A stretch of DNA of 64,000 nt from an uncultured Thiotrichaceae bacterium. Lineage in GTDB: Bacteria > Pseudomonadota > Gammaproteobacteria > Thiotrichales > Thiotrichaceae. The translations under genes were made by a program, and so were the position numbers. This document shows positions 1 through 64,000 of the stretch, piece by piece (within the stretch, counting starts at the first letter, position 1; every line of letters begins with the position of its first letter). The DNA is taken from contig CALAMO010000012.1 in the NCBI GenBank assembly GCA_937925855.1, forward strand, positions 1 through 64,000, read 5' to 3'. Under the pieces are notes generated by a model. It worked only from the letters and a program-made list of their open reading frames with translations, was not told the origin of the DNA and did no database searches.

Positions 1-101
1 GTCATGGTACCACCTGATCCCATCCCGAACTCAGCAGTGAAACGTGGCATCGCCGATGGTAGTGTGGGGTCTCCCCATGTGAGAGTAGGTCAATGCCAGA
101 C
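1..101 (+). rRNA. rrf: 5S ribosomal RNA, 3' part
   Basis: The sequence reads as bacterial 5S rRNA from roughly its twentieth base. The CCGAACTCAGCAGTGAAACG block and the GATGGTAGTGTGGGGTCTCC block with the following GAGAGTAGG match 5S loops B to E and helix IV of gammaproteobacteria. The first 15 to 20 bases lie before the window. The exact 3' end is judged from the ATGCCAGAC closing helix and may be off by a few bases. It is the last gene of an rRNA operon, as no tRNA follows before the terminator. Confidence 0.95.
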
Positions 102-112
102 TCTCAAACAGA

Positions 113-159
113 AAGCCCGTTATCGAAATCCAATGTGATTATGATAGCGGGCTTTTTTT
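113..159 (+). terminator. rRNA operon terminator
   Basis: A stem of AAGCCCGTTATC and GATAGCGGGCTT (one G-T pair) is followed by a run of seven T. It lies directly after 5S rRNA, so it is the factor-independent terminator of the rRNA operon. Confidence 0.9.
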
Positions 160-188
160 ATGCGCGACAGGATAGTTTGTTGCTGGCC

Positions 189-230
189 ATAAAAGGCTAT
201 GAATTAACTGCTAAATCCATAGCCTTTTAT
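189..230 (-). terminator. Terminator of the lipoprotein gene
   Basis: ATAAAAGGCTATG and CATAGCCTTTTAT form a perfect 13-bp inverted repeat with a 16-base loop. It lies 26 bases beyond the stop of the minus-strand lipoprotein gene. The AAAA/TTTT ends make it usable on both strands, so it can also back up the rRNA terminator. Confidence 0.8.
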
Positions 231-255
231 GTTCTCTCTTTAAGTTTTTATCTCG

Positions 256-1089
256 TCAGGTATTGGACAACCAAGACCATAGAATCATGCTATAAGCAGC
301 GCCGAGCAGTAGTTCATGCTCTTGTGCAGATAAGCTATTGTCGAGCCAGATGGTATTCCAGGGTTCAATGGTTGAGACAGCAGCAATTTGCCTATTTGCT
401 TTGTAGATGCTGACCCCTTGAATTTCACCCGTAGCGTTTGAACCATTACCATCACTACTGGCAGGTCGTAACTGGTAAGCAATACCGCCCGAACTCAGTG
501 TTAATTCTGGAGTTGATGAGGCGTGTTTAACAACAGCGAGTTGCCAAAGGCGTTGATTTTGTTGGATGTTGCAATGCAAGATTGATCGAATCCATTCAAT
601 GCCTGGGTTTGACCCACTCCCGTCGCCAAACAAGGTGACGGTTAAACTACTGTTGGCCTCTCTTTCTAAATAGAAGCTGCCGGAGTTACAGTTTGAACGT
701 AGTTTCTGCCCAGACTGATTGGCTAGTTGGAAAGCAAATTGTTTGTGATCACTGATTTGGTATTGATGGTAGTCACCCCACCGGAGTTGAATCCCGTTCA
801 AATCAACATCCCACCAGGCATTTTGGACTCTTTCTAGTCCTTGATACTCTTTTGCTCCACTCGTTCTCCGGTTAATTTGGGTGTTATTTACCGCGTATTT
901 TCCAAGTTTTAGATTGTAAAACCGGCTGCTATAGCGGCTCACGGGTGGATTGACTTTTAGTTTTGTTGCATTCGTCAGAAAGCTTTGAGGCAAAGCAAGT
1001 GCATTCGGCGGCTCCCCAACAGAAGTGACCGTGCAGCCAGCCAGTGGCAGTGTTAGAAAAAATGATGCGGCATACAGCTTTAATTTCAT
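256..1089 (-). CDS. Hypothetical outer-membrane lipoprotein
   Basis: A 277-residue protein of unknown function. The first 19 residues are a lipoprotein signal peptide ending in the lipobox LAGC, so Cys19 should be lipidated. The following residues are not Asp, which favours sorting to the outer membrane. The mature part is rich in Asn, Ser and Gln, has no transmembrane segment, and contains one other Cys pair (around residues 134 and 173) that could form a disulfide. No enzymatic motif was recognised. It is transcribed alone, toward the rRNA operon, and ends before a strong terminator. It could be a periplasmic-face binding or structural lipoprotein; the function is open. Confidence 0.75.
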   Translation of the reverse strand: MKLKLYAASFFLTLPLAGCTVTSVGEPPNALALPQSFLTNATKLKVNPPVSRYSSRFYNLKLGKYAVNNTQINRRTSGAKEYQGLERVQNAWWDVDLNGIQLRWGDYHQYQISDHKQFAFQLANQSGQKLRSNCNSGSFYLEREANSSLTVTLFGDGSGSNPGIEWIRSILHCNIQQNQRLWQLAVVKHASSTPELTLSSGGIAYQLRPASSDGNGSNATGEIQGVSIYKANRQIAAVSTIEPWNTIWLDNSLSAQEHELLLGAAYSMILWSWLSNT

Positions 1090-1225
1090 TTGCTATTTAT
1101 CTCCATTAATTTGTTATCTGTTTGTTTGATAAGAACTTCGATTTCAAGTTCAAATTAATCTACTTTATTGCTGAGCGGATATGATATGTCGGCTCTCACC
1201 CATTGCCTACTATGACCTGACAAGC

Positions 1226-2155
1226 TCAAGGGTATGCGGGTGCATTGTCCGGCTGTGTCGTACGAAATAGTTTCAGCTGCCACATATATTGATCTTTATA
1301 CTGGTAGATTAATTGCTCAAAGCCCTGATTCATAAGCGTGGCAGCGTCTGGATGACTTTGCTGCCCAAACTCAGGCAATGCTGCACCAATCTCGATTTGA
1401 TACTTACCTGCCTGGCGATCAAAAAATGCCATAACTGGTAGACACTGCGCTCGACTCATTTTAGCAATCCGAGCGGGCGTATTGAGTGTAGCCTTAGGCG
1501 TGTTGAAGAAGGGCGCAAAGACCGAGTGTTTTGGGCCATGGTCTTCATCAGGGAGAAAAAATAGTAGCTTGCCCGGTCGGAGTGAACGTATCAGTTTCAC
1601 CATGCCTGCCTCACGCGCAATCACCTCCGAGACATCTTTCAGGCGACTGCGTGCAATCATCCAGTTGAATACGGGATTGCCAAACGGCTTATAGGAGCCA
1701 TAAGTGGTGTAATGCTGCCCGATAGCAAGCGGCGCAAATTCTAGCCAGACGGAGTGTCCCAGTAATAAAACAACGTTTTGACCATTCGCTATTGCAGTAT
1801 CAATATGTTCGCGCCCGTTGATGACGGTCTGTTTGTGCAGCCAGTTGCGGGAGCGAAAAAATAAAACACTGTAGTCCAGCAGAGCGCAGGCATAGTTTTC
1901 AAAAGTCTTCTGGGCAAGTAGGTTGTGTCGGGCTGCATCGAGTTCCGGAAAACATAGCCGTAGGTTAGTCAGCACCACGTTACGGCGCTTAGTGTTTTTC
2001 TGCAGCATGAGTTTGCCGAGGCGTTTGCCAAGTCCGTGCCGAATCTGCCACGGTGTCCAGGCAAGCAGGTATAGAGGAAGTAATACAAACCAACTTGCCC
2101 AGTGTTTTGGGTGCAGCAATTCAGTATGAAAATCAGTAGCAGAAGGAGGCTTCAC
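1226..2155 (-). CDS. lpxL: Lipid A biosynthesis lauroyl/myristoyl acyltransferase family protein
   Basis: A late acyltransferase of the LpxL/HtrB family, which adds a secondary acyl chain to Kdo2-lipid IVA at the inner face of the cytoplasmic membrane. The family's catalytic H-x4-D/E dyad is seen as GHSVWLE with His134 and Glu139. A hydrophobic anchor covers residues 21 to 34. The length of 309 residues is normal. The start is GTG, with a poor ribosome-binding site, and no better start is visible. It is the third gene of a minus-strand run hemH-cinA-lpxL, 15 bases after cinA. Which acyl chain and position it uses (LpxL or LpxM type) cannot be told from the sequence. Confidence 0.88.
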   Translation of the reverse strand: MKPPSATDFHTELLHPKHWASWFVLLPLYLLAWTPWQIRHGLGKRLGKLMLQKNTKRRNVVLTNLRLCFPELDAARHNLLAQKTFENYACALLDYSVLFFRSRNWLHKQTVINGREHIDTAIANGQNVVLLLGHSVWLEFAPLAIGQHYTTYGSYKPFGNPVFNWMIARSRLKDVSEVIAREAGMVKLIRSLRPGKLLFFLPDEDHGPKHSVFAPFFNTPKATLNTPARIAKMSRAQCLPVMAFFDRQAGKYQIEIGAALPEFGQQSHPDAATLMNQGFEQLIYQYKDQYMWQLKLFRTTQPDNAPAYP

Positions 2156-2170
2156 AATCTTTAGATACGA

Positions 2171-2944
2171 TTAAGCGTCGGCTGCTTCTGGCTTTGGAGT
2201 GCAGTCGATATTGCCCTCAGTCATGCGTTGAACGAACCATTCGGCTGCTTCAGCGACAGGTAACTGCTTGCCCTTGAGGCCAAAATCAATCTGCATACTG
2301 ATCGTTGTACTTGGTAGGCTGGAAAGACGTACCTTCGGGAAGGTTCTGAGTAGTTTTTCCATCATCGGAATGAGATCGCTCTCGCGCACACCTTTGAGAA
2401 TCCAGCGCTGTTCAACATTAGGCTCCGGGTCGAACAGGTGTGAGTAATAGGTATCAAGACTCCATTCTATCATCGGCCAGGACATCTTTGGAAAGCCTGG
2501 TACGAAGTGATGATTGTGCAGCTTATACCCGGCAATTTTATTTATTGGATTAGGAATAAGCGATGCACCATCCGGCAGCTCGGCCATGCGAATCCGCTGT
2601 GGATAAGCTTCTGCACCAAAATGTCCTTCTAATATCGCGACCAGCTGTGGGTGGCGTAGCAGCCTCACACCAGCAGCATCCGCTGAGCACTGTCGGGTCA
2701 GGTCGTCAGGTGTAGCGCCAATGCCGCCGAAACTAAAGACAATGTCATTGGTGCTCATAGTTTCTTTAAAGGTTTGTATGAGTAGCGGATATTCGTCACC
2801 AATCATGCGTACCCAGGCTAGCGGTAGGCCGCGCTGTTGCAAGATCTCAATAGTTTTAGCCATGTGTTTATCCTGGCGAGATCCATTCAGTAATTCATCG
2901 CCGATCAAGACTAGCCCGACTCTTGCATTAGCTTGCATGCTCAT
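2171..2944 (-). CDS. CinA-type molybdopterin-binding domain protein
   Basis: A 257-residue member of the competence/damage-inducible protein A family (COG1058), with the molybdopterin-binding fold near its N-terminus: VGLVLIGDELLNGSRQDKH at residues 9 to 27, and the FSFGGIGATPDDLT loop near residue 72. The C-terminal nicotinamide-nucleotide amidase domain of full-length CinA is missing, so this is the short form. Some relatives hydrolyse NAD precursors or ADP-ribose, but the reaction here is not known. The start overlaps the hemH stop in ATGA, which implies translational coupling. A second ATG two codons on is possible. Confidence 0.82.
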   Translation of the reverse strand: MSMQANARVGLVLIGDELLNGSRQDKHMAKTIEILQQRGLPLAWVRMIGDEYPLLIQTFKETMSTNDIVFSFGGIGATPDDLTRQCSADAAGVRLLRHPQLVAILEGHFGAEAYPQRIRMAELPDGASLIPNPINKIAGYKLHNHHFVPGFPKMSWPMIEWSLDTYYSHLFDPEPNVEQRWILKGVRESDLIPMMEKLLRTFPKVRLSSLPSTTISMQIDFGLKGKQLPVAEAAEWFVQRMTEGNIDCTPKPEAADA

Positions 2945-4053
2945 TGTTTTGCTCCGGCTTTTTTGGCTTCAGTCTGACTGATTTTGGCCTGATGCTGGCA
3001 AGTTTGCGTGTTCCAGTCCTCCGAGGTTTCTGGCCAACCCTGTGTGTGCAATTGAATAACATCTGCCAGCACCTGTATGTGTTGTGCACTATTATTAAGT
3101 GCCGGGATGTATTGATAGTTTTCACCCCCAGCTTCAAGAAAGTATTCGCGGTTTTCTTCCTGAATTTCTTCCAGTGTCTCCAAGCAGTCCGCAGAAAAGC
3201 CAGGGCAGATGACATCAACATTCTTTACGCCTGTCGCGGGTAGTTCCTGCAACGTTTTGTCTGTGTAGGGCTGTAGCCATTCCGCTTTGCCAAAGCGTGA
3301 TTGAAAGGTGACTTTGTACTGTTCTGGTTTGAGTGCCAGCGCTTCCCCTAATAGGCGTGCCGTCTTCAGGCACTCACAAAAATAGGGGTCTCCCAAATTA
3401 TGATTGCGCTTTGGAATGCCGTGAAAAGACATGATTAATAGCTCATGAGGGGTATGCTCTGCCCAGTGTTTGCGCACACTGTCGGCCAGCGCATTAATGT
3501 AGCTTGGGTGATCATGATAATGATTCACCTGACGTAACTCAGGTGTCCAGCGCCAGCGGCTAAGCTCTTTATAAACCGCATCAAAGGTTGTTGCGGTGGT
3601 GGCCGCACAGTATTGGGGATAGAGCGGAAAAACCAACAGACGTTGCATGCCATCCTGTTTCATTTTACGCAGAGTATCTGGAATGGAGGGGGTGCCATAG
3701 CGCATCGCTAATGCCACTTTCACTGGCCCCTGAAAGCGAATCGACATTTCCTGTTGGAGTGCAGCACATTGCTGCTTAGCAATGGCTAAGAGAGGAGAGC
3801 CATCCTCGCGCCAAACGGTCGCGTATTTTTTTGCACTTTCAGCGGGGCGCTTATTCAGAATGATCCCATATAAAATTGGATACCAGACCAGACGGGGTAT
3901 TTCAACCAGACGTGGATCAGAGAGAAATTCACGTAGATAGCGGCGTAGTGAGCGCGCGTCTGGTGCATCTGGCGTGCCCAGATTTACCAATAAAATACCC
4001 GTGTTGGCAGCCTTGCCGTGGAAATAATCTTTTTCATTGCGGAAACGAGCCAT
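2941..4053 (-). CDS. hemH: Ferrochelatase
   Basis: Ferrochelatase inserts Fe2+ into protoporphyrin IX, the last step of protoheme synthesis. The N-terminal GILLVNLGTPDAP, the metal-site FHGIPKRN with His211, and the C-terminal CPGFSADCLETLEEI with its conserved acidic residues are all present. The 370 residues are slightly more than in E. coli because of an extra Lys- and Gln-rich tail. It is the first gene of the hemH-cinA-lpxL run. The space upstream is shared with the divergent phosphatase gene at 4353. Only the last heme step is in this window. Confidence 0.96.
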   Translation of the reverse strand: MARFRNEKDYFHGKAANTGILLVNLGTPDAPDARSLRRYLREFLSDPRLVEIPRLVWYPILYGIILNKRPAESAKKYATVWREDGSPLLAIAKQQCAALQQEMSIRFQGPVKVALAMRYGTPSIPDTLRKMKQDGMQRLLVFPLYPQYCAATTATTFDAVYKELSRWRWTPELRQVNHYHDHPSYINALADSVRKHWAEHTPHELLIMSFHGIPKRNHNLGDPYFCECLKTARLLGEALALKPEQYKVTFQSRFGKAEWLQPYTDKTLQELPATGVKNVDVICPGFSADCLETLEEIQEENREYFLEAGGENYQYIPALNNSAQHIQVLADVIQLHTQGWPETSEDWNTQTCQHQAKISQTEAKKAGAKQ

Positions 4054-4352
4054 AAACTGTCTTTTCTTCTACTCCGATTCAAGTGGTTGCCAGCATAAAC
4101 CCGGCACTCAAATTAATAAACAAGCGTTACGGATTGTGCGGTCAAAATAAGCGAATTTGTTTGGATTGGTGGCGATGAGTCTACCTGTTATGCGTTTTTT
4201 TGGCACTTTAGGCTTAAGTGAGGTCGATAATTGTTTGGATCAGTTTAAGCCTGCCTGTAAAACTTACTTTAACATGCTACTTAGCAGAAGTAGTTTATTG
4301 TCGGCGCAAAGGGCTTCTATAATAGCGTGAACTGAATTGAGTTGAATACCTT
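4054..4352. other. Divergent intergenic region between hemH and the phosphatase gene
   Basis: About 300 bases without a gene. It must hold promoters for both directions. One clear -10 box for the plus strand is listed separately. An inverted repeat of AGGCTTAA (about 4211) and TTTAAGCCT (about 4246) could form a hairpin, but it has no T-run and no assigned role. No ORF with coding character was seen. Confidence 0.6.
4318..4323 (+). promoter_or_regulatory. Probable sigma-70 -10 box
   Basis: A perfect TATAAT lies 29 bases before the start codon of the phosphatase gene. The -35 region is weak: TTGTCG at 4298 is only 14 bases away, and no better hexamer sits at 17. The -10 is therefore well supported and the -35 is not. 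Confidence 0.5.
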
Positions 4353-5171
4353 ATGAGCTTGCCAGACCTTGAGATACTTGTCGGTGCGATCCGTCGGATT
4401 GCTAAAGAAGAGATTTTACCGCGTTTTGAAAAAGTGGGTTTTGAAGTTAAGGGCGATGGCAGTCTAGTGACAGAGGCTGATTTAGTGACTAATCAGCGTA
4501 TCCAGACTTTTCTTCAGCACCATTGGCCAAACATTGCGTTTTTAAGCGAAGAAATGACGACCGCTGAACAGGAGCGAATGCTGCACCAGCCTGGCGCCTT
4601 ATGGTGTTTGGATCCATTGGATGGAACCAGCAATTTTGCTGCGGGCTTTCCACTGTTCGCAGTATCGTTGGCCTTATTTAAAAACGGCGAAGTTGTCCTG
4701 GCACTGACTTATGACCCGGTGCGTGATGAAGCCTTTACTGCGGAAAAAGGTAAGGGTGCTTGGCTGAACGGAAAACCGCTGCGCTGCCAAACTAGTGGCT
4801 TTCCGCTGAATAATGCGGTGGCGATGGTTGATTTTAAGCGCTTGCACCCAGAAATACGCCAAGTCTTAGTCAGCAATGCACCGTTTGGTTCGCAGCGCAA
4901 TATTGGTACCTGTGCGTTGGAATGGGCGTGGATGACGGCAAATCGCGGTCAGCTTTATTTGCATGGCTCCATGAAGCTCTGGGATTTAGCCGCGGGGACT
5001 TTGCTATTGTCGGAGGCGGGTGGGTACGCTTGCACGCTAGAGGGTGAATCGGTGTTTCGTCTGAGCATGCAGACACGCTCCGTTGTCGCCTCATGTGATA
5101 AAGCGCTGTTTGACAGATGGTTCAGCTATTTGCAGGCGATTCCACGGGACTCGACACGTACGGGTAGTTAA
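4353..5171 (+). CDS. Inositol monophosphatase family protein
   Basis: A metal-dependent phosphatase of the IMPase/FBPase superfamily. The signature pieces are Glu66/Glu67 in LSEEM, the metal-binding WCLDPLDGTSNF (Asp87, Asp90) and the C-terminal WDLAAGTLLLSEAGG near residue 209. Substrates in this family include inositol phosphates, histidinol phosphate, fructose bisphosphate and 3'-phosphoadenosine-5'-phosphate, and the sequence does not decide between them. At 272 residues it is of normal length. Its 3' end overlaps the convergent YgjP-type gene by 50 bases, so the last 16 codons are also read antisense. It is transcribed alone. Confidence 0.85.
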   Translation: MSLPDLEILVGAIRRIAKEEILPRFEKVGFEVKGDGSLVTEADLVTNQRIQTFLQHHWPNIAFLSEEMTTAEQERMLHQPGALWCLDPLDGTSNFAAGFPLFAVSLALFKNGEVVLALTYDPVRDEAFTAEKGKGAWLNGKPLRCQTSGFPLNNAVAMVDFKRLHPEIRQVLVSNAPFGSQRNIGTCALEWAWMTANRGQLYLHGSMKLWDLAAGTLLLSEAGGYACTLEGESVFRLSMQTRSVVASCDKALFDRWFSYLQAIPRDSTRTGS

Positions 5172-5904
5172 CCCAGGGAGGTAGCATTCGTGTGGCCTCT
5201 TTCATTTCAGTGTGTATGGTTTGGTAGTCAGGCATGAATTGTGCGACTAAGGCCCAGAAACGGTTGGAGTGATTTAATTCCACCGTATGACACAGTTCAT
5301 GTAGCACCGTATAGCGCGCCCAGCGCTCAGGCATTAGCGCAAGTTTATAATTTAGGTTGATGTTGCCCTTGCTGGAGCAACTGCCCCAGCGCGTGCGCTG
5401 TGCTTTAATGCGGTAGTGGTTGTATTTTAGGCCAGTGGCTTCCGCCGTGTGTGCTAATAACTGTCCTAGTGGGAGGCGAGCATATCGCTGGAACCATTGC
5501 TGCAATACCTGAATGCAGAGTTCCGTATTATCGGTCATACCGCTTAGGGTTAGTGAATTGTTGCCGTTGTAATTCGCAGTGACCTGGTAGTCAGAAGCGG
5601 GCAGATAGTGTATCTGTAGGGTTTGTTGCAGCAGCGGAATGTCTATCTGCTGCGGGCGTTCCAGTGGGGTGTTTTGTTCGCCTGTCAGTGGGTGAGCGTT
5701 GCTACGATCAAGGTTGCGAATAATCCAGTTTTGTTGGCTATGAACCCAATCTTTGAGCGTGTGTTCACATATGCTTGCGGGCTGTGTCACAACTAGGCCT
5801 TTGCTGGCGGAAAACGTCAGGCGCATAAACTTAGCTCGCTTTGATAAGCGAATTTGGTAGTACAATGTGCGTCCATCTGTAAGCGTCAGGGCGGTCGTTT
5901 TCAT
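5122..5904 (-). CDS. YgjP-type zinc metallopeptidase (M48-like, DUF45)
   Basis: A predicted soluble zinc-dependent hydrolase of the YgjP/DUF45 family. The zinc motif HELCH is at residues 202 to 206, with a third ligand candidate His212 (HELCH-x5-H). Before it lies the family block RTRWGSCSSKGNINLNY at 171. The 260 residues match the usual 230 to 260. Substrate unknown; in other bacteria the gene has been seen beside restriction systems, but there is none here. The end overlaps the phosphatase gene. Thirteen bases upstream of its start ends an open stretch that looks like a truncated gene. Confidence 0.85.
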   Translation of the reverse strand: MKTTALTLTDGRTLYYQIRLSKRAKFMRLTFSASKGLVVTQPASICEHTLKDWVHSQQNWIIRNLDRSNAHPLTGEQNTPLERPQQIDIPLLQQTLQIHYLPASDYQVTANYNGNNSLTLSGMTDNTELCIQVLQQWFQRYARLPLGQLLAHTAEATGLKYNHYRIKAQRTRWGSCSSKGNINLNYKLALMPERWARYTVLHELCHTVELNHSNRFWALVAQFMPDYQTIHTEMKEATRMLPPWVNYPYVSSPVESPANS

Positions 5905-5916
5905 GTGGCAAACGTA

Positions 5917-6060
5917 TCAGAAGCTCCGGGCGGCTTCAATATAGGTGTCGGGTGGCTGGCAATATTTGAAAAAGGTGGCGGCAGCCGTGTCGGTGCCGAA
6001 GATGCGCGGTAATTTCAAACCAAGGCCGATATAAGCATGACGCTTTGGCGTATCGTAGTG
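5917..6060 (-). pseudogene. Probable 3' remnant of an unknown gene
   Basis: An open frame of 47 codons plus TGA with protein-like composition (it includes RHAYIGLGLKLPRIFGTD and KYCQPPDTYIEAARSF). An in-frame TGA stands directly before it and no ATG, GTG or usable start with a ribosome-binding site lies inside. The stop is 13 bases before the ATG of the YgjP-type gene, the spacing of an operon. The simplest reading is the tail of a former upstream gene whose 5' part was lost when argS came to lie here. The protein family was not recognised. Confidence 0.4.
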
Positions 6061-6099
6061 TCAAAGTTGCTGACTTGTATGCCTGGGGGGGATTCAGGT

Positions 6100-6105
6100 T
6101 ACAAT
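6100..6105 (+). promoter_or_regulatory. Possible -10 box of argS
   Basis: TACAAT (one mismatch to TATAAT) lies 38 bases before argS. The nearest -35 candidate, TTGTAT at 6075, is 19 bases away and poor. This is a modest promoter call. Confidence 0.35.
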
Positions 6106-6142
6106 GCGCGGCCTGAAAACCTTAAACGTATAAGCTCATACT

Positions 6143-7879
6143 ATGAATATTCGTGTTTCGCTTGATAATCGTATCACTGCTGCTTTACAGCTGGCAGGTG
6201 CCCCGGAAGATGTGACGGCTATTGTCAGGCCATCGACGCGCCCGGAATTTGGTGACTATCAGTCTAATGGCGTGATGGCGGCAGCTAAGCAGCTAGCGAT
6301 GAACCCGCGTGAACTGGCGACTAAGGTATTGGCTGTATTGGATTTAACCGATCTGGCAGAAAAAATTGAAATCGCTGGGCCAGGTTTTCTCAATATTCAC
6401 CTGAAAAACGAGTGGCTGGCAGCTACCTGCCAGCAGGCATTGGGTAATGAGCGTGTGGGTATTGCGTTAAGTGAGCCGCAGCAAACTGTTGTGGTGGACT
6501 ACTCGGCACCGAATTTGGCGAAGGAGATGCATGTTGGACATCTGCGTTCCACGATTATTGGTGATGCGGTGGTGCGCGTTTTGGAATTTCAGGGTCACCA
6601 CGTCATTCGCCAAAATCATGTCGGTGATTGGGGGACACAATTTGGCATGCTGCTGGCCCATATGGCTGACCTGGAAGTGCAGGGCGGTGAGATTTCAATG
6701 CAGCTGGCTGATCTGGAAAGTTTTTACCGCGAGGCGAAAAAACGCTTTGACAATGAGACGGGCTTTGCCGAACGGGCGCGTGACTATGTTGTGAAATTGC
6801 AAGGAGGGGATGCGGAATGTCGTGTGCTGTGGCAACAGTTTATTGATATTTCGCTGCATCATTGCCAGCAGGCTTATGACAAGCTGGGCGTTTCCCTGAA
6901 GCGGGAACATGTGATGCCAGAGAGTGCTTATAACGCGGATCTGGCGCATGTAATTGCAGATCTGCAGGTGCAAGGATTGCTGACTGAAGATAAAGGTGCG
7001 CAATGTGCCTTCATGGATGAATTTAAGAATAAAGACGGCAGCATTACGCCTATTATCTTAAAAAAGTCTGACGGGGGTTATCTGTATGCAACGACGGATA
7101 TGGCTGCGCTGCGCCACCGTAATAACACGCTAAAAGCTAATCGTGCCCTGTATTTTGTCGATGTGCGGCAGGGGCTGCATTTCCGTCAGGTATTTACGCT
7201 GGGGCGTAAGGCGGGCTTTATTAATGAGAGTGCTGTGTATGAGCATATGGCGTTTGGTAATATGCTGGGTGAGAATGGTAAACCGTTTCAGACGCGCACG
7301 GGCGGCACGGTCAAACTGGCGGATTTACTGGATGAGGCGGTGGAGCGGGCGTTTGTGTTGGTGACGGCAAAGAACCCCGATTTAACGGAGGCGGAGCGGC
7401 GCGCGATTGCACAGAAGGTTGGGATAGGTGCGATTAAGTATGCGGACTTATCTAAGAATCGCACTTCGGACTATATCTTCAGCTGGGACGCTATGCTGAG
7501 CTTTGAAGGCAATACGGCACCCTATCTACAATATGCTTATGCGCGTATCCAGAGTATTTTCCGTAAAGCGAATTACCGAAGTGATGACAGTTGCGTTATC
7601 AAGCTGAATGTGGCGGCAGAGCGCACTCTGGCGATGAAGCTGTTGCAGTTCGCTGAGATTATCGATAGCACTGCCCAAGATGGGATGCCGAATCAGCTGT
7701 GCAATTTTCTGTATGAGCTGGCTGGGAGTTTTATGAGTTTCTATGAGGCTTGTCCAATTTTGAAAGCCGGTGTTGAACCTAGTGTTCGTGATAGCCGTTT
7801 ACAGCTGGCTGATTTGACAGCGCAAACCTTAAAGACGGGTTTGGATTTGCTGGGGATTGAGGTCTTGGAGCGCATGTAG
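6143..7879 (+). CDS. argS: Arginyl-tRNA synthetase
   Basis: Class I aminoacyl-tRNA synthetase charging tRNA-Arg. The N-terminal Add-1 domain is followed by the HIGH-type motif HVGH at residues 130 to 133 within APNLAKEMHVGHLRST. The C-terminal anticodon-binding DALR domain includes NTAPYLQYAYARIQSI. As in most ArgRS a canonical KMSKS is absent, which is normal for the family. The 578 residues agree with E. coli. In many gammaproteobacteria argS is followed by a SPOR-domain gene and hslVU; here a DsrE-family gene and cobS follow. Confidence 0.97.
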   Translation: MNIRVSLDNRITAALQLAGAPEDVTAIVRPSTRPEFGDYQSNGVMAAAKQLAMNPRELATKVLAVLDLTDLAEKIEIAGPGFLNIHLKNEWLAATCQQALGNERVGIALSEPQQTVVVDYSAPNLAKEMHVGHLRSTIIGDAVVRVLEFQGHHVIRQNHVGDWGTQFGMLLAHMADLEVQGGEISMQLADLESFYREAKKRFDNETGFAERARDYVVKLQGGDAECRVLWQQFIDISLHHCQQAYDKLGVSLKREHVMPESAYNADLAHVIADLQVQGLLTEDKGAQCAFMDEFKNKDGSITPIILKKSDGGYLYATTDMAALRHRNNTLKANRALYFVDVRQGLHFRQVFTLGRKAGFINESAVYEHMAFGNMLGENGKPFQTRTGGTVKLADLLDEAVERAFVLVTAKNPDLTEAERRAIAQKVGIGAIKYADLSKNRTSDYIFSWDAMLSFEGNTAPYLQYAYARIQSIFRKANYRSDDSCVIKLNVAAERTLAMKLLQFAEIIDSTAQDGMPNQLCNFLYELAGSFMSFYEACPILKAGVEPSVRDSRLQLADLTAQTLKTGLDLLGIEVLERM

Positions 7880-7954
7880 TTTTCCAGACAGTCGCGGCAT
7901 CTAATAACGCAGGGATTGCGTAGCAATACGCATGAGTTTAAACAGGAGATGAAG

Positions 7955-8461
7955 ATGCAGCACGTTAAAAATAATTGTAAATTGAATGGTCTGGGAACAC
8001 TCTTTTTATCTGGCCTAGTATGGCTACTAGCAGGCATATTTTCTATGAGTGTGGCGAGCGAGGCCGAGGTAGCACAAATCCTACAGCAGGAAACTGCCCC
8101 CACAGGCGTTGTGTTTGAGGTGGTCGCGGGTGATGAGGCTTATTTAAAAACGGCGCTGGATAAATTTCAGATCTATCAGCAGCAGCTCAAGGCTAAATTT
8201 CCTGACATTCGTTTGGCGATTGTGAGCCATGGCAGCGAACAATTTGCGCTGACCACGGCGAACCAGGAAAAACACGCCGAGTCACACCGCTTGGTGCAGC
8301 GTATTATTGCTGAAGATGTGCCCGTGGCGGTGTGTGGTGGACATGCTAAGTGGCGCGGTCTTAGTGCTGAAGATTTCCCCGATTATGTCGAGGTCGCGGC
8401 ATCTGGGCCCGCGCAGATTCGTGATTATCAGGCATTGGGGTACCTGTTGGTGATTCTTTGA
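7955..8461 (+). CDS. Exported DsrE-family protein
   Basis: A small DsrE/DsrF-like protein of 168 residues. The start at 7955 is chosen because AGGAG at 7944-7948 stands six bases before it; upstream in-frame starts lack such a site. Residues about 12 to 32 are hydrophobic and act as a signal peptide or anchor, so the domain should be periplasmic. The mature part has the alternating beta-alpha pattern of DsrE folds, with a conserved-type Cys in VPVAVCGGHAKWRG. DsrE proteins often relay sulfur or persulfide, but with this export signal the role is uncertain. It overlaps the start of cobS. Confidence 0.7.
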   Translation: MQHVKNNCKLNGLGTLFLSGLVWLLAGIFSMSVASEAEVAQILQQETAPTGVVFEVVAGDEAYLKTALDKFQIYQQQLKAKFPDIRLAIVSHGSEQFALTTANQEKHAESHRLVQRIIAEDVPVAVCGGHAKWRGLSAEDFPDYVEVAASGPAQIRDYQALGYLLVIL

Positions 8462-9180
8462 AACACTTTTGGCTAGCGCTCACGTTTCTCACTCGCCTGC
8501 CGACGCCGCCTATTGAGCGGGTTGATCCTGCTGATATGGGGCGTTCCGCTCTGTTTTATCCCATAGTGGGCCTGCTGATTGGCGTCATCCTATGCCTGTT
8601 GCCCTGGCTATTGCCCAGTGCTTCGTCCTTAGTATTGGCGGCGGTGTTAACTGTCGGCTGGGCTATGCTGACGGGTGGGCTGCATTTGGATGGCGTGGCG
8701 GACAGTGCTGACGCTTGGTTAGGTGGGTGGGGCGACGCGGAAAAAACACAGCGGATTTTGAAAGACCCACTGTTGGGCGCAGCAGGTGTGATTGCCATCG
8801 TGGCGGTTATGCTGCTGAAGTTTGTCGGGCTGACGGTTCTGTTGGAACAGCAGCTGTGGTGGTTGGTGTTATTCACCCCCGTTCTGGGACGGTCATTAGT
8901 GCTGCTCTTATTTCTGACTACGCCTTATGTGCGGCGTGAAGGGTTGGGTAATGCGGTAACGGACTTTCTCCCAAAGCTGGGTGCCTTGCTGCTTTGTATG
9001 TTGATTGCAGGGGCGGGTTTATACTTATCGTGGCAGGGATTGCTAGCGGCGCTGCTGATATTTTATGGGTTGCGGCGCTTAATGGTGCAGCGATTGCGCG
9101 GTTGTACCGGTGATACCGCTGGGGCAACGATTGAACTTACTGAACTGGGTTGGTTGCTGGGTATTGGGCTTAGCCTGTAA
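8458..9180 (+). CDS. cobS: Adenosylcobinamide-GDP ribazoletransferase (cobalamin synthase)
   Basis: Integral membrane enzyme that joins adenosylcobinamide-GDP to alpha-ribazole (or its phosphate) in the last steps of cobalamin synthesis. Family marks are FLTRLPTP at the N-terminus, the GGLHLDGVADSADAW acidic segment near residue 73, and several hydrophobic helices up to the C-terminus. At 240 residues it is of usual length. The start is TTG and overlaps the TGA of the preceding DsrE-like gene (TTGA), so the two should be translationally coupled. The partner genes cobU, cobT and cobC lie about 49 kb away in this window. Confidence 0.93.
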   Translation: MKHFWLALTFLTRLPTPPIERVDPADMGRSALFYPIVGLLIGVILCLLPWLLPSASSLVLAAVLTVGWAMLTGGLHLDGVADSADAWLGGWGDAEKTQRILKDPLLGAAGVIAIVAVMLLKFVGLTVLLEQQLWWLVLFTPVLGRSLVLLLFLTTPYVRREGLGNAVTDFLPKLGALLLCMLIAGAGLYLSWQGLLAALLIFYGLRRLMVQRLRGCTGDTAGATIELTELGWLLGIGLSL

Positions 9181-9246
9181 AAAGCCGGTTTAGCCGTCCG
9201 GTTTGCCTTTTGTCTGGCATGCAAACCTGCGTTCAGGGAGTTTTTG

Positions 9247-9252
9247 TATAAT
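9247..9252 (+). promoter_or_regulatory. Probable -10 box of the pseudopilin gene
   Basis: A perfect TATAAT stands 74 bases before the pseudopilin start. No good -35 lies 16 to 18 bases upstream. Between it and the gene a small hairpin of GTGCGC and GCGCAC (about 9270 to 9291) would fall in the leader RNA. Confidence 0.4.
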
Positions 9253-9325
9253 AGTACTTGAGTATCTAGCGTGCGCATAACGATGGCGCACAGCTCCCCA
9301 ATAATAAAAAAGCTCAGGATTATTT

Positions 9326-9913
9326 ATGAAACATTCCCGTCAAATTGGCATCTCTTTGCTTGAGATCTTGGTTACTATTAGCATTTTGAGTATATTGTCC
9401 GCATTGGCTGCGCCTAATGTGCAGTCATTGATCGAAAACAATCGCATCCGGGCGTTGAACGATGAGTTCGTTTCCAGTCTTTATCAGGCCAGGAGTGAGT
9501 CCGTTAAGCGTGGCAACCCCGTTACTGTCTGTGCTAGTAATACCGCGCAGACTAATTGTGACAACAGTGCTGCTGACTATTCAGGTGGTTGGATTCTCTT
9601 CGTTGATTATGATAATGATCAGCGACTTGACCCGGTCGGTACGCTATTTGATACCACGGGTGACGGAGTTAACGATTCGCCAGAACAGATATTGTTTGTG
9701 TCCGGCGTGCCTACCGGAAATATTGATATTGTCGCGAGCGTGAGTACATACAGCAATGCGGTGACTTACTATTCAAACGGTTTGTTACGCGGGAGAAATG
9801 GCTTTAGCTTCCTATTACAGGACAGTAGTACGAGCGCACAATTAGCCAAGATTACAGTTAGTATAACAGGAAGGCTGCGGCAGTGTATTGGTGACGCTTC
9901 GCGCTGTCCTTAG
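9326..9913 (+). CDS. Type II pseudopilin, GspH/FimT family
   Basis: A minor pseudopilin of 195 residues. The prepilin peptidase site is seen in RQIGISLLEILVTISIL: cleavage after Gly8, followed by a hydrophobic helix with Glu at +5 of the mature protein. The C-terminal region has the GspH/FimT outline, with WILFVDYDNDQRLD and two late Cys (in RQCIGDASRC) fit for a disulfide. GspH and FimT proteins sit at the tip of secretion pseudopili or type IV pili. No other pilus or secretion gene is in the window, so this is an orphan copy. It is transcribed in the direction of pgi, 29 bases ahead. Confidence 0.85.
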   Translation: MKHSRQIGISLLEILVTISILSILSALAAPNVQSLIENNRIRALNDEFVSSLYQARSESVKRGNPVTVCASNTAQTNCDNSAADYSGGWILFVDYDNDQRLDPVGTLFDTTGDGVNDSPEQILFVSGVPTGNIDIVASVSTYSNAVTYYSNGLLRGRNGFSFLLQDSSTSAQLAKITVSITGRLRQCIGDASRCP

Positions 9914-9942
9914 TACCTGCATTAAAGAAGGAATAAAGCCTT

Positions 9943-11601
9943 ATGTCAGCTCCAAGCAGTCAACCAGGGGACGCGGTGTTGCACCGTAAAATTGCTGAGC
10001 AGCTCTCTCAACACTATGAGGTCGTTAAGACACAGCATGTGCGGGACTTATTTGCGCGGGATGCCCAGCGTTTTGAGCGTTTTTCTGTCGAGATACCCGG
10101 TTTATTGCTGGATTATTCCAAAAACCGCATTACAACGGAGACGATGTCACTGTTAGCTGATCTGGCACGAGAAGCTAATATTGAGGGTTGGCGTGATCGC
10201 TTGTTTGGCGGCGAGAAAATTAATACCACAGAGAACCGTGCCGTTTTGCATGTTGCCTTGCGTAATCGCAGCAATGCGCCGGTGATAACAGACGGTGAAG
10301 ATGTGATGCCGCCCGTTAATGCCGTACTGGATAAAATGGGTTTATTTGCTGCGCGAGTGCGTGGCGGGGAGTGGTTGGGTTATTCCGGTCAGGTGATTAC
10401 GGATGTTGTCAATATTGGGATTGGTGGTTCCGACCTTGGCCCACAAATGGTTTATCAGGCGTTAAAGCCATACCGCCATGAGCGTCTGCGTGTGCATTAC
10501 ATGTCTAACGTTGATGGGGCGCACGTGCTTGATGTGTTGGATGGCCTGAATCCGGCGACGACTCTGTTTATCATTGCGTCTAAGACCTTCACCACACAGG
10601 AAACGCTGACCAATGCGCAGGCGGTGCGGCGCTGGTTTTTACGTGCTGCTGGCGATGAAGCGTATATCGCCCAACATTTTGTTGCGGTATCGACGAATAC
10701 TGATGCGGTGCGTGCATTTGGCATCGATCCGGCCAATATGTTCGAGTTCTGGGACTGGGTCGGAGGACGCTATTCTTTCTGGTCGGCGATTGGTCTATCG
10801 ATCGTTTTGGCCGTTGGGATGGGGCGGTTTACGGATTTACTCGCCGGTGGTCATGCCATGGATCAGCATTTCCAGCAGGCACCGCTGGAACAGAATATGC
10901 CGGTGATTCTGGCATTGCTTGGGGTTTGGTATAATAATTTTTTTGGCGCTGAGTCACATGTGGTGCTGCCGTACGATCATGACCTGCGCAGCCTCCCTGC
11001 TTACCTGCAACAAGCTGATATGGAGAGTAACGGTAAATCAGTTGATCGAACGCACACAGCGGTCAAATACCAGACTGGCCCGGTGATCTGGGGGGCGACG
11101 GGTATTAACGGTCAGCATGCCTTCTACCAGCTGATCCACCAGGGTACAAAACTGATTCCCGCAGATTTCATTGTTTCGCTACAGCCGCATGAAACCGTCG
11201 GTGAGCAGCATGATATTTTAATGGCTAATTTTTTGGCGCAGACCGAGGCTTTGATGTGTGGGCGCACCCTAGCAGAAACCCGTGCAGTAATGCAGGCCGA
11301 GGGGCGTGCGGATGATGAAACCATCGCGCATAAGGTGTTTGCGGGTAATCACCCGAGTAATGCGATTATGCTGGATAAATTAACGCCGCACACCTTGGGG
11401 ATGCTGGTGGCGCTGTATGAACATAAGATTTTTGTGCAGGGAATTATCTGGAACCTGAACTCTTATGATCAGTGGGGCGTAGAGTTGGGTAAGCAGCTGG
11501 CGAAGACGATCTTACCTGAGCTAACGGCGGTTGAAGATACGTTGGCACATGATGGTTCGACTAATGCTCTGATTCAGCGTTATAGAGATACTAAAAAATA
11601 A
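9943..11601 (+). CDS. pgi: Glucose-6-phosphate isomerase
   Basis: Interconverts glucose 6-phosphate and fructose 6-phosphate in glycolysis and gluconeogenesis. The 552-residue length is that of the E. coli type. Conserved blocks include [14 protein letters not shown], the [13 protein letters not shown] phosphate-binding loop and the [12 protein letters not shown] segment. The ribosome-binding site AAGGAATAAAG precedes the ATG. It stands between a pseudopilin gene and ppnP, with no sign of operon partners in sugar metabolism. Confidence 0.97.
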
Positions 11602-11699
11602 TTGGCTTTAGTCGGCCTGCGGTAGCAGTTTGCTACTGACGAGCCTGAGCACACGCTGCTAGACTACTGCGTATTTATTTTTAAGCAGGAGCAATGCGG

Positions 11700-12011
11700 A
11701 TGAACTCTATTGACAACGTTAACCTATCGGCGACTGGCAATGTTTATTTTGACGGTAAATGCGTGAGTTATACTTTTCACACGGCCGACGGCACTCGCAA
11801 AAGCGTGGGGGTCATCCAGCCCGCACAGCTCACCTTTGGCACAGCGGCCCCAGAAATTATGGAGCTACAGCAGGGACGTTGTCGGGTAAAGATTGCGGGT
11901 GAAGCGGCTTTTAAAGACTATGCGGGCGGCGACTCATTCTCAGTGGCAGGCGATTCTTCGTTCGATATCGAAGTATTAGAAGATGTGCACTACGTCTGCC
12001 ATTATGGGTAG
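11700..12011 (+). CDS. ppnP: Pyrimidine/purine nucleoside phosphorylase
   Basis: A small cupin-fold protein of the PpnP (YaiE, DUF1255) family, which phosphorolyses several nucleosides to the free base and ribose 1-phosphate. Recognised by the overall pattern, including NVYFDGKCVSYTFHTADG and VGVIQPAQLTFGTAAPE, and by its 103 residues. The start at 11700 fits AGGAG at 11687 with eight bases between; an ATG six bases earlier is too close to that site. Only six bases separate it from the cobB gene, so the two are probably one transcript. Confidence 0.9.
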   Translation: MNSIDNVNLSATGNVYFDGKCVSYTFHTADGTRKSVGVIQPAQLTFGTAAPEIMELQQGRCRVKIAGEAAFKDYAGGDSFSVAGDSSFDIEVLEDVHYVCHYG

Positions 12012-12017
12012 AGCCAC

Positions 12018-12734
12018 ATGACGGCACAATACACGCATATTGTTATTCTGACCGGGGCGGGTATTTCTGCGGAATCGGGTATCCAGACTTTCCGTGCCAG
12101 TGATGGCCTGTGGGAAAATCATCGCGTAGAAGATGTGGCGACGCCTGAGGGTTTTGCGCGTGATCCTGAATTAGTGCAGCGGTTTTACAATGAGCGGCGC
12201 GCCCAGCTCAACGCTGGTGATGTCCACCCTAATGCTGCGCATGAGGCCTTGGCCCGGCTAGAATCTGAGTTTGCGGGTCAATGTTTGTTAGTGACACAGA
12301 ATATCGATAACTTGCACGAACGTGCGGGTACTCAGCACCTAATTCACATGCATGGCGAACTGAATAAAATTCGCTGTACTCACAGTCAGGAAGTGTTTGA
12401 GCGTATTGGTCTGCTGGATAGAGATGAGCGTTGCCCCTGCTGTCAGTTGGAGGGTGCTCTGCGGCCTGATATCGTTTGGTTCGGTGAGATGCCCATGCAA
12501 ATGGATCGGATCTACGATGAGCTGGCCGCTTGTGACTTGTTTATTGCGATTGGCACCTCCGGCCATGTCTATCCAGCAGCGGGGTTTGTGGAGGCTGCGG
12601 CGATGAATGGTGCGCATACCGTTGAATTGAATCTGGAGCGCTCGTTGGTGAACCACCATTTCAATGAATCAATTAATGGCGAAGCAAGCCGCATTGTACC
12701 TGCCTATATCGACCATTTACTCGGTCAAGTTTAG
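12018..12734 (+). CDS. cobB: NAD-dependent protein deacylase (sirtuin, CobB type)
   Basis: Sirtuin that removes acyl groups from lysines with NAD+. The NAD motif [10 protein letters not shown] is at residues 13 to 22, NID at 96 to 98, and catalytic His112 in HMHGEL. Zinc-site Cys residues are at 120, 139 and 141/142. Tyr57 and Arg60 in FYNERR correspond to the Tyr-x-x-Arg pair of class III sirtuins, so removal of succinyl or malonyl groups is likely besides deacetylation. The 238 residues lack the N-terminal extension of E. coli CobB. Despite the symbol it is unrelated to cobalamin synthesis here. Confidence 0.93.
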
Positions 12735-12956
12735 GCGTCCTTAGGCTGAGACGCTGATAATTCGCTTTTCTTTTCATCCCTTTGGCGTTGGTTGTAATGA
12801 ACCCGTATATGACTCAATGAAGTTTTGGTATGCGCAATTGCCGATTATTTTAGGTTGATTTCCGCTATTTAATACACCAATTTGTTACGTTAACTTTTGA
12901 TTCATTGTTGTTAGACTAGGTTAGGCGGTGTAACGGTTTCGGTTACTCCTATGAAT

Positions 12957-12969
12957 AATAAAAATTAGA
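12957..12969 (+). promoter_or_regulatory. Leader motif shared with the paralogue at 16767
   Basis: AATAAAAATTAGA occurs 9 bases before the first surface-protein gene and again 19 bases before the third (16735-16747). The other two family genes have AATAAAA or ATAAAA in the same place. It may be a translation-enhancing A-rich leader or simply shared ancestry after duplication. Confidence 0.35.
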
Positions 12970-12978
12970 GAGAAAGTT

Positions 12979-15684
12979 ATGCACGCCGCAAATTCATATT
13001 ATGTTTCTGGCCTTATTGCTTCGGCTGTTATGTTGCTGGCTGCTGACGTGTGGGCAGTTGAAACCCTGGAGTACACGATCCGCTGGGATACCCGTGATAG
13101 TCGCTACCATGTTTTTATGAAACCCGGTCAGGCACCGACGCCTGATGCCAGCATGACTGGGCAGGTAACGATTAAGGTGCCGCATGGTGTCGGTAGCGAA
13201 ATGTTTCAGATGTCTGGGCTCAATTCTGTGGTTCCCAACGTGAGCTGGGCAGCCAATTCGCGTGCCAACGCTCCTACTGAAGAGCCGACAGCAGATTATA
13301 TCTCATTGAGCCTGACGGTCAGTATGTCTAGTGCTTTTAACTGGCAGGCAGGTACGGAAATTGAGGTGTTTAATTTTTCCAATTCTGGCCCTTGTCGCGG
13401 CCCGGTTTCGCTGATTAACAACATTACAGACCCATTCATTATCCCCGTTAATTCAGGCAATAATAACAGTGCTGGCACGAATCCTGGCAACCAGTTCAGT
13501 AATCTGGGCTGGGCTGATTTTTATGGACAGAATAATTATCTTGGTAACTATGGCCCGGCGGCAGATTGCGCCGACAGTAATGATGATGATAGTGATGGCT
13601 TGATTAATGCGGACGAATTAATAATCGGCTCTGATCCCCTGAATCCTGATACGGATGGCGATGGCGTGCCTGATGGTACTGAGGTCGGGAATGATCCGGT
13701 GAATCCGGTTGATACCGATAGTAACAGTACGCCAGATGTGCTGGATACCGATGATGATGGTGATGGCACGCTGACCTTGCTCGAAGATGCAGATACAGAC
13801 GGTGACGGTAATCCAGCGACAACCCCGACAGATAGCGATGGCGATGGCACGCCGGATTATCTTGATAATAATTCGGATGATGGGCCGCTGGCTGATCCTG
13901 ATGGTGATGGTTTAACGAATGCGGAAGAAGCGACTGCAGGGACAGACCCCAACAATGCGGATAGCGACGGTGATGGCCTTAATGATGGGGTTGAGGCGGG
14001 TATTGGCTCCAGTCCGTTGAATCCTGATACAGATGGTGATGGCGTGCCTGATGGTACCGAGGTCGGGAGTGATCCGGCGAATCCGGTTGACACTGATAGT
14101 AACAGTACGCCAGATGTGCTGGATACCGACGATGATGGTGATGGCACGCTGACCTCGCTAGAAGATGCAGATACGGACAGTGACGGTAATCCGGCGACAA
14201 CCCCGACGGATAGCGATGGCGATGGCACGCCGGATTATCTTGATAATAATTCGGATGACGGGCCGCTGGCTGATCCTGATGCTGATGGCTTGACCAATGC
14301 GGAGGAAGCTGCAGCTGGGACAGATCCAAACGATGCGGATAGTGATAATGATGGTTTGAGTGATGGTGCTGAGGTGAGTGGCGGCACCGATCCGAATGAT
14401 GCTGATAGCGATAATGATGGAGCGAGTGATGCTGCCGAGCTGCTGGGCCCGGATGGTGATGTGACCACCGCTGCTGATAATACGAATCCATTGGATGCTG
14501 ATTCAGACGATGATGGTCTGAATGACGGTGTGGAACTGGTGGGTCTGGATGGCGATCCGGCGACGGCTGCTGATAATACTGATCCGAATAACCCGGATAG
14601 TGATGGTGATGGGCTGCAGGATGGTACTGAGTTAGGCATGACAGTGTCTATTGCTGGTGGGAATAGCGACGGTGTCGCGGCGTTGGCGTTTGTGGGCACG
14701 CTGAGCAGTACTTTTGTGGTTGATACTGACCCGGTGAGTAAGACGGACCCGAATAACCCAGATACTGATGGCGGTGGGGATTGTGATGGTGCGAATGCGG
14801 TGACGAGTGTTTGTATTGCCGGAGAGGATGTGAATAATAATGGCCGCATTGATGCGGATGAGACTGATCCGGCTATAACCATGGATGATTTCAGTCAGGG
14901 TATTCGCTTACAGCTGCGCGTTATACTGCAGGGGCCGTACAACCCAAGCCTGGGTTTGATGGAGGATAAGCTGAGAACAAAAGGTTTCTTGCCGACGGCG
15001 CAACCCTACAGTGCGGCACCGCTAATGTACACGGGTACTGAGCAACTGGGCACTGCGGTATCAAGTGTGGTTGGTAATGATGCCGTCGTTGACTGGGTTT
15101 TGGTTGAGTTACGGGATGCTACTGATGCATCTGTAGTACTTGCGTCTAAAGCGCTGTTAGTGCAGCGTGATGGGGATGTGGTTGATGGTGCTGATGGGTC
15201 GGCGACGTGGCATTTTTCCGGCTTAACGGCGGACAATTATTACGTGGTGCTCAGGCATCGCAATCATCTTGATTTAATGACGGCATCAACGGTGGCGTTA
15301 AGTAGTCTGCCGACCATGATCGATTTCAGCTTGCCAACGACGTTGATTAAGGGGGGCGCTACGACACGCTTTGAGTTAAGTGGTAAAGCCTTGATGTATG
15401 CCGGTGATGCCAACTTTGACCAGCGAGATATTGCGAATGGCCCTAATCAGGACAGTACCTTCCTGATCTCCAGCATATTGCTTTATCCGAGCAACCAGGA
15501 CTTTAATGCTAATTATATTATGGCGGGCTATAGTGCGGCTGATCTGAATTTGGATGGTAATACCATATTTTCTGGCCCCTATAACGATACTAACCTATTG
15601 TTAAGTAATGTATTGTTGCACCCAGGCAATTCGGGCTTCGCGGCTAATTTCATTGTAGATGGTGCGATGAATGCAAATAACTGA
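12979..15684 (+). CDS. Large exported protein with TSP3 repeats and dockerin-like C-terminus
   Basis: A 901-residue secreted protein. Order of parts: signal peptide to Ala26; family N-domain, about 28 to 194, beta-rich, ending in the block [11 protein letters not shown]; a calcium-binding thrombospondin type 3 array, about 195 to 634, made of DxDxDG units such as [14 protein letters not shown]; a beta-rich domain, about 640 to 810, with [10 protein letters not shown] and VVLRHRNHL; then a duplicated EF-hand-like region with GDANFDQRD and ADLNLDGN. The end resembles dockerins with a longer loop, and the last two parts recall large surface proteins of Bacteroidota. No membrane anchor or known sorting tail. 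The array contains an in-frame duplication of 378 bases. Role unknown, probably cell surface or matrix. Confidence 0.8.
13641..14396 (+). repeat. Tandem 378-bp in-frame duplication inside the TSP3 array
   Basis: Two copies start at 13641 and 14019, both with GAATCCTGATAC. They code for 126-residue units, each with about four aspartate-rich loops and a NATTP-like spacer. Similarity is high over most of the unit and fades over the last 50 bases of the second copy. Confidence 0.85.
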
Positions 15685-15831
15685 TGGTGAATGCGATGCG
15701 CGCCGCCCTGAGTTGTATTCAGCAAGCCAACGGGTGGTTGAGGTGCTTTTAGGGCCATAAATCGACCATTTGTCCATTAATGATTTTTATGTTATATAAG
15801 ATTAGTATAATTTATTGGGTTTAACAGACAT

Positions 15832-15849
15832 CCCGGATTTTACTCCGGG
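15832..15849 (+). promoter_or_regulatory. Leader hairpin before the short paralogue
   Basis: CCCGGA and TCCGGG pair around a six-base loop, 27 bases before the start of the short paralogue. Upstream stands a TATAAT at 15806-15811, whose transcript would begin with this hairpin. Role unknown; it could be an mRNA stabiliser or the remains of a terminator after the preceding gene. Confidence 0.4.
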
Positions 15850-15875
15850 CTATAATAAAAACCAGGAAAGCATAA

Positions 15876-16463
15876 ATGAAAAAAAATAAGTTATTATCCT
15901 TAGCAACTACTGTAGCGGGTGGCATCGCACTTTCTTTGGTAGCCAGTGGTGCTGTCTTTGGCGGGCAAGTTCTTGATTACAAACTTGCGCTGGCTGAAGA
16001 TGGTGAGACTTATGAAATTTGGATGCGCCCTTCCGCTGCGCCAAAACCCGATATTAGTTTGACTGGACAGGTGACCCTGAAAGTACCTACGCTAGCTGAT
16101 TTTAAAGCGGTTGAGGTTGTCGGTACCGTCGAAGGTGCAGATTGGGTAGAAGCTTCGCGCGTGAATGCACCAGAAGAAGCGTCTGCTTTTGATTACATTT
16201 CATTTTCCTTTGTAGGTCTGCAGGGTAACAGTGCCCACAACTATGGCTGGGAAGAGGGTAAAGAAAAGTTGGTATTTACCTTTAAAAATGAGTCCGGTTG
16301 TGTGGAAGGTGTGAGCATTATGGAAAATGATGACCCTTTTAATGCTACTGAAAACAACTCTGCTAACACTAACCCGGGTAATCAATTTACTAATCTGGGT
16401 TGGGGTTCTGTTAGCGAAAACCATTTCAAAAGTGTTTATGGTGAGGCGGTCAGCTGCTCATAA
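15876..16463 (+). CDS. Short exported protein: surface-family N-domain alone
   Basis: A 195-residue paralogue of the N-terminal domains of its three neighbours. The signal peptide runs to about residue 29 (AVFGG). The mature protein holds the whole family N-domain: the DYKLALAEDGETYEIWMRP opening, DYISFSF, the central ESGC with VSIMENDDPF, and the final NPGNQFTNLGW. It stops just where the neighbours begin their calcium-binding repeats. Two Cys residues may form a disulfide. It has no anchor, so it should be free in the periplasm or outside the cell. It could be a subunit or decoy that binds the same partner as the N-domains of the large proteins. Confidence 0.75.
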   Translation: MKKNKLLSLATTVAGGIALSLVASGAVFGGQVLDYKLALAEDGETYEIWMRPSAAPKPDISLTGQVTLKVPTLADFKAVEVVGTVEGADWVEASRVNAPEEASAFDYISFSFVGLQGNSAHNYGWEEGKEKLVFTFKNESGCVEGVSIMENDDPFNATENNSANTNPGNQFTNLGWGSVSENHFKSVYGEAVSCS

Positions 16464-16766
16464 GTACTGATATGAAAAATCAATAGGTGTATTTAGTGTG
16501 GAAGCCGTTTAGGCTTCCACGTCTTGTGATGAAATGATTTTTATGCCTGTTGCTCAAGCGACAGACTTGTATGTGTTTCGTTTGAAGATATTATCTAGGA
16601 GTCTAAGGCTTCTATGCTGATAGGGCATGTGCCCTGATAGCGTTACCGTGAAAGATTGCAGCCTATTCATGTGGGGCTGGACTAACATTTTCACGCTTGC
16701 TGGTACCGAAATTCTCGTATCTTTTTACTTTATAAATAAAAATTAGAACAGTGAGATAACCGAACT
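16464..16766 (+). other. Intergenic region with two hairpins
   Basis: About 300 bases between the second and third surface-protein genes. GTGGAAGCC and GGCTTCCAC form a perfect 9-bp stem with a five-base loop at 16498-16520, without a T-run. AGGGCA and TGCCCT form a second, small stem at 16622-16635. No ORF. The first hairpin may protect or end the transcript of the preceding gene. A promoter for the next gene should be here, but none is clear. Confidence 0.5.
16735..16747 (+). promoter_or_regulatory. Second copy of the AATAAAAATTAGA leader motif
   Basis: Identical over 13 bases to the element before the 12979 gene, and placed 19 bases before the start codon. The sequences on either side are not alike, so the match is not just general similarity of the upstream regions. 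Confidence 0.35.
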
Positions 16767-19328
16767 ATGTATGCCTTAAAGCTACATCGTTTTCTTGGTC
16801 TAAGTGCTTTGGCTTATGCGCTGGTTTGTAACAGCGCTTGGGCAGCTGAAACACTTGAATATATGATTCGTTGGGACACGAGCGATAATCGTTATCATGT
16901 CTTTATGAAGCCAAGGGCAACGCCAATTCCTAACGCTAGCATGACGGGACAGTTAACAATTCGGGTGCCGCATGGAACTGGAGCTGACCAGTTTGCGCCA
17001 AACGATATTAGATCGTTAGTAGCGGGTGCCCAATGGGCGCTTAGTTCCCGTAGCAATGCTCCTATTGAAGACCCAGATGTGGATTATATTTCACTCACGC
17101 TCAGTGCAAGTAATACCGGAGCCTTTAACTGGGAAGCCAACAAGGAAATTGAAGTTTTTGATTTTCGTAACGGGGGTAACTGTCTTGGCCCGGTGGCTCT
17201 AGTTGATAATGACACCGATCCGTTTGTTGCTCCAGTTATGTCGGGAGGTAATAATAGCGCTAACACCAATCCGGGTAACCAGTTTAGTAATTTGGGTTGG
17301 TCTGATTATAGCGGTGAGAATAATTATCTAGGCAATTATGGGGATTCGGCTAACTGTATTTATGGCTTAGACAGTGACAACGACGGATTGACTGATGCTG
17401 AGGAAGCGATAATCGGCACTGATCCAAATGATGCTGATAGCGACGGTGATGGTGTGCCGGATGCGGTTGAGGTGGGAAGTGATCCTGCTAACCCGGTAGA
17501 TACCGACAGCGACGGTACGCCCAATGCGCTGGATGTGGATGATGATGGCGATGGTACGCTGACGGCTGCTGAAGACACGGATGCGGATGGTGACGGTAAT
17601 CCAGCGACCGCCCCGGCTGACACAGATGGCGATGGTGTTCCCGACTACTTAGATGATAATTCGGCTGATGGCCCTCTGGCTGATCCCGATGGTGATGGCC
17701 TGACTAACGCAGAAGAAACGAGTGCAGGCACTGATCCGAATGATGCTGATAGCGACGGTGATGGTGTGCCGGATGCGGTTGAGGTGGGAAGTGATCCTGC
17801 TAACCCGGTGGATACCGACAGCGACGGTACGCCCAATGCGCTGGATGTGGATGATGATGGCGATGGTACGCTGACGGCTGCTGAAGACACGGATGCGGAT
17901 GGTGACGGCAATCCATCGACTGCCCCGGCTGACACAGATGGCGATGGTGTTCCCGACTACTTAGATGATAATTCGGCTGATGGCCCTCTGGCTGACCCCG
18001 ATGGTGATGGTCTGACTAACGCAGAAGAAACGACCGTTGGCACTGATCCGAATAATGCCGACAGTGATGGTGATGGGCTCAATGATGGTGCTGAGATTTT
18101 GGCAGGCTCAGATCCGAACAAAGCGGATAGTGATGGTGACGGTTTGAGTGATGGCGCTGAAACGACCGCAGGCACGGATCCGAACAAAGCGGATAGCGAT
18201 GGTGACGGTTTGAGTGACGGCGCTGAAGTGACCACAGGTACGGATCCAAACGATGTGGACAGTGACGGTGATGGCCTCAATGACGGCGCTGAAGTTACCT
18301 TAGGCAGTGATCCGCTAAGTGTGGATTCGGACGCTGACGGCGTGTCGGATGCGGTTGAGGTGGGAAGTGATCCCACTAATCCAGTGGATACGGACGGTAA
18401 TGGTACGCCCGATGTGTTGGATACGGATGATGATGGTGATGGTGTATTGACTGCTAATGAAGCCCCCGATCCTAATGGCGATGGCTTGTCGACTGATGCG
18501 ACAGATACGGACAATGATGGTATTCCAGATTATCTGGATGCGACGCTTAATAAGGTTTCACTGCGCGTCCAGGTTATGCTCCAGGGAGCGTTTGATGAAA
18601 CCAGTAAGCTGATGCGAGATGACTTGCGCAGCGAGGCTCTTCTGCCGATTAAGCAGCCATACGTTAGTATGTTGAGGTACGCACGATATAATTATAAGCA
18701 TTGGAGTGCGTCTATTGACTTTGATGATAACGGACAGGATTCAGTGGTCGATTGGGTACTGGTGCAGCTGCGTTCGACTACAAAAGAAAATATAGTCGCC
18801 ACTTTTGCGGGGCTGGTGCAGCGAGACGGTGACGTTATTGATCCGATGACAGGCAGTCAAACGCTCGAATTACTTGACGTCACTGCTGGTGATTATTTTG
18901 TAAGCGTACATCACCGTAATCATTTGGCGGTTGTCACTCAAGAAGCGGTCGCACTGGGACTGGGTGTGCCGCTGGTCGATTTCACTAAAACCTCTACGGT
19001 AGTACATGGTATAAAGTCTAGAACAGAGTCCTCTGGTGTGGCCTTGCTTTGGTCGGGTAACGCCAATAGTGATGGTAATGTGGTTGCTAATGGGCCAGGT
19101 CAGGATACAGCTGTTTTGTTAAGCAGCGTTCTTTTGGATGGCAGTAACTCGTCGCTCAGTACGAATTATATTCTTCCTGGCTATTATGCAACTGATTTAA
19201 ATATGGATGGTGATACAGTCTTTGCTGGACCAGGGAACGATACTAACCTGTTGCTGCGCAATGTCTTGCTTTATCCAAATAACCTTAGCTTTAGTGCAAA
19301 TTATATTCTGCGGGAGCAATTGCCCTAA
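16767..19328 (+). CDS. Large exported protein with TSP3 repeats and dockerin-like C-terminus (paralogue)
   Basis: An 853-residue sister of the 12979 product with the same plan: signal peptide to Ala27, N-domain about 28 to 195 ending in [14 protein letters not shown]3 array about 199 to 592, beta-rich domain about 595 to 760 with [10 protein letters not shown] and VSVHHRNHL, and a duplicated dockerin-like end with NANSDGN and [18 protein letters not shown]. The C-terminal part opens with the family phrase [18 protein letters not shown]. Its TSP3 array holds a recent 312-bp tandem duplication. No anchor is seen. The function is unknown; calcium-stiffened surface stalk or matrix protein is the natural guess. 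Confidence 0.8.
17415..18038 (+). repeat. Nearly identical 312-bp tandem duplication
   Basis: Copies run 17415-17726 and 17727-18038. They differ at only a few third-codon positions and a handful of others, so this is a recent duplication or one kept alike by gene conversion. Each unit codes for 104 residues of TSP3 loops. A third, diverged start of the unit follows at 18039. Confidence 0.9.
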
Positions 19329-19434
19329 AAAACATTCATAACAGCAAGGAAAGCTATTTACTTTTCTGCTAAGGCTAGGTCTACTCAGGCCCAAGCCGTA
19401 TTGATAAAAAACTAATAACATTGGTAATAATAAA

Positions 19435-21048
19435 ATGAAAAAATCGCTTGCTCATATCGTATCAAAAGGTTTCGTATTGCTAATGCTGGCACAAGCTGGC
19501 GACGCACTGGCTGGTGTAGAATATAAGGTAGGATGGGATGACGTTGATAAACGCTATCGTGTATATCTAAGGCCAACTCTTACACCTGTGCCCGATCTTG
19601 CACTGTCCGCACAGGTCACGCTGCGTATGCCTTATGATTCCGCCAATCGTTTTGTTGTCGACGATTTGGTCAGTGTGAAGGCACCGGGCTTGACTTGGGC
19701 AGCTACCTCCAAAGTGGCCGGTCCTACGGAAGCAACTGATATAGAATATATCTCTTTCACACTAAGCATTTCAGAGCCGCAGGGTTTCAACTTGCAGTCT
19801 GGAGTTGAGCAGGAACTTTTTAGTTTCAAGAATCAAAGTGGTGCATGTCTAGGCGACGTTGAGCTTATAAATAATAAAACGGACCCCTTCAATCAGCCTG
19901 AGGGCGCACCGAAAAACTCAGAGGGTACCAACCCTGGTAATGAGTTCAGTAGTTCTGTCTGGCCCGCAGTGAATGATTTTGTGGGGATCTATGGCGAAGC
20001 GGCAAAGTGTGCACCTACAGCGACCAATAATGATCCGGTTGCTAATAACGATACTGCCAGCGTTGTTGAAGACTCCACAGTTACAGTAAATGTGTTGGCT
20101 AATGATACAGACGCTGATAGCGATACGTTGAGCATCAGTGGCATTACTCAGGGCACTAACGGTACGGTAACGATTGTAGGCACCACGGTGACTTACACTC
20201 CTAATGCGGGTTACACCGGTTCTGATAGTTTTACCTATACCATTTCGGACGGTAAAGGTGGAACCAGTACTGCTACAGTAAATGTAACGGTGACTGCTAA
20301 ATCATCGGGTAGTGATGACAACGATAAAGATGGTTTGACCAATGATCAAGAAAAAGCAATAGGCACCGATCCAAACAATCCTGACACAGATGGTGACGGC
20401 ATTAATGACGGTGATGAGGCTGGCAGTGATCCGACCAAGCCAAGAGATTCGGATGGCGACGGTACCATTGATGCGTTAGATACCGATGATGACAATGACA
20501 CCATTCCTACGGCACAAGAAAATTATAACGGTAATTCACCAGCTGATGATGACACGGATAAGGACGGTATTCCTGATTATCTCGATACCGATGATGATAA
20601 TGACACCGTACCTACAGCGGAAGAAAACTATAACGGCGGTTTGCCGACTGATGATGATACGGATAAGGATGGTATTCGCGATTATCTCGATACCGATGAT
20701 GATGGCGACAGTCTTTTAACCGCCTACGAAAATTATGACGGTGATTCTACGCCGAAGAATGATGACACCGATAAAGACGGTAGGCCTGACTACTTAGATG
20801 CTGATGATGATAATGATGGCCTGTTAACGTCTAATGAAATGCCTGACCCGAATAAAGACGGTAAGCCTGATGATGCGGTTGATTCTGATAATAACGGCGT
20901 GCCGGATTATCTACAGAAGAATACTGGCGTTCCAGGTGCTGGACAGGTGGCTATTCCAACCTTGACCCAGTGGGCGCAAATTTTACTATCGCTGTTACTA
21001 GGTGGATTCGCTTTGCGTCAGTTTATGCAGAGCAAGCGCAACAGTTAA
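19435..21048 (+). CDS. Exported TSP3-repeat protein with IPTL-CTERM sorting signal
   Basis: A 537-residue member of the cluster with a different rear half. Signal peptide to Ala26; family N-domain about 28 to 190; one cadherin/Ig-like beta-sandwich about 195 to 288 of the type found in RTX and biofilm adhesins ([16 protein letters not shown], then [20 protein letters not shown]); TSP3-like DxDxD array about 290 to 503. The C-terminus is IPTLTQW at about 507, a hydrophobic helix and a basic tail QSKRNS: the IPTL-CTERM signal recognised by an exosortase (XrtH type, from memory). It should therefore be processed at the membrane and moved to the surface. No exosortase gene is in the window. Confidence 0.85.
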
Positions 21049-21386
21049 TAGCCTTTAGTAAAACACTCAGCGAATTAGTTGAGAACAATAAGCTACGAGA
21101 AAAGGCCATCTGTTTTTCAAACAGCTGGCCTTTTTGCTTGCTAGTTATGTTGTATAAATACAACTTGCTTTCAATGGTTTGAACGCCTAATCTGACTGGG
21201 CTTGTTCGTCTTGGGCGTTTTCGTTCGCACAAAACTGGTTTCGCAGAACCGAAGCAGAGTCAATTAATCAATAACTAATATGGCCATTGGTTTGATTTCT
21301 CATTGCCAGATTTTGGAAAAATATAGCTTTTGCTCTGCTTGGTAGCAAAACAGTATGGTTAAAGTCATCAGGATCATGAGGGTTGT
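21049..21386 (+). other. Intergenic region after the surface cluster
   Basis: About 340 bases without a gene. It begins with the strong terminator listed separately. GTTGTA and TACAAC form a small hairpin at 21149-21164. AACGCC and GGCGTT pair at about 21182-21220, followed by TTTTCGTT, possibly a second weak terminator. The promoter for the TlpA-like gene should lie in the rest, but no clear hexamers stand out. Confidence 0.5.
21100..21137 (+). terminator. Terminator of the surface-protein cluster
   Basis: AAAAGGCCA, then CTGTTT, pair with AAACAG and TGGCCTTTTT, giving a long near-perfect stem with a short loop and a closing T-run. It lies 50 bases after the stop of the IPTL-CTERM gene and ends the cluster. 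Confidence 0.9.
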
Positions 21387-21878
21387 ATGAGGTTGTTAAC
21401 AGCTGCGGTACTGGCATTTCTTCTGCTTTTTTCTTCAATAGCATCTGCACAACCTGTGCAGGATTTTTCTTTTAAAGATATTAACGGACGCCAGCACAAG
21501 TTTTCAGATTATAGAGGCCAATGGGTCATCGTTAATTATTGGTCGACCTATTGTGGGCCGTGTATTGCTGAGATTCCAGCGCTACGACGTGTTGCACATC
21601 ATTATAGGGGTAAGGTTGCTGTACTGGGCATGGATGCTGGTGAAACGCCTGACCATGAAATGCGTAAGTTTATTCAACAGCGTCGCATTAATTATACCGT
21701 TGTACCAACGCAAGATAGCTCAATGTTTGCCTTAGGCCTTATTTACGGCGTGCCGACCACGTTCATCGTTTCGCCGCAAGGTCAAATTGTGCATTCACAC
21801 ATGGGAGTGATCAGCGTGCAGCAAATGCAGCGCTTCATCGGCGCTCCGCCGCGGCGTCAGCAGCCCAGAAGCCAGTAG
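21387..21878 (+). CDS. TlpA-like periplasmic thioredoxin
   Basis: A 163-residue TlpA/ResA-type protein. A signal peptide covers residues 1 to 21. The redox motif is Cys56-Gly-Pro-Cys59 in NYWSTYCGPC, followed by the cis-proline loop GVPTTFIV. Such proteins reduce disulfides in the periplasm, often for cytochrome c maturation or stress defence. The C-terminus ends in a basic, Pro- and Arg-rich tail (PPRRQQPRSQ) that is not part of the fold. It is a single gene, convergent with the LysM lipoprotein gene, with a shared terminator between. Confidence 0.88.
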   Translation: MRLLTAAVLAFLLLFSSIASAQPVQDFSFKDINGRQHKFSDYRGQWVIVNYWSTYCGPCIAEIPALRRVAHHYRGKVAVLGMDAGETPDHEMRKFIQQRRINYTVVPTQDSSMFALGLIYGVPTTFIVSPQGQIVHSHMGVISVQQMQRFIGAPPRRQQPRSQ

Positions 21879-21960
21879 AGTAGGCTCCAAACTCCCTAGG
21901 CCATGCACCTTGCGTTATGCATCTGCCTGCCTGCGTTACTCCGTTATATCGGTAGCCCTA

Positions 21961-22000
21961 TCCATAAAAAAACCCGTCTTAGGACGGGTTTTTTTATGGA
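21961..22000. terminator. Bidirectional terminator between convergent genes
   Basis: A perfect 18-bp inverted repeat around the loop TTAG: each arm carries ACCCGTC or GACGGGT flanked by seven A or seven T. It serves both the TlpA-like gene on the plus strand and the LysM lipoprotein gene on the minus strand. Confidence 0.95.
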
Positions 22001-22019
22001 TAAAATATCGCGGTTGCGC

Positions 22020-23282
22020 TTAGCGTAACTGTAGGCGCTGACCGGGGACTATTTGATAGTTAGGTGCCTTCAGGTTATTGATACGAATAATATCCTTCCA
22101 GTAAACGCCGGTATTACGCATCACTTGGAACACCGTATCACCGCGCTGTACGACATAAGCATCGCCGCCTGAGTAATTATTGGGTGCAAAGCTGCCGTTC
22201 CCGCCTGTGTTTGTGTTACTGGCTGCATTATTGTTACCGCTGGAGTTGCTGGAGCTTGGCGCACTGAAGTCATAATTGGTGCCATAGTTCTGCGGCTTCG
22301 GGCGAACATTGGGATAGTAGGTGCTGTTGTTACCTGCTGAGCTATAGTCGTAGTAACTATTATTGCCCGTGTTGTTCGTTCCCGTGCCCGCCGTATTATT
22401 GGCGCTGTAGTCGTAGTAGTTGTTGCCTGCTACGTTGTTGGTGTTATTGGGTACGGTATTGTTGACATTGGGGTTTGTACCGTGTGTGTGATTGATGCCA
22501 GTTGCAGGCAGGCGATGTGAATGTGTTCTGCCATTATGATTGTGCGCTACGCCGCCGCTATTGTTGCCTGTCGATGGCTGATTGGCATTAGCGCTTGAGT
22601 TATGACCGTGATTTAAGCCGGTCTGCGGCAAGGCATGAGAATGTACTCTGCCATTGTGTGAGTGCGCATTGGGATCATTGCTGGTATTGCCGGCATTGTT
22701 TCCATTGGCGACGGGCGTATTGGCGTTGGTACCGCCGATGCTGTGGGTATGGTTCAAGCCGGTTGCAGGCAGTCTGTGACTATGGACTTTGCCACTGTGT
22801 GAATGCGCTGTGCCCTCACCCGTTGGCTGATTCGGGGCAACAGTGTTTGTATTGCCTGCGCCGTGGGTATGGTTAATGCCAGTCGCCGGTAGATTATGAG
22901 AGTGCACTCGACCACTGTGCGAGTGTGCATTGGCGCCACCGGTAGTGTTGGTGTTGGTTGCGCCACCGCCGACCCGGTGTGTGTGGTTAATACCCTCAGC
23001 CGGTAATTTATGAGTGTGCACCTTGCCGCTATGCGAATGTGTCATGCCGTCACCGCCGCCCATTGAAACGGTATTTGTGCCATTATTCATCATACCAGTG
23101 CTGTGTGTATGGTTGATGCCGGTTGCTGGCAGCATATGCGAATGCACTTTGCCGCTGTGTGAATGCGTCACTGGGGCTACTGTGCCCGTATTGCCCATCG
23201 GTACATTTGGAGGAACAGTACACGCAGCGGTTGTGAGAGCCGCAACTGAAGTTGCAGCCAGTAATTTGATTTTTCTATCCAT
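22020..23282 (-). CDS. Histidine-rich LysM lipoprotein in the nlpD position
   Basis: A 420-residue lipoprotein. The lipobox TAAC puts the lipidated Cys at position 20. Residues about 38 to 270 hold six units of the form SHSGKVHSHxLPATGINHTH, spaced by Asn-, Thr- and Gly-rich linkers; each unit has six or seven His. A Tyr- and Asn-rich stretch follows, and the last 45 residues are one LysM domain (YVVQRGDTVFQVM to PGQRLQLR) that binds peptidoglycan. It is the last gene of surE-pcm-yqaA, where nlpD usually stands; the LysM resembles that of NlpD, but the M23/LytM domain is absent and rpoS does not follow. The His repeats suggest binding of zinc, nickel or copper (inference). Confidence 0.85.
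   Translation of the reverse strand: MDRKIKLLAATSVAALTTAACTVPPNVPMGNTGTVAPVTHSHSGKVHSHMLPATGINHTHSTGMMNNGTNTVSMGGGDGMTHSHSGKVHTHKLPAEGINHTHRVGGGATNTNTTGGANAHSHSGRVHSHNLPATGINHTHGAGNTNTVAPNQPTGEGTAHSHSGKVHSHRLPATGLNHTHSIGGTNANTPVANGNNAGNTSNDPNAHSHNGRVHSHALPQTGLNHGHNSSANANQPSTGNNSGGVAHNHNGRTHSHRLPATGINHTHGTNPNVNNTVPNNTNNVAGNNYYDYSANNTAGTGTNNTGNNSYYDYSSAGNNSTYYPNVRPKPQNYGTNYDFSAPSSSNSSGNNNAASNTNTGGNGSFAPNNYSGGDAYVVQRGDTVFQVMRNTGVYWKDIIRINNLKAPNYQIVPGQRLQLR
22478..23172 (-). repeat. Six histidine-rich coding repeats
   Basis: Six in-frame copies of a 20-residue unit, alternating with spacers of variable length. Units differ at few positions (Lys or Arg in GKVHSH, Thr or Gln in LPATG, Ile or Leu before NHTH). 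DNA between units is not conserved, so selection seems to act on the His pattern. Confidence 0.85.
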
Positions 23283-23285
23283 GAG

Positions 23286-23864
23286 TTACACCTGTGTCAT
23301 TAATATAATCAAAATGAGCGCTCCAACAACAATCCAGCCTAGCCATTCGATGTAACGGATAATCATCGGTTCCATCTTGGGGCCCGACCAGGCAAGCAAT
23401 GCAGATACGGTAAAAAAACGCGCTCCTCGCCCGATAATGGATGCAAATATGAATGGAATCAATGCCATAGATAATGCACCCCCGGTAATGGTAAAAACTT
23501 TATAGGGGATGGGAGAGAAGCCGGCAGCAAAAATAATCCAGATTCCCCATGCTTCAAACAGGTGTTTGGCCTGTTCTAATTTCGCCCCATATCCCCATTG
23601 TACAATTAATGGCTGTAAAGTTTCAAAGGCAAAATATCCTATAAAATAACCTGTTATGCCACCAAGTACAGAAGTTACTGTAGTTAACGTCGCTAAATAA
23701 AGCCAGCTTTTTGGTTTTGCCAGTACCATGGGCATTAGCATAATGTCCGGCGGAATAGGGAAGAACGAAGATTCCGCAGCACTTAGAACACCCAAATAGC
23801 GTGGTGCCTTAGGATGAGCTGCCCAGCTAAGGACTTTGTTGTAAAATGAGGAGAAAAGTTTCAT
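23286..23864 (-). CDS. YqaA/DedA-type inner membrane protein
   Basis: A 192-residue membrane protein of the YqaA group in the DedA/SNARE-associated superfamily. The re-entrant segment ESSFFPIPPDIMLMPM lies near residue 31, and the second family block GFSPIPYKVFTITGGAL near 115. About four to five hydrophobic segments are visible. DedA relatives flip polyprenyl phosphate or phospholipids, but for YqaA itself the substrate is unknown. It lies between pcm and the LysM lipoprotein gene, three bases from the latter; this order is common in gammaproteobacteria. No clear ribosome-binding site precedes its ATG. Confidence 0.85.
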   Translation of the reverse strand: MKLFSSFYNKVLSWAAHPKAPRYLGVLSAAESSFFPIPPDIMLMPMVLAKPKSWLYLATLTTVTSVLGGITGYFIGYFAFETLQPLIVQWGYGAKLEQAKHLFEAWGIWIIFAAGFSPIPYKVFTITGGALSMALIPFIFASIIGRGARFFTVSALLAWSGPKMEPMIIRYIEWLGWIVVGALILIILMTQV

Positions 23865-23896
23865 ATTAGCAACAATATTTACAAAAAAGTGCGAAT

Positions 23897-24541
23897 TTAG
23901 GGGTTGGTGTCGCTTACCAAGGGAACAAACTGCACGGACTCTATGATTTCGGTTTTGTATTCAGTCTCACTGAGGCGGGTCATCATGCGCAGCTCTTGCT
24001 GTTGGTTTTGGGCGCCGGTTGGTATAATTAGCCGTGCGCCAATGGCCAGCTGTCCAGGCAAAGCCTGTGGAATGCTCTCTGGGGCAGCGGTCACGATGAT
24101 GCCATCAAAAGGGGCTTCCGGTTCTAGTCCCCAACTGCCGTCACTCAGTCGACAATGAATATTGCGGTAATCAAGCGCATACAGTAGCTCACGGGTATGT
24201 AGGTAAAGCGTTTCTATGCGCTCGACGGTGTATAATTTTTTAACAAATGGGGCGAGTACTGCGGCCTGATAACCTGAGCCGGTACCGACTTCTAGGACTC
24301 TTTCCAGGGGGTACTCACTCGCCAGCAGCAGCTCAGTCATGCGTGCGACGATATAGGGCTGAGAAATAGTCTGGCCGTGCCCAATAGGGAGGGCGGTGTC
24401 TTCATAAGAGCGGCTGGCCAGTGCTTCATCCATAAATAGATGGCGTGGTACTTTACTCATGATGCGCAGCACGTCTTCATGGGCGATGTTTTTCACTCGC
24501 AGCCGTTCGATTAGACGATTGCGTGTGCGCTGTGAAGTCAT
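23897..24541 (-). CDS. pcm: Protein-L-isoaspartate O-methyltransferase
   Basis: Repairs damaged proteins by methylating L-isoaspartyl residues with S-adenosylmethionine. The SAM motif is VLEVGTGSGYQAAVLA; the active-site region GHGQTISQPYIVARMTELL is complete. The start at 24541 (MTSQRTRNRL) is chosen because this opening is nearly that of Pseudomonas Pcm; the open frame runs much further upstream, but only as a shadow of surE. This gives 214 residues, the usual size. It lies 31 bases after surE, the standard pairing. Confidence 0.95.
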   Translation of the reverse strand: MTSQRTRNRLIERLRVKNIAHEDVLRIMSKVPRHLFMDEALASRSYEDTALPIGHGQTISQPYIVARMTELLLASEYPLERVLEVGTGSGYQAAVLAPFVKKLYTVERIETLYLHTRELLYALDYRNIHCRLSDGSWGLEPEAPFDGIIVTAAPESIPQALPGQLAIGARLIIPTGAQNQQQELRMMTRLSETEYKTEIIESVQFVPLVSDTNP

Positions 24542-24572
24542 ACCGATGCCCTGTATGTCAGACGTTGTCAGT

Positions 24573-25346
24573 TTACGTCTGACCAAGGTCAGCTCCTTGT
24601 AACCATTGTGAGGTATTGTCCAGTTGCTGATAGCGCGTGAGATCGGTATGCAGTGGGGTGACGGTGATATAGCCTTGTGCCAGTGCATGAAAATCGGTGC
24701 CCTCACCGGCATCTGCGGCAGCGGGCGCTGGGCCCAGCCAGAAAATAGTGCGGCCACGCGGATCAGTTTCCTGCACCATCGCTTTAGTGCTATCGCGGCG
24801 GCCAAGACGGCAGACCTTGAAGCCTTTAATGGCTTCTGGTGGCAGGCTGGGGACATTAACATTTAGCACCAGATTTTCGTGGCGTGCTGGAAAGGTCTCG
24901 ATGCGGGCGAGGAGTAATTGCACTGCTTGGACCGCTGATTCTATATGGTCTTGCGTGTGAGATGAGGTGGAAATCGCCAGCGTAGTGTGCTTAGCAAAGC
25001 GCCCTTCCATCGCGGCGGCAACAGTGCCGGAGTAAAGCACATCATCGCCCAAATTCGGGCCGTTGTTGATGCCAGAGATAATAATATCGGGGTTGAGGTG
25101 CAGTCCGGCTAGCCCCAGATAAACACAGTCAGTGGGCGTGCCATTAACACTGTAAACCTTTGAGTGGTTGGCACCGGAGTGTTGACGTGCGCTGAGCGGT
25201 CTGTCCAGGGTGAGTGAATTACTCGCACCGCTGCGGTCACGCTCGGGTGCGACTGTGGTAATATGGTGGTCGCTGCTGAGCGCTTGTTGTAAGGCACAGA
25301 GGCCGGGTGCCTGATAGCCATCGTCATTGCTGAGCAATATATTCAT
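24573..25346 (-). CDS. surE: 5'/3'-nucleotidase (survival protein SurE)
   Basis: A divalent-metal nucleotidase that dephosphorylates nucleoside monophosphates and short polyphosphates in stationary phase. The N-terminus MNILLSNDDGYQAPG has the metal-binding Asp pair, and SGINNGPNLGDDVLYSGTVAAA matches the family core. The 257 residues are normal. It heads a minus-strand unit surE-pcm-yqaA-LysM lipoprotein and is divergent from the Smr gene, with only about 40 bases between start codons. Confidence 0.96.
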   Translation of the reverse strand: MNILLSNDDGYQAPGLCALQQALSSDHHITTVAPERDRSGASNSLTLDRPLSARQHSGANHSKVYSVNGTPTDCVYLGLAGLHLNPDIIISGINNGPNLGDDVLYSGTVAAAMEGRFAKHTTLAISTSSHTQDHIESAVQAVQLLLARIETFPARHENLVLNVNVPSLPPEAIKGFKVCRLGRRDSTKAMVQETDPRGRTIFWLGPAPAAADAGEGTDFHALAQGYITVTPLHTDLTRYQQLDNTSQWLQGADLGQT

Positions 25347-25386
25347 GTATTTGTGTTCTGCTTTATATTTACAGGAGTGTGGCGCC

Positions 25387-25935
25387 GTGGAAGAAGAGAA
25401 AAAACCACCTTCCGCTCACGATGAGTCCCGTCTTTTTTACGATTCCATGCAGGATGTCTCACCGCTGCAGTCCGTCAATCAGGTTGTGCATGATACCCCA
25501 AAACCTAAAGCGATTCCGACGAAAACGTTGGAGGATGAGCAGCAGGTCTTAGAAGATATGTTCTCTGATGAATATGACCCCGTAGATATTCAGCCCGGCG
25601 ATGTGCTGAGTTATAAGCGGGATGGCATTCAGTACCGGGTATTTAATAAGCTGCGTCGTGGAGAATATCGCATTGCTGCGGAGTTGGACTTGCATGGTTT
25701 AAATGCGAAACAGGCCCGTACTTATTTAGCTGAATTTCTAGTGACAGTTTATCCTTTTCAGGGCGAATGCGTACGTATTATCCACGGCAAGGGTAACCGT
25801 TCTGACTATCGTGGCCCGGTATTGAAAATCAAGGTGAATCACTGGCTCAGGCAGCATGACCGGGTACAGGCTTTTCATTCGGCCCGCCCAGTTGATGGCG
25901 GCACGGGTGCGGTCTATGTTTTGCTGCGCCGTTAA
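25387..25935 (+). CDS. Smr domain protein
   Basis: A 182-residue protein with an Smr (small MutS-related) domain in its second half: ELDLHGLNAKQARTYLAEFL, then VRIIHGKGNRSDYRGPVLK. Such proteins are nucleases or nicking enzymes acting on DNA or on ribosome-bound mRNA; the stand-alone form resembles E. coli SmrA/SmrB. The first 90 residues are acidic and of low complexity. The start is GTG at 25387, with AGGAG nine bases upstream; the frame's earlier ATG codons lie inside the surE leader. Confidence 0.88.
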   Translation: MEEEKKPPSAHDESRLFYDSMQDVSPLQSVNQVVHDTPKPKAIPTKTLEDEQQVLEDMFSDEYDPVDIQPGDVLSYKRDGIQYRVFNKLRRGEYRIAAELDLHGLNAKQARTYLAEFLVTVYPFQGECVRIIHGKGNRSDYRGPVLKIKVNHWLRQHDRVQAFHSARPVDGGTGAVYVLLRR

Positions 25936-26025
25936 GCGTTACCGGCAGCCTAGGCCTCGCGTTGTAGACCTGTAAACATTCTATCATGTAAGCAGGCCAG
26001 TTAAGCACAGAGGACAGAAACCCCA

Positions 26026-26631
26026 ATGACTGAAATTCACACAAATACAGAAAATTTGCCTACACTTATTGAGGCGGTGAAAGCTTGTCGTTTGTGTGCT
26101 GCTGAACTGCCGCTTGGGCCACGACCGGTGTTTGTCGTGCATCCACAGGCAAAAATCCTGATCGTGGGTCAGGCACCGGGTGTGCGCGTACATCGGACGG
26201 GTATAACCTTTAATGACCCCAGTGGAGATCGCTTGCGCCGGTGGTTAGGTGTAAGCCGAGAGACGTTTTATCACTCACCGCATCTTGGCATTTTACCGAT
26301 GGGGTTTTGCTATCCGGGTACGGGTAAAAGTGGTGACTTACCGCCGCGCAAGGAATGCGCGCAGGCGTGGCGCGAGCGTTTGTTGGACGCTATGCCGGAC
26401 GTTAAGTTGACCGTGCTGTTGGGTCAGTATGCGCAACACTATCACCTGGGCAAGCGCAGAAAAAAGAATTTGACGGAAACGGCACGCGCTTGGCGAGAAT
26501 ATTGGCCAGAGTATTTGCCGCTGCCGCATCCCAGTCCGCGAAATATTGCTTGGTTGCAGCGTAACTCATGGTTGGAGGATGAGCTGATTCCTGTGTTGCA
26601 GCAGCGCGTTGATGATTTGCTGGTCGCATGA
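26026..26631 (+). CDS. Uracil-DNA glycosylase family protein
   Basis: A 201-residue member of the UDG superfamily. Motif 1 is GQAPGVRVHRTGITFND at about 45 to 61, and the DNA-intercalation motif near residue 165 is LPHPSPRN. Only one Cys pair (CRLC at 24 to 27) is present at the N-terminus; the four-Cys iron-sulfur set of family 4 and 5 enzymes is not complete. It belongs to the COG1573-like group whose activity has hardly been tested, so uracil removal is probable but not certain. It is a single gene. Confidence 0.82.
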   Translation: MTEIHTNTENLPTLIEAVKACRLCAAELPLGPRPVFVVHPQAKILIVGQAPGVRVHRTGITFNDPSGDRLRRWLGVSRETFYHSPHLGILPMGFCYPGTGKSGDLPPRKECAQAWRERLLDAMPDVKLTVLLGQYAQHYHLGKRRKKNLTETARAWREYWPEYLPLPHPSPRNIAWLQRNSWLEDELIPVLQQRVDDLLVA

Positions 26632-26727
26632 ACTTTTGGCGCATTTTTGACCCTAAGAAACAGAAATTAAATTATTTAATGCTCGCTCCTTAATGGTTTA
26701 GGCATGAATGAGAAAAGGTAAGTGATT

Positions 26728-27789
26728 ATGCAAAATAACGAGCATAAAGAAATTTCACGCCGCACCCTGCGCGTTTTTGGTGCTTTGTTGCTGTGTGGGC
26801 TGTTGTTGCTGTCTCGTGCGGCGGTCGCTGAGATGCCGCTGTTAGCCATGGACGGTCAGAAAATTGTAACGGCTTCTGCGGTGCGGTATCGAGCACAGCC
26901 TGCACTAGACGCTGCGATTATAGGGCAGGTTAGTTTGGGGGCGGTGCTACGTGCAACTCGCCGCACCCAAGAAAAATTGCTTACAGGTGCGGTAGAAAAC
27001 TATTGGTATCGAGTGAGCGTCGGTGATCAGCAAGGCTGGATTGCGGGGCAGTTCCTGCGTGACTTTAAGGCTGAGCAAAAAGAAAAAATCTGGTTCAGCA
27101 TTATTCGTGAGCGCATGGACGAGCCAACACTGTCCTTTGCTGACCGAGTGGCGCTCTATCGGTTTGCCGATACCCTTGTGAGCCAAACCGCAGGTGATCC
27201 AGAAGTCGAGGGGCAGATGGCGCTTGATAAAATGGGCGGTGCCTTCGCGTTGGGGCGGCTGTTGGCGCTGCAAAAAGCTTTCGATAAGGTGAATGGGGAC
27301 AATGCGCAGCGCGAACCTTATCAAGCGTGGGTCAAGGAGCATGAGACGGCAAAGCGGGTTTATTATGATGAAATTTCTGGTCAATGGCTGGTGCCTGCCG
27401 CTGCTTACTGGCAACTAGCCGATCAGCATAAGGCCGGGAAGGGCGACGATGAGATCAGCTGGTATGCGGCGAATGCCCAGCTGGGCGGCGAGTGTGAAGG
27501 GGATATTGAGTGCGAGCTAAACCGTGAAAAAATAACCTACGGTGAGTACTTAAGGCGTCATCCCTATGGGCGCTATGCCGGGAAAGCGCTCACGCGCATG
27601 AGCGCATCGTTTGCATACATTCAACAGACGCTGGCGCGGGAGCCGGGCTATTTCCGCACTTCGAGCGCAGCAGGTGAGGTGATCGATGCTTTATTTGAGA
27701 CAGTGGCGAGCGTTAATCCAAAACTAACGGAGCGTGCCGTAGCGTTTAAGCAAATTAAGGCGATTCGGCTGGCTTTCCGGCAGCCATAG
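26728..27789 (+). CDS. Exported SH3-domain protein of unknown function
   Basis: A 353-residue exported protein. The start at 26728 has AAGG nine bases upstream; a GTG two codons earlier is too close to it. A hydrophobic segment (LLLCGLLLLSRAAVAEM) at about 20 to 36 looks like a signal peptide. Residues about 45 to 115 form a bacterial SH3 domain (SAVRYRAQPALDAAIIGQV to WIAGQFLRDF), a fold that often binds cell wall. The rest is mainly alpha-helical and was not recognised; it holds one Cys pair (GGECEGDIECEL). A role in the periplasm near peptidoglycan is likely. Confidence 0.7.
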   Translation: MQNNEHKEISRRTLRVFGALLLCGLLLLSRAAVAEMPLLAMDGQKIVTASAVRYRAQPALDAAIIGQVSLGAVLRATRRTQEKLLTGAVENYWYRVSVGDQQGWIAGQFLRDFKAEQKEKIWFSIIRERMDEPTLSFADRVALYRFADTLVSQTAGDPEVEGQMALDKMGGAFALGRLLALQKAFDKVNGDNAQREPYQAWVKEHETAKRVYYDEISGQWLVPAAAYWQLADQHKAGKGDDEISWYAANAQLGGECEGDIECELNREKITYGEYLRRHPYGRYAGKALTRMSASFAYIQQTLAREPGYFRTSSAAGEVIDALFETVASVNPKLTERAVAFKQIKAIRLAFRQP

Positions 27790-27820
27790 CGGCCAGATTG
27801 ATTATCGGGGTAAGCGCCGT

Positions 27821-28408
27821 TTATTTAACTTTAACCACTTTCAAGCTCATGCCGCCACGATTATCGCTGGTGCGGCTGCCATCGAGCAGAGCAAAACTGA
27901 TTCTACCGCCTGTGGTCATCACAAATGTTGAGCTCAAGGCGTTGCTTAAAGCGTCGGCCTCCGTGGTATAAACAAACGGCTGAGTCACTTCATAGGCGCG
28001 CTGGGTGTCATTCACCAGATAATAACTGTTCATCCGTGGCTGAGGTGTCTCTGTCACCTGCTTTATTGCTTTGCCATCTACTTTGACCTCACCCAACTGC
28101 TCAGAAAAAATATAATAATTGCTGTGCAGGCCGGTAAATTGAGTCGGTACGGTGCGACGACAGCCCGCTGGCTTTTTACACGTCGTATGCCCCCATACAC
28201 TCCAGGCACCTTTGTCGCCTCCATGGTAGCGCCCGATGGGCGTGACGGTGTAAGTGCCGGCCCGCAGATAACGTTTGGCCGGATTCTTCTGGGTATTGAG
28301 TTTGGCGTCGAGTTTAATGATGTGTTCTGCGGCAAGTGTGACGGTAGGCGTCAGCAGCATAGCGGCGGCGGCCAGCAGGCATTTTTTAAACAACGGTTTT
28401 GTTGGCAT
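27821..28408 (-). CDS. Exported protein of unknown function
   Basis: A 195-residue protein with a clear signal peptide, cleaved after TLAA at about residue 27. The mature part is small, basic and beta-rich, with one close Cys pair (TTCKKPAGCRR) and aromatic residues. No known domain was recognised. The start at 28408 fits AAGGA with eight bases between; the GTG at 28414 is too near. It is followed 32 bases later by the convergent end of the SH3-domain gene, and bioD lies upstream on the same strand with an 11-base gap. Confidence 0.65.
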   Translation of the reverse strand: MPTKPLFKKCLLAAAAMLLTPTVTLAAEHIIKLDAKLNTQKNPAKRYLRAGTYTVTPIGRYHGGDKGAWSVWGHTTCKKPAGCRRTVPTQFTGLHSNYYIFSEQLGEVKVDGKAIKQVTETPQPRMNSYYLVNDTQRAYEVTQPFVYTTEADALSNALSSTFVMTTGGRISFALLDGSRTSDNRGGMSLKVVKVK

Positions 28409-28419
28409 AATCACTGTCC

Positions 28420-29100
28420 TTAGGCTTGGGGTCGGTTGCTGTGTAGCTTGGGCAGATAAAGTATAGGTAGGTTCAATAGTGCTTGCAGTTCAGTCTGATT
28501 ATCCATGCCGCTTGGCCCGGGGTGAATGGGGTTGAGAATAATGGCGCTTAGCGTTAAGCCGCGTGCCTGTATCGCTGCGGCACTCAATAAAATATGGTTA
28601 ATACAGCCGACCCGGTCTGCGCCAGTTAAGACAACCGGCAGAGCTAGTGCCTGCGCTAAATCGGCATTTAGGCCGTCCTGTGCCAGCGGTGAGTAGAAGC
28701 CACCAGCCCCTTCGACGTAGAGAAACTCATTGGGCGGTACCGCATGACGACACTGCTGAGCCAGTGTTGCAATAGCAAGCTCGCGCTGTTCCAGCTGGGC
28801 GGCGCGTGGCGGTGATAGCGGCGCCTTCAGTCGATTGGGGCAGACCTGCGCCAGCTTATTTGTTTGTCCACAGGCGGCTGCGAGCTGGTAGGCATCTGTG
28901 GCTGATAGTGCGCTGGGCGCCGTGGGCCAGCCTGACTCAACAGGTTTACGGGGGGCGATCGTTAGACCGCGCTGCTGCAAATGCTGTAGCAACCGCGTGC
29001 CCACCCAGGTTTTGCCGACGCCGGTGTCGGTGCCGGTCATAAATAAGCCGGGTTGTCGAGCGAGTGCTTCAACCCATGATGAAAAATCGGTTTTATCCAC
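28420..29100 (-). CDS. bioD: Dethiobiotin synthetase
   Basis: ATP-dependent carboxylation of 7,8-diaminononanoate to dethiobiotin, the next-to-last step of biotin synthesis. The P-loop is GTDTGVGKTWVGT; the EGAGGFYSPLA block and the nucleotide loop follow. The frame is open far upstream, but the GTG at 29100 has AGAGG seven bases before it and gives 226 residues, the size of E. coli BioD. No other biotin gene lies near, so this copy is separate from any bioBFHC cluster. It is divergent from the thiopurine methyltransferase gene. Confidence 0.92.
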   Translation of the reverse strand: MDKTDFSSWVEALARQPGLFMTGTDTGVGKTWVGTRLLQHLQQRGLTIAPRKPVESGWPTAPSALSATDAYQLAAACGQTNKLAQVCPNRLKAPLSPPRAAQLEQRELAIATLAQQCRHAVPPNEFLYVEGAGGFYSPLAQDGLNADLAQALALPVVLTGADRVGCINHILLSAAAIQARGLTLSAIILNPIHPGPSGMDNQTELQALLNLPILYLPKLHSNRPQA

Positions 29101-29199
29101 TGCTGAACCTCTGCATACGAATGGATTTGGATTATACTCCACCACCAGAGCGGTTACATCGCTCATGGCAGTTAAGAGCGGTAACAATAAGGGACGGTA

Positions 29200-29874
29200 A
29201 TGAAGGCAGAGTTCTGGCATGAGCGCTGGGAAAAGAATCAGATTGGCTTCCATCAGCAAACGGTGAATGCCCATTTGCAGCGCTTCTGGGGGCGGCTACA
29301 GTTACCGGCTGGGGCCACTGTATTCGTGCCTTTATGCGGTAAAAGCAGCGATATGTACTGGCTCCGCACGCAGGGCTATCAAGTGTTGGGGGTTGAACTG
29401 AATCCGCTGGCGGTACGTGATTTCTTTACTGAGCAGGGCTTGCAGCCAGAAATTAGCCAACACGGTGTGCTGACGCGCTGGCAGGCTGACGGTATTGTGA
29501 TTCTCTGCGGTGATTTTTTTGCGCTGACGGTGGAAGATGTGGCGTCGTGTCGCGCCATTTTTGACCGTGCTGCCCTGATTGCACTGCCACCAGAAATGCG
29601 GCCTGGTTATATTCAGCACCTGCGCCAACTATTTGGCGGTGGTGTGGATGCGCTATTAGTGACCTTGGAATATGAACAGTCGATTGTGGGTGGGCCGCCT
29701 TTTTCTGTGCCGGAGGCCGAAGTGATGGACTATTTTTCTGCGCCTGATCAGGTTGAGCAGCTGTGGACAGAAGATGCTTTGGATGATTTGCCTGGTTTAA
29801 AGAAGCGGGGTGTTCTGGCCGTTAACGAGAATGTCTGGTTATTGCATCTTGCTGCGGCTAATCATGCTGGTTGA
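29200..29874 (+). CDS. tpm: Thiopurine S-methyltransferase family protein
   Basis: A SAM-dependent methyltransferase of the bacterial TPMT family, which in Pseudomonas methylates thiopurines and volatilises selenium and tellurium compounds. The opening MKAEFWHERWEKNQIGFHQ and the SAM loop VFVPLCGKSSDMYWL are diagnostic. The 224 residues are normal. The ribosome-binding site GGGACGG stands before the ATG. It is a single gene, and the true substrate in this organism is unknown. Confidence 0.92.
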   Translation: MKAEFWHERWEKNQIGFHQQTVNAHLQRFWGRLQLPAGATVFVPLCGKSSDMYWLRTQGYQVLGVELNPLAVRDFFTEQGLQPEISQHGVLTRWQADGIVILCGDFFALTVEDVASCRAIFDRAALIALPPEMRPGYIQHLRQLFGGGVDALLVTLEYEQSIVGGPPFSVPEAEVMDYFSAPDQVEQLWTEDALDDLPGLKKRGVLAVNENVWLLHLAAANHAG

Positions 29875-30086
29875 CTACGGCAAATGTTATTAATGCAACC
29901 CCAGGCGACTCAAGCTCAGTCGGATTTGCCGCAGAATTACCCGCAGCTGGCTGCCTTATCTTACTTGCTGGTGGGTGAGCGTCGTGTTTAGCTGCGGCAC
30001 ATGAAGGCAAAAGGCATGATTACATTGAGAGATGTCCTGACTATTGTTAAGTTAGCATTGCCATTTAAGTTGAAGGGGTGATTGTG

Positions 30087-30731
30087 ATGCGGTGCCGGGT
30101 TAAAGTCTGTGGTATTACGTCAGTCGCAGATGCGCAGGTCGTGGTGGACAGTGGTGCAGATGCACTTGCGCTTATGTTTTATCCACCGAGTTCACGCTAC
30201 CTGGACAAGCTACAGGCCGCTGAAATTCTGCAATCTCTGCCGCCTTACGTGAGCAGTGTTGCTTTGTTTCTGGACGCTTCGGCGCAGTTTGTGCGCGACA
30301 CGTTGGCCGCTGTGCCGGTGGATACTTTGCAGTTTCACGGTTCAGAATCCCCCGCGTTTTGCCGTAGTTTTGGTCGCCCTTACTATAAAGCGGTCGGGAT
30401 GAAGGGCCTACTTGCCAGTGGTGGTTTTGCTGCTTATGCTGATCAGTATGACGATGCAAGGGCGATTTTAGTTGATAGCCACGCGCCCGGTGCCGCTGGC
30501 GGAACCGGCGAAGTGTTTGATTGGACGCAGGTACCGCAGGATTATTCAAAGCCAATTATCCTTGCGGGCGGTTTGACGCCAGAAAATGTAGGTGAAGCCA
30601 TCTTGACAACAAACGTATATGCCGTTGATGTGAGCAGTGGGGTGGAGTCGACCCCTGGTATTAAAGACGCCAAGCGGGTACAACAATTTATGCGGGCGGT
30701 GCGAGCAGCCGAGCAGCAGGCAGATGAATAG
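30087..30731 (+). CDS. trpF: Phosphoribosylanthranilate isomerase
   Basis: Amadori rearrangement in tryptophan synthesis, on a TIM barrel. The first strand MRCRVKVCGIT carries the catalytic Cys in KVCGIT; the general acid lies in the barrel-end segment AVDVSSGVESTPGIKD. The start at 30087 is chosen because AAGGGG is eight bases before it. The 214 residues are normal. It heads a run trpF-accD-folC-dedD-cvpA-purF, common in pseudomonads and relatives. As is usual there, trpB and trpA are not adjacent to it in this window. Confidence 0.95.
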   Translation: MRCRVKVCGITSVADAQVVVDSGADALALMFYPPSSRYLDKLQAAEILQSLPPYVSSVALFLDASAQFVRDTLAAVPVDTLQFHGSESPAFCRSFGRPYYKAVGMKGLLASGGFAAYADQYDDARAILVDSHAPGAAGGTGEVFDWTQVPQDYSKPIILAGGLTPENVGEAILTTNVYAVDVSSGVESTPGIKDAKRVQQFMRAVRAAEQQADE

Positions 30732-30743
30732 AGATCAAATGAT

Positions 30744-31670
30744 ATGAGCTGGTTTGAAAAGTTACTACCTTCACGCATTCGTACGGAAAGTACGACCGAG
30801 AAAAAGTCGATTCCCGAAGGATTATGGCATCAATGTACGGAGTGCCAGTCGGTGCTGTATCGGGCTGAACTAGAGCGCAATAATGAGGTGTGCCCAAAAT
30901 GTCAGAACCATATGCGCATCTATGGTCGCAAGCGAATCGAAGCTTTTCTTGACAAAGAAGGGCGGGAAGAGATTGGATCCAAAGTCGAACCGGCAGATAT
31001 TCTGAAATTTAAAGACACTAAGAAATATAAGGATCGCCTTAATGCGGCGCAGAAAGCAACGGATGAGCGTGATGCGCTGATTGTGGTGAAAGGTACAGTG
31101 CTAGGCGTGCCGGTGGTGGTGGCTGCGTTTGATTTTCGTTTTATGGGCGGTTCTATGGGGTCTGTGGTGGGTGAGCGCTTTGTACGCGGTGCGCAGCTAG
31201 CTATGGCGGAAAAATTGCCTTTTATTTGCTTTTCTGCTAGCGGCGGTGCTCGCATGCAGGAAGCACTGTTCTCGCTAATGCAAATGGCTAAAACCAGTGC
31301 GGTGTTGATGCGAATGGCGGAGCAGGGTGTGCCTTATATCTCGGTGTTGACGGATCCAACGATGGGTGGGGTGTCGGCCAGTTTTGCAATGTTGGGTGAT
31401 GTGCAAATTGCGGAGCCAAAGGCGCTAATTGGTTTTGCCGGGCCGCGTGTGATTGAGCAAACCGTCCGTGAAACCCTGCCAGAAGGCTTCCAACGGAGTG
31501 AATTTTTGTTGGAAAAAGGGGCCATTGATATGATTGTGCACCGCAATGACATGCGTGAAACGATTGCTGATCTGCTCACTATTTTGCAGCATAAACCCAC
31601 GCCGATAGCGCCAAAAACTGACGGTGCAGATGCAGATGATGCTGCGGATAGTGAGCGTGCTGCTGCGTGA
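30744..31670 (+). CDS. accD: Acetyl-CoA carboxylase carboxyltransferase subunit beta
   Basis: Beta subunit of the carboxyltransferase that moves CO2 from biotin to acetyl-CoA, the first step of fatty acid synthesis; works with AccA. The N-terminal zinc ribbon is CTEC at about 29 and CPKC at about 48. The crotonase-like core shows [17 protein letters not shown] and [10 protein letters not shown]. The 308 residues fit, with a short acidic tail. The last codons overlap the start of folC (GTGA). Confidence 0.97.
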
Positions 31671-32941
31671 GTGAGGCGCGTTCCCTACAGGACTGGCTGG
31701 ACTGGCAGGAGTCGCTGCATTTTTCAGCCATTGATCTGGGTTTAGATCGGATCACCGCCGTAGCGCAGCGCATGGATTTGTTGCAGCCTGTGTTTCCAAT
31801 CATTACGGTGGCCGGTACCAACGGTAAAGGCTCAACGGTGGCGATTTTAAGCGCGCTGCTGCAAGCGGCGGGGTATAACGTAGGCGCCTACACTTCGCCT
31901 CACATTTTGCGCTACAACGAACGGATTGCGCTGCGGGGTGAGCCCGTCGCTGACGAGCCGATTTGTGCGGCATTTGCGGCGATTGATGCCGCTCGCGGGG
32001 ATATTTCCCTGACTTACTTTGAGTTTGGCACATTGGCCGCTATGTGGCTCTTTAAGGAATCTGCGGTGGATGTGGCCATCCTTGAAGTGGGCCTGGGCGG
32101 GCGGCTTGATGCGGCCAATCTCTGGGATGCCGATGTGGCACTGATCACCAGCATTGGGATCGACCATATTGATTGGCTGGGGGATGATCGTGAGCTTATC
32201 GGGCGTGAGAAAGCCGGTGTGGCGCGTGCAGGGCGGCCTTTGATTTGTGGTGACCCTGAGCCGCCTCAGAGCATTGCGGCCTATGCGACAGAGCTTGGGG
32301 CCGAGCTGATACAGTACGGTCAGGCGTTTACGTTCAGCCAGACAGGGGAGCGTTTTAGTGTTTCTCTGCACGCGGGGACCCGTCCGCAGATTTGGGCTGA
32401 TTTACCTTTGCCGGCCCTATTGGGCGACGTGCAATTGAGAAATGCAGCCTGTGCGCTTATTGCGTTACAGCAGCTCTACGGCAGGCTTATGTTGACCCAA
32501 CGACAGATCGTGCATGGTTTGAGCACAGTGACACTAGCCGGTCGCTTGCAAAAACTGGCGACAGTGCCCGATATATTCGTGGATGTGGCTCATAACCCGC
32601 ATGCAGCACAGCAGTTAGCGCTGTGGCTGAGAAAAAATCCATCTAAAGGTACAACATATGTGTTATTTTCTATGCTGGCTGACAAAGATATTAATGGTGT
32701 TCTGCAGGTTTTAGTCGATTGGGTGGATGAATGGCATTTCTTTCCGTTGCAGGACGAGCGTGCAATGACTCTAGAAAATATGCAGGCAGCCATGGATGTA
32801 CAAAAAATTGCAGTGGCGGTGCCTCATCGGGAACTAAAGCAGGCATGGAATACACTAAAACCGCGTCTTAAGGGTGAAGATAGAGTGGTCGGGTTTGGTT
32901 CTTTTCTGGTAGTATCCAATATGTTAGAAGGTTTATTTTAA
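31667..32941 (+). CDS. folC: Bifunctional folylpolyglutamate/dihydrofolate synthase
   Basis: Makes dihydrofolate from dihydropteroate and adds glutamates to folates. The P-loop is [14 protein letters not shown] near residue 44, with the folate-site [13 protein letters not shown] and the Mur-ligase motif [12 protein letters not shown] after it. The 424 residues are normal. The GTG start overlaps the accD stop, which is the usual coupling of the two genes. Confidence 0.96.
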
Positions 32942-33032
32942 GTGGTTTGATAGCTTTGTCTTGTATGGGCGCATTTTGTCTAAGCGCTATTTGCCACTTT
33001 GCAGGTGATTTATATAAAGGAGTATCTGGACA

Positions 33033-34103
33033 ATGGACAATAAGTCTACCACTAAGCGCATGATTGGTGCGGTAGTGCTCGTGCTAATTGCTGCGCTATT
33101 ATTGGCGTGGTTGTTGAAAGGTAAGAACCAATCCGTTCAAGAGCAACAGGACTTAATCGCAGAGCAGCCACAGGAAGCTTCTCCGATTCTCGGTTTCCCT
33201 GGTGTGAATGAAGAAGACAAAAACGCGGCTGTGCAGACCTTGGCGCAGGGCGAAGGCAGCGCAACTGATGACGGTTCGTATGTGATCGGTGCGGCGGCGC
33301 AAGTCGCTGATCAGGCGCAGCAACAGGTGCGAGATACGTTGGCCGCCGGTGGCGAAGCGGCTACTGCAGCTGCTAATCAGTTAGGTGATGCGGTTAACCA
33401 AGCCGGACAGCAGGTCGCAGCGACGACTGGCTTTGATGTGCGTGACCCGCAAAGTCAAAGTGCTAATGTGGAGCAGCGCCCGATTGTTGAAGATGGTCAA
33501 GTTAAAGCGGGTACCGGCAGCATGGGTGGTAGCGACATAGCCAGCGGCAGTGCGCAGGACCAAACTCAAAGTGGCGATGCTACGCAGGCCAGTTCAGGTG
33601 CTGCAGCTGCACAGTCTCAGCTATCGGCTGACGGTGCTACCGGTGCTGGTGTGCAACAGACGCAGACCGCAGCGGCTGACAGCGACGATGTGCAGCCTGC
33701 AAAAAAAGTGGTTAATCCTAAGCTAGTGAATGAGAAGCCAGTGCCTGCGCCCAGAACGCAGTCTGCTTCTGCTAAAACGCGCTCGGATGCAACTGATCGT
33801 AGCGCTAATGCCTCTAGTTCCGCTAATGCAGCGGCGTCTTCTGCCAGTGCTGGTGGTCGTGGTTATGCGATTCAGGTGCTAGCGGCTTCTAGTCGGAGTA
33901 AAGCCGAAGGCGTGCGCAGCGATATTGCGCGTGATGGCTATCCGGCGTTCGTTGTGCGCGCTAGTGTTAACGGTAAAACCGTCTACCGGGTGCGCATCGG
34001 TACCTATCCGGCGAAGGGTTCGGCGCGTGCTGTACAAGCTCGAATGAAAGCGCGTTACACCCAGAACCAGTATGTACAAAACAGCTTTGTCACCAAAAAC
34101 TAA
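33033..34103 (+). CDS. dedD: SPOR-domain membrane protein (DedD-like)
   Basis: A bitopic inner-membrane protein placed as DedD is in this operon. Residues about 9 to 28 are one transmembrane helix after a short cytoplasmic end. A long Ala-, Gln- and Ser-rich linker (about 35 to 275) spans the periplasm. The C-terminal SPOR domain starts at about 278 (GYAIQVLAASSRSKAEGV, then YRVRIGTYPAKGSA) and binds denuded peptidoglycan at the septum. The linker is longer than in E. coli DedD. AAGGAG precedes the start. A role in cell division is likely from the family. Confidence 0.85.
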   Translation: MDNKSTTKRMIGAVVLVLIAALLLAWLLKGKNQSVQEQQDLIAEQPQEASPILGFPGVNEEDKNAAVQTLAQGEGSATDDGSYVIGAAAQVADQAQQQVRDTLAAGGEAATAAANQLGDAVNQAGQQVAATTGFDVRDPQSQSANVEQRPIVEDGQVKAGTGSMGGSDIASGSAQDQTQSGDATQASSGAAAAQSQLSADGATGAGVQQTQTAAADSDDVQPAKKVVNPKLVNEKPVPAPRTQSASAKTRSDATDRSANASSSANAAASSASAGGRGYAIQVLAASSRSKAEGVRSDIARDGYPAFVVRASVNGKTVYRVRIGTYPAKGSARAVQARMKARYTQNQYVQNSFVTKN

Positions 34104-34155
34104 GTGCATCAGCGGAGTGGCAATTACTTAAACATTTATAAGATAACATTATAAT

Positions 34156-34677
34156 ATGCAAATGAGCTCCGCCGTGCTTGACCTGGGTATTGCGCTGATT
34201 GTGCTGGTATCCCTGTTTATTGGTTTTATTCGTGGATTTGTCAGAGAGTTTATCTCTCTGGCAACCTGGGTCGCCGCCTTAGTTTTCGCTTTGCTGTATT
34301 TAAAGCCGCTCGCAAAACAATTACCCTTTACGTTGCAGAACGATATTGCCGCAATGGGTGTCGCCTTTGCCATCATTTTCTTTGGCGTGCTGATCGTTGG
34401 CGCCATTATTAATTATTTGCTGAGCGCCGCCGTGGCTTCCATTGGACTGGGTGGGCTCGACCATTTCCTGGGTGCCAGCTTCGGGGCGATACGGGGCTGT
34501 TTGATTGTTGTTCTTATGGTGATTTTATTAGGAATAACTGCCGTGCCTGCCCAAAAGTGGTGGCTTGAATCACGTTTTATTCCTTATTTTGAGTTAGGGG
34601 CGGAGTGGGTCAAGCAGCAGGTGCCACAGGATTTCTCCGGTTACTTGGATAAGGCTGTGCAGTTGCCTCAGAACTGA
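34156..34677 (+). CDS. cvpA: CvpA family inner membrane protein
   Basis: A 173-residue membrane protein of the CvpA family, known as the colicin V production factor, whose true function is not settled. Four hydrophobic segments are visible (about 5 to 23, 28 to 47, 62 to 85, 100 to 123). The blocks DLGIALIVLVSLFIGFIRGF and GLDHFLGASFGAIRGCLIV are typical. It stands right before purF, as in E. coli, and purine-dependent transcription of the two is likely. Confidence 0.92.
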   Translation: MQMSSAVLDLGIALIVLVSLFIGFIRGFVREFISLATWVAALVFALLYLKPLAKQLPFTLQNDIAAMGVAFAIIFFGVLIVGAIINYLLSAAVASIGLGGLDHFLGASFGAIRGCLIVVLMVILLGITAVPAQKWWLESRFIPYFELGAEWVKQQVPQDFSGYLDKAVQLPQN

Positions 34678-34765
34678 GGGTATTCGCAGTTACGCTTTAA
34701 TCCCATAGCTGTTTTTCGCTGGTAAGGTTAGAATGCCGTTTTTAACCGTGTGATTGGGCAGACTT

Positions 34766-36277
34766 ATGTGTGGAGTGATCGGAATTGTAGGTCGAGAGCC
34801 TGTCAATCAAGCGTTATATGATGGTCTGACTGTCTTGCAGCACCGTGGGCAGGATGCCGCAGGCATTGTTACCAGTGATGGTCGTAAGCTTTATCTACGC
34901 CGTGACAATGGCCTCGTTAAAGAAGTGTTCTTTGAGCGCCACATGCGCCGCCTGTTGGGTAATATGGGTATCGGCCACGTACGTTATCCGACTGCAGGCT
35001 CCTCTTCCTCAGCGGAAGCCCAGCCCTTCTATGTGAATAGCCCCTACGGTATTTCGTTGGCGCATAATGGTAATTTGACGAATGCAGACGCACTGCGTAA
35101 GGCACTTTATCGGCAAGATCGTCGCCAGATTAATACCAATTCTGATTCAGAAATTCTGCTTAATGTATTTGCACAGGAGCTCTTGCGTCAGGATGCCTTG
35201 AAAGTGACGCCGGATGACATTTTTATGGCGGTCGAGGGGGTGCATCGTCGCTGTTTGGGTGCTTATGCCGTTGTGGCGATGTTGACTCGTGATGGTTTAG
35301 TGGGTTTTCGCGATCCTAATGGTATCCGGCCGCTGGTGTATGGGGTGCGTGATACTCACAAGGGCAAAGAGTTCATGCTGTCATCTGAGAGTGCAGCGCT
35401 GAATGCGCAGGGTTATCGTCTGGTTCGAGATATTGAGCCGGGAGAGGCGATCTTTATCACGCACGATGGGCGGGTTTTCACGCGACAGTGCAGCGAACAT
35501 CCGCGTTATAACACCTGTATTTTTGAGTATGTTTATTTTGCCCGCCCTGACTCTATCATTGATAATGTTTTCGTGCACAAGGCGCGTATGCGCATGGGGC
35601 ATCTGTTGGCGGAGCGTATTAAAACCGTCTGGCCGGATCATAAGATTGATGTTGTCATGCCGATTCCTGATACCAGTCGTACTTCGGCGCTCGAACTGGC
35701 ATATACCCTTAATGTGCCCTATCGGGAAGGCTTTATGAAGAATCGCTACATCGGGCGAACCTTCATTATGCCGGGTCAAACGCAGCGCAAAAAATCAGTG
35801 CGTCAGAAACTCAATCCGCTGGATATTGAATTTAAAAATAAAAATGTTCTGCTGGTGGATGATTCGATTGTGCGTGGTACGACTTCAGAAGAAATTGTGC
35901 AGATGGCGCGTGATTCTGGGGCGCGGCAGGTTTATTTTGCTTCGGCTTCGCCGCCGATTCGCTACCCCAATATCTACGGTATTGATATGCCAGCGGCAAG
36001 CGAGTTGATTGCGCATGGCCGCACTGAATCAGAGGTAGGGGATGCGCTGGGTGTTGATGGTTTATTCTACCTGACGCTGGAGGATTTATTGTCTGCTGTG
36101 CGCCAGGGTAATCCTGAGCTTGAACAATTTGATTGTTCGGTGTTTACCGGAGAATATACTACGGGCGAAGACAATAATTATTTTAAAGCGCTGGAGGCGC
36201 AGCGTAATGATGGGCAAAAGCGCCAGGAGGAAGATGAGCGCGATTCGTTGGCGATTGACATCCGCGATAGCGACTAG
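34766..36277 (+). CDS. purF: Amidophosphoribosyltransferase
   Basis: First committed enzyme of purine synthesis: PRPP plus glutamine give phosphoribosylamine. The start at 34766 is set by MCGVIGIV, whose Cys becomes the N-terminal glutaminase nucleophile after Met is removed; an in-frame TTG upstream would block this. The PRPP-binding loop is [17 protein letters not shown]. The 503 residues and the lack of a Bacillus-type propeptide and iron-sulfur Cys set agree with the E. coli class. Its 3' end overlaps the L,D-transpeptidase gene. Confidence 0.97.
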
Positions 36278-36857
36278 GCGTTTGTTACGTCCGCCTGCTC
36301 AGCCTCCACCTGTGTCCGATTTGCTGTGTGATCTGCGGCAGCGTTTCCCCTGTTATTCCACTGAGTCTGTTATTTGGGTCGATGTCCCACAGCAGCGTTT
36401 ATGGCTAATTGAGCGGGGATGCGCCACCGCGAGCTGGGCGATTTCCACGGCTGTCGCCGGGCTGGGCGGTGTAAGCGGCAGTCAGCAAACGCCAAGCGGC
36501 GTCCATCGGGTGGCGCAATGTGTTGGTGAGGGTGCGCCACTGGGAACGATTTTTAAAGCGCGGCGTAATACGGGGCGGATTGCTGAAATCCTGACATTGC
36601 CGGATGCACGCAGCCAGGCCGATAATATCACGAGCCGTATTTTGTGGTTGGATGGTCTGGAGCCAGGGTTGAATCAAGGCGGGGAAGTTGATTCTTTTGA
36701 GCGCTACATTTATATCCACGGCACCGATGAAGAGGGGCGGTTGGGTACGCCTGCTTCGCACGGCTGTATCAGAATGAGTAACCAAGGGGTGATGGCTTTG
36801 TATCGCCGAGTCAGCGTTGATACCTTAGTGAAGATTGTTGGAGTTGAGAATGAGTAA
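36234..36857 (+). CDS. L,D-transpeptidase (YkuD domain)
   Basis: A YkuD-domain protein that should cross-link peptidoglycan or attach proteins to it. The catalytic motif is seen in full: [20 protein letters not shown], with the Cys of SHGC as nucleophile. The start is uncertain. ATG 36234 (AGGAGG three bases before) is used here; ATG 36207, with GGAGG nine bases before, is as good. Either lies inside purF. No signal peptide is visible in either form, which is odd for an enzyme acting in the periplasm. It overlaps metZ by eight bases, so purF, this gene and metZ are tightly coupled. Confidence 0.82.
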
Positions 36858-38031
36858 GGACTATTTGGAATTTGATACGCTGGCAGTCAGAGCGGGCCAT
36901 GTGCGCAGCAATGAAATGGAACATGCCGAGGCTATTTTCCCAACGTCGAGTTTTGTGTTCAAGGATGCGGCAGAAGCGGCAGCGCGCTTTGCAGGCGATG
37001 AAGAGGGTAATATTTACTCTCGCATGACTAACCCAACGGTGCGTTATTTCCAGGAGCGTCTCGCTGCACTAGAAGGCGGCGAGTCCTGCGTCGCAACGTC
37101 GTCGGGCATGTCGGCGATTCTTGCGACCGTGCTTGGGCTGTTGCAGGCGGGCGATCATATTATTTGCTCGAACTCGGTGTTTGGCACGACCACGGTATTA
37201 TTTCAGAAATACGTGCGTAAATTTGGCGTGGAGGTGAGCTTTGTTAAGCTGAGTGATCTTGCAGACTGGGAGCGTGCGGTTCAGCCGAATACCCGCTTGT
37301 TTTTTGCGGAGACGCCTTCTAATCCGTTGACCGAATTGGTTGATATTCGCATGTTGGCTGATTTGGCGCATCGTCACAATAGCCTGTTGGCGATTGATAA
37401 TTGCTTTTGTACCCCGGCTTTACAGCGTCCGCTGGAGTTTGGAGCTGATTTGGTGATTCATTCGGCGACAAAATACCTGGATGGTCAAGGTCGGGCGCTG
37501 GGCGGGGCGGTTGTGGGTGATAAGTGCCATGTGGGGGAAGCGGTGTTTGGAGTGTTGCGTTCTGCTGGGATGACGATGAGTCCGTTTAATGCCTGGATAT
37601 TTTTAAAGGGTTTGGAAACGCTGAGCCTGCGGATGCGTGCACACTGTAGTCATGCCTTGGCGTTGGCAAACTGGCTGGCACAGCACTCGATGATTGAGCA
37701 GGTGTATCACCCCGGTTTGTCAACTCACCCACAATATGAGCTGGTACAGCGGCAGCAGAGCGATTGTGGTGGCATTGTCTCTTTTGTGGTGAAAGGGGGG
37801 CAAGAGAAAGCTTGGCAGGTCATCGATAGCACGACGCTGTTATCCATTACCGCTAATCTGGGCGATGCTAAAACCACAATTACGCACCCAGCAACCACCA
37901 CCCACTGTCGGCTCACTGTCGAGCAGCGTGAGCAGACCGGCATTGTTGATGGGTTAATTCGTGTGTCTGTTGGTCTAGAGGATGTGCGTGATATTAGAGC
38001 TGACCTAGTAAAAGGCTTAGGGGCTAGCTGA
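36850..38031 (+). CDS. metZ: O-succinylhomoserine sulfhydrylase
   Basis: PLP enzyme of the cystathionine gamma-synthase family that makes homocysteine directly from O-succinylhomoserine and sulfide. The PLP lysine is in HSATKYLDGQGR; the N-terminal IYSRMTNPTVRYFQERLA block supports MetZ rather than MetB. The purF-metZ order is that of Pseudomonas. The start at 36850 follows GGAG and gives 393 residues. This implies methionine synthesis by direct sulfhydrylation, as in pseudomonads. Confidence 0.92.
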   Translation: MSKDYLEFDTLAVRAGHVRSNEMEHAEAIFPTSSFVFKDAAEAAARFAGDEEGNIYSRMTNPTVRYFQERLAALEGGESCVATSSGMSAILATVLGLLQAGDHIICSNSVFGTTTVLFQKYVRKFGVEVSFVKLSDLADWERAVQPNTRLFFAETPSNPLTELVDIRMLADLAHRHNSLLAIDNCFCTPALQRPLEFGADLVIHSATKYLDGQGRALGGAVVGDKCHVGEAVFGVLRSAGMTMSPFNAWIFLKGLETLSLRMRAHCSHALALANWLAQHSMIEQVYHPGLSTHPQYELVQRQQSDCGGIVSFVVKGGQEKAWQVIDSTTLLSITANLGDAKTTITHPATTTHCRLTVEQREQTGIVDGLIRVSVGLEDVRDIRADLVKGLGAS

Positions 38032-38047
38032 GTACAACCCTGTCCGT

Positions 38048-38740
38048 TCAGCGTGGCTGGTGGCTCATGAGCTGCGTTTCAATAATATCGCCGTCGTCAC
38101 TGTGGCGGATTTGCACCGGTAAATAGTTAAGCGCTTCGGCCAGCCAGATGGTGGTCGTACGCTCGCCGTTGTCTCGTACCATTTGGATTTTTTCGCATTC
38201 ATAGCGGCCTGCGGGTAAGTTTAAGGTTTCCCGGCCTAGTTTGCGAAAGTGATAATCCTTCAGCCTTCCTTTTTCCGTGATGCGGTAGTGCAGCGCTTTG
38301 CCCTCGGCGATATCGCCCATAATACGCAGTTCAAGCAAGGCTGGATCGAGTGTGTCGACGGGGACATTGAGTGTATAGATCGAGTCTTTATACTGGCCTT
38401 TTACCTGTGTGGGGGCGGTGAAACTGAACTGGTCCCGCCGGTCTTTGCGGTGGCTTTTATGGTGATGCAAGTAATGTTGACTGCTGAATTGCTGGTTCTT
38501 GTAAGTACCCCGGCTGCTTTCGGTTAGGGTGTCACCACTGAGTAGGGCGGCAAGGCCGCTGGCTTTAGTTTGTTTCGTATAAGTATATTGTTCACCAGTA
38601 TAGTTTAAGCTGGCCTGCATTTCGCCCAAACTAAGCCCAGACTTTAGCACTGCATAGCGGGCTTGAAAGGCTTGAGGCGCTGCGCTTGCGGTAGCGCTAA
38701 TGAGAATGAGGATCAGCATGCTCTGCATGATTTTAATCAT
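38048..38740 (-). CDS. DUF3108 exported protein
   Basis: A 230-residue periplasmic protein of the DUF3108 family. The signal peptide ends at about residue 20 (TASAAPQ). The mature domain shows the family pattern: RYAVLKSGLSLGEMQASL, the HLHHHKSHRKDRRD-like His-rich turn, and YECEKIQMVRDNGERTTTIW near the end. Function unknown; it is usually a beta-rich, perhaps lipid-binding fold. AAGGATAAC precedes the ATG. It is convergent with metZ, 16 bases apart, and a possible Fur site lies upstream. Confidence 0.85.
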   Translation of the reverse strand: MIKIMQSMLILILISATASAAPQAFQARYAVLKSGLSLGEMQASLNYTGEQYTYTKQTKASGLAALLSGDTLTESSRGTYKNQQFSSQHYLHHHKSHRKDRRDQFSFTAPTQVKGQYKDSIYTLNVPVDTLDPALLELRIMGDIAEGKALHYRITEKGRLKDYHFRKLGRETLNLPAGRYECEKIQMVRDNGERTTTIWLAEALNYLPVQIRHSDDGDIIETQLMSHQPR

Positions 38741-38771
38741 TATTGAGTTATCCTTTTTGTGTCTGTCTCGG

Positions 38772-38790
38772 TGATCATTATCAATGATTT
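38772..38790 (-). promoter_or_regulatory. Possible Fur box upstream of the DUF3108 gene
   Basis: On the minus strand TGATAATGATCACCG matches the Fur 7-1-7 consensus TGATAATnATTATCA at 11 of 14 positions, with the left half perfect. It lies 32 to 50 bases before the DUF3108 start, a position fit for repression. One site by eye is weak evidence. Confidence 0.35.
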
Positions 38791-38988
38791 TCTCTGCTTG
38801 TATCCCATCTGACTACGCACTCGTCTGTCGGTTCAGTACCATTTTGAACGCATACTCCACTTGCAGTTGAATGAGCAGTGCTTTAAGTTGGTCTTTCTGG
38901 GTTGATTTTAGCGGAATTGGACGCATACTGTCAGTTCAACTGTATATGCATTATTTATTTTATAGAGATTTTGTGGAGACTCGATCCC

Positions 38989-39315
38989 ATGAGTGAAAAT
39001 ATTTTGGCCCTGTCAGATGAGTCGTTTGAACAGGATGTGCTGAAGTCTGATACGCCTGTCTTAGTTGATTATTGGGCAGAGTGGTGTGGGCCATGCAAAA
39101 TGATTGCCCCCTTGCTAGAGGAAATTGCGGGTGAGTATGCAGGGCGGGTGCAGGTGGCAAAGTTGAATATTGACGACAATTCACAAACGCCACCTAAATA
39201 TGGTATTCGGGGTATTCCAACACTGATGCTGTTTAAAAACGGCAAAGTGGAAGCCACTAAAGTTGGGGCGCTTTCTAAGTCACAGCTGTCAGCTTTCCTT
39301 GACCAGCATATTTAA
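38989..39315 (+). CDS. trxA: Thioredoxin 1
   Basis: Cytoplasmic disulfide reductant, 108 residues. The active site is Cys33-Gly-Pro-Cys36 in [10 protein letters not shown], and the cis-proline loop is [11 protein letters not shown]. The start at 38989 gives the standard size and has GGAG ten bases upstream; the frame is open for 29 more codons without support. It precedes rho, as in E. coli. Confidence 0.96.
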
Positions 39316-39690
39316 GCCATCCCCGCAAAGCGGCTGGTAATGAACGCCAGTCGCTGCTTGAGTTGTAAACTATTTGCTGGACACATCTTCAAGTCCGTGC
39401 TAATTTGAGCACAATGAATTCTTTCCTGGATTCGCGTTTCCTGTGATCTCGATTTCTTTTTCCAAGAATTATCTTCATGAAAATAATCTTGTGAACCTCT
39501 GGGTTCGTTGAGATATGCCAGAAGTCCTGATCCCCGTTTCGATGGAACATCCTGAAATACGCATGCAAAATTCATCAAAGATTTTACTGTCTCAATCCTA
39601 TCGTGATCTTGGATGAGTCATCCGCGAATGTCCTTTTGTGCTGTATAAGCATTCAACGCTTTATCTTATGTGTCTTAATTTAAATAATCT
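39316..39690 (+). promoter_or_regulatory. Long rho leader region
   Basis: The 375 bases between trxA and rho hold no convincing gene on either strand. In E. coli the matching leader is transcribed and ended early by Rho itself when Rho is in excess. The region here is C-containing and poor in strong hairpins apart from GTGCT and AGCAC at about 39397, which fits Rho-dependent attenuation. This is inference from synteny. Confidence 0.45.
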
Positions 39691-40950
39691 ATGAACTTAT
39701 CCGAACTAAAGCAAAAACCAACCGCCGAACTATTTGAACAGGCTCAGGCAATGGGTGTCGAAAGTATTTCTCGCGCCCGCAAACAAGACATTATCTTCGC
39801 GATGCTGAAGACGCATGCGCAAGGTGGTGAAGATATTTATGGCGACGGTGTGCTGGAGATTTTGCAAGATGGCTTTGGCTTTCTGCGCTCACAGAACTCA
39901 AATTATGTTGCGGGTGCCGATGATATTTATGTCTCACCCAGTCAGATTCGGCGCTTTGGGCTGCGCACGGGTGACAGTATCAGCGGCAAAATTCGTCCGC
40001 CGAAGGACAATGAGCGTTATTTCGCGCTGTTGAAAGTTGATACGATTAATTTTGAGTCGCCGGAGCAGGCGCGTAATAAGATCTTATTCGAGAATCTGAC
40101 GCCGCTGCATCCAACTGAGCGTATGCGCATGGAGCGTGGTAATGGCAGTCGTGAAGACGTTACCGCCCGGGTTATTGATATTGTGGCACCCTTCGGGCGC
40201 GGTCAGCGCGGACTCATTATCGCACCGCCTAAGGCCGGTAAGACGTTGATGCTGCAAAATATGGCCCAAAGTATTGCTTCAAATTACCCGGACTGTCATC
40301 TGATTGTGCTGCTGATTGACGAGCGCCCGGAAGAAGTGACCGAAATGTCGCGTATGGTACAAGGCGAAGTGGTCTCTTCCACCTTTGATGAGCCTGCGAC
40401 GCGCCACGTTCAGGTTGCGGAAATGGTGATAGAGAAAGCGAAGCGGCTGGTTGAGCATAAAAAAGATGTTATTATTTTGCTGGATTCAATAACTCGACTG
40501 GCGCGTGCTTACAACACAGTCATTCCGTCTTCCGGTAAGGTGTTGACTGGTGGTGTTGATGCGAATGCGTTACACCGTCCAAAGCGATTCTTTGGTGCGG
40601 CGCGCAATATCGAAGAGGGTGGCAGCCTAACGATTATTGCTACTGCGTTGATTGAGACTGGTTCCAAAATGGATGATGTGATCTACGAGGAATTTAAAGG
40701 CACGGGTAACAGTGAGATCCACCTGGATCGACGTATTGCAGAAAAGCGTGTGTTCCCAGCAATCAACATCAACCGCTCTGGTACGCGGCGTGAAGAGTTA
40801 CTGACGACGCCTGATGAGCTACAGTCGCTTTGGGTGCTGCGTAAGTTTCTGCATAGCATGGATGAGCTTGAATCCATGGAGCTGCTGTTTGACCGTTTGT
40901 CGAAAACCAAGACGAATAATGAGTTCTTCGATGTGATGAAGCGCGGCTAG
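39691..40950 (+). CDS. rho: Transcription termination factor Rho
   Basis: Hexameric RNA-dependent ATPase that ends transcription. The N-terminal helix bundle and cold-shock-like RNA-binding domain ([17 protein letters not shown]) are followed by the RecA-like motor with P-loop [10 protein letters not shown], Walker [16 protein letters not shown] and Q-loop [18 protein letters not shown]. The 419 residues are exactly the E. coli size. Confidence 0.98.
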
Positions 40951-41113
40951 CTTTGGCTGCGTTTGGGTGGTTCCCAAAAAACTTATCCCTGTGCGCCGGT
41001 TTCTCTACTGTGCTTCGGTGCCATAGAAAAATGCACATGCCTTCGCGTTCTATCAGCAGCGAATCATAACTCTTTGGTTCGTTGAGCCACCCCTGTGGAT
41101 GTTTGGCTTGATT

Positions 41114-42427
41114 TTAAGCCGGTGTGGGAGCAGAAGTGTGTTTAACCTGTAACGCCGCCAGCGTCAATTGCTCCTGTACGAGATAAGCATCTAGCTTGCG
41201 CTGATCTATCTTGATTTGCAGCAGGAACTCGCCCTGTTCGGTTGTGCTTTCCTGTTCTATCGCCTTGTCGGTGTATAACTTGGCTCGTAAACGACCATGC
41301 TGTGGGGGGAGGCAGATTTGCCCCTGAAAAATTTGCTGTGCGAAGTGTTCACCCAAGAACTCCAGCAGCAGTTCTAAGCCTTCCCCGCTCTGTGAGGATA
41401 CCCAGAGTTTATCTGGATAAAGGCCATTGCCTGTCTCGACGCAGGCGCGCTTATCGCCTAAATCGATTTTGTTCATCACTTCAAGCTGCGGCACTTCATG
41501 TGCGCCGATTTCATGGATGACGTCATTGACCTGTTCAATATAAAAGTCACGCTGCTCATCGTTGCTGTCAATCACATGGAGCAGCAGGTCAGCTTCAATC
41601 GTCTCTTGCAAGGTCGAGCGAAAAGCAGCCACCAAGTCGTGTGGTAGGTGGCGAATAAAGCCGACAGTGTCGGCAAGGATAATACTCTGCTGATTGGCTA
41701 AATTAATACGCCGCAGTGTTGGATCAAGTGTGGCGAATAGTTGATCCGCTGCATACACGCCTGATTCAGTTAGCGCGTTGAATAATGTGGACTTACCAGC
41801 GTTGGTGTAGCCTACCAGCGAAACTGTTGGAATTTCGGCGCGTTTGCGTGATTGCCTGCCTTGCTCACGCTGATTGCGCACTTTTTCTAGTCGCTTGTTG
41901 ATTTGCTTAATGCGCACCGCCAACAGACGGCGGTCGGTTTCCAGCTGGGTTTCACCGGGGCCGCGCAGGCCAATGCCGCCTTTTTGTCGCTCAAGGTGAG
42001 TCCAGCCGCGTACTAGTCGAGTGGACATATGTTTTAGCTGCGCGAGCTCGACCTGTAGCTTGCCTTCATGGCTGCGGGCGCGTTGTGCAAAGATGTCAAG
42101 GATAAGTCCGGTGCGGTCGAGGACGCGGCATTGAAATAGGCGTTCTAGATTGCGTTCTTGTGCGGGGCTGAGATCGTGGTCGAAAATTACCAGGTCGGTA
42201 TGAAATAACTGTATGCGGTCACGAATTTCTTCCGCTTTGCCTGAGCCAATGTAGTAGCGGGAATCTGGGCTATTGCGTGAGCCGGTGACAATGTCTTTAA
42301 TTTGAGCACCGGCAGAGCGCGCAAGTTCTGAGAACTCATGTTCGTCTTTGAGGGTATCGTCAGTTCTGAAACTTATCTGAACTAATATGGCGTTGTTGCC
42401 GGAATCCGGGCGTTCAAATAATTCCAA
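41114..42427 (-). CDS. hflX: GTPase HflX
   Basis: Ribosome-associated GTPase that splits stalled 70S ribosomes after stress. The N-terminal HflX domain ends in a glycine-rich stretch (GGIGLRGPGETQLETDRR) before the G domain: G1 GYTNAGKST, G3 DTVGF, and G4 NKID. The 437 residues are normal. The start is TTG at 42427, with no strong ribosome-binding site, and lies 11 bases after hfq, so coupled translation is likely. It is the last gene of mutL-miaA-hfq-hflX. Confidence 0.94.
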   Translation of the reverse strand: MELFERPDSGNNAILVQISFRTDDTLKDEHEFSELARSAGAQIKDIVTGSRNSPDSRYYIGSGKAEEIRDRIQLFHTDLVIFDHDLSPAQERNLERLFQCRVLDRTGLILDIFAQRARSHEGKLQVELAQLKHMSTRLVRGWTHLERQKGGIGLRGPGETQLETDRRLLAVRIKQINKRLEKVRNQREQGRQSRKRAEIPTVSLVGYTNAGKSTLFNALTESGVYAADQLFATLDPTLRRINLANQQSIILADTVGFIRHLPHDLVAAFRSTLQETIEADLLLHVIDSNDEQRDFYIEQVNDVIHEIGAHEVPQLEVMNKIDLGDKRACVETGNGLYPDKLWVSSQSGEGLELLLEFLGEHFAQQIFQGQICLPPQHGRLRAKLYTDKAIEQESTTEQGEFLLQIKIDQRKLDAYLVQEQLTLAALQVKHTSAPTPA

Positions 42428-42438
42428 GGTAAGATGAC

Positions 42439-42666
42439 TTACTCAGAGGCAAGATTTAATTTAATAGGGCGGGCTGGAACGATAGTCGAAATCGCGTGTT
42501 TATAAACCAATTGGCTGACGGTGTTGCCTAGTAGCACAACAAACTGGTCGAATGATTCAACGTGCCCCTGCAATTTAATGCCGTTAACAAGATAAATTGA
42601 GACTGGGATTCGTTCTTTTCTCAGTGCGTTGAGGAAGGGTTCTTGTAACGTGTGCCCTTTCGACAT
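42439..42666 (-). CDS. hfq: RNA chaperone Hfq
   Basis: Hexameric Sm-like protein that pairs small RNAs with mRNAs. The Sm1 motif [20 protein letters not shown] and Sm2 [10 protein letters not shown] are intact. At 75 residues it has almost no C-terminal tail, shorter than the E. coli form (102), so it is the minimal core only. AGGAGATAACC precedes the ATG. The 150 bases upstream are likely to hold its own promoter besides the miaA read-through. Confidence 0.96.
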
Positions 42667-42813
42667 GGTTATCTCCTAAAGTCTTTATATTGGGGTTGTG
42701 GTTATGGGTATAACACTATTACTGCGGCCTGCCTTGCCTTGCCTTGCTCAACCGCTCGTAAAGCCTACCATTTAAAATTGATTAAAAAAATACCTATCGT
42801 CGGACTTGCCCAC

Positions 42814-43782
42814 TTATCCGTTGATAAACGTTAAAATGCTGCTTATGGCCGATGAAAGGCGGTAATTTTCAGCGTCATACTGCTTGATTGCTTGTTCTGA
42901 ACGTAACCAAGTCATCTGACGTTTAGCAAGCTGCCTTGTCGCCACGATAGCACGATTGCGCATCATATTATAGTCTATTTTTCCATCTAGATAGTCCCAA
43001 ACTTGCCGGTAGCCTACTGCCCGGATGGCTGGCATCTCCATCGATAGATCGCCGCGCCGAAAAAGCGCTTGCACCTCTGCAATAAAACCCTGTTCCAGCA
43101 TCTGGTCGAAGCGTGTCTCAATGCGCTGATGTAGCCAGCTTCTGTCGGCGGGAACCAACGCGATTTTATGCAATTCATAGGGGCACGCTGCCTGATGTGC
43201 TGCTTTTTGCATGTATGTGAGGGGTTTGCCGCTCAGTTCATAGACTTCCAGCGCCCGCTGTAGTCGCTGTGGGTCGTTGGGATGGATGCGTTCGGCGGCT
43301 TCTGGGTCAATCTTTTTCAGGCGCTCATGCAGAGCAGTCCAGCCGTCTTGTGCCGCTTCAGTTTCGAGTTTGGCTCGGATTTCTGGATCGGCGGCAGGTA
43401 ATTTGGATAGGCCATATTCCAGGGCGCGGAAATACAGCATGGTACCGCCAACGAGTAAGGGTATGCCCCCTTGTGCGGTAATATTGGCCATTTCACGCAG
43501 CGCATCTGTTCTAAAGTCGGCGGCGGAGTAGGCCTCTGCAGGGTCTAGAAAATCAATCAGACGATGGGGGGCCTGTGTTAGCGTAGCGGCATCTGGCTTG
43601 GCAGTACCAATGCTCATTTCCTTATAAACTAAGGCGGAGTCGACGCTAATCAGCTCTACTGAGAGGTGCTGTTTGATGGCGATGGCGAGGTCAGTTTTAC
43701 CGCTGGCGGTTGGCCCCATAATACAGATGGCTTTGGGCCGTTTATCCTGCTGTGTTGTTGCTGTGCTGTGGCCGGTACTCAT
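42814..43782 (-). CDS. miaA: tRNA dimethylallyltransferase
   Basis: Adds a dimethylallyl group to A37 of tRNAs reading UNN codons. The P-loop is [15 protein letters not shown] at about 20 to 34. The tRNA-binding and DMAPP blocks [18 protein letters not shown] and [15 protein letters not shown] are present. The 322 residues fit. It lies between mutL and hfq, as in most gammaproteobacteria. Confidence 0.96.
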
Positions 43783-43866
43783 ATCATCATCTTGGGGCGA
43801 TTATTGCGGGCATTGGGTTTAAGCGTAAAGGTCAGCGGCAGTCTTAAGGCGTTTCAGGGTGCCGAG

Positions 43867-45825
43867 TTAGCGGCCACGCATAAAGAGTTTATCAATTTGG
43901 TTTAGGCTCATCTGTGTCCAAGTGGGGCGACCATGGTTGCACTGTCCGCTGCGCTCGGTGCGTTCCATGTCGCGTAATAGGGCGTTCATTTCAGGAATGC
44001 TGAGCTGGCGGTTGGCCCTAACTGAGCCATGGCAGGCCATAGTGGACAAAATCTCGTTCATGGCCTGCTGAATGCGCTGGCTTTCGCCGTGTGTTATGAG
44101 GTCGGACAATACGTCACGTACCAGGGCCTCAGTGTCCGAGTCCTTTAGCAGGCTGGGTACCGCCCGAATGGCTAATTGTTCCATGCCCATGCGATCCAGA
44201 TCAAAACCAAGGTCGGTGAAGGTCGTGACATGCTGTTCGGCATAATCGGCCTCTTTGCGGCTCACATGAATGCTTTGTGGCACCAGTAGGGGCTGTGATC
44301 GAATGGCATCCTCCTGCATGCTGTGTTTGAGCTGTTCATACGTGATGCGCTCATGGGCCGCATGCATATCGACGATAATCAGGCCGTGTTCGTTTTGCGC
44401 AAGAATATGAATGCCATGGAGTTGTGCGATGGCAAAGCCGAGGGGCGGGATGTCAGAATCGGTGTTGAAGTCAATGCTACCTGAGCCGGCGCTGTGGCCG
44501 GGAATACTCGCATCAGAGTGGCGGATTGCGCTGGGTAAGGTCGGTGGTGTGCCTGGATTAGGCGTTGTGCTAGCTGGTGCGCTATCCGTATCTAAGCGTT
44601 GGTACAGCTTACCATAGAGCGCCCTGGATTCACGCACAGGGATATTAAGACGCTGCTGCTGATAACCGTGGTTAGTGGGGTTGCCTAAGCGATTGAGTGG
44701 CGTTTTATAGCTGCTGGGATGTGCGCTGGCAGCGGCTGCGCCGTCTTGTGGTGCGGCTGACTTGCCTTCTGGCGCGGGCGTCGCGGCATCGGCAGTGGGC
44801 AGATGGGTCGGCGCGGTGCCTTCGCCGGGGCGCAGGTCGGCCAAGGCTTTGTGCAGCGTGCGGAACAAAAAGTCGTGTGCCAGCCGCCCCTCGCGGAAGC
44901 GCACTTCCTGTTTGGTTGGGTGGGCATTAACATCGACTAGCTGCGGGTCAAGTTCCAGGTAAAGTGCATAGGCCGGGTGGCGACCGTGGTAGAGCACGTC
45001 CTGATAAGCCTGACGAACGGCATGCGTAATCAGGCGGTCACGCACATTACGGCTGTTCACATAAAAGTATTGCAGATCAGCCTGTGAGCGTGAAAAGGTG
45101 GGTAAGCCAACCCATCCCCAAAGGCGTAATCCGGCGGCCTCATAATCCAAGTAGTGACTGTTTTCCACAAATTTACTGCCGCATATTTCCGCGAGGCGGC
45201 GTTCTGATTCAAAGCGGTCAAGTGCACGGCGCAGGTGCATCACGACTTTTTGATTATGGCGCAAGTTAATTGCCACATCGAAGCGGCTCAGCGCGATTTT
45301 ACGCACCATGTCTTCAATATGGCGAAATTCGGTTTTTTCGGTCTTGAGAAATTTACGCCGTGCCGGGACGTTAAAAAAAAGATCGCGTACTTCGATGGTG
45401 GTACCGACACCGTGTGCGCTGGGTTCAGGGGCAGAGAGCCGCTGGTGGTCGGCTTGCAGCATCCAGCCCTGGTCATCATTCTGGCACTGTGAATCCAAGC
45501 TGAGGCGCGAGACGGAGGCGATACTGGGGAGCGCTTCGCCGCGAAAGCCCAGGCTGCGGACTTGTTCCAGGTCATCTAGACTGCTGATTTTGCTGGTGGC
45601 GTGGCGGCTGAGTGCGAGTGCTAGCTCTTCTTTGGGAATGCCGCAGCCATTGTCGCGAATGCGAATGCGTCTGCTGCCGCCTTGTTCAATATCAATGTCA
45701 ATCTGACTAGCACCGGCGTCAACGGCATTTTCCAGCAATTCTTTAATGACGGAAGCCGGGCGCTCAACCACCTCACCAGCAGCAATCTGGTTAATGAGGT
45801 GGTCTGGCAGTTGTTTGATGGCCAT
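43867..45825 (-). CDS. mutL: DNA mismatch repair protein MutL, endonuclease type
   Basis: Couples mismatch recognition by MutS to strand cutting. The N-terminal GHKL ATPase has KELLENAVDAGAS, DNGCGI and GFRGEALPSI. A proline- and alanine-rich linker covers about 330 to 460. The C-terminal domain has the metal-binding endonuclease motif DMHAAHERITYE (Asp486 to Glu497; DQHA-x2-E-x4-E with Met for Gln) and, near the end, CNHGRP at Cys629. E. coli MutL lacks this motif; so strands here are probably nicked by MutL itself and not by MutH. The 652 residues are normal. Confidence 0.96.
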   Translation of the reverse strand: MAIKQLPDHLINQIAAGEVVERPASVIKELLENAVDAGASQIDIDIEQGGSRRIRIRDNGCGIPKEELALALSRHATSKISSLDDLEQVRSLGFRGEALPSIASVSRLSLDSQCQNDDQGWMLQADHQRLSAPEPSAHGVGTTIEVRDLFFNVPARRKFLKTEKTEFRHIEDMVRKIALSRFDVAINLRHNQKVVMHLRRALDRFESERRLAEICGSKFVENSHYLDYEAAGLRLWGWVGLPTFSRSQADLQYFYVNSRNVRDRLITHAVRQAYQDVLYHGRHPAYALYLELDPQLVDVNAHPTKQEVRFREGRLAHDFLFRTLHKALADLRPGEGTAPTHLPTADAATPAPEGKSAAPQDGAAAASAHPSSYKTPLNRLGNPTNHGYQQQRLNIPVRESRALYGKLYQRLDTDSAPASTTPNPGTPPTLPSAIRHSDASIPGHSAGSGSIDFNTDSDIPPLGFAIAQLHGIHILAQNEHGLIIVDMHAAHERITYEQLKHSMQEDAIRSQPLLVPQSIHVSRKEADYAEQHVTTFTDLGFDLDRMGMEQLAIRAVPSLLKDSDTEALVRDVLSDLITHGESQRIQQAMNEILSTMACHGSVRANRQLSIPEMNALLRDMERTERSGQCNHGRPTWTQMSLNQIDKLFMRGR

Positions 45826-45887
45826 TAGGCGTTAGCGTTGAGGAAGCCAGAGACTTCCAGCTAAGGTAGAGGGGGTATTCATGGCGG

Positions 45888-47405
45888 TTATTTCTTGTTC
45901 ATCAAGTCCTTGGAGCGATCTGAATTAATGCCGTAGCGCGCCAGAATCGAAGGTTGTTTTTCTGCGGCTTCTGCCCGGTCGATGACGATCTGATAGCCAT
46001 CATCAGCTTCTAACATAATAAATGGGGTATCAGCATTCTGCAGTTTTTGGAAGAAGTCATTGAAATCCACAAAGCTATCGCCATTAATCGTGTCCATCAC
46101 CAAGCCACGATCGTGGTGGTGATCCTTGTTAATATCAGCAGGTAATACCTTGGTCATAATAACGACTTCGCGCCGTTTTTTGCCGGGGGGTTCCATCGCC
46201 ATAGCGGCGAGTGAAGAAGGTACCGGATCCATGCTGTCCAATACGTCTTGGTTCAGTGGCATAAAGACAAAACCGCCATAAACAAAATAAGTCGGCTGTT
46301 TGTCGTATTGATTGGGTTTAACCAGCAGGTAATCTTTGCCGGGTTTGTCCAATACAATAGCCACATCCATTTCTTTGCCGGCGCGAATAATGTCCAGTTT
46401 GACCTGCTCGCCTAGTTGGTGCAGATCAATATAATGAGTATAGTCGATATACTCACCGGGACGAAATTCGACGGTGCCGTTGTTCTCAATTGCATAGCTG
46501 TCAATATGGGTAATAATATCGCCCACTTCCATGATGTTTTGAGCGGGCGAATGATTATAAACCTTGTGCACCAGAATGCCGGTTTGTTCGTCACTTAGGC
46601 CGTACTTGCGCCGCATCGCCGGATTTTCCAGAGACTGCACCAAAAAGCCGGGGAAGCCGAAGCCGTCCTGCCTGCCGTCCTCTACATCCTTAAGAAAGTG
46701 GCGCAAAATGGGCGTTGGGATCATATAGCCAATATTTTCGGTGAAAAATCCCGATTGCATGGCGACACCAACCACCTTGCCGTCAGAAATGACCGGGCCA
46801 CCGCTGTTGCCGAAGTTAATCGCCGCATCAACCTGCACCGCGATTAGGTTTTCGTTGGTGTGCGCGTAATTTTGTTTTTCAATGCGTGAGACAACACCAC
46901 GGGTTACGCTCAGCGTCGTGCCGCCAATGGGGAAGCCGTATACCTCGACTTCCTGTTGGGTTTCGGGTAAATCGCCCAGTTCTAGCGGTTTAACGCCGCT
47001 GTATAAGTCTTTCTCTTTAGTGCGTAATAGGGCTAAATCGGCCTCGTGTGAGATATAGAGCACTTCGGCTTCGTGGCGTTTGGTTTCGCCATGACGCTGT
47101 AATTCAATGAAGGTCGCATCGGCCGCAACGTGTGCGTTAGTTAGCACCAGCCCGCCGTTAATAATCAGGCCGGAGCCTGTGCCTTTCTGGGTATTAGAGT
47201 TCCAGGGTGATAAGGTGCTGTATGCATGTTTGACGACATAAACATGGACAACAGCATCTTTGAGTGCTTCTTTGGCGTCTTTGGCAGTTTTTTTGGCGCT
47301 GGCGGCGGCTGTTGTGGTGCTGCTTTCAGCCAAAATAACCGGTGAGGCCAATAGCCCGGCTAGCATGCATGCCATACTTACATAATATTTCCATTGTTGT
47401 TTCAT
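45888..47405 (-). CDS. DegP-like serine protease with PDZ domain (S1C)
   Basis: A 505-residue exported trypsin-like protease. Signal peptide to about residue 26. The triad is His92 (TNAHV), Asp123 (EADLALL) and Ser201 (GNSGGP). A PDZ domain follows at about 275 to 365 (GILVHKVYNHSPAQNIMEVGD). The last third, about 370 to 480, resembles the second PDZ-like region of plant-type Deg proteases, with FVYGGFVFMPL. It differs from DegP/DegQ in this long end, so quality control in the periplasm is only the general expectation. It is a single gene, divergent from ileS. Confidence 0.85.
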   Translation of the reverse strand: MKQQWKYYVSMACMLAGLLASPVILAESSTTTAAASAKKTAKDAKEALKDAVVHVYVVKHAYSTLSPWNSNTQKGTGSGLIINGGLVLTNAHVAADATFIELQRHGETKRHEAEVLYISHEADLALLRTKEKDLYSGVKPLELGDLPETQQEVEVYGFPIGGTTLSVTRGVVSRIEKQNYAHTNENLIAVQVDAAINFGNSGGPVISDGKVVGVAMQSGFFTENIGYMIPTPILRHFLKDVEDGRQDGFGFPGFLVQSLENPAMRRKYGLSDEQTGILVHKVYNHSPAQNIMEVGDIITHIDSYAIENNGTVEFRPGEYIDYTHYIDLHQLGEQVKLDIIRAGKEMDVAIVLDKPGKDYLLVKPNQYDKQPTYFVYGGFVFMPLNQDVLDSMDPVPSSLAAMAMEPPGKKRREVVIMTKVLPADINKDHHHDRGLVMDTINGDSFVDFNDFFQKLQNADTPFIMLEADDGYQIVIDRAEAAEKQPSILARYGINSDRSKDLMNKK

Positions 47406-47615
47406 GTAATAATCCTGAATGGCTGGGTCGCGGATAAGCGGATAATGGTTGTAAATTTATTACTGCTACGGCGTGCTGTTTTTTTGAGAAGGTACAGCCT
47501 ATTGGGTATGAAAGTCCCCATGCTATTCATTAACCTATCGGTTTTTGCCCGAAAACTTGGTATTCTTCGCCGATTATGCAGCTGAGTCAAAAAAACAGTA
47601 AATAAGGATAACACG

Positions 47616-50420
47616 ATGACAGATTATAAGCCTACGCTTAATTTGCCGGAAACGGCCTTTCCCATGCGGGGAAATCTGGCTAAGCGTGAGCCGGATATGT
47701 TGGCTGATTGGCAGGAGCGCCGACTCTATGAGCGCCTGCGTGAAAAAGCGAAAGGCCGCCCGACATTTGTCCTGCACGATGGCCCTCCCTACGCTAACGG
47801 GCCGATTCACATTGGGCATGCCGTTAATAAAATTATCAAAGATGTCATCGTTAAGAGTAAGACTATGGCGGGCTTCGATGCGCCCTATGTGCCGGGTTGG
47901 GATTGCCATGGTCTGCCGATTGAGAAAAAGGTTGAGGATAAAGTCGGTCGGGTTGGTGCTAAGGTAGACGCCAATGAGTTTCGTCGGATTTGTCGTGAAT
48001 ATGCGACCGAACAAATTGAGCTACAGCGCAAAGACTTTAAGCGCCTTGGGGTATTAGGCAGCTGGGATGAGCCTTATCTCACGATGAACTACAAAACTGA
48101 GGCAGGCATTGTGCGTGCGCTCGGTCAAATCGCACTGAGTGGCCATATGCATAAGGGCACTAAGCCGGTGCATTGGTGTACCGACTGTGGTTCAGCGCTG
48201 GCTGAAGCGGAAGTCGAGTATGAGGACAAAAAATCATTCTCTATCTATGTGCGCTATCTTTTTGTTGACGAAAATGCATTGCTTGAGCGTTTACCAGACG
48301 CTAAAGGTGAGGGTGAACTTAGCACGCTAATCTGGACGACGACACCCTGGACACTGCCAGCGAGTCAGGCGGTTTCCGTGCATCCTGAATTTGAATATGT
48401 GGTGGTGAGTGTGGCCGGTGAGCGTCTATTGCTGGCGGCGGAGCTGCTGGAAGATGTGATGCAGCGCGGTGGGCATGAAGATTACACAGTGCTGGCACGG
48501 ATTGGCGGGGATAAGCTGGAAGGCTTAATGTTACAGCATCCGTTTCTGGCGCGTGAGGTGCCACTGATTCTGGGTGAGCATGTGACAACTGATGCCGGTA
48601 CCGGCGCTGTACACACCGCACCAGGGCACGGGCAGGAAGATTTCGTAGTGGGTAATAAATACGGCCTGGAAGTTGATAATCCGGTCGGTAGCGATGGTTG
48701 TTTCCTGCCCAGTACTGAGTTCTTTGCAGGCGAGTCGGTACACAAAGTTAATCCCCACGTTATCGACGTGCTGAAAGAGCGCGGCAAGCTGTTTAATGTC
48801 AATAAGATGGAACATAGCTATCCACACTGCTGGCGGCATAAAACCCCGCTAATCTTCCGGGCGACGCCACAATGGTTCGTCAGCATGGATCAGCAAGGCC
48901 TGCGTGCCAATGCGTTGAAGTCGATTGAAGAAGTGCAGTGGATTCCTGAATGGGGCGAGGCACGTATTCACGGTATGATTGCTAATCGCCCGGATTGGTG
49001 TATCTCGCGCCAACGCACCTGGGGTTCGCCGATTACCTTGTTTGTGCATAAGGAGACGGGTGAGCTGCACCCGGAAACTGCGGCTTTGGTGGAAGCAGTG
49101 GCACAGCGTATCGAGCAGGGCGGTATCGAAGCATGGTTTGCGCTGGATAAAGCCGAATTGCTGGGTGATGACGCTGATGATTATGACAAGGTTAGCGATA
49201 CGCTGGATGTCTGGTTTGACTCAGGCACAACGCATTACGCCGTGTTAGCGCAGCATGGCCTGACTTTCCCGGCGGATATGTACCTTGAGGGTTCGGATCA
49301 GCATCGCGGTTGGTTCCATTCGTCACTATTAACTTCGACAGCGATGCATGGCCATGCGCCGTATAAAGAAGTACTAACGCATGGCTTTACCGTAGATGGT
49401 AAAGGCCAGAAAATGTCCAAGTCGCTGGGTAACGTTATCGCGCCGCAGTCGGTGACGAATAAGCTGGGGGCGGATATTTTGCGCCTGTGGGTAGCGTCAG
49501 CGGATTATAGCCGTGAAATGACGGTATCCGATGAAATCCTAAAGCGCACGGCGGATGCTTACCGGCGGATTCGTAATACCTCGCGCTTTCTGCTGTCGAA
49601 TCTGGGTGACTTTGATCCGGCTCGGCATTTAGTGGCTAAGGAAGAAATGCTGCCGCTGGATCGCTGGGCCGTGCATCAGGCGGCGCAGGTGCAAAAGAAA
49701 ATCACGGATGCCTATGCGCGTTATCAATTCCATCAGGTCACGCAGGAAATCCAGAAGTTTTGCAGCATGGATATGGGCAGTCTGTTTCTTGATATTACCA
49801 AAGATCGGCAGTACACCATGCAGGCCGATAGCCTGGGTCGGCGTTCCGCACAGACGGCGGCTTATCATATCCTACAGGCGATGTTGCCCTGGATGTATCC
49901 GGTGCTGAGTTTTACCGCTGAGGAATTGTTGTCGCATCTGCCGGGTGAGCACGAAGAAGCTGTGCTGTTCATGCAGTGGTATGACGGTTTATTTGAACTG
50001 GATGCGGATAGTGCCATCAGCGCGGATGACTGGGCGCAGATTTTCGCGGTACGTGAGGCGGTAGGCAAACAGCTGGAACAGGTACGGGCCGATGGCAAGA
50101 TTGGGGCGGCGCTAACGGCGGAGATTGACCTTTATTGTGGTGAGGTAGTGGGCGCTGCGTTAGCGAAGCTGAGGGATGAGCTGAAATTTGTGCTTATTAC
50201 TTCAGCGGCGCGTTTGCATGCTTTGGCTGATAAGCCCGATAGTGCGGTTGAAGTGACGGCTGAGGTGTTTGTTGACGTGCAGCCTGCTGATGCAGAAAAG
50301 AAGTGTACACGCTGTTGGCACCATGTAGACGATGTTGGTAGTCACGCAGAGCATCCTGAGCTGTGCGGGCGCTGTGTGGTTAATGTTGATGGCGCAGGTG
50401 AGTCGCGTCAGTATGCTTAA
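47616..50420 (+). CDS. ileS: Isoleucyl-tRNA synthetase
   Basis: Class I synthetase charging tRNA-Ile with editing of valine. HIGH motif: [12 protein letters not shown]. The editing domain holds [11 protein letters not shown] in the form [20 protein letters not shown] motif: [11 protein letters not shown]. The C-terminal zinc site is CTRCWHH and CGRC. The 934 residues agree with E. coli. The ribosome-binding site AAGGATA stands before the ATG. It overlaps lspA by eight bases, the conserved pair; ribF, usual upstream, is absent here. Confidence 0.98.
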
Positions 50421-50967
50421 AACAGGCACAGAAAACGCGGTAACGGCAGCCGTGCCGGAAGAGCAGGTCGAGCGCGGTATGTTGTCCTGGCTGTGGGTGG
50501 CGCTGGTAGTCATTGCGCTGGATCAGCTGACTAAATGGATGGCGGAATCAACGCTGATTGAGGTGGGGAATTACATTGAAGTGATGCCTCATCTCAACTG
50601 GAAGCTTGCCTATAACTACGGCGCGGCGTTCAGCTTTTTAGGTGATCAGGATGGCTGGCAGGTCTGGTTTTTCTCCGCGCTGGCAATTGGGGTTAGCCTG
50701 TTTATCGTTAACTGGCTGCGTAAATTGCGCAAGACCAGTTTATGGGCTGCGACTGCGCTGGCGTTAGTGTTGGGTGGTGCGATTGGTAATCTGATTGACC
50801 GCCTGCTGTATGGCAAGGTGATTGACTTTATTGACGTGTATTTTGATATTCCGTGGGTGATGGATAATTACCACTTCGCGACCTTTAATGTGGCGGATAT
50901 TGCGATTACAGTGGGGGCGGTGATTTTGGTGTTTTTGAGCTTGTTTGCTGAGGATTCATTGGAGTGA
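50413..50967 (+). CDS. lspA: Lipoprotein signal peptidase (signal peptidase II)
   Basis: Inner-membrane aspartic protease that removes the signal peptide of lipidated prolipoproteins. Four hydrophobic helices are visible. The catalytic aspartates lie in [19 protein letters not shown] and [11 protein letters not shown]. The start at 50413 overlaps the ileS stop; the frame is open further up but only as a shadow of ileS. It gives 184 residues, about 20 more than usual at the N-terminus; an ATG at 50479 (MLSWLW) would give the usual size. fkpB and ispH, which often follow, are absent. Confidence 0.95.
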
Positions 50968-51053
50968 TAGGGCTGGCTTACAGAGTCAAAAGGGCTGTGT
51001 TGACGGTCTGATATTGATCTTGTGCCCAGAGAGTTGGCGTTGGGTTACAGTCG

Positions 51054-51455
51054 TCATAGCCAACTCTCGCATTGCAAACGTTTGATCCGTTCAAAATGCC
51101 TTATATTGTGGGTGACTAACGTAAAGTCATTCGCAATAGCAATAGACGCTATTTCTAAATCAGCTAAATCCAGTGGTGTTCCTTTCTTTTCAAGCTCAGC
51201 CCGAATCCGTCCGCATACATAAGCCGCTTTAGCATCAAAACCGACAATATTCACAGCGGGTAATAAGATTGTTTCAAGCTTGTTCAAATGGTGTTCGGGC
51301 CTGTTACTTTTCTCTGCACCATAGACTATCTCGGAAATGGTGATAGTTGATACATACTGTTGTTCGTGCGTAAGTCCGCTTAGTCGCTTCAGCAGGTGAG
51401 GGGAAGGGCGGGGCTTAACGATATTGGTCAGCGTATCTGTGTCAAAGAGATACAT
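51054..51455 (-). CDS. vapC: PIN-domain toxin, VapC family
   Basis: A 133-residue PIN-domain ribonuclease, the toxin of a type II toxin-antitoxin pair. The acidic site is visible: Asp5 in LFDTDTL, Glu in ISEIVYG near 40, and Asp in PLDLADLEIASIA near 96 to 99. The start at 51455 has AAGG upstream and gives MYLFDTD, a standard VapC opening. It overlaps the antitoxin gene by 14 bases. VapC toxins cut tRNA or rRNA; the target here is unknown. Confidence 0.92.
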   Translation of the reverse strand: MYLFDTDTLTNIVKPRPSPHLLKRLSGLTHEQQYVSTITISEIVYGAEKSNRPEHHLNKLETILLPAVNIVGFDAKAAYVCGRIRAELEKKGTPLDLADLEIASIAIANDFTLVTHNIRHFERIKRLQCESWL

Positions 51456-51726
51456 CGCGACCTTGCCCGCCTGTTGCCCGCAAGGAACGCAGATCACCCA
51501 TGCCTTCGACTACCTCTTCAAAGTCTGCCCATTTTCCTGCGATAGCGGCGAGTCCTTGTGCCTCCTGCTGTTGCTCTAACAATCTCAAGTCTTGAATGTT
51601 GATTAGCGCAGCAACCGGCTTGTTTCTACGTGTGATAATAAAGCGTTCATGGGAATGCTGGCTTTTAGCAATCAGCTCTGAGATATGTGCTTTAGTCTCT
51701 GCGACGGAGACGGTTTGGGTTGACAT
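51442..51726 (-). CDS. Antitoxin, Phd/YefM family
   Basis: A 94-residue antitoxin. The N-terminal Phd/YefM DNA-binding fold is seen in VSVAETKAHISELIAKSQ and RFIITRRNKPVAALI. The C-terminal half should wrap the VapC toxin. It stands first in the operon, as is usual, and should repress its own promoter (listed below). Confidence 0.9.
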   Translation of the reverse strand: MSTQTVSVAETKAHISELIAKSQHSHERFIITRRNKPVAALINIQDLRLLEQQQEAQGLAAIAGKWADFEEVVEGMGDLRSLRATGGQGRDVSL

Positions 51727-51757
51727 GAAAGGTAACTCCAGATGATTTATCTAGGTT

Positions 51758-51786
51758 ATTATGTCCTTAATGACTATTTGGGGCAA
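51758..51786 (-). promoter_or_regulatory. Promoter of the toxin-antitoxin operon
   Basis: On the minus strand TTGCCC (51786-51781) and CATAAT (51763-51758) are separated by exactly 17 bases, and the antitoxin ATG is 32 bases further. Both hexamers match the sigma-70 consensus at four and five of six positions. Auto-repression by the antitoxin is likely, but no clear palindrome was picked out. Confidence 0.6.
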
Positions 51787-51967
51787 GCCAAATTGATTTA
51801 TGTTTCGTTCATTTTATGCAGGCTACCGTTGCTCAACTTAAGAAAGCGGAGGATTTGCTTAAATCGGTTCGTGAAGATTAGACACGTACAACAATGGAGT
51901 GTTTGCTCATTGCATTTCCTCCAACAAGATGTGAAGATTCAGCATCTTAAAAGCTTGTAAGCATCCT

Positions 51968-52753
51968 ATGATCAAAGTTGAAAACGTATCCAAGCACTTC
52001 GGTGGGCTGAAGGCGGTGGATAATGCCAGCCTCGAAATTGCTGAAGGCTCCATTACGGGCTTAATTGGCCCAAATGGCGCAGGTAAAACCACGCTGTTTA
52101 ATATCGTCGCTGGTCTGTATCAGCCCACTTCCGGGCGTATTCTACTCGATGGTGAAGACGTCACCGGCCTTAAACCCCATCAACTCTTTCACAAAGGTCT
52201 ATTGCGCACGTTTCAGATTGCGCACGAGTTCTCAAAACTGACGGTGACTGAGAACCTGATGATGGTGCCGGATCAGCAGTTGGGCGAGAGCATCTGGAAT
52301 ACCTGGACAAAGCGTTCGCAAATTCGTGAACAGGAAGCGCAGATTCGTGCGAAAGCCAACGAGGTGATCGACTTTCTGAAAATTTCTCATATCGCCGATG
52401 AATTAGCGGGTAACCTGTCGGGTGGGCAGAAAAAGCTGCTTGAGCTGGGGCGCACGATGATGGTGGATGCCAAGGTGGTGTTGCTCGATGAGGTAGGCGC
52501 GGGGGTCAATCGGACGTTGTTGGGTGAGATTGGTGATGCGATTTTGCGCCTGAATGAAGAGCGTGGGTATACCTTCTGCATGATTGAGCATGATATGGAT
52601 TTTATTGGGCGCCTATGTGATCCGGTGATTGTGATGGCTGAGGGCGGTATTCTGGCGGTGGGTACGCATGAGGAAGTGAAGAATAACGAAGAGGTTATTG
52701 AGGCTTACCTGGGTACCGGGCTGAAAAATAAGACTACCAAGGAGGCGGCTTGA
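51968..52753 (+). CDS. livG: Branched-chain amino-acid ABC transporter, ATP-binding protein LivG
   Basis: One of the two ATPases of a branched-chain amino-acid importer. Walker A GPNGAGKTT, signature LSGGQKKLLELGR, Walker B VVLLDEVGAGV. The DE in Walker B is followed by VGAGV in place of PTAG-type, seen in some LivG. The 261 residues are normal. It is the first gene of livG-livF-livH-livM with the binding-protein gene after; the promoter must lie in the 240 bases shared with the toxin-antitoxin operon. Confidence 0.92.
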   Translation: MIKVENVSKHFGGLKAVDNASLEIAEGSITGLIGPNGAGKTTLFNIVAGLYQPTSGRILLDGEDVTGLKPHQLFHKGLLRTFQIAHEFSKLTVTENLMMVPDQQLGESIWNTWTKRSQIREQEAQIRAKANEVIDFLKISHIADELAGNLSGGQKKLLELGRTMMVDAKVVLLDEVGAGVNRTLLGEIGDAILRLNEERGYTFCMIEHDMDFIGRLCDPVIVMAEGGILAVGTHEEVKNNEEVIEAYLGTGLKNKTTKEAA

Positions 52754-52905
52754 TGCTGGAATTTAATTCTCTGCTCAAAGGGGGACAGCCTGACGTGACT
52801 TATCTTCCAGGCGGCGTAAACTTGCTGCGCTTCAGACATACTCGCCTTCCAGACAAGCCACGTCAGGCGGCTACGCAACAACAGGTGGTAACGCTATGTT
52901 CTTAA
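52753..52905 (+). CDS. Possible 50-residue ORF bridging livG and livF
   Basis: Starts at ATG within the livG stop (TGATG) and ends 10 bases inside livF, so it would couple the two translationally. The peptide looks like no known family and is mostly coded by the palindromic repeat described below; it is therefore probably a by-product of that insertion, though the reading frame is open throughout. Confidence 0.25.
   Translation: MLEFNSLLKGGQPDVTYLPGGVNLLRFRHTRLPDKPRQAATQQQVVTLCS
52788..52868 (+). repeat. Palindromic repeat, copy 1 (livG-livF gap)
   Basis: GCCTGACGTG on the left and CACGTCAGGC on the right begin an 18-base stem with two mismatches. Between the arms is a 31-base core opening with CGGCGTAAACT and ending with ACATACT. 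The core recurs, in reverse orientation, at 56053-56084, with different arms. Confidence 0.75.
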
Positions 52906-53597
52906 GTGGAGAAAACCTACGCGGCGGTTATGGTGGGGCCGACATTTTAAAGGGCTGCACTATTGGCGTCGATAAAGGCGAGATCGCGGTCATCGTCGGC
53001 CCGAACGGCGCAGGCAAATCCACAGCGATGAAGGCTATGCTCGGCATGCTTGATCTGAATGAAGGCAAGGTCAGCATGAACGGCAAAGATATTACCACGA
53101 TGACACCACAGGATCGGGTCGCTGAAGGCATTGCGTTCGTACCACAGACCAGCAATGTCTTTGTGTCGATGACGGTGGAAGAGAACCTCGAAATGGGGGC
53201 GTTTCTGCGTGAGGATGATTTTACCGGCACGCGGGACATGATTTTTGATCTGTTTCCCATTCTGAAAGAAAAACGCCGCCAGCCAGCGGGTGAGTTATCC
53301 GGCGGACAGCGCCAGCAGGTTGCCGTGGGGCGTGCACTGATGACGCAGCCAGCGGTGCTCATGCTGGATGAACCAACGGCGGGGGTATCACCGATTGTGA
53401 TGGATGAGCTGTTCGACCGTATTCTCGAAGTGCGGGAAACCGGGGTGGCGATTCTAATGGTAGAACAAAATGCTCGACAGGCGTTGAATATTGCCGATCG
53501 TGGTTATGTGTTGGTGACCGGTGAAAACCGCTTTACGGATACGGGTGAGGCTTTGCTGGCTGATCCTGAAGTTCGTCGTTCGTTCCTGGGGGGTTAA
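52896..53597 (+). CDS. livF: Branched-chain amino-acid ABC transporter, ATP-binding protein LivF
   Basis: Second ATPase of the importer. Walker A GPNGAGKST, signature LSGGQRQQVAVGRAL, Walker B VLMLDEPTAGVSP, H-loop replaced by the Gln of VEQNARQAL as is usual in LivF. The 233 residues fit. AGGTGG lies before the ATG. It is separated from livG by a gap filled by a palindromic repeat. Confidence 0.93.
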   Translation: MFLSGENLRGGYGGADILKGCTIGVDKGEIAVIVGPNGAGKSTAMKAMLGMLDLNEGKVSMNGKDITTMTPQDRVAEGIAFVPQTSNVFVSMTVEENLEMGAFLREDDFTGTRDMIFDLFPILKEKRRQPAGELSGGQRQQVAVGRALMTQPAVLMLDEPTAGVSPIVMDELFDRILEVRETGVAILMVEQNARQALNIADRGYVLVTGENRFTDTGEALLADPEVRRSFLGG

Positions 53598-53599
53598 TC

Positions 53600-54622
53600 A
53601 TGCCGGAATCAACAGAAATTTTGAATGCGCTGGTGTTGTTTGCCAATTACATCATTGTGCCGGGGCTGGCGTATGGCTCACAGCTGGCGCTGGGTGCGCT
53701 GGGCGTGACGCTGATCTACGGTATTCTGCGCTTCTCCAATTTTGCGCACGGCGACATGATGGCGTTTGGCACCATGGTGACCATTCTGGTGACCTGGGGT
53801 TTGCAATCGGTGGGTATTGGTCTGGGGCCGCTGCCGACCGCTTTGCTGGCTTTGCCGCTGGGGATTCTGGCGACGATTGCGCTGTGTTTACTAACCGATA
53901 AATGGGTTTATAAATATTACCGCTCGCAGAAGAGCGCGCCGGTGACCTTTGTGATGGCATCGCTCGGCGTGATGTTCATGGTGAATGGTATTGTGCGTTT
54001 TATTATTGGCACCGATGACCAGCGCTTCTTTGATGGCGAACGCTTCATTATTAAGGCGCGTGAATTTAAGCAGATGACCGGCCTGAATGAAGGGCTGGCG
54101 ATTAAGACTTCACAGGGTATTACCGTGGTTATCGCCATTATTCTGGTGATTCTGCTGTTCTGGTTCTTACAAAAGACGCGCTCTGGTAAAGCGATGCGGG
54201 CGTATTCGGATAATGAAGACCTGTCGTTATTGTCGGGGATTAACCCGGACAAGGTGGTGCGTACCACCTGGATCATTGCGGCGGCGCTGACCTGTGTGGC
54301 GGGTGTGCTGTATGGTCTGGATAAGAGCTTTAAGCCGTTTACTTACTTCCAGTTATTACTGCCGATTTTTGCAGCGGCGATTGTGGGCGGCATTGGTCAG
54401 CCGATTGGGGCGATTGTGGGCGGTTATGTCATCGCATTTTCAGAAATGATGGTGACTTACCCCTACAAGAAATTCGTTGGCTACCTTGCCCCGGAACAGT
54501 GGCAGCCAGACGGCCTGCTGCAATTACTGTCTACGGAATACAAGTTTGCGGTGTCGTTCATTATTCTGGTGTTAGTCCTGTTAGTGCGACCGACCGGTAT
54601 CTTTAAAGGGAAGGTGTTGTGA
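53600..54622 (+). CDS. livH: Branched-chain amino-acid ABC transporter permease LivH
   Basis: Membrane subunit of the importer, 340 residues, about eight to nine hydrophobic helices. The family's cytoplasmic coupling region is seen in RAYSDNEDLSLLSGINPDKV, and GYVIAFSEMM and GGIGQPIGAIVGG are typical. It starts three bases after livF and ends overlapping livM (TGATG). Confidence 0.92.
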   Translation: MPESTEILNALVLFANYIIVPGLAYGSQLALGALGVTLIYGILRFSNFAHGDMMAFGTMVTILVTWGLQSVGIGLGPLPTALLALPLGILATIALCLLTDKWVYKYYRSQKSAPVTFVMASLGVMFMVNGIVRFIIGTDDQRFFDGERFIIKAREFKQMTGLNEGLAIKTSQGITVVIAIILVILLFWFLQKTRSGKAMRAYSDNEDLSLLSGINPDKVVRTTWIIAAALTCVAGVLYGLDKSFKPFTYFQLLLPIFAAAIVGGIGQPIGAIVGGYVIAFSEMMVTYPYKKFVGYLAPEQWQPDGLLQLLSTEYKFAVSFIILVLVLLVRPTGIFKGKVL

Positions 54623-55986
54623 TGAGTAATGCAATACGCGCTACCTTAGCCTTTGCGGTTATGTTCGGCCTTTTGGCAATGGTTGGGTTTTTCCAGTCCT
54701 GGGCGCTGGCGTTAACGATTCTGAATTTGTGTATTATCTCGGCGGTCATGGCGCTGGGGGTGAATATTCAGTGGGGTTATGCCGGGCTGTTTAATATCGG
54801 GATCATGGGGTTTGCAGCACTCGGCGGCGCGGCGGCGATGTTGGTATCCATGCCGCCAGTCGGTAACGCCTGGGAAGCCGGTGGGATGAATATCCTGTAT
54901 TCCGCGCTGATGTTTATCGGCACCATCGTCGCTGCGGTATTAGTGCATAAGAAGCTGCCGGATAATGGCTGGCGCACCTTCCTGATGATTATTGTACTCG
55001 TCACCGGTTATTTTCTGACGCGCTATTTTTATGAGCCGATGGTCTCAGCAATTGAATCGACGGATGCGGCGAAAACAGGCTATCTTGGCGGTTTAGGCCT
55101 GCCGATTGTTTTGTCCTGGCCGGTGGGCGGTTTGTTTGCTGCCGGTGCGGCATGGGTGATTGGTAAAGTCGCGCTCGGACTGCGTTCGGATTACCTGGCG
55201 ATTGCTACGCTGGGGATTTCTGAGATTGTCGTCGCGATGCTGAAGAATGAGGACTGGCTGACGCGGGGCGTTAAAAATGTGAACGGTTTGCCGCGTCCGG
55301 TGCCTTATGAATTAGATCTACAGCAAAGTGAGTGGTTTGCCGCTTGGGTAGAGAAATTCTATGCGGCTGATTTGGCGGCACTAGAGGGCGCGGCGCGTGA
55401 AGCAGCGATGCGCACTCATATGATTGAAGCGTCCGGCCTGTTTGTGAAGCTGTGTTATACCGGTCTGTTTGCCACCGTGTTGCTGATTGTTCTGACGCTC
55501 TGTGTGTTGGCGCTAAATTCGCCGTGGGGCCGGATGATCCGCGCGATTCGGGATAATGAAGTATCCGCTGAAGCGATGGGTAAGAATGTAACGGGTCGCC
55601 ATTTACAGATTTTTATTCTGGGGTCGGCGGTGTGTGGTATTGCCGGCGCGATGTTAACGACATTGGACGGGCAGCTGACGCCGACTTCTTATATCCCGCT
55701 GCGGTTTACCTTTCTGATTTGGGTGATGGTGATTGTCGGTGGGTCAGGGAATAACCTGGGTGCCATTCTGGGCGGTTTCCTGATTTGGTTTATGTGGGTT
55801 GAGGCAGAGCCTGCCGGTGTTTGGTTGATGAGTGTGCTGACGACTTGGTTGCCGGAAGGTAATTCGGTGAAAGCGCATTTGGTGGACAGTGCGCAGCATA
55901 TGCGCTTGTTTACTATGGGCCTGGTGCTACTGCTGGTGATGCGCTTTGCTCCGCGTGGAATTATTCCTGAACGAAGTGGCAGATAG
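54622..55986 (+). CDS. livM: Branched-chain amino-acid ABC transporter permease LivM
   Basis: Second membrane subunit, 454 residues. The ATG at 54622 overlaps the livH stop and has AAGG at the right distance; a GTG one codon earlier is less likely. The coupling region IRAIRDNEVSAEAMGKNV and the block GLFNIGIMGFAALG identify the family. Against a usual LivM it carries extra stretches at about 85 to 150 and 230 to 275, the second hydrophilic and Ala-rich. Confidence 0.9.
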   Translation: MSNAIRATLAFAVMFGLLAMVGFFQSWALALTILNLCIISAVMALGVNIQWGYAGLFNIGIMGFAALGGAAAMLVSMPPVGNAWEAGGMNILYSALMFIGTIVAAVLVHKKLPDNGWRTFLMIIVLVTGYFLTRYFYEPMVSAIESTDAAKTGYLGGLGLPIVLSWPVGGLFAAGAAWVIGKVALGLRSDYLAIATLGISEIVVAMLKNEDWLTRGVKNVNGLPRPVPYELDLQQSEWFAAWVEKFYAADLAALEGAAREAAMRTHMIEASGLFVKLCYTGLFATVLLIVLTLCVLALNSPWGRMIRAIRDNEVSAEAMGKNVTGRHLQIFILGSAVCGIAGAMLTTLDGQLTPTSYIPLRFTFLIWVMVIVGGSGNNLGAILGGFLIWFMWVEAEPAGVWLMSVLTTWLPEGNSVKAHLVDSAQHMRLFTMGLVLLLVMRFAPRGIIPERSGR

Positions 55987-56022
55987 GGTTGCTGATTCTG
56001 CAATGTGGAGAGGAATGCACAA

Positions 56023-56114
56023 GAACCAAGCGGGGTGTGAACGCTTGGAACCCAGTATGTTTGAGCGGCAGCGAGTTTACGCCGGTTAACAAGCGTTCAC
56101 ACCCTGATTGGTTC
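56023..56114 (+). repeat. Palindromic repeat, copy 2 (between livM and the binding-protein gene)
   Basis: Arms 56023-56047 and 56090-56114 match at 23 of 25 positions as an inverted repeat (GGGTGTGAACGCTTG and its complement). AACC and GGTT extend the stem inward. The core 56053-56084 is the reverse complement of the core of copy 1, 26 of 31 bases alike, while the arms are unrelated. Confidence 0.8.
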
Positions 56115-56195
56115 GTTCTAGCAGAAAACTGATTTAACTGACTGTTTGTTGTATTATTTTGATGTTGTATTTAGATTAATGATGAGGAGAATGTA

Positions 56196-57383
56196 ATGAA
56201 AAAATTATTATTAGCTGGAAGCGTCATGGCGGCGCTGAGTGCCTCGCCACTAATGGCTGCTGATGAAATCAAGCTGGGTGTATTCTTAGGCTTTACCGGC
56301 CCGATTGAATCTATCGTGGCAGATATGGGCCCTGCGGCTGAGCTGGCGATTAAAGAAGTATCTGACAGCGGTGCGCTGTTGGGCGGTGCTAAAGTGACTG
56401 GCGTACGCGGTGATACCACGTGTACGGATGCGGCGGCAGCGACTGCGGCGGCGGAACGTCTGATTACTTCCGATAAAGTGAGTGCACTGATTGGTGGTGA
56501 CTGTTCTGGTGTTACTACGGCTGCGTTACAGAACGTTGCCATGCCAAACGGCACCGTGATGATCTCGCCTTCTGCGACTTCTCCGGCACTGTCTACGTTA
56601 GAAGATAACGGCGTATTCTTCCGTACCGCACCGTCTGATGCGCGTCAGGGTGAAATCGTTGCCGACATTCTGAAAGGCAAAGACGTTAAGTCTATTGCAC
56701 TGACCTATACCAACAATGACTACGGTAAAGGTCTGGCGGAAAGCATCAAGATGAACTTCGAGAAGCAGGGCGGCGAAGTCACCATCAGTGCTTCACACGA
56801 AGACGGCAAAGGTGACTACAGCGCTGAAGTGGGTGCATTAGCCGCTGCTGGTGGTGAAGTACTGGTTGTTGCTGGCTACCTTGATCAGGGCGGTAAGGGC
56901 ATTATCCAGGGTTCTATCGACACGGGTGCATTTGATACTTTCTACCTGCCTGATGGCATGGTAGGTGATGCGCTGCCAGAAGCCATTGGCGATGACCTGA
57001 ACGGTTCTTACGGCGCTAATCCGGGTACTGATAGTGAAGGTGCTGGCATCTTTGCTGAAATGGCGGAAAAAGCAGGCTTTAAAGCTGGCCCATTCTCAGC
57101 GGAATCTTATGATGCTGCGGCACTGATCATGCTGGCGATGCAGGCGGCAGAATCGTCTGAAAGCGGTAAGCTGAAAGACAAGGTCATGGACGTTGCGAAT
57201 GCACCGGGCGAGAAGATCATGCCGGGCGAACTGGAAAAAGGTCTGAAGCTGCTGGCTGAAGGCAAAGAAATCGACTATGTCGGTGCGTCAGCGGTTGAGC
57301 TGGTGGGTTCTGGTGAGAGTGCCGGTAACTACCGTGAGATCAAGATCGAAGGCGGTAAGATTGAAGTGGTTGGCTATCGTTAA
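56196..57383 (+). CDS. livJ: Branched-chain amino-acid ABC transporter, periplasmic binding protein
   Basis: Type I periplasmic binding protein of 395 residues that should catch the substrate for LivGFHM. The signal peptide ends at LMAA, residue 21. The mature domain opens with IKLGVFLGFTGPIES and has VVAGYLDQGGKGIIQG. A Cys pair (DTTC and GGDC) may form the usual disulfide. GAGGAG precedes the ATG. Being last, with its own terminator, and with a 209-base gap upstream, it may have a promoter of its own. The exact amino acid, or an amide or urea, cannot be told. Confidence 0.9.
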   Translation: MKKLLLAGSVMAALSASPLMAADEIKLGVFLGFTGPIESIVADMGPAAELAIKEVSDSGALLGGAKVTGVRGDTTCTDAAAATAAAERLITSDKVSALIGGDCSGVTTAALQNVAMPNGTVMISPSATSPALSTLEDNGVFFRTAPSDARQGEIVADILKGKDVKSIALTYTNNDYGKGLAESIKMNFEKQGGEVTISASHEDGKGDYSAEVGALAAAGGEVLVVAGYLDQGGKGIIQGSIDTGAFDTFYLPDGMVGDALPEAIGDDLNGSYGANPGTDSEGAGIFAEMAEKAGFKAGPFSAESYDAAALIMLAMQAAESSESGKLKDKVMDVANAPGEKIMPGELEKGLKLLAEGKEIDYVGASAVELVGSGESAGNYREIKIEGGKIEVVGYR

Positions 57384-57436
57384 GCGTATCGGCTGATTCT
57401 TCAGCCCTTTAGCTAAGAAGCAACTTACGATTGCTT

Positions 57437-57472
57437 AAAAAAAGCCCCGGAATAATACCGGGGCTTTTTTTT
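57437..57472 (+). terminator. Terminator of the liv operon
   Basis: AGCCCCGG and CCGGGGCT form a perfect stem with a seven-base loop, flanked by A7 and T8. It is the end of the liv operon and would act on both strands. Confidence 0.95.
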
Positions 57473-57539
57473 GTTACCGTAAAATTTATTTGGTTACTTA
57501 TTAAGCATTCATAACTATGGTACGTTAGTTATTGTGTTA

Positions 57540-57568
57540 TTGACCTATTAACCCTTTGTTAATAATAC
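57540..57568 (+). promoter_or_regulatory. Possible promoter before the second hairpin
   Basis: TTGACC at 57540 and TAATAC at 57563 stand 17 bases apart; AATAAT two bases earlier is an alternative -10. A transcript would start near 57575, so it would run to the hairpin at 57605 or on to cobU. Confidence 0.4.
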
Positions 57569-57604
57569 AGTATTTCCCTTTTCTTTTGTTGCTTTTGACA
57601 AACA

Positions 57605-57645
57605 GCCCTCAGCAGTTCTGCCCGTTTGCTGAGGGCGGTCTTTTT
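57605..57645 (+). terminator. Second terminator-like hairpin before cobU
   Basis: GCCCTCAGCA and TGCTGAGGGC form a perfect 10-bp stem with a 12-base loop, followed by GGTC and five T. No gene ends here, so it either ends a small RNA or acts as an attenuator in a cobU leader. Confidence 0.7.
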
Positions 57646-57792
57646 CTTCGACGAAGACACGCCGCGTTTGGTTCAATGAATAATCAATTTAAGTCATATA
57701 TAAGCCCCTCATTTCCCAAAAATATTGTGATTAAATTCGGGTTAACCTGAGATTTTATGCTATTTTCGCGGTTTTGATGTTTCGGGGTGCCT

Positions 57793-58314
57793 ATGCATAG
57801 CCTAATTCTGGGCGGTGCTCGCTCAGGCAAGAGTCGTTATGCTGAACAACTGGCGCAGCGCAGCGGGCAGGACGTGGTTTATATAGCGACCGCAGCGGCG
57901 GGCGACGGTGAGATGGCGGCGCGTATCCGGCAACATCAACAGTCGCGCCCGACGGAGTGGTTAACTATCGAAGAACCATTGGCGCTGGCGCGGGTTTTGT
58001 CTGAACAGGCGGCATCGGAGAAAGTGATTCTGGTGGATTGCCTGACGCTGTGGGTGACAAATTTACTGTGCTGTGAAGATGAAGCGCGTTTCACTGTTGA
58101 AACCGACGCTTTATTGGCGCAGGTCAGAACGCTGCCGGGTCACATTATTTTTGTGAGTAATGAAGTGAGTCTGGGCGTGGTACCGATGGGCGAGTTATCC
58201 CGACGTTTTGTGGATGAAGCGGGGCGCTTACATCAGCGACTGGCTGCACAGCTTGGAAATGTTGTCTTTATTACTGCCGGATTACCGCTGGCGATGAAAG
58301 GAGAGTTGCAATGA
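57793..58314 (+). CDS. cobU: Adenosylcobinamide kinase/guanylyltransferase
   Basis: Phosphorylates adenosylcobinamide and attaches GMP. P-loop: LILGGARSGKSRYAE near the N-terminus; the nucleotide-binding blocks VLVDCLTLWVTN in the form ILVDCLTLWVTNLL and FVSNEVSLGVVP follow. The ATG at 57793 gives 173 residues; the GTG at 57787 is too near the GGGG site. It overlaps cobT (ATGA) and heads cobU-cobT-cobC. Confidence 0.95.
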   Translation: MHSLILGGARSGKSRYAEQLAQRSGQDVVYIATAAAGDGEMAARIRQHQQSRPTEWLTIEEPLALARVLSEQAASEKVILVDCLTLWVTNLLCCEDEARFTVETDALLAQVRTLPGHIIFVSNEVSLGVVPMGELSRRFVDEAGRLHQRLAAQLGNVVFITAGLPLAMKGELQ

Positions 58315-59360
58315 ATTATTGGTGGAATGAAGCGTGCCAAACCAGTGACGATGCATTCGTCGCCCGCGCACAGGAACGTCAGGGCCAGTTAACTAAGCCG
58401 CCGGGCGCACTGGGCACGCTAGAAGACGTGGCGATTCGACTGGCGGGTTTACAGCAGAATGATCAGCCCGCAGCAGACAAAGTGCATATCAGCGTGTTTG
58501 CCGGTGATCACGGCGTGGTGGCGGAAGGCGTGTCGGCATTTCCACAGGAGGTCACCGCGCAAATGGTGCATAACTTTCTGCATGGTGGGGCGGCGATTAG
58601 CGTATTAGCGAAGCAGCTGCATGCCAGCCTGGAGATTGTTGATACCGGGATTCTGACGCCGCTGCCCGCAATGGAGGGTTTGGTATTGCAGCGTGCGGGC
58701 GAGGGTACCGCGAATAGTGCGCAACAGGCTGCAATGACGACGGAGCAGTTAGCCATCGCTTTACAAGCCGGTCACGATGCCATTGAGCGGGCAGTGGCAC
58801 AAAAGGCTGAAGCGTTTGTTGGTGGTGAAATGGGCATTGGTAATACCACCGCCGCGACCGCTTTGTATTGTGCTTTGCTTGATATGCCACCGCAGCAGGT
58901 GGCCGGGGCCGGAACTGGATTGGATGGGGCTGGTATTGCGCACAAGGCAACGGTGTTGGGCAAGGTACTTGATCTGCATAAAGACGCAGGCAGTGACGCG
59001 ATGGAATGGCTGCGTCGGGTTGGTGGCTTTGAGATTGCGGCGCTAACCGGTGCTTATATTCGGGCGGCGCAGTGTCGCGTACCGGTATTAGTTGATGGTT
59101 TCATTAGCACGGCGGCGGCTTTGGTCGCAACGCGCGTGCAGCCTGATGTGGCGCAGTGGCTATTTCTGTCGCATGCCTCCGCTGAGCAGGGGCATCAATA
59201 TGCGGTATCTGCGTTGGGCCAGCAGCCCTTATTGGATTTGGGTATGCGTTTGGGCGAGGGCAGCGGTGCTGCGGTGGCGGTGAATATGCTGCGTACGGCC
59301 TGCGTGTTGCACAACGGTATGTCCACTTTTGCGGAAGCGGCGGTTGCCGGGAAGTTGTAA
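58311..59360 (+). CDS. cobT: Nicotinate-nucleotide--dimethylbenzimidazole phosphoribosyltransferase
   Basis: Makes alpha-ribazole phosphate from dimethylbenzimidazole and nicotinate mononucleotide, to be the lower ligand of B12. The blocks LTKPPGALGTLE, VFAGDHGVVAEGVSAFPQ and the catalytic-Glu region GEMGIGNTTAATA are present. The 349 residues are normal. It overlaps its neighbours by a few bases on both sides (ATGA and TAATG). Confidence 0.97.
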   Translation: MNYWWNEACQTSDDAFVARAQERQGQLTKPPGALGTLEDVAIRLAGLQQNDQPAADKVHISVFAGDHGVVAEGVSAFPQEVTAQMVHNFLHGGAAISVLAKQLHASLEIVDTGILTPLPAMEGLVLQRAGEGTANSAQQAAMTTEQLAIALQAGHDAIERAVAQKAEAFVGGEMGIGNTTAATALYCALLDMPPQQVAGAGTGLDGAGIAHKATVLGKVLDLHKDAGSDAMEWLRRVGGFEIAALTGAYIRAAQCRVPVLVDGFISTAAALVATRVQPDVAQWLFLSHASAEQGHQYAVSALGQQPLLDLGMRLGEGSGAAVAVNMLRTACVLHNGMSTFAEAAVAGKL

Positions 59361-59980
59361 TGAGCCACGGTGGCGTGACCTGTATTGATCTGGTGCGCCA
59401 CGGTGAGGTGGCGACGCCGGGTTTATTCTGTGCGCCACCGGATGAGCCGCTGAGTGAAAAGGGCTGGCAACAGCTAAGCGATACCACCGTGGATGTAGCT
59501 GGTCTTGGCTATCAGCAAATTCTGTCTTCACCCAGTCGGCGCTGTGCCGCGTTCGCTGAACACTTAGCGACAGAAAATGACCTCGAATTAGACTTAATCG
59601 CCGGTTTACAGGAAATGGATTTTGGGCATTGGGTCGGGCAATCCACTAAAGAAATCTGGCAGCAGGATGAAGTGTTACTGCAAACCTTGTGGCAGCGCCC
59701 GCTGGATTTTATTGCACCCGGTGGCGAGACGATGACTGATTTTGCGACGCGGGTACAGCAAGCCTGGCAGGAAATTGGCCAGCGCTTTGCGGGACAAAAG
59801 GTGTTGGTGTTGACTCACGGCGGTGTAATCCGGGTGTTGCTGGGGCAGGCCTTGGGTGTGCCCTATGAAAATATCCTGCGCTTTGAACTGGCCTATGGCA
59901 GCGCGGTGCGGTTTAAGCGGTATGCGGATGGCGGTGTTAACGTCTATGGCCTGGGTATAAAGCGGTTGGTGGTGGATTAG
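59360..59980 (+). CDS. cobC: Alpha-ribazole phosphatase family protein
   Basis: A histidine phosphatase of 206 residues that should remove phosphate from alpha-ribazole 5'-phosphate or adenosylcobalamin 5'-phosphate. The catalytic motif is LVRHGE in IDLVRHGEVATPG, and the second His is in VLTHGGVIRVLL. Third gene of the cobUTC operon; its ATG overlaps the cobT stop. Its stop overlaps the convergent ABC gene by four bases (TTAG), so no terminator separates them. Confidence 0.92.
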   Translation: MSHGGVTCIDLVRHGEVATPGLFCAPPDEPLSEKGWQQLSDTTVDVAGLGYQQILSSPSRRCAAFAEHLATENDLELDLIAGLQEMDFGHWVGQSTKEIWQQDEVLLQTLWQRPLDFIAPGGETMTDFATRVQQAWQEIGQRFAGQKVLVLTHGGVIRVLLGQALGVPYENILRFELAYGSAVRFKRYADGGVNVYGLGIKRLVVD

Positions 59981-61659
59981 CCGTTAAAACCCGAAAGCCT
60001 CGGCACAGCCGCCAGTAATTTCTGGGTGTACTCATGCTGCGGCTCACCACAAACCTGTGCCGTGTCCCCGCGTTCAACTACCTTGCCCTTGTACATCACC
60101 ACGGTTTGATCACTCAGGTACTCTACTACGCCAATATTATGCGTAATAAACAGCAGTGTGAGGTCACGCTCAGCCCGTAAATCCAAGAGGAGCTGTAGAA
60201 TCTCGGCCTGCACCGAGACATCAAGCGCACTGGTAATTTCATCGCAGACGATAAATGCTGGATTCAGCACCAAAGCCCGCGCCAGACCGATACGCTGCCG
60301 CTGTCCGCCGGAAAATTCGTGTGGATAACGCCAGAGATGAGCACGCTTGAGCTGCATGCGTTCCAGCACGGCCCCGGCCAACTCCAACCGTTCCTCCTGG
60401 CTGCTGCCAATGCCATGTACCTGCATCGGCTCTGTCAGTGCGGTCTCTATTAATAGGCGCGGGTTGAGTGAAGACTGTGGGTCTTGAAAGGCGATCTGCA
60501 TGTCTGATCTTATCGCGCGCATCTCGTTGGCGGATAAGGTGCTTAGCTCGGTGTCGCGCATTTTGACGCTGCCGGATGTGGCTTTTTCCAGCTGGATAAT
60601 GGCTCTGCCCAGCGTGGTTTTGCCGCAGCCAGACTCGCCGACTAAAGCCACTATCTGACCTTTCGGGATGTCTAAGCTGACATCATCGACCGCTTTGACG
60701 TGATCGACTGTGCGGCGGAAGATGCCTTTTTTGATGGGGAACCAGACTTTTAGGTGGGTGGTTTGGATTAGGGAGCTTTCACCCTCACCCCCCGGCCCCC
60801 TCTCCCTTATAGGGCGAGGGGGAGTAGGTGCTTTTGTCTTAAAGCCCCTCACCAAATTCTCCGGTACCGCCGCCAACAGCTGCCGCGTATACGCATGCTC
60901 AGGCGCCCGCAATACATCCGCAGTCGCCCCGACCTCAACCAGCTTGCCGCGCTGCATCACCCCAACCTGCTGCGCCATCTGTGCCACCACGCCAAAGTCA
61001 TGCGTAATAAACAGTGTGCTCATACCGGTGGTGTCTTGCAGCTCACGCATGAGCCGCAAGATTTCGGCCTGCACCGTTACGTCCAGCGCCGTCGTTGGCT
61101 CATCCGCAATCAGTAGTTCCGGCTCACAAGCCAGCGCCATCGCAATCATCACCCGTTGGCGTTGTCCGCCGGACAGTTGATGCGGGTAGTCATTGAAACG
61201 ACCCTTAGCATTCGGAATTTGTACCTGTTCCAATGCTTTAATCGCCCGTTCTTCTGCCTCCGCTTCATCCATGTCAGGATTGTGCAGCAGGAGCGCTTCG
61301 ATAATCTGTTCACCAATCGGTAGCACCGGGTTGAGTGAGGTCATCGGTTCCTGAAAGATCATCGCGATTTGCGAACCGCGAATGTGGCGCAGTTTTTCGT
61401 CCGGTAGCGTCAGCATATTATCGCCGTTGTACCAGACTTCGCCTTTAGGATGAGTAGCGATACCATGCGGTAACAGGCTGATAATAGAGAGAGCGGTAAT
61501 CGACTTACCGCTGCCGGATTCGCCGACTAAACAAAACGTTTCGCCGCGTGGAATGGTAAAGCTAACGTCATCAACCGCTTTGACTATCTCGCCGCCACTC
61601 TGTAAATAGGTGTGTAGATTGTTAACGTCGAGTAAGGATGAATGTGCTGATTCAGCCAT
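59977..61659 (-). CDS. yejF: Dipeptide/oligopeptide ABC transporter, dual ATP-binding protein
   Basis: A fused ABC protein with two ATPase halves, like YejF or DppD-DppF joined. First half: Walker [24 protein letters not shown]. Second: Walker [24 protein letters not shown], Walker [14 protein letters not shown]. The start ATG at 61659 overlaps the permease stop (TGATG). It has 560 residues. The linker between the halves (about 280 to 297) is coded by a palindromic repeat and is rich in Pro, Arg and Gly. The symbol is by similarity; the substrate may be a peptide or a nickel complex. Confidence 0.88.
60782..60830. repeat. GC-rich palindromic repeat inside the yejF linker
   Basis: CCCCCTCTCCCT and AGGGCGAGGGGG form a 12-bp stem with one mismatch around a short loop, preceded by CCCTCACCCCCCGG. 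This looks like the intergenic REP- or MITE-like elements of many proteobacteria that read CCCTCACCC...CTCTCCC. Here it is in frame in a coding region. Confidence 0.65.
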
Positions 61660-62891
61660 CAATTCACCCCCGAATTACGCGCCATATGCGGGTCAATCGC
61701 ATCGCGCAGCGCTTCGCCAATCAGGTTATAGGCGAAGACGGTCATAAAGATTGCGCCGCCGGGAAAGGCAGCCATCCACCAGTTGAAGGTAGAGGATTTA
61801 ACGGCCTGATCCAACATTTGACCCCAGGACGGTGCGCCAACGACGCCTAAACCCAGGAAGCTAAGCGTTGCTTCGGCCAGAATAGCCGAGGCCACCCCAA
61901 AGCTGGCGGCCACCAATAACGGCGCGACACCATTAGGCAGCATGTGGCGGAACAGTACAGATTTCAGTGGTAAACCGCTGGCGATAGCCGCTTGGACATA
62001 ATCCTGCTTACGCAGCTTAAGAAATTCGGCCCGGATATAACGCGCATAGCCCGACCAGCTGGTCACCCCGATAATGATCATCATCATATACAGATTGCGC
62101 CCGAAGAAAGCGACGAAGGTAAGCAGTAAAAACAGCGTGGGAATCGCTTCAAAAATTTCGACTAAGCGCATACCCAGCATATCCACCCAGCCGGAGAAGT
62201 AGCCCATGAAGCCGCCAATAATCACTCCAATCACCATGGCGATGCTGGTAGCGACAAAGCCAATGCTGAGCGCAATACGCGAGGCGTGAATCATGCGGCT
62301 CATCACATCGCCACTGTTTTCTTCTGTGCCCATCAGGTGTAAGCGGCCATCCTCTGTAGCTTTGTCTGCCAGCGGGCGTTCCAAGCCCCGGTAGCCGTAG
62401 TCACGCAGATAATCTTCCGCCGCATAGGGGATGGGCGGCATCACTTTCCACTCGACGCCTTCATTGAAGCTGGCGGAGCGGAACTGTGAATAATTGACCA
62501 GTTCCGGCGCTTTCAGGAATATATTGCCAACTACACCTGCTGATACACCAGCGACTAGCACGACGATTAGACTGAGGCGGAAATTGATGGGGATGGGGAG
62601 TATCCACAGCAGTAGGGCAACGATAAATGCCCCCAGCACCGCAAAGTCTTCGCCGGTCATATAGTTCAGCACCGGCAGTGAAATTTCACCGCCCTTGCTC
62701 ATAATGATTGGCATGCTGTTGGCCAGAAACGGGGCGAATACCGCTGCGATAACTAACAGACCCACCCAGAGCAGGCCGATTTTAACACCCCAGCCTGCTA
62801 AGGCGCTGCGTAAAATGCGGCGGCCAAATGACTGTTGGCGGGCGTGTTTTTTAATGGCCTTTGCGCTTGCTTTAGTGCTTATCTCAGTCAT
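61659..62891 (-). CDS. yejE: Dipeptide/oligopeptide ABC transporter permease (DppC/YejE type)
   Basis: Second permease, 410 residues. The family core is in the last 240 residues: the LMGTEENSGDVMSRMIHASR opening, then VRIIGVTSWSGYARYIRAEFL in the form ITSWSGYARYIR-like, and the coupling helix with LSFLGLGVVGAPSWGQML. The first 130 residues hold extra hydrophobic segments (about 35 to 52, 78 to 97, 103 to 120), more than in DppC. It overlaps the first permease gene by eight bases. Confidence 0.9.
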   Translation of the reverse strand: MTEISTKASAKAIKKHARQQSFGRRILRSALAGWGVKIGLLWVGLLVIAAVFAPFLANSMPIIMSKGGEISLPVLNYMTGEDFAVLGAFIVALLLWILPIPINFRLSLIVVLVAGVSAGVVGNIFLKAPELVNYSQFRSASFNEGVEWKVMPPIPYAAEDYLRDYGYRGLERPLADKATEDGRLHLMGTEENSGDVMSRMIHASRIALSIGFVATSIAMVIGVIIGGFMGYFSGWVDMLGMRLVEIFEAIPTLFLLLTFVAFFGRNLYMMMIIIGVTSWSGYARYIRAEFLKLRKQDYVQAAIASGLPLKSVLFRHMLPNGVAPLLVAASFGVASAILAEATLSFLGLGVVGAPSWGQMLDQAVKSSTFNWWMAAFPGGAIFMTVFAYNLIGEALRDAIDPHMARNSGVN

Positions 62892-64000
62892 AAGTCACCC
62901 GTGGATCAACCAACGTATACATGAAGTCAGCAATCAGATAACCGATCAGGGTCAGAAAACCACTGATCCAGGTAATCGACAGTACCATCTCGCGGTCGCG
63001 GCTTTTGACCGCTTCGACGGCGAGCTGGCCCATGCCGTTAATACTGAAAATGTTTTCCACAATCAGCGAGCCGCCAAGTAACGCGGGCAATAGGCCAGCC
63101 GCAACGGTGATGAGTGGTAATAAGCTGTTACGGAACACGTGTTTCCACAATACGTCCTGTTCCCCTAAGCCTTTGGCGCGGGCGGTACGGGCATAATCCG
63201 AGTTCAGGTTTTCCAACACAGATGTTCGGGTCAATTTAGACAGTGCGGCAAAGCCACCGTAAGACAGACAAACAATTGGCAGCACTAAATGCCAGATGCG
63301 ATCAAGCAGGAAGCCACGAATGTAGCCGTCACCCATGAGCTGTACGGCGATCAATGTTCCCAGTATGGCACCAAATATTCCAAGCCCGGTTACGCGAAAC
63401 GGGCCGTATAGCATCCACGCCAGTCCACCAATAGTGACTGCGCCAAACAGGGGGAGAAATATCCAGTTTAGCCAGAGGAATTCAGGGTGTGAAGCTGCCA
63501 TCCATATTCCGGTGGCTGTGCCAAGGGCGGCTGCAACCAGGGTACGCAGCTGGCGCTTATCCCAGCGACTGAGCCAGACGGCCAGTGTTGTGCCTAAACC
63601 AATACCCAGAAATAATTTGCCTACATCCAATAACGATCCCCAGTGCGGCATAAAGGCCATATCCTGTGCGGCTCGGCTGCTGATGCCTGCGGTAGGGAAC
63701 CACTGCCAGTGTTGTACATTGGCGAAGAAGCCGAGTAGTAGCACGCCTGCGAGCATGGTCGGGATTGACCAGAGGGCGAGCATGATTACGCCGGAGCTGA
63801 CATCGAAACTGCCGCCCCGGTCGGTAGCGGCTTTAACCCCGATGGCGATGGCGAGGAGGTAGATAATGGGGATGGTGATGACGTTTAGGAGGAGGGTGAT
63901 GGGGATGCGTTCGCCGAGGATTTGTGCGACGGGGCGGCCATAGGTGAAGCTGTCGCCGAGATCCATACCCTTGGTGAAGGAGAATTTCCCAATTGAGCCA
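62884..64000 (-). CDS. yejB: Dipeptide/oligopeptide ABC transporter permease (DppB/YejB type), partial
   Basis: First permease of the same transporter. The reading frame is open to the window edge (GKFSFTKGMDLG and upstream), so the N-terminal part, with its first helix, lies beyond 64000. The C-terminal core has RTSVLENLNSDYARTARAKG and the coupling-helix block NSLLPLITVAAGLLPALLGG. Between about residues 75 and 225 of the visible part lies a long stretch with several extra hydrophobic segments not usual in DppB. The gene for the binding protein should be further upstream. Confidence 0.88.
   Translation of the reverse strand, partial: GSIGKFSFTKGMDLGDSFTYGRPVAQILGERIPITLLLNVITIPIIYLLAIAIGVKAATDRGGSFDVSSGVIMLALWSIPTMLAGVLLLGFFANVQHWQWFPTAGISSRAAQDMAFMPHWGSLLDVGKLFLGIGLGTTLAVWLSRWDKRQLRTLVAAALGTATGIWMAASHPEFLWLNWIFLPLFGAVTIGGLAWMLYGPFRVTGLGIFGAILGTLIAVQLMGDGYIRGFLLDRIWHLVLPIVCLSYGGFAALSKLTRTSVLENLNSDYARTARAKGLGEQDVLWKHVFRNSLLPLITVAAGLLPALLGGSLIVENIFSINGMGQLAVEAVKSRDREMVLSITWISGFLTLIGYLIADFMYTLVDPRVTYD

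Follow-up and report, generated by a model that had tools for sequence, protein, structure and literature searches.

E. coli relies on two LytM activators, one of them NlpD, to separate its daughter cells, and cells without both NlpD and EnvC form long chains. NlpD and ActS are both amidase activators. A truncated E. coli protein, NlpD(1-189), localises to midcell and does not support cell separation (PMC5533458). The organisms of the order Thiotrichales are filamentous, sheathed, rosette-forming sulfur bacteria (PMC8570282). Cable bacteria, which are filamentous too, were reported to keep nlpD and amiC (PMC7873302), so filaments can form without a loss of NlpD. For the multicellular Neisseriaceae, an additional amidase, amiC2, is the change that was reported (PMC9395523). 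Among the streptococcal Pht proteins, PhtD was reported to bind zinc (PMC3842936).

We analysed a window of 64,000 nucleotides (the whole stretch of Thiotrichaceae DNA under study), in which the place of nlpD is taken by a LysM protein gene whose 420-residue product lacks LytM (Table 1). Literature searches found no paper on this protein. The preliminary description had placed a LysM lipoprotein after surE, pcm and yqaA, and all three genes indeed lie directly upstream on the same strand: only 3 nt separate the yqaA stop from the start of the LysM gene, with an AGGTG 7 nt ahead of its ATG. From the N-terminus, the protein consists of a putative lipoprotein signal, six 24-residue His units, a low-complexity linker rich in N, S, G, T and Y in which YYDYS recurs, and LysM. 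The LysM match cleared the Pfam cut-off of 20.9 bits (E=1.2e-9). The stop codon falls one residue past LysM, and neither the Pfam search nor the reading of the ORF gave an M23/LytM match after it, in agreement with the earlier reading that the protein ends there without LytM. A split or frameshifted nlpD with its LytM part downstream was ruled out because the next gene is a convergent thioredoxin-like one; the earlier statement that rpoS is not the next gene therefore also held. A repeat or assembly artefact was discarded because independent assemblies of relatives carry the gene with 1–4 units. An origin from a mobile element or plasmid was rejected, as the protein had no plasmid match and a three-unit stretch had no phage match.

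Table 1. Features of the LysM lipoprotein locus (window positions).
Feature	Position	Strand	Basis
LysM lipoprotein gene, 420 aa, LytM-less occupant of the nlpD position	22020..23282	-	ORF, Pfam and locus comparison
Putative lipoprotein signal peptide, residues 1-20, MDRKIKLLAATSVAALTTAA	23223..23282	-	sequence
Cys21, predicted lipidation site	23220..23222	-	sequence
His unit 1, residues 38-61, VTHSHSGKVHSHMLPATGINHTHS	23100..23171	-	repeat and shuffle analysis
His unit 2, residues 80-103, MTHSHSGKVHTHKLPAEGINHTHR	22974..23045	-	repeat and shuffle analysis
His unit 3, residues 118-141, NAHSHSGRVHSHNLPATGINHTHG	22860..22931	-	repeat and shuffle analysis
His unit 4, residues 158-181, TAHSHSGKVHSHRLPATGLNHTHS	22740..22811	-	repeat and shuffle analysis
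His unit 5, residues 205-228, NAHSHNGRVHSHALPQTGLNHGHN	22599..22670	-	repeat and shuffle analysis
His unit 6, residues 245-268, VAHNHNGRTHSHRLPATGINHTHG	22479..22550	-	repeat and shuffle analysis
N/S/G/Y-rich linker with YYDYS motifs, predicted disordered	22158..22454	-	composition and AlphaFold2
LysM domain, residues 376-419	22026..22157	-	PF01476 38.3 bits; AlphaFold2 pLDDT ~94
yqaA-like VTT-domain membrane protein, same operon	23286..23864	-	Pfam PF09335
pcm, protein-L-isoaspartate O-methyltransferase	23897..24541	-	Pfam/NCBIfam
surE, 5'/3'-nucleotidase	24573..25346	-	Pfam/NCBIfam
TlpA/AhpC-TSA-type exported thioredoxin, convergent; neighbour conserved in most of the order	21387..21878	+	Pfam and locus comparison
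19-bp perfect inverted repeat, loop TTAG, A/T runs on both sides	21960..22001	.	read in sequence; unlisted by the consensus scan

The putative lipobox, T-A-A-C, is weak at -3, and Cys21 is invariant among the aligned relatives. Relatives identified through the aligned proteins were Thiothrix, Thiofilum, Thiolinea disciformis, Leucothrix, Cocleimonas and Thiotrichaceae bins, and we place the window's genome (genus g1) in the Thiothrix/Thiolinea group of Thiotrichales. Under the E. coli +2 rule, a residue other than Asp at +2 leads to outer membrane sorting. Residue +2 of the predicted mature lipoprotein is Thr, not Asp, so an outer membrane location is predicted. AlphaFold2 modelled LysM with confidence and left the remaining chain disordered, except for short hairpins in units 1 and 4. 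The protein is very probably a peptidoglycan-bound lipoprotein. Because LytM is absent, amidase activation by the known route is excluded, and very likely the protein does not activate amidases at all. Between the gene and its convergent neighbour, the inverted repeat is, from its sequence, likely a bidirectional terminator. Three large proteins with TSP3-type repeats are encoded nearby (window 12979-15684, 16767-19328 and 19435-21048, plus strand); the last additionally carries a Big_9 domain and an IPTL-CTERM sorting motif.

We compared the surE-pcm locus across the order and with other gammaproteobacterial orders. Among 36 loci around the long LysM protein of the order, 29 lie beside pcm, 2 are cut by contig ends and 5 lie elsewhere. 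Of these five, four belong to genus g3; the other one, in g6, starts at 1.7 kb from the end of its contig. In five g3 genomes, the surE-pcm locus holds a shorter LysM lipoprotein (117–155 aa) without His units, followed by the same thioredoxin-like gene where the sequence reaches. Thus, in 35 of 35 resolved loci of the order (the 29, the 5 of g3 and the window), the last gene encodes a LysM lipoprotein without LytM. In the comparison set of 20 loci from other orders, picked by YqaA similarity, 16 read surE-pcm-yqaA-nlpD(LysM+LytM)-rpoS; the E. coli locus is surE-pcm-nlpD-rpoS, without yqaA. Differing surE neighbours in relatives, together with a LysM that groups with unrelated families, had been named beforehand as a result that would speak against nlpD. 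For the neighbours, all resolved loci of the order count against such a refutation; for the LysM, an alignment of 45 columns is too short to decide. The order formed one clade in a SurE-Pcm-YqaA tree (SH-aLRT 100), and a single ancestral loss of LytM therefore suffices. At L075:1697-3201, a pair of LysM lipoproteins is encoded in tandem, one of them with a single His unit and the other with two. Instead of His units, QQWYIDxxNRxQ-type repeats occupy the linker in three genera, namely Leucothrix, Cocleimonas and a third one (L058, L059, L062-L064, L068, L076-L078). Candidatus Thiothrix singaporensis has a 184-residue open frame with this LysM at its start and a SPOR-like end (L263:1550-2101), and a TAA lies just upstream of it.

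The preliminary description had also called for a search for a second, full nlpD and for rpoS elsewhere in the genome. No second NlpD was found: the M23 proteins of the genome, of the EnvC-like and MepM-like kinds plus a small one, all lack LysM, and the candidate was ruled out. An M23 protein with LysM was likewise absent from both strands of four single-contig genomes of g8 (Thiothrix-type). The NlpD family model had no match above its cut-off in any of the 63 genomes of the order, where its best matches were EnvC-like proteins. Exactly one Amidase_3 protein per genome was found in the 8 genomes tested, and that of the window's genome bears its own LysM. The rpoS gene was located on contig C6, above the cut-off of its model, flanked by a DUF498 gene and hom-thrC. 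This neighbourhood of rpoS was noted at L039:9083-10093. At one locus of another order (L205), a DUF498-like protein is encoded directly after yqaA, followed by an aminotransferase gene, hom and thrC.

Is the gene a descendant of nlpD or a replacement? The top NCBIfam scores of the window LysM were those of ActS (31.8 bits) and NlpD (25.0), ahead of MltD (15.9). In LysM trees of 45 columns, the LysMs of the order fell next to NlpD LysMs with weak support, and an AU test did not reject a grouping with other LysMs (p 0.22). Two attempts to use LysM phylogeny as proof of descent were thus indecisive, and descent from nlpD rests mainly on position and architecture. A near-identical LysM is carried by the SLT-LysM lytic transglycosylases of the order, which share the signature GDTVYEVMRQTGV..IIRLN, and a replacement by a copy from the transglycosylase is therefore possible. 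Under a replacement, the ancestor of the order would have lost nlpD and rpoS from the locus, and the vacant place would have gone to an unrelated LysM lipoprotein that took its LysM from the order's own SLT enzyme. The presence of rpoS elsewhere in the genome, the shared signature and the AU result are all compatible with these events. However, gene position, orientation, lipoprotein start and the architecture of the N-terminal half are all as in NlpD, the best-scoring models are ActS and NlpD, and in an 80-row LysM tree the lipoprotein LysMs enclose those of the SLT enzymes, so that the copy may have gone from lipoprotein to SLT. We consider replacement doubtful and infer that the gene is probably an nlpD descendant. 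The near identity between the C-terminal LysM of the lytic transglycosylases (L246-L257, L264, L265) and the lipoprotein LysM suggests within-order domain transfer; the L264 enzyme has two LysM domains.

The His units follow the pattern HxH-x4-HxH-x-LP-x2-G-x2-HxH, with the consensus VTHSHxGxVHxHxLPAxGLxHTHx. The preliminary description had counted six units and about 40 His. Six units there are, and the His total is 36, every one of them inside a unit. None of 20,000 residue shuffles of the protein yielded even one unit, and an independent DNA repeat search recovered six 69-nt copies with 64–83% identity to the reference copy. Across 31 units, the six His and the L, P and G were invariant. 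In the six window units, His is encoded by 18 CAT and 18 CAC codons; at the nine anchor positions, pS was 0.99 and pN 0 (pN/pS 0), while the non-anchor columns gave a pN/pS of 0.49. Since synonymous change is saturated at the anchors and pN is 0, the units are old and strictly constrained.

We then asked where the unit occurs. A unit profile matched 47 of the 63 genomes of the order. Among 185 genomes of the class, no genome outside the order was matched, the two hits being the window's genome and another member of its genus. In a phylum sample, the remaining 397 genomes gave no match either. The number of units per LysM protein ranged from 0 (Leucothrix, Cocleimonas and a third genus) through 1 (g8) to 6 in the window, the most among the sampled relatives. 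Unrelated exported proteins also have the unit, at their mature N-terminus just behind the signal peptide: one with Sel1 repeats and a family that no Pfam model matches. The exported Sel1-repeat protein (L289:1405-2775) has one His unit at this place. Members of the Pfam-less exported family have NCxxC near the middle and one or two units (L006:1282-2916 on contig C52 of the window's own genome, L290, L303). No Pfam or NCBIfam model covers the units, and a PDB sequence search with the window protein matched LysM only. Judged from sequence, the unit is a separate short module, confined to the order in the genomes sampled and without prior description.

AlphaFold2 placed a short HxH-turn-HxH hairpin in units 1 and 4 of the full protein, and the hairpin recurred with modest confidence in a run of 36 residues. 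Because its two strands are adjacent, four His would face one side. From this predicted hairpin and the constraint on the unit, we think it reasonably probable that the units bind a divalent metal (Zn, Cu or Ni). The unit might instead be primarily an interaction tag for sheath polysaccharide, sulfur globules or another protein. Its place right behind the signal peptide of unrelated exported proteins, the invariance of L, P and G besides His, the Y/N/G-rich linkers and the filamentous, sheathed habit of the order (PMC8570282) would all fit a tag. Six strictly kept His in HxH pairs have the usual look of a metal site, however, and no partner for such a tag is known; we regard it as an unlikely alternative to metal binding.

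The preliminary description had proposed that the gene may have become an envelope protein tied to peptidoglycan that buffers or senses metal; in this reading, the core function would lie in the His units. The 36 fully constrained His with saturated synonymous change, the four His set on one face by the beta geometry of the HxH-HxH hairpin and the top unit number of the window protein among sampled relatives agree with this proposal. Across the order, however, the protein has 0 to 6 units, and they are missing from the gene in three genera and from the g3 locus copy. The same units are present on Sel1 and other unrelated exported proteins, which argues for a general module. Metal buffering is thus not the common thread. 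We saw no metal transporter or regulator genes among the immediate neighbours. The His units do not define the gene; in this form the proposal was not supported, and metal buffering as the main role appears improbable. The idea of a decayed remnant, a truncated and functionless nlpD with freely expanding repeats, would explain why repeat number and linker differ widely among relatives, but it is hardly credible given that different genera share an unchanged Cys21 and many unchanged LysM positions, the reading frame is open in all proteins read and pN/pS is 0 at the unit anchors.

Taken together, these results suggest that nlpD at the locus of the order was reduced to its anchor and wall-binding part, a gene repurposed across the whole order. 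The full explanation that we favour, on balance, is that the gene is a Thiotrichales nlpD descendant whose LytM half and rpoS linkage were lost once, before the order diversified, leaving a docking lipoprotein with a stalk of His units. The product would be a lipoprotein of the outer membrane that carries its LysM on a long disordered stalk and binds peptidoglycan through it, probably where cells divide. With amidase activation through LytM gone, the cells would depend for their separation on the EnvC-like protein that remains and on their one Amidase_3 enzyme. The stalk would evolve freely, and the order-specific His unit would have been picked up there; each unit would fold two HxH motifs into a short beta-hairpin, with a third HxH besides, and may bind a divalent metal, so that the stalk would gain a module probably for metal binding or interaction. 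That LytM loss is linked to filament formation is put forward as a hypothesis only. A further-reaching version, which we think quite unlikely, is that an early cut of nlpD to its septal-docking half removed the LytM switch and helped daughter cells to stay attached, and that the six-His module later spread over envelope proteins as a metal-dependent clamp or tag holding the filament envelope. A filament-forming order with the docking half alone at the NlpD locus is a clean, testable case of altered cell separation in a multicellular lineage.

How does this protein compare with described ones? Like NlpD of E. coli and Xanthomonas, it is a predicted lipoprotein with a disordered N-terminal linker and a LysM, here one that scores best against ActS and NlpD, encoded right after surE-pcm-(yqaA). 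Unlike NlpD, it lacks LytM, has no rpoS after it, and its LysM is shifted to the extreme C-terminus by the long repeat-bearing linker. E. coli NlpD(1-189) is likewise a lipoprotein with LysM and without LytM (PMC5533458). That truncation was made in the laboratory, whereas a whole order has the same arrangement naturally; selection can thus maintain LytM-less LysM lipoproteins in their own right. The SLT-LysM lytic transglycosylase of the order has a LysM nearly equal in sequence to that of the window protein, but it has a transglycosylase domain, lacks a lipobox and is encoded at another locus. In streptococcal Pht proteins, the motif is HxxHxH within a folded domain, whereas the window unit is the longer pattern HxH-x4-HxH-x-LP-x2-G-x2-HxH. 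The unit is a short exported module under unusually strict constraint, order-confined in the genomes sampled, that can be assayed as a synthetic peptide. Pht and the window protein are alike in being exported proteins with repeated His motifs (PMC3842936).
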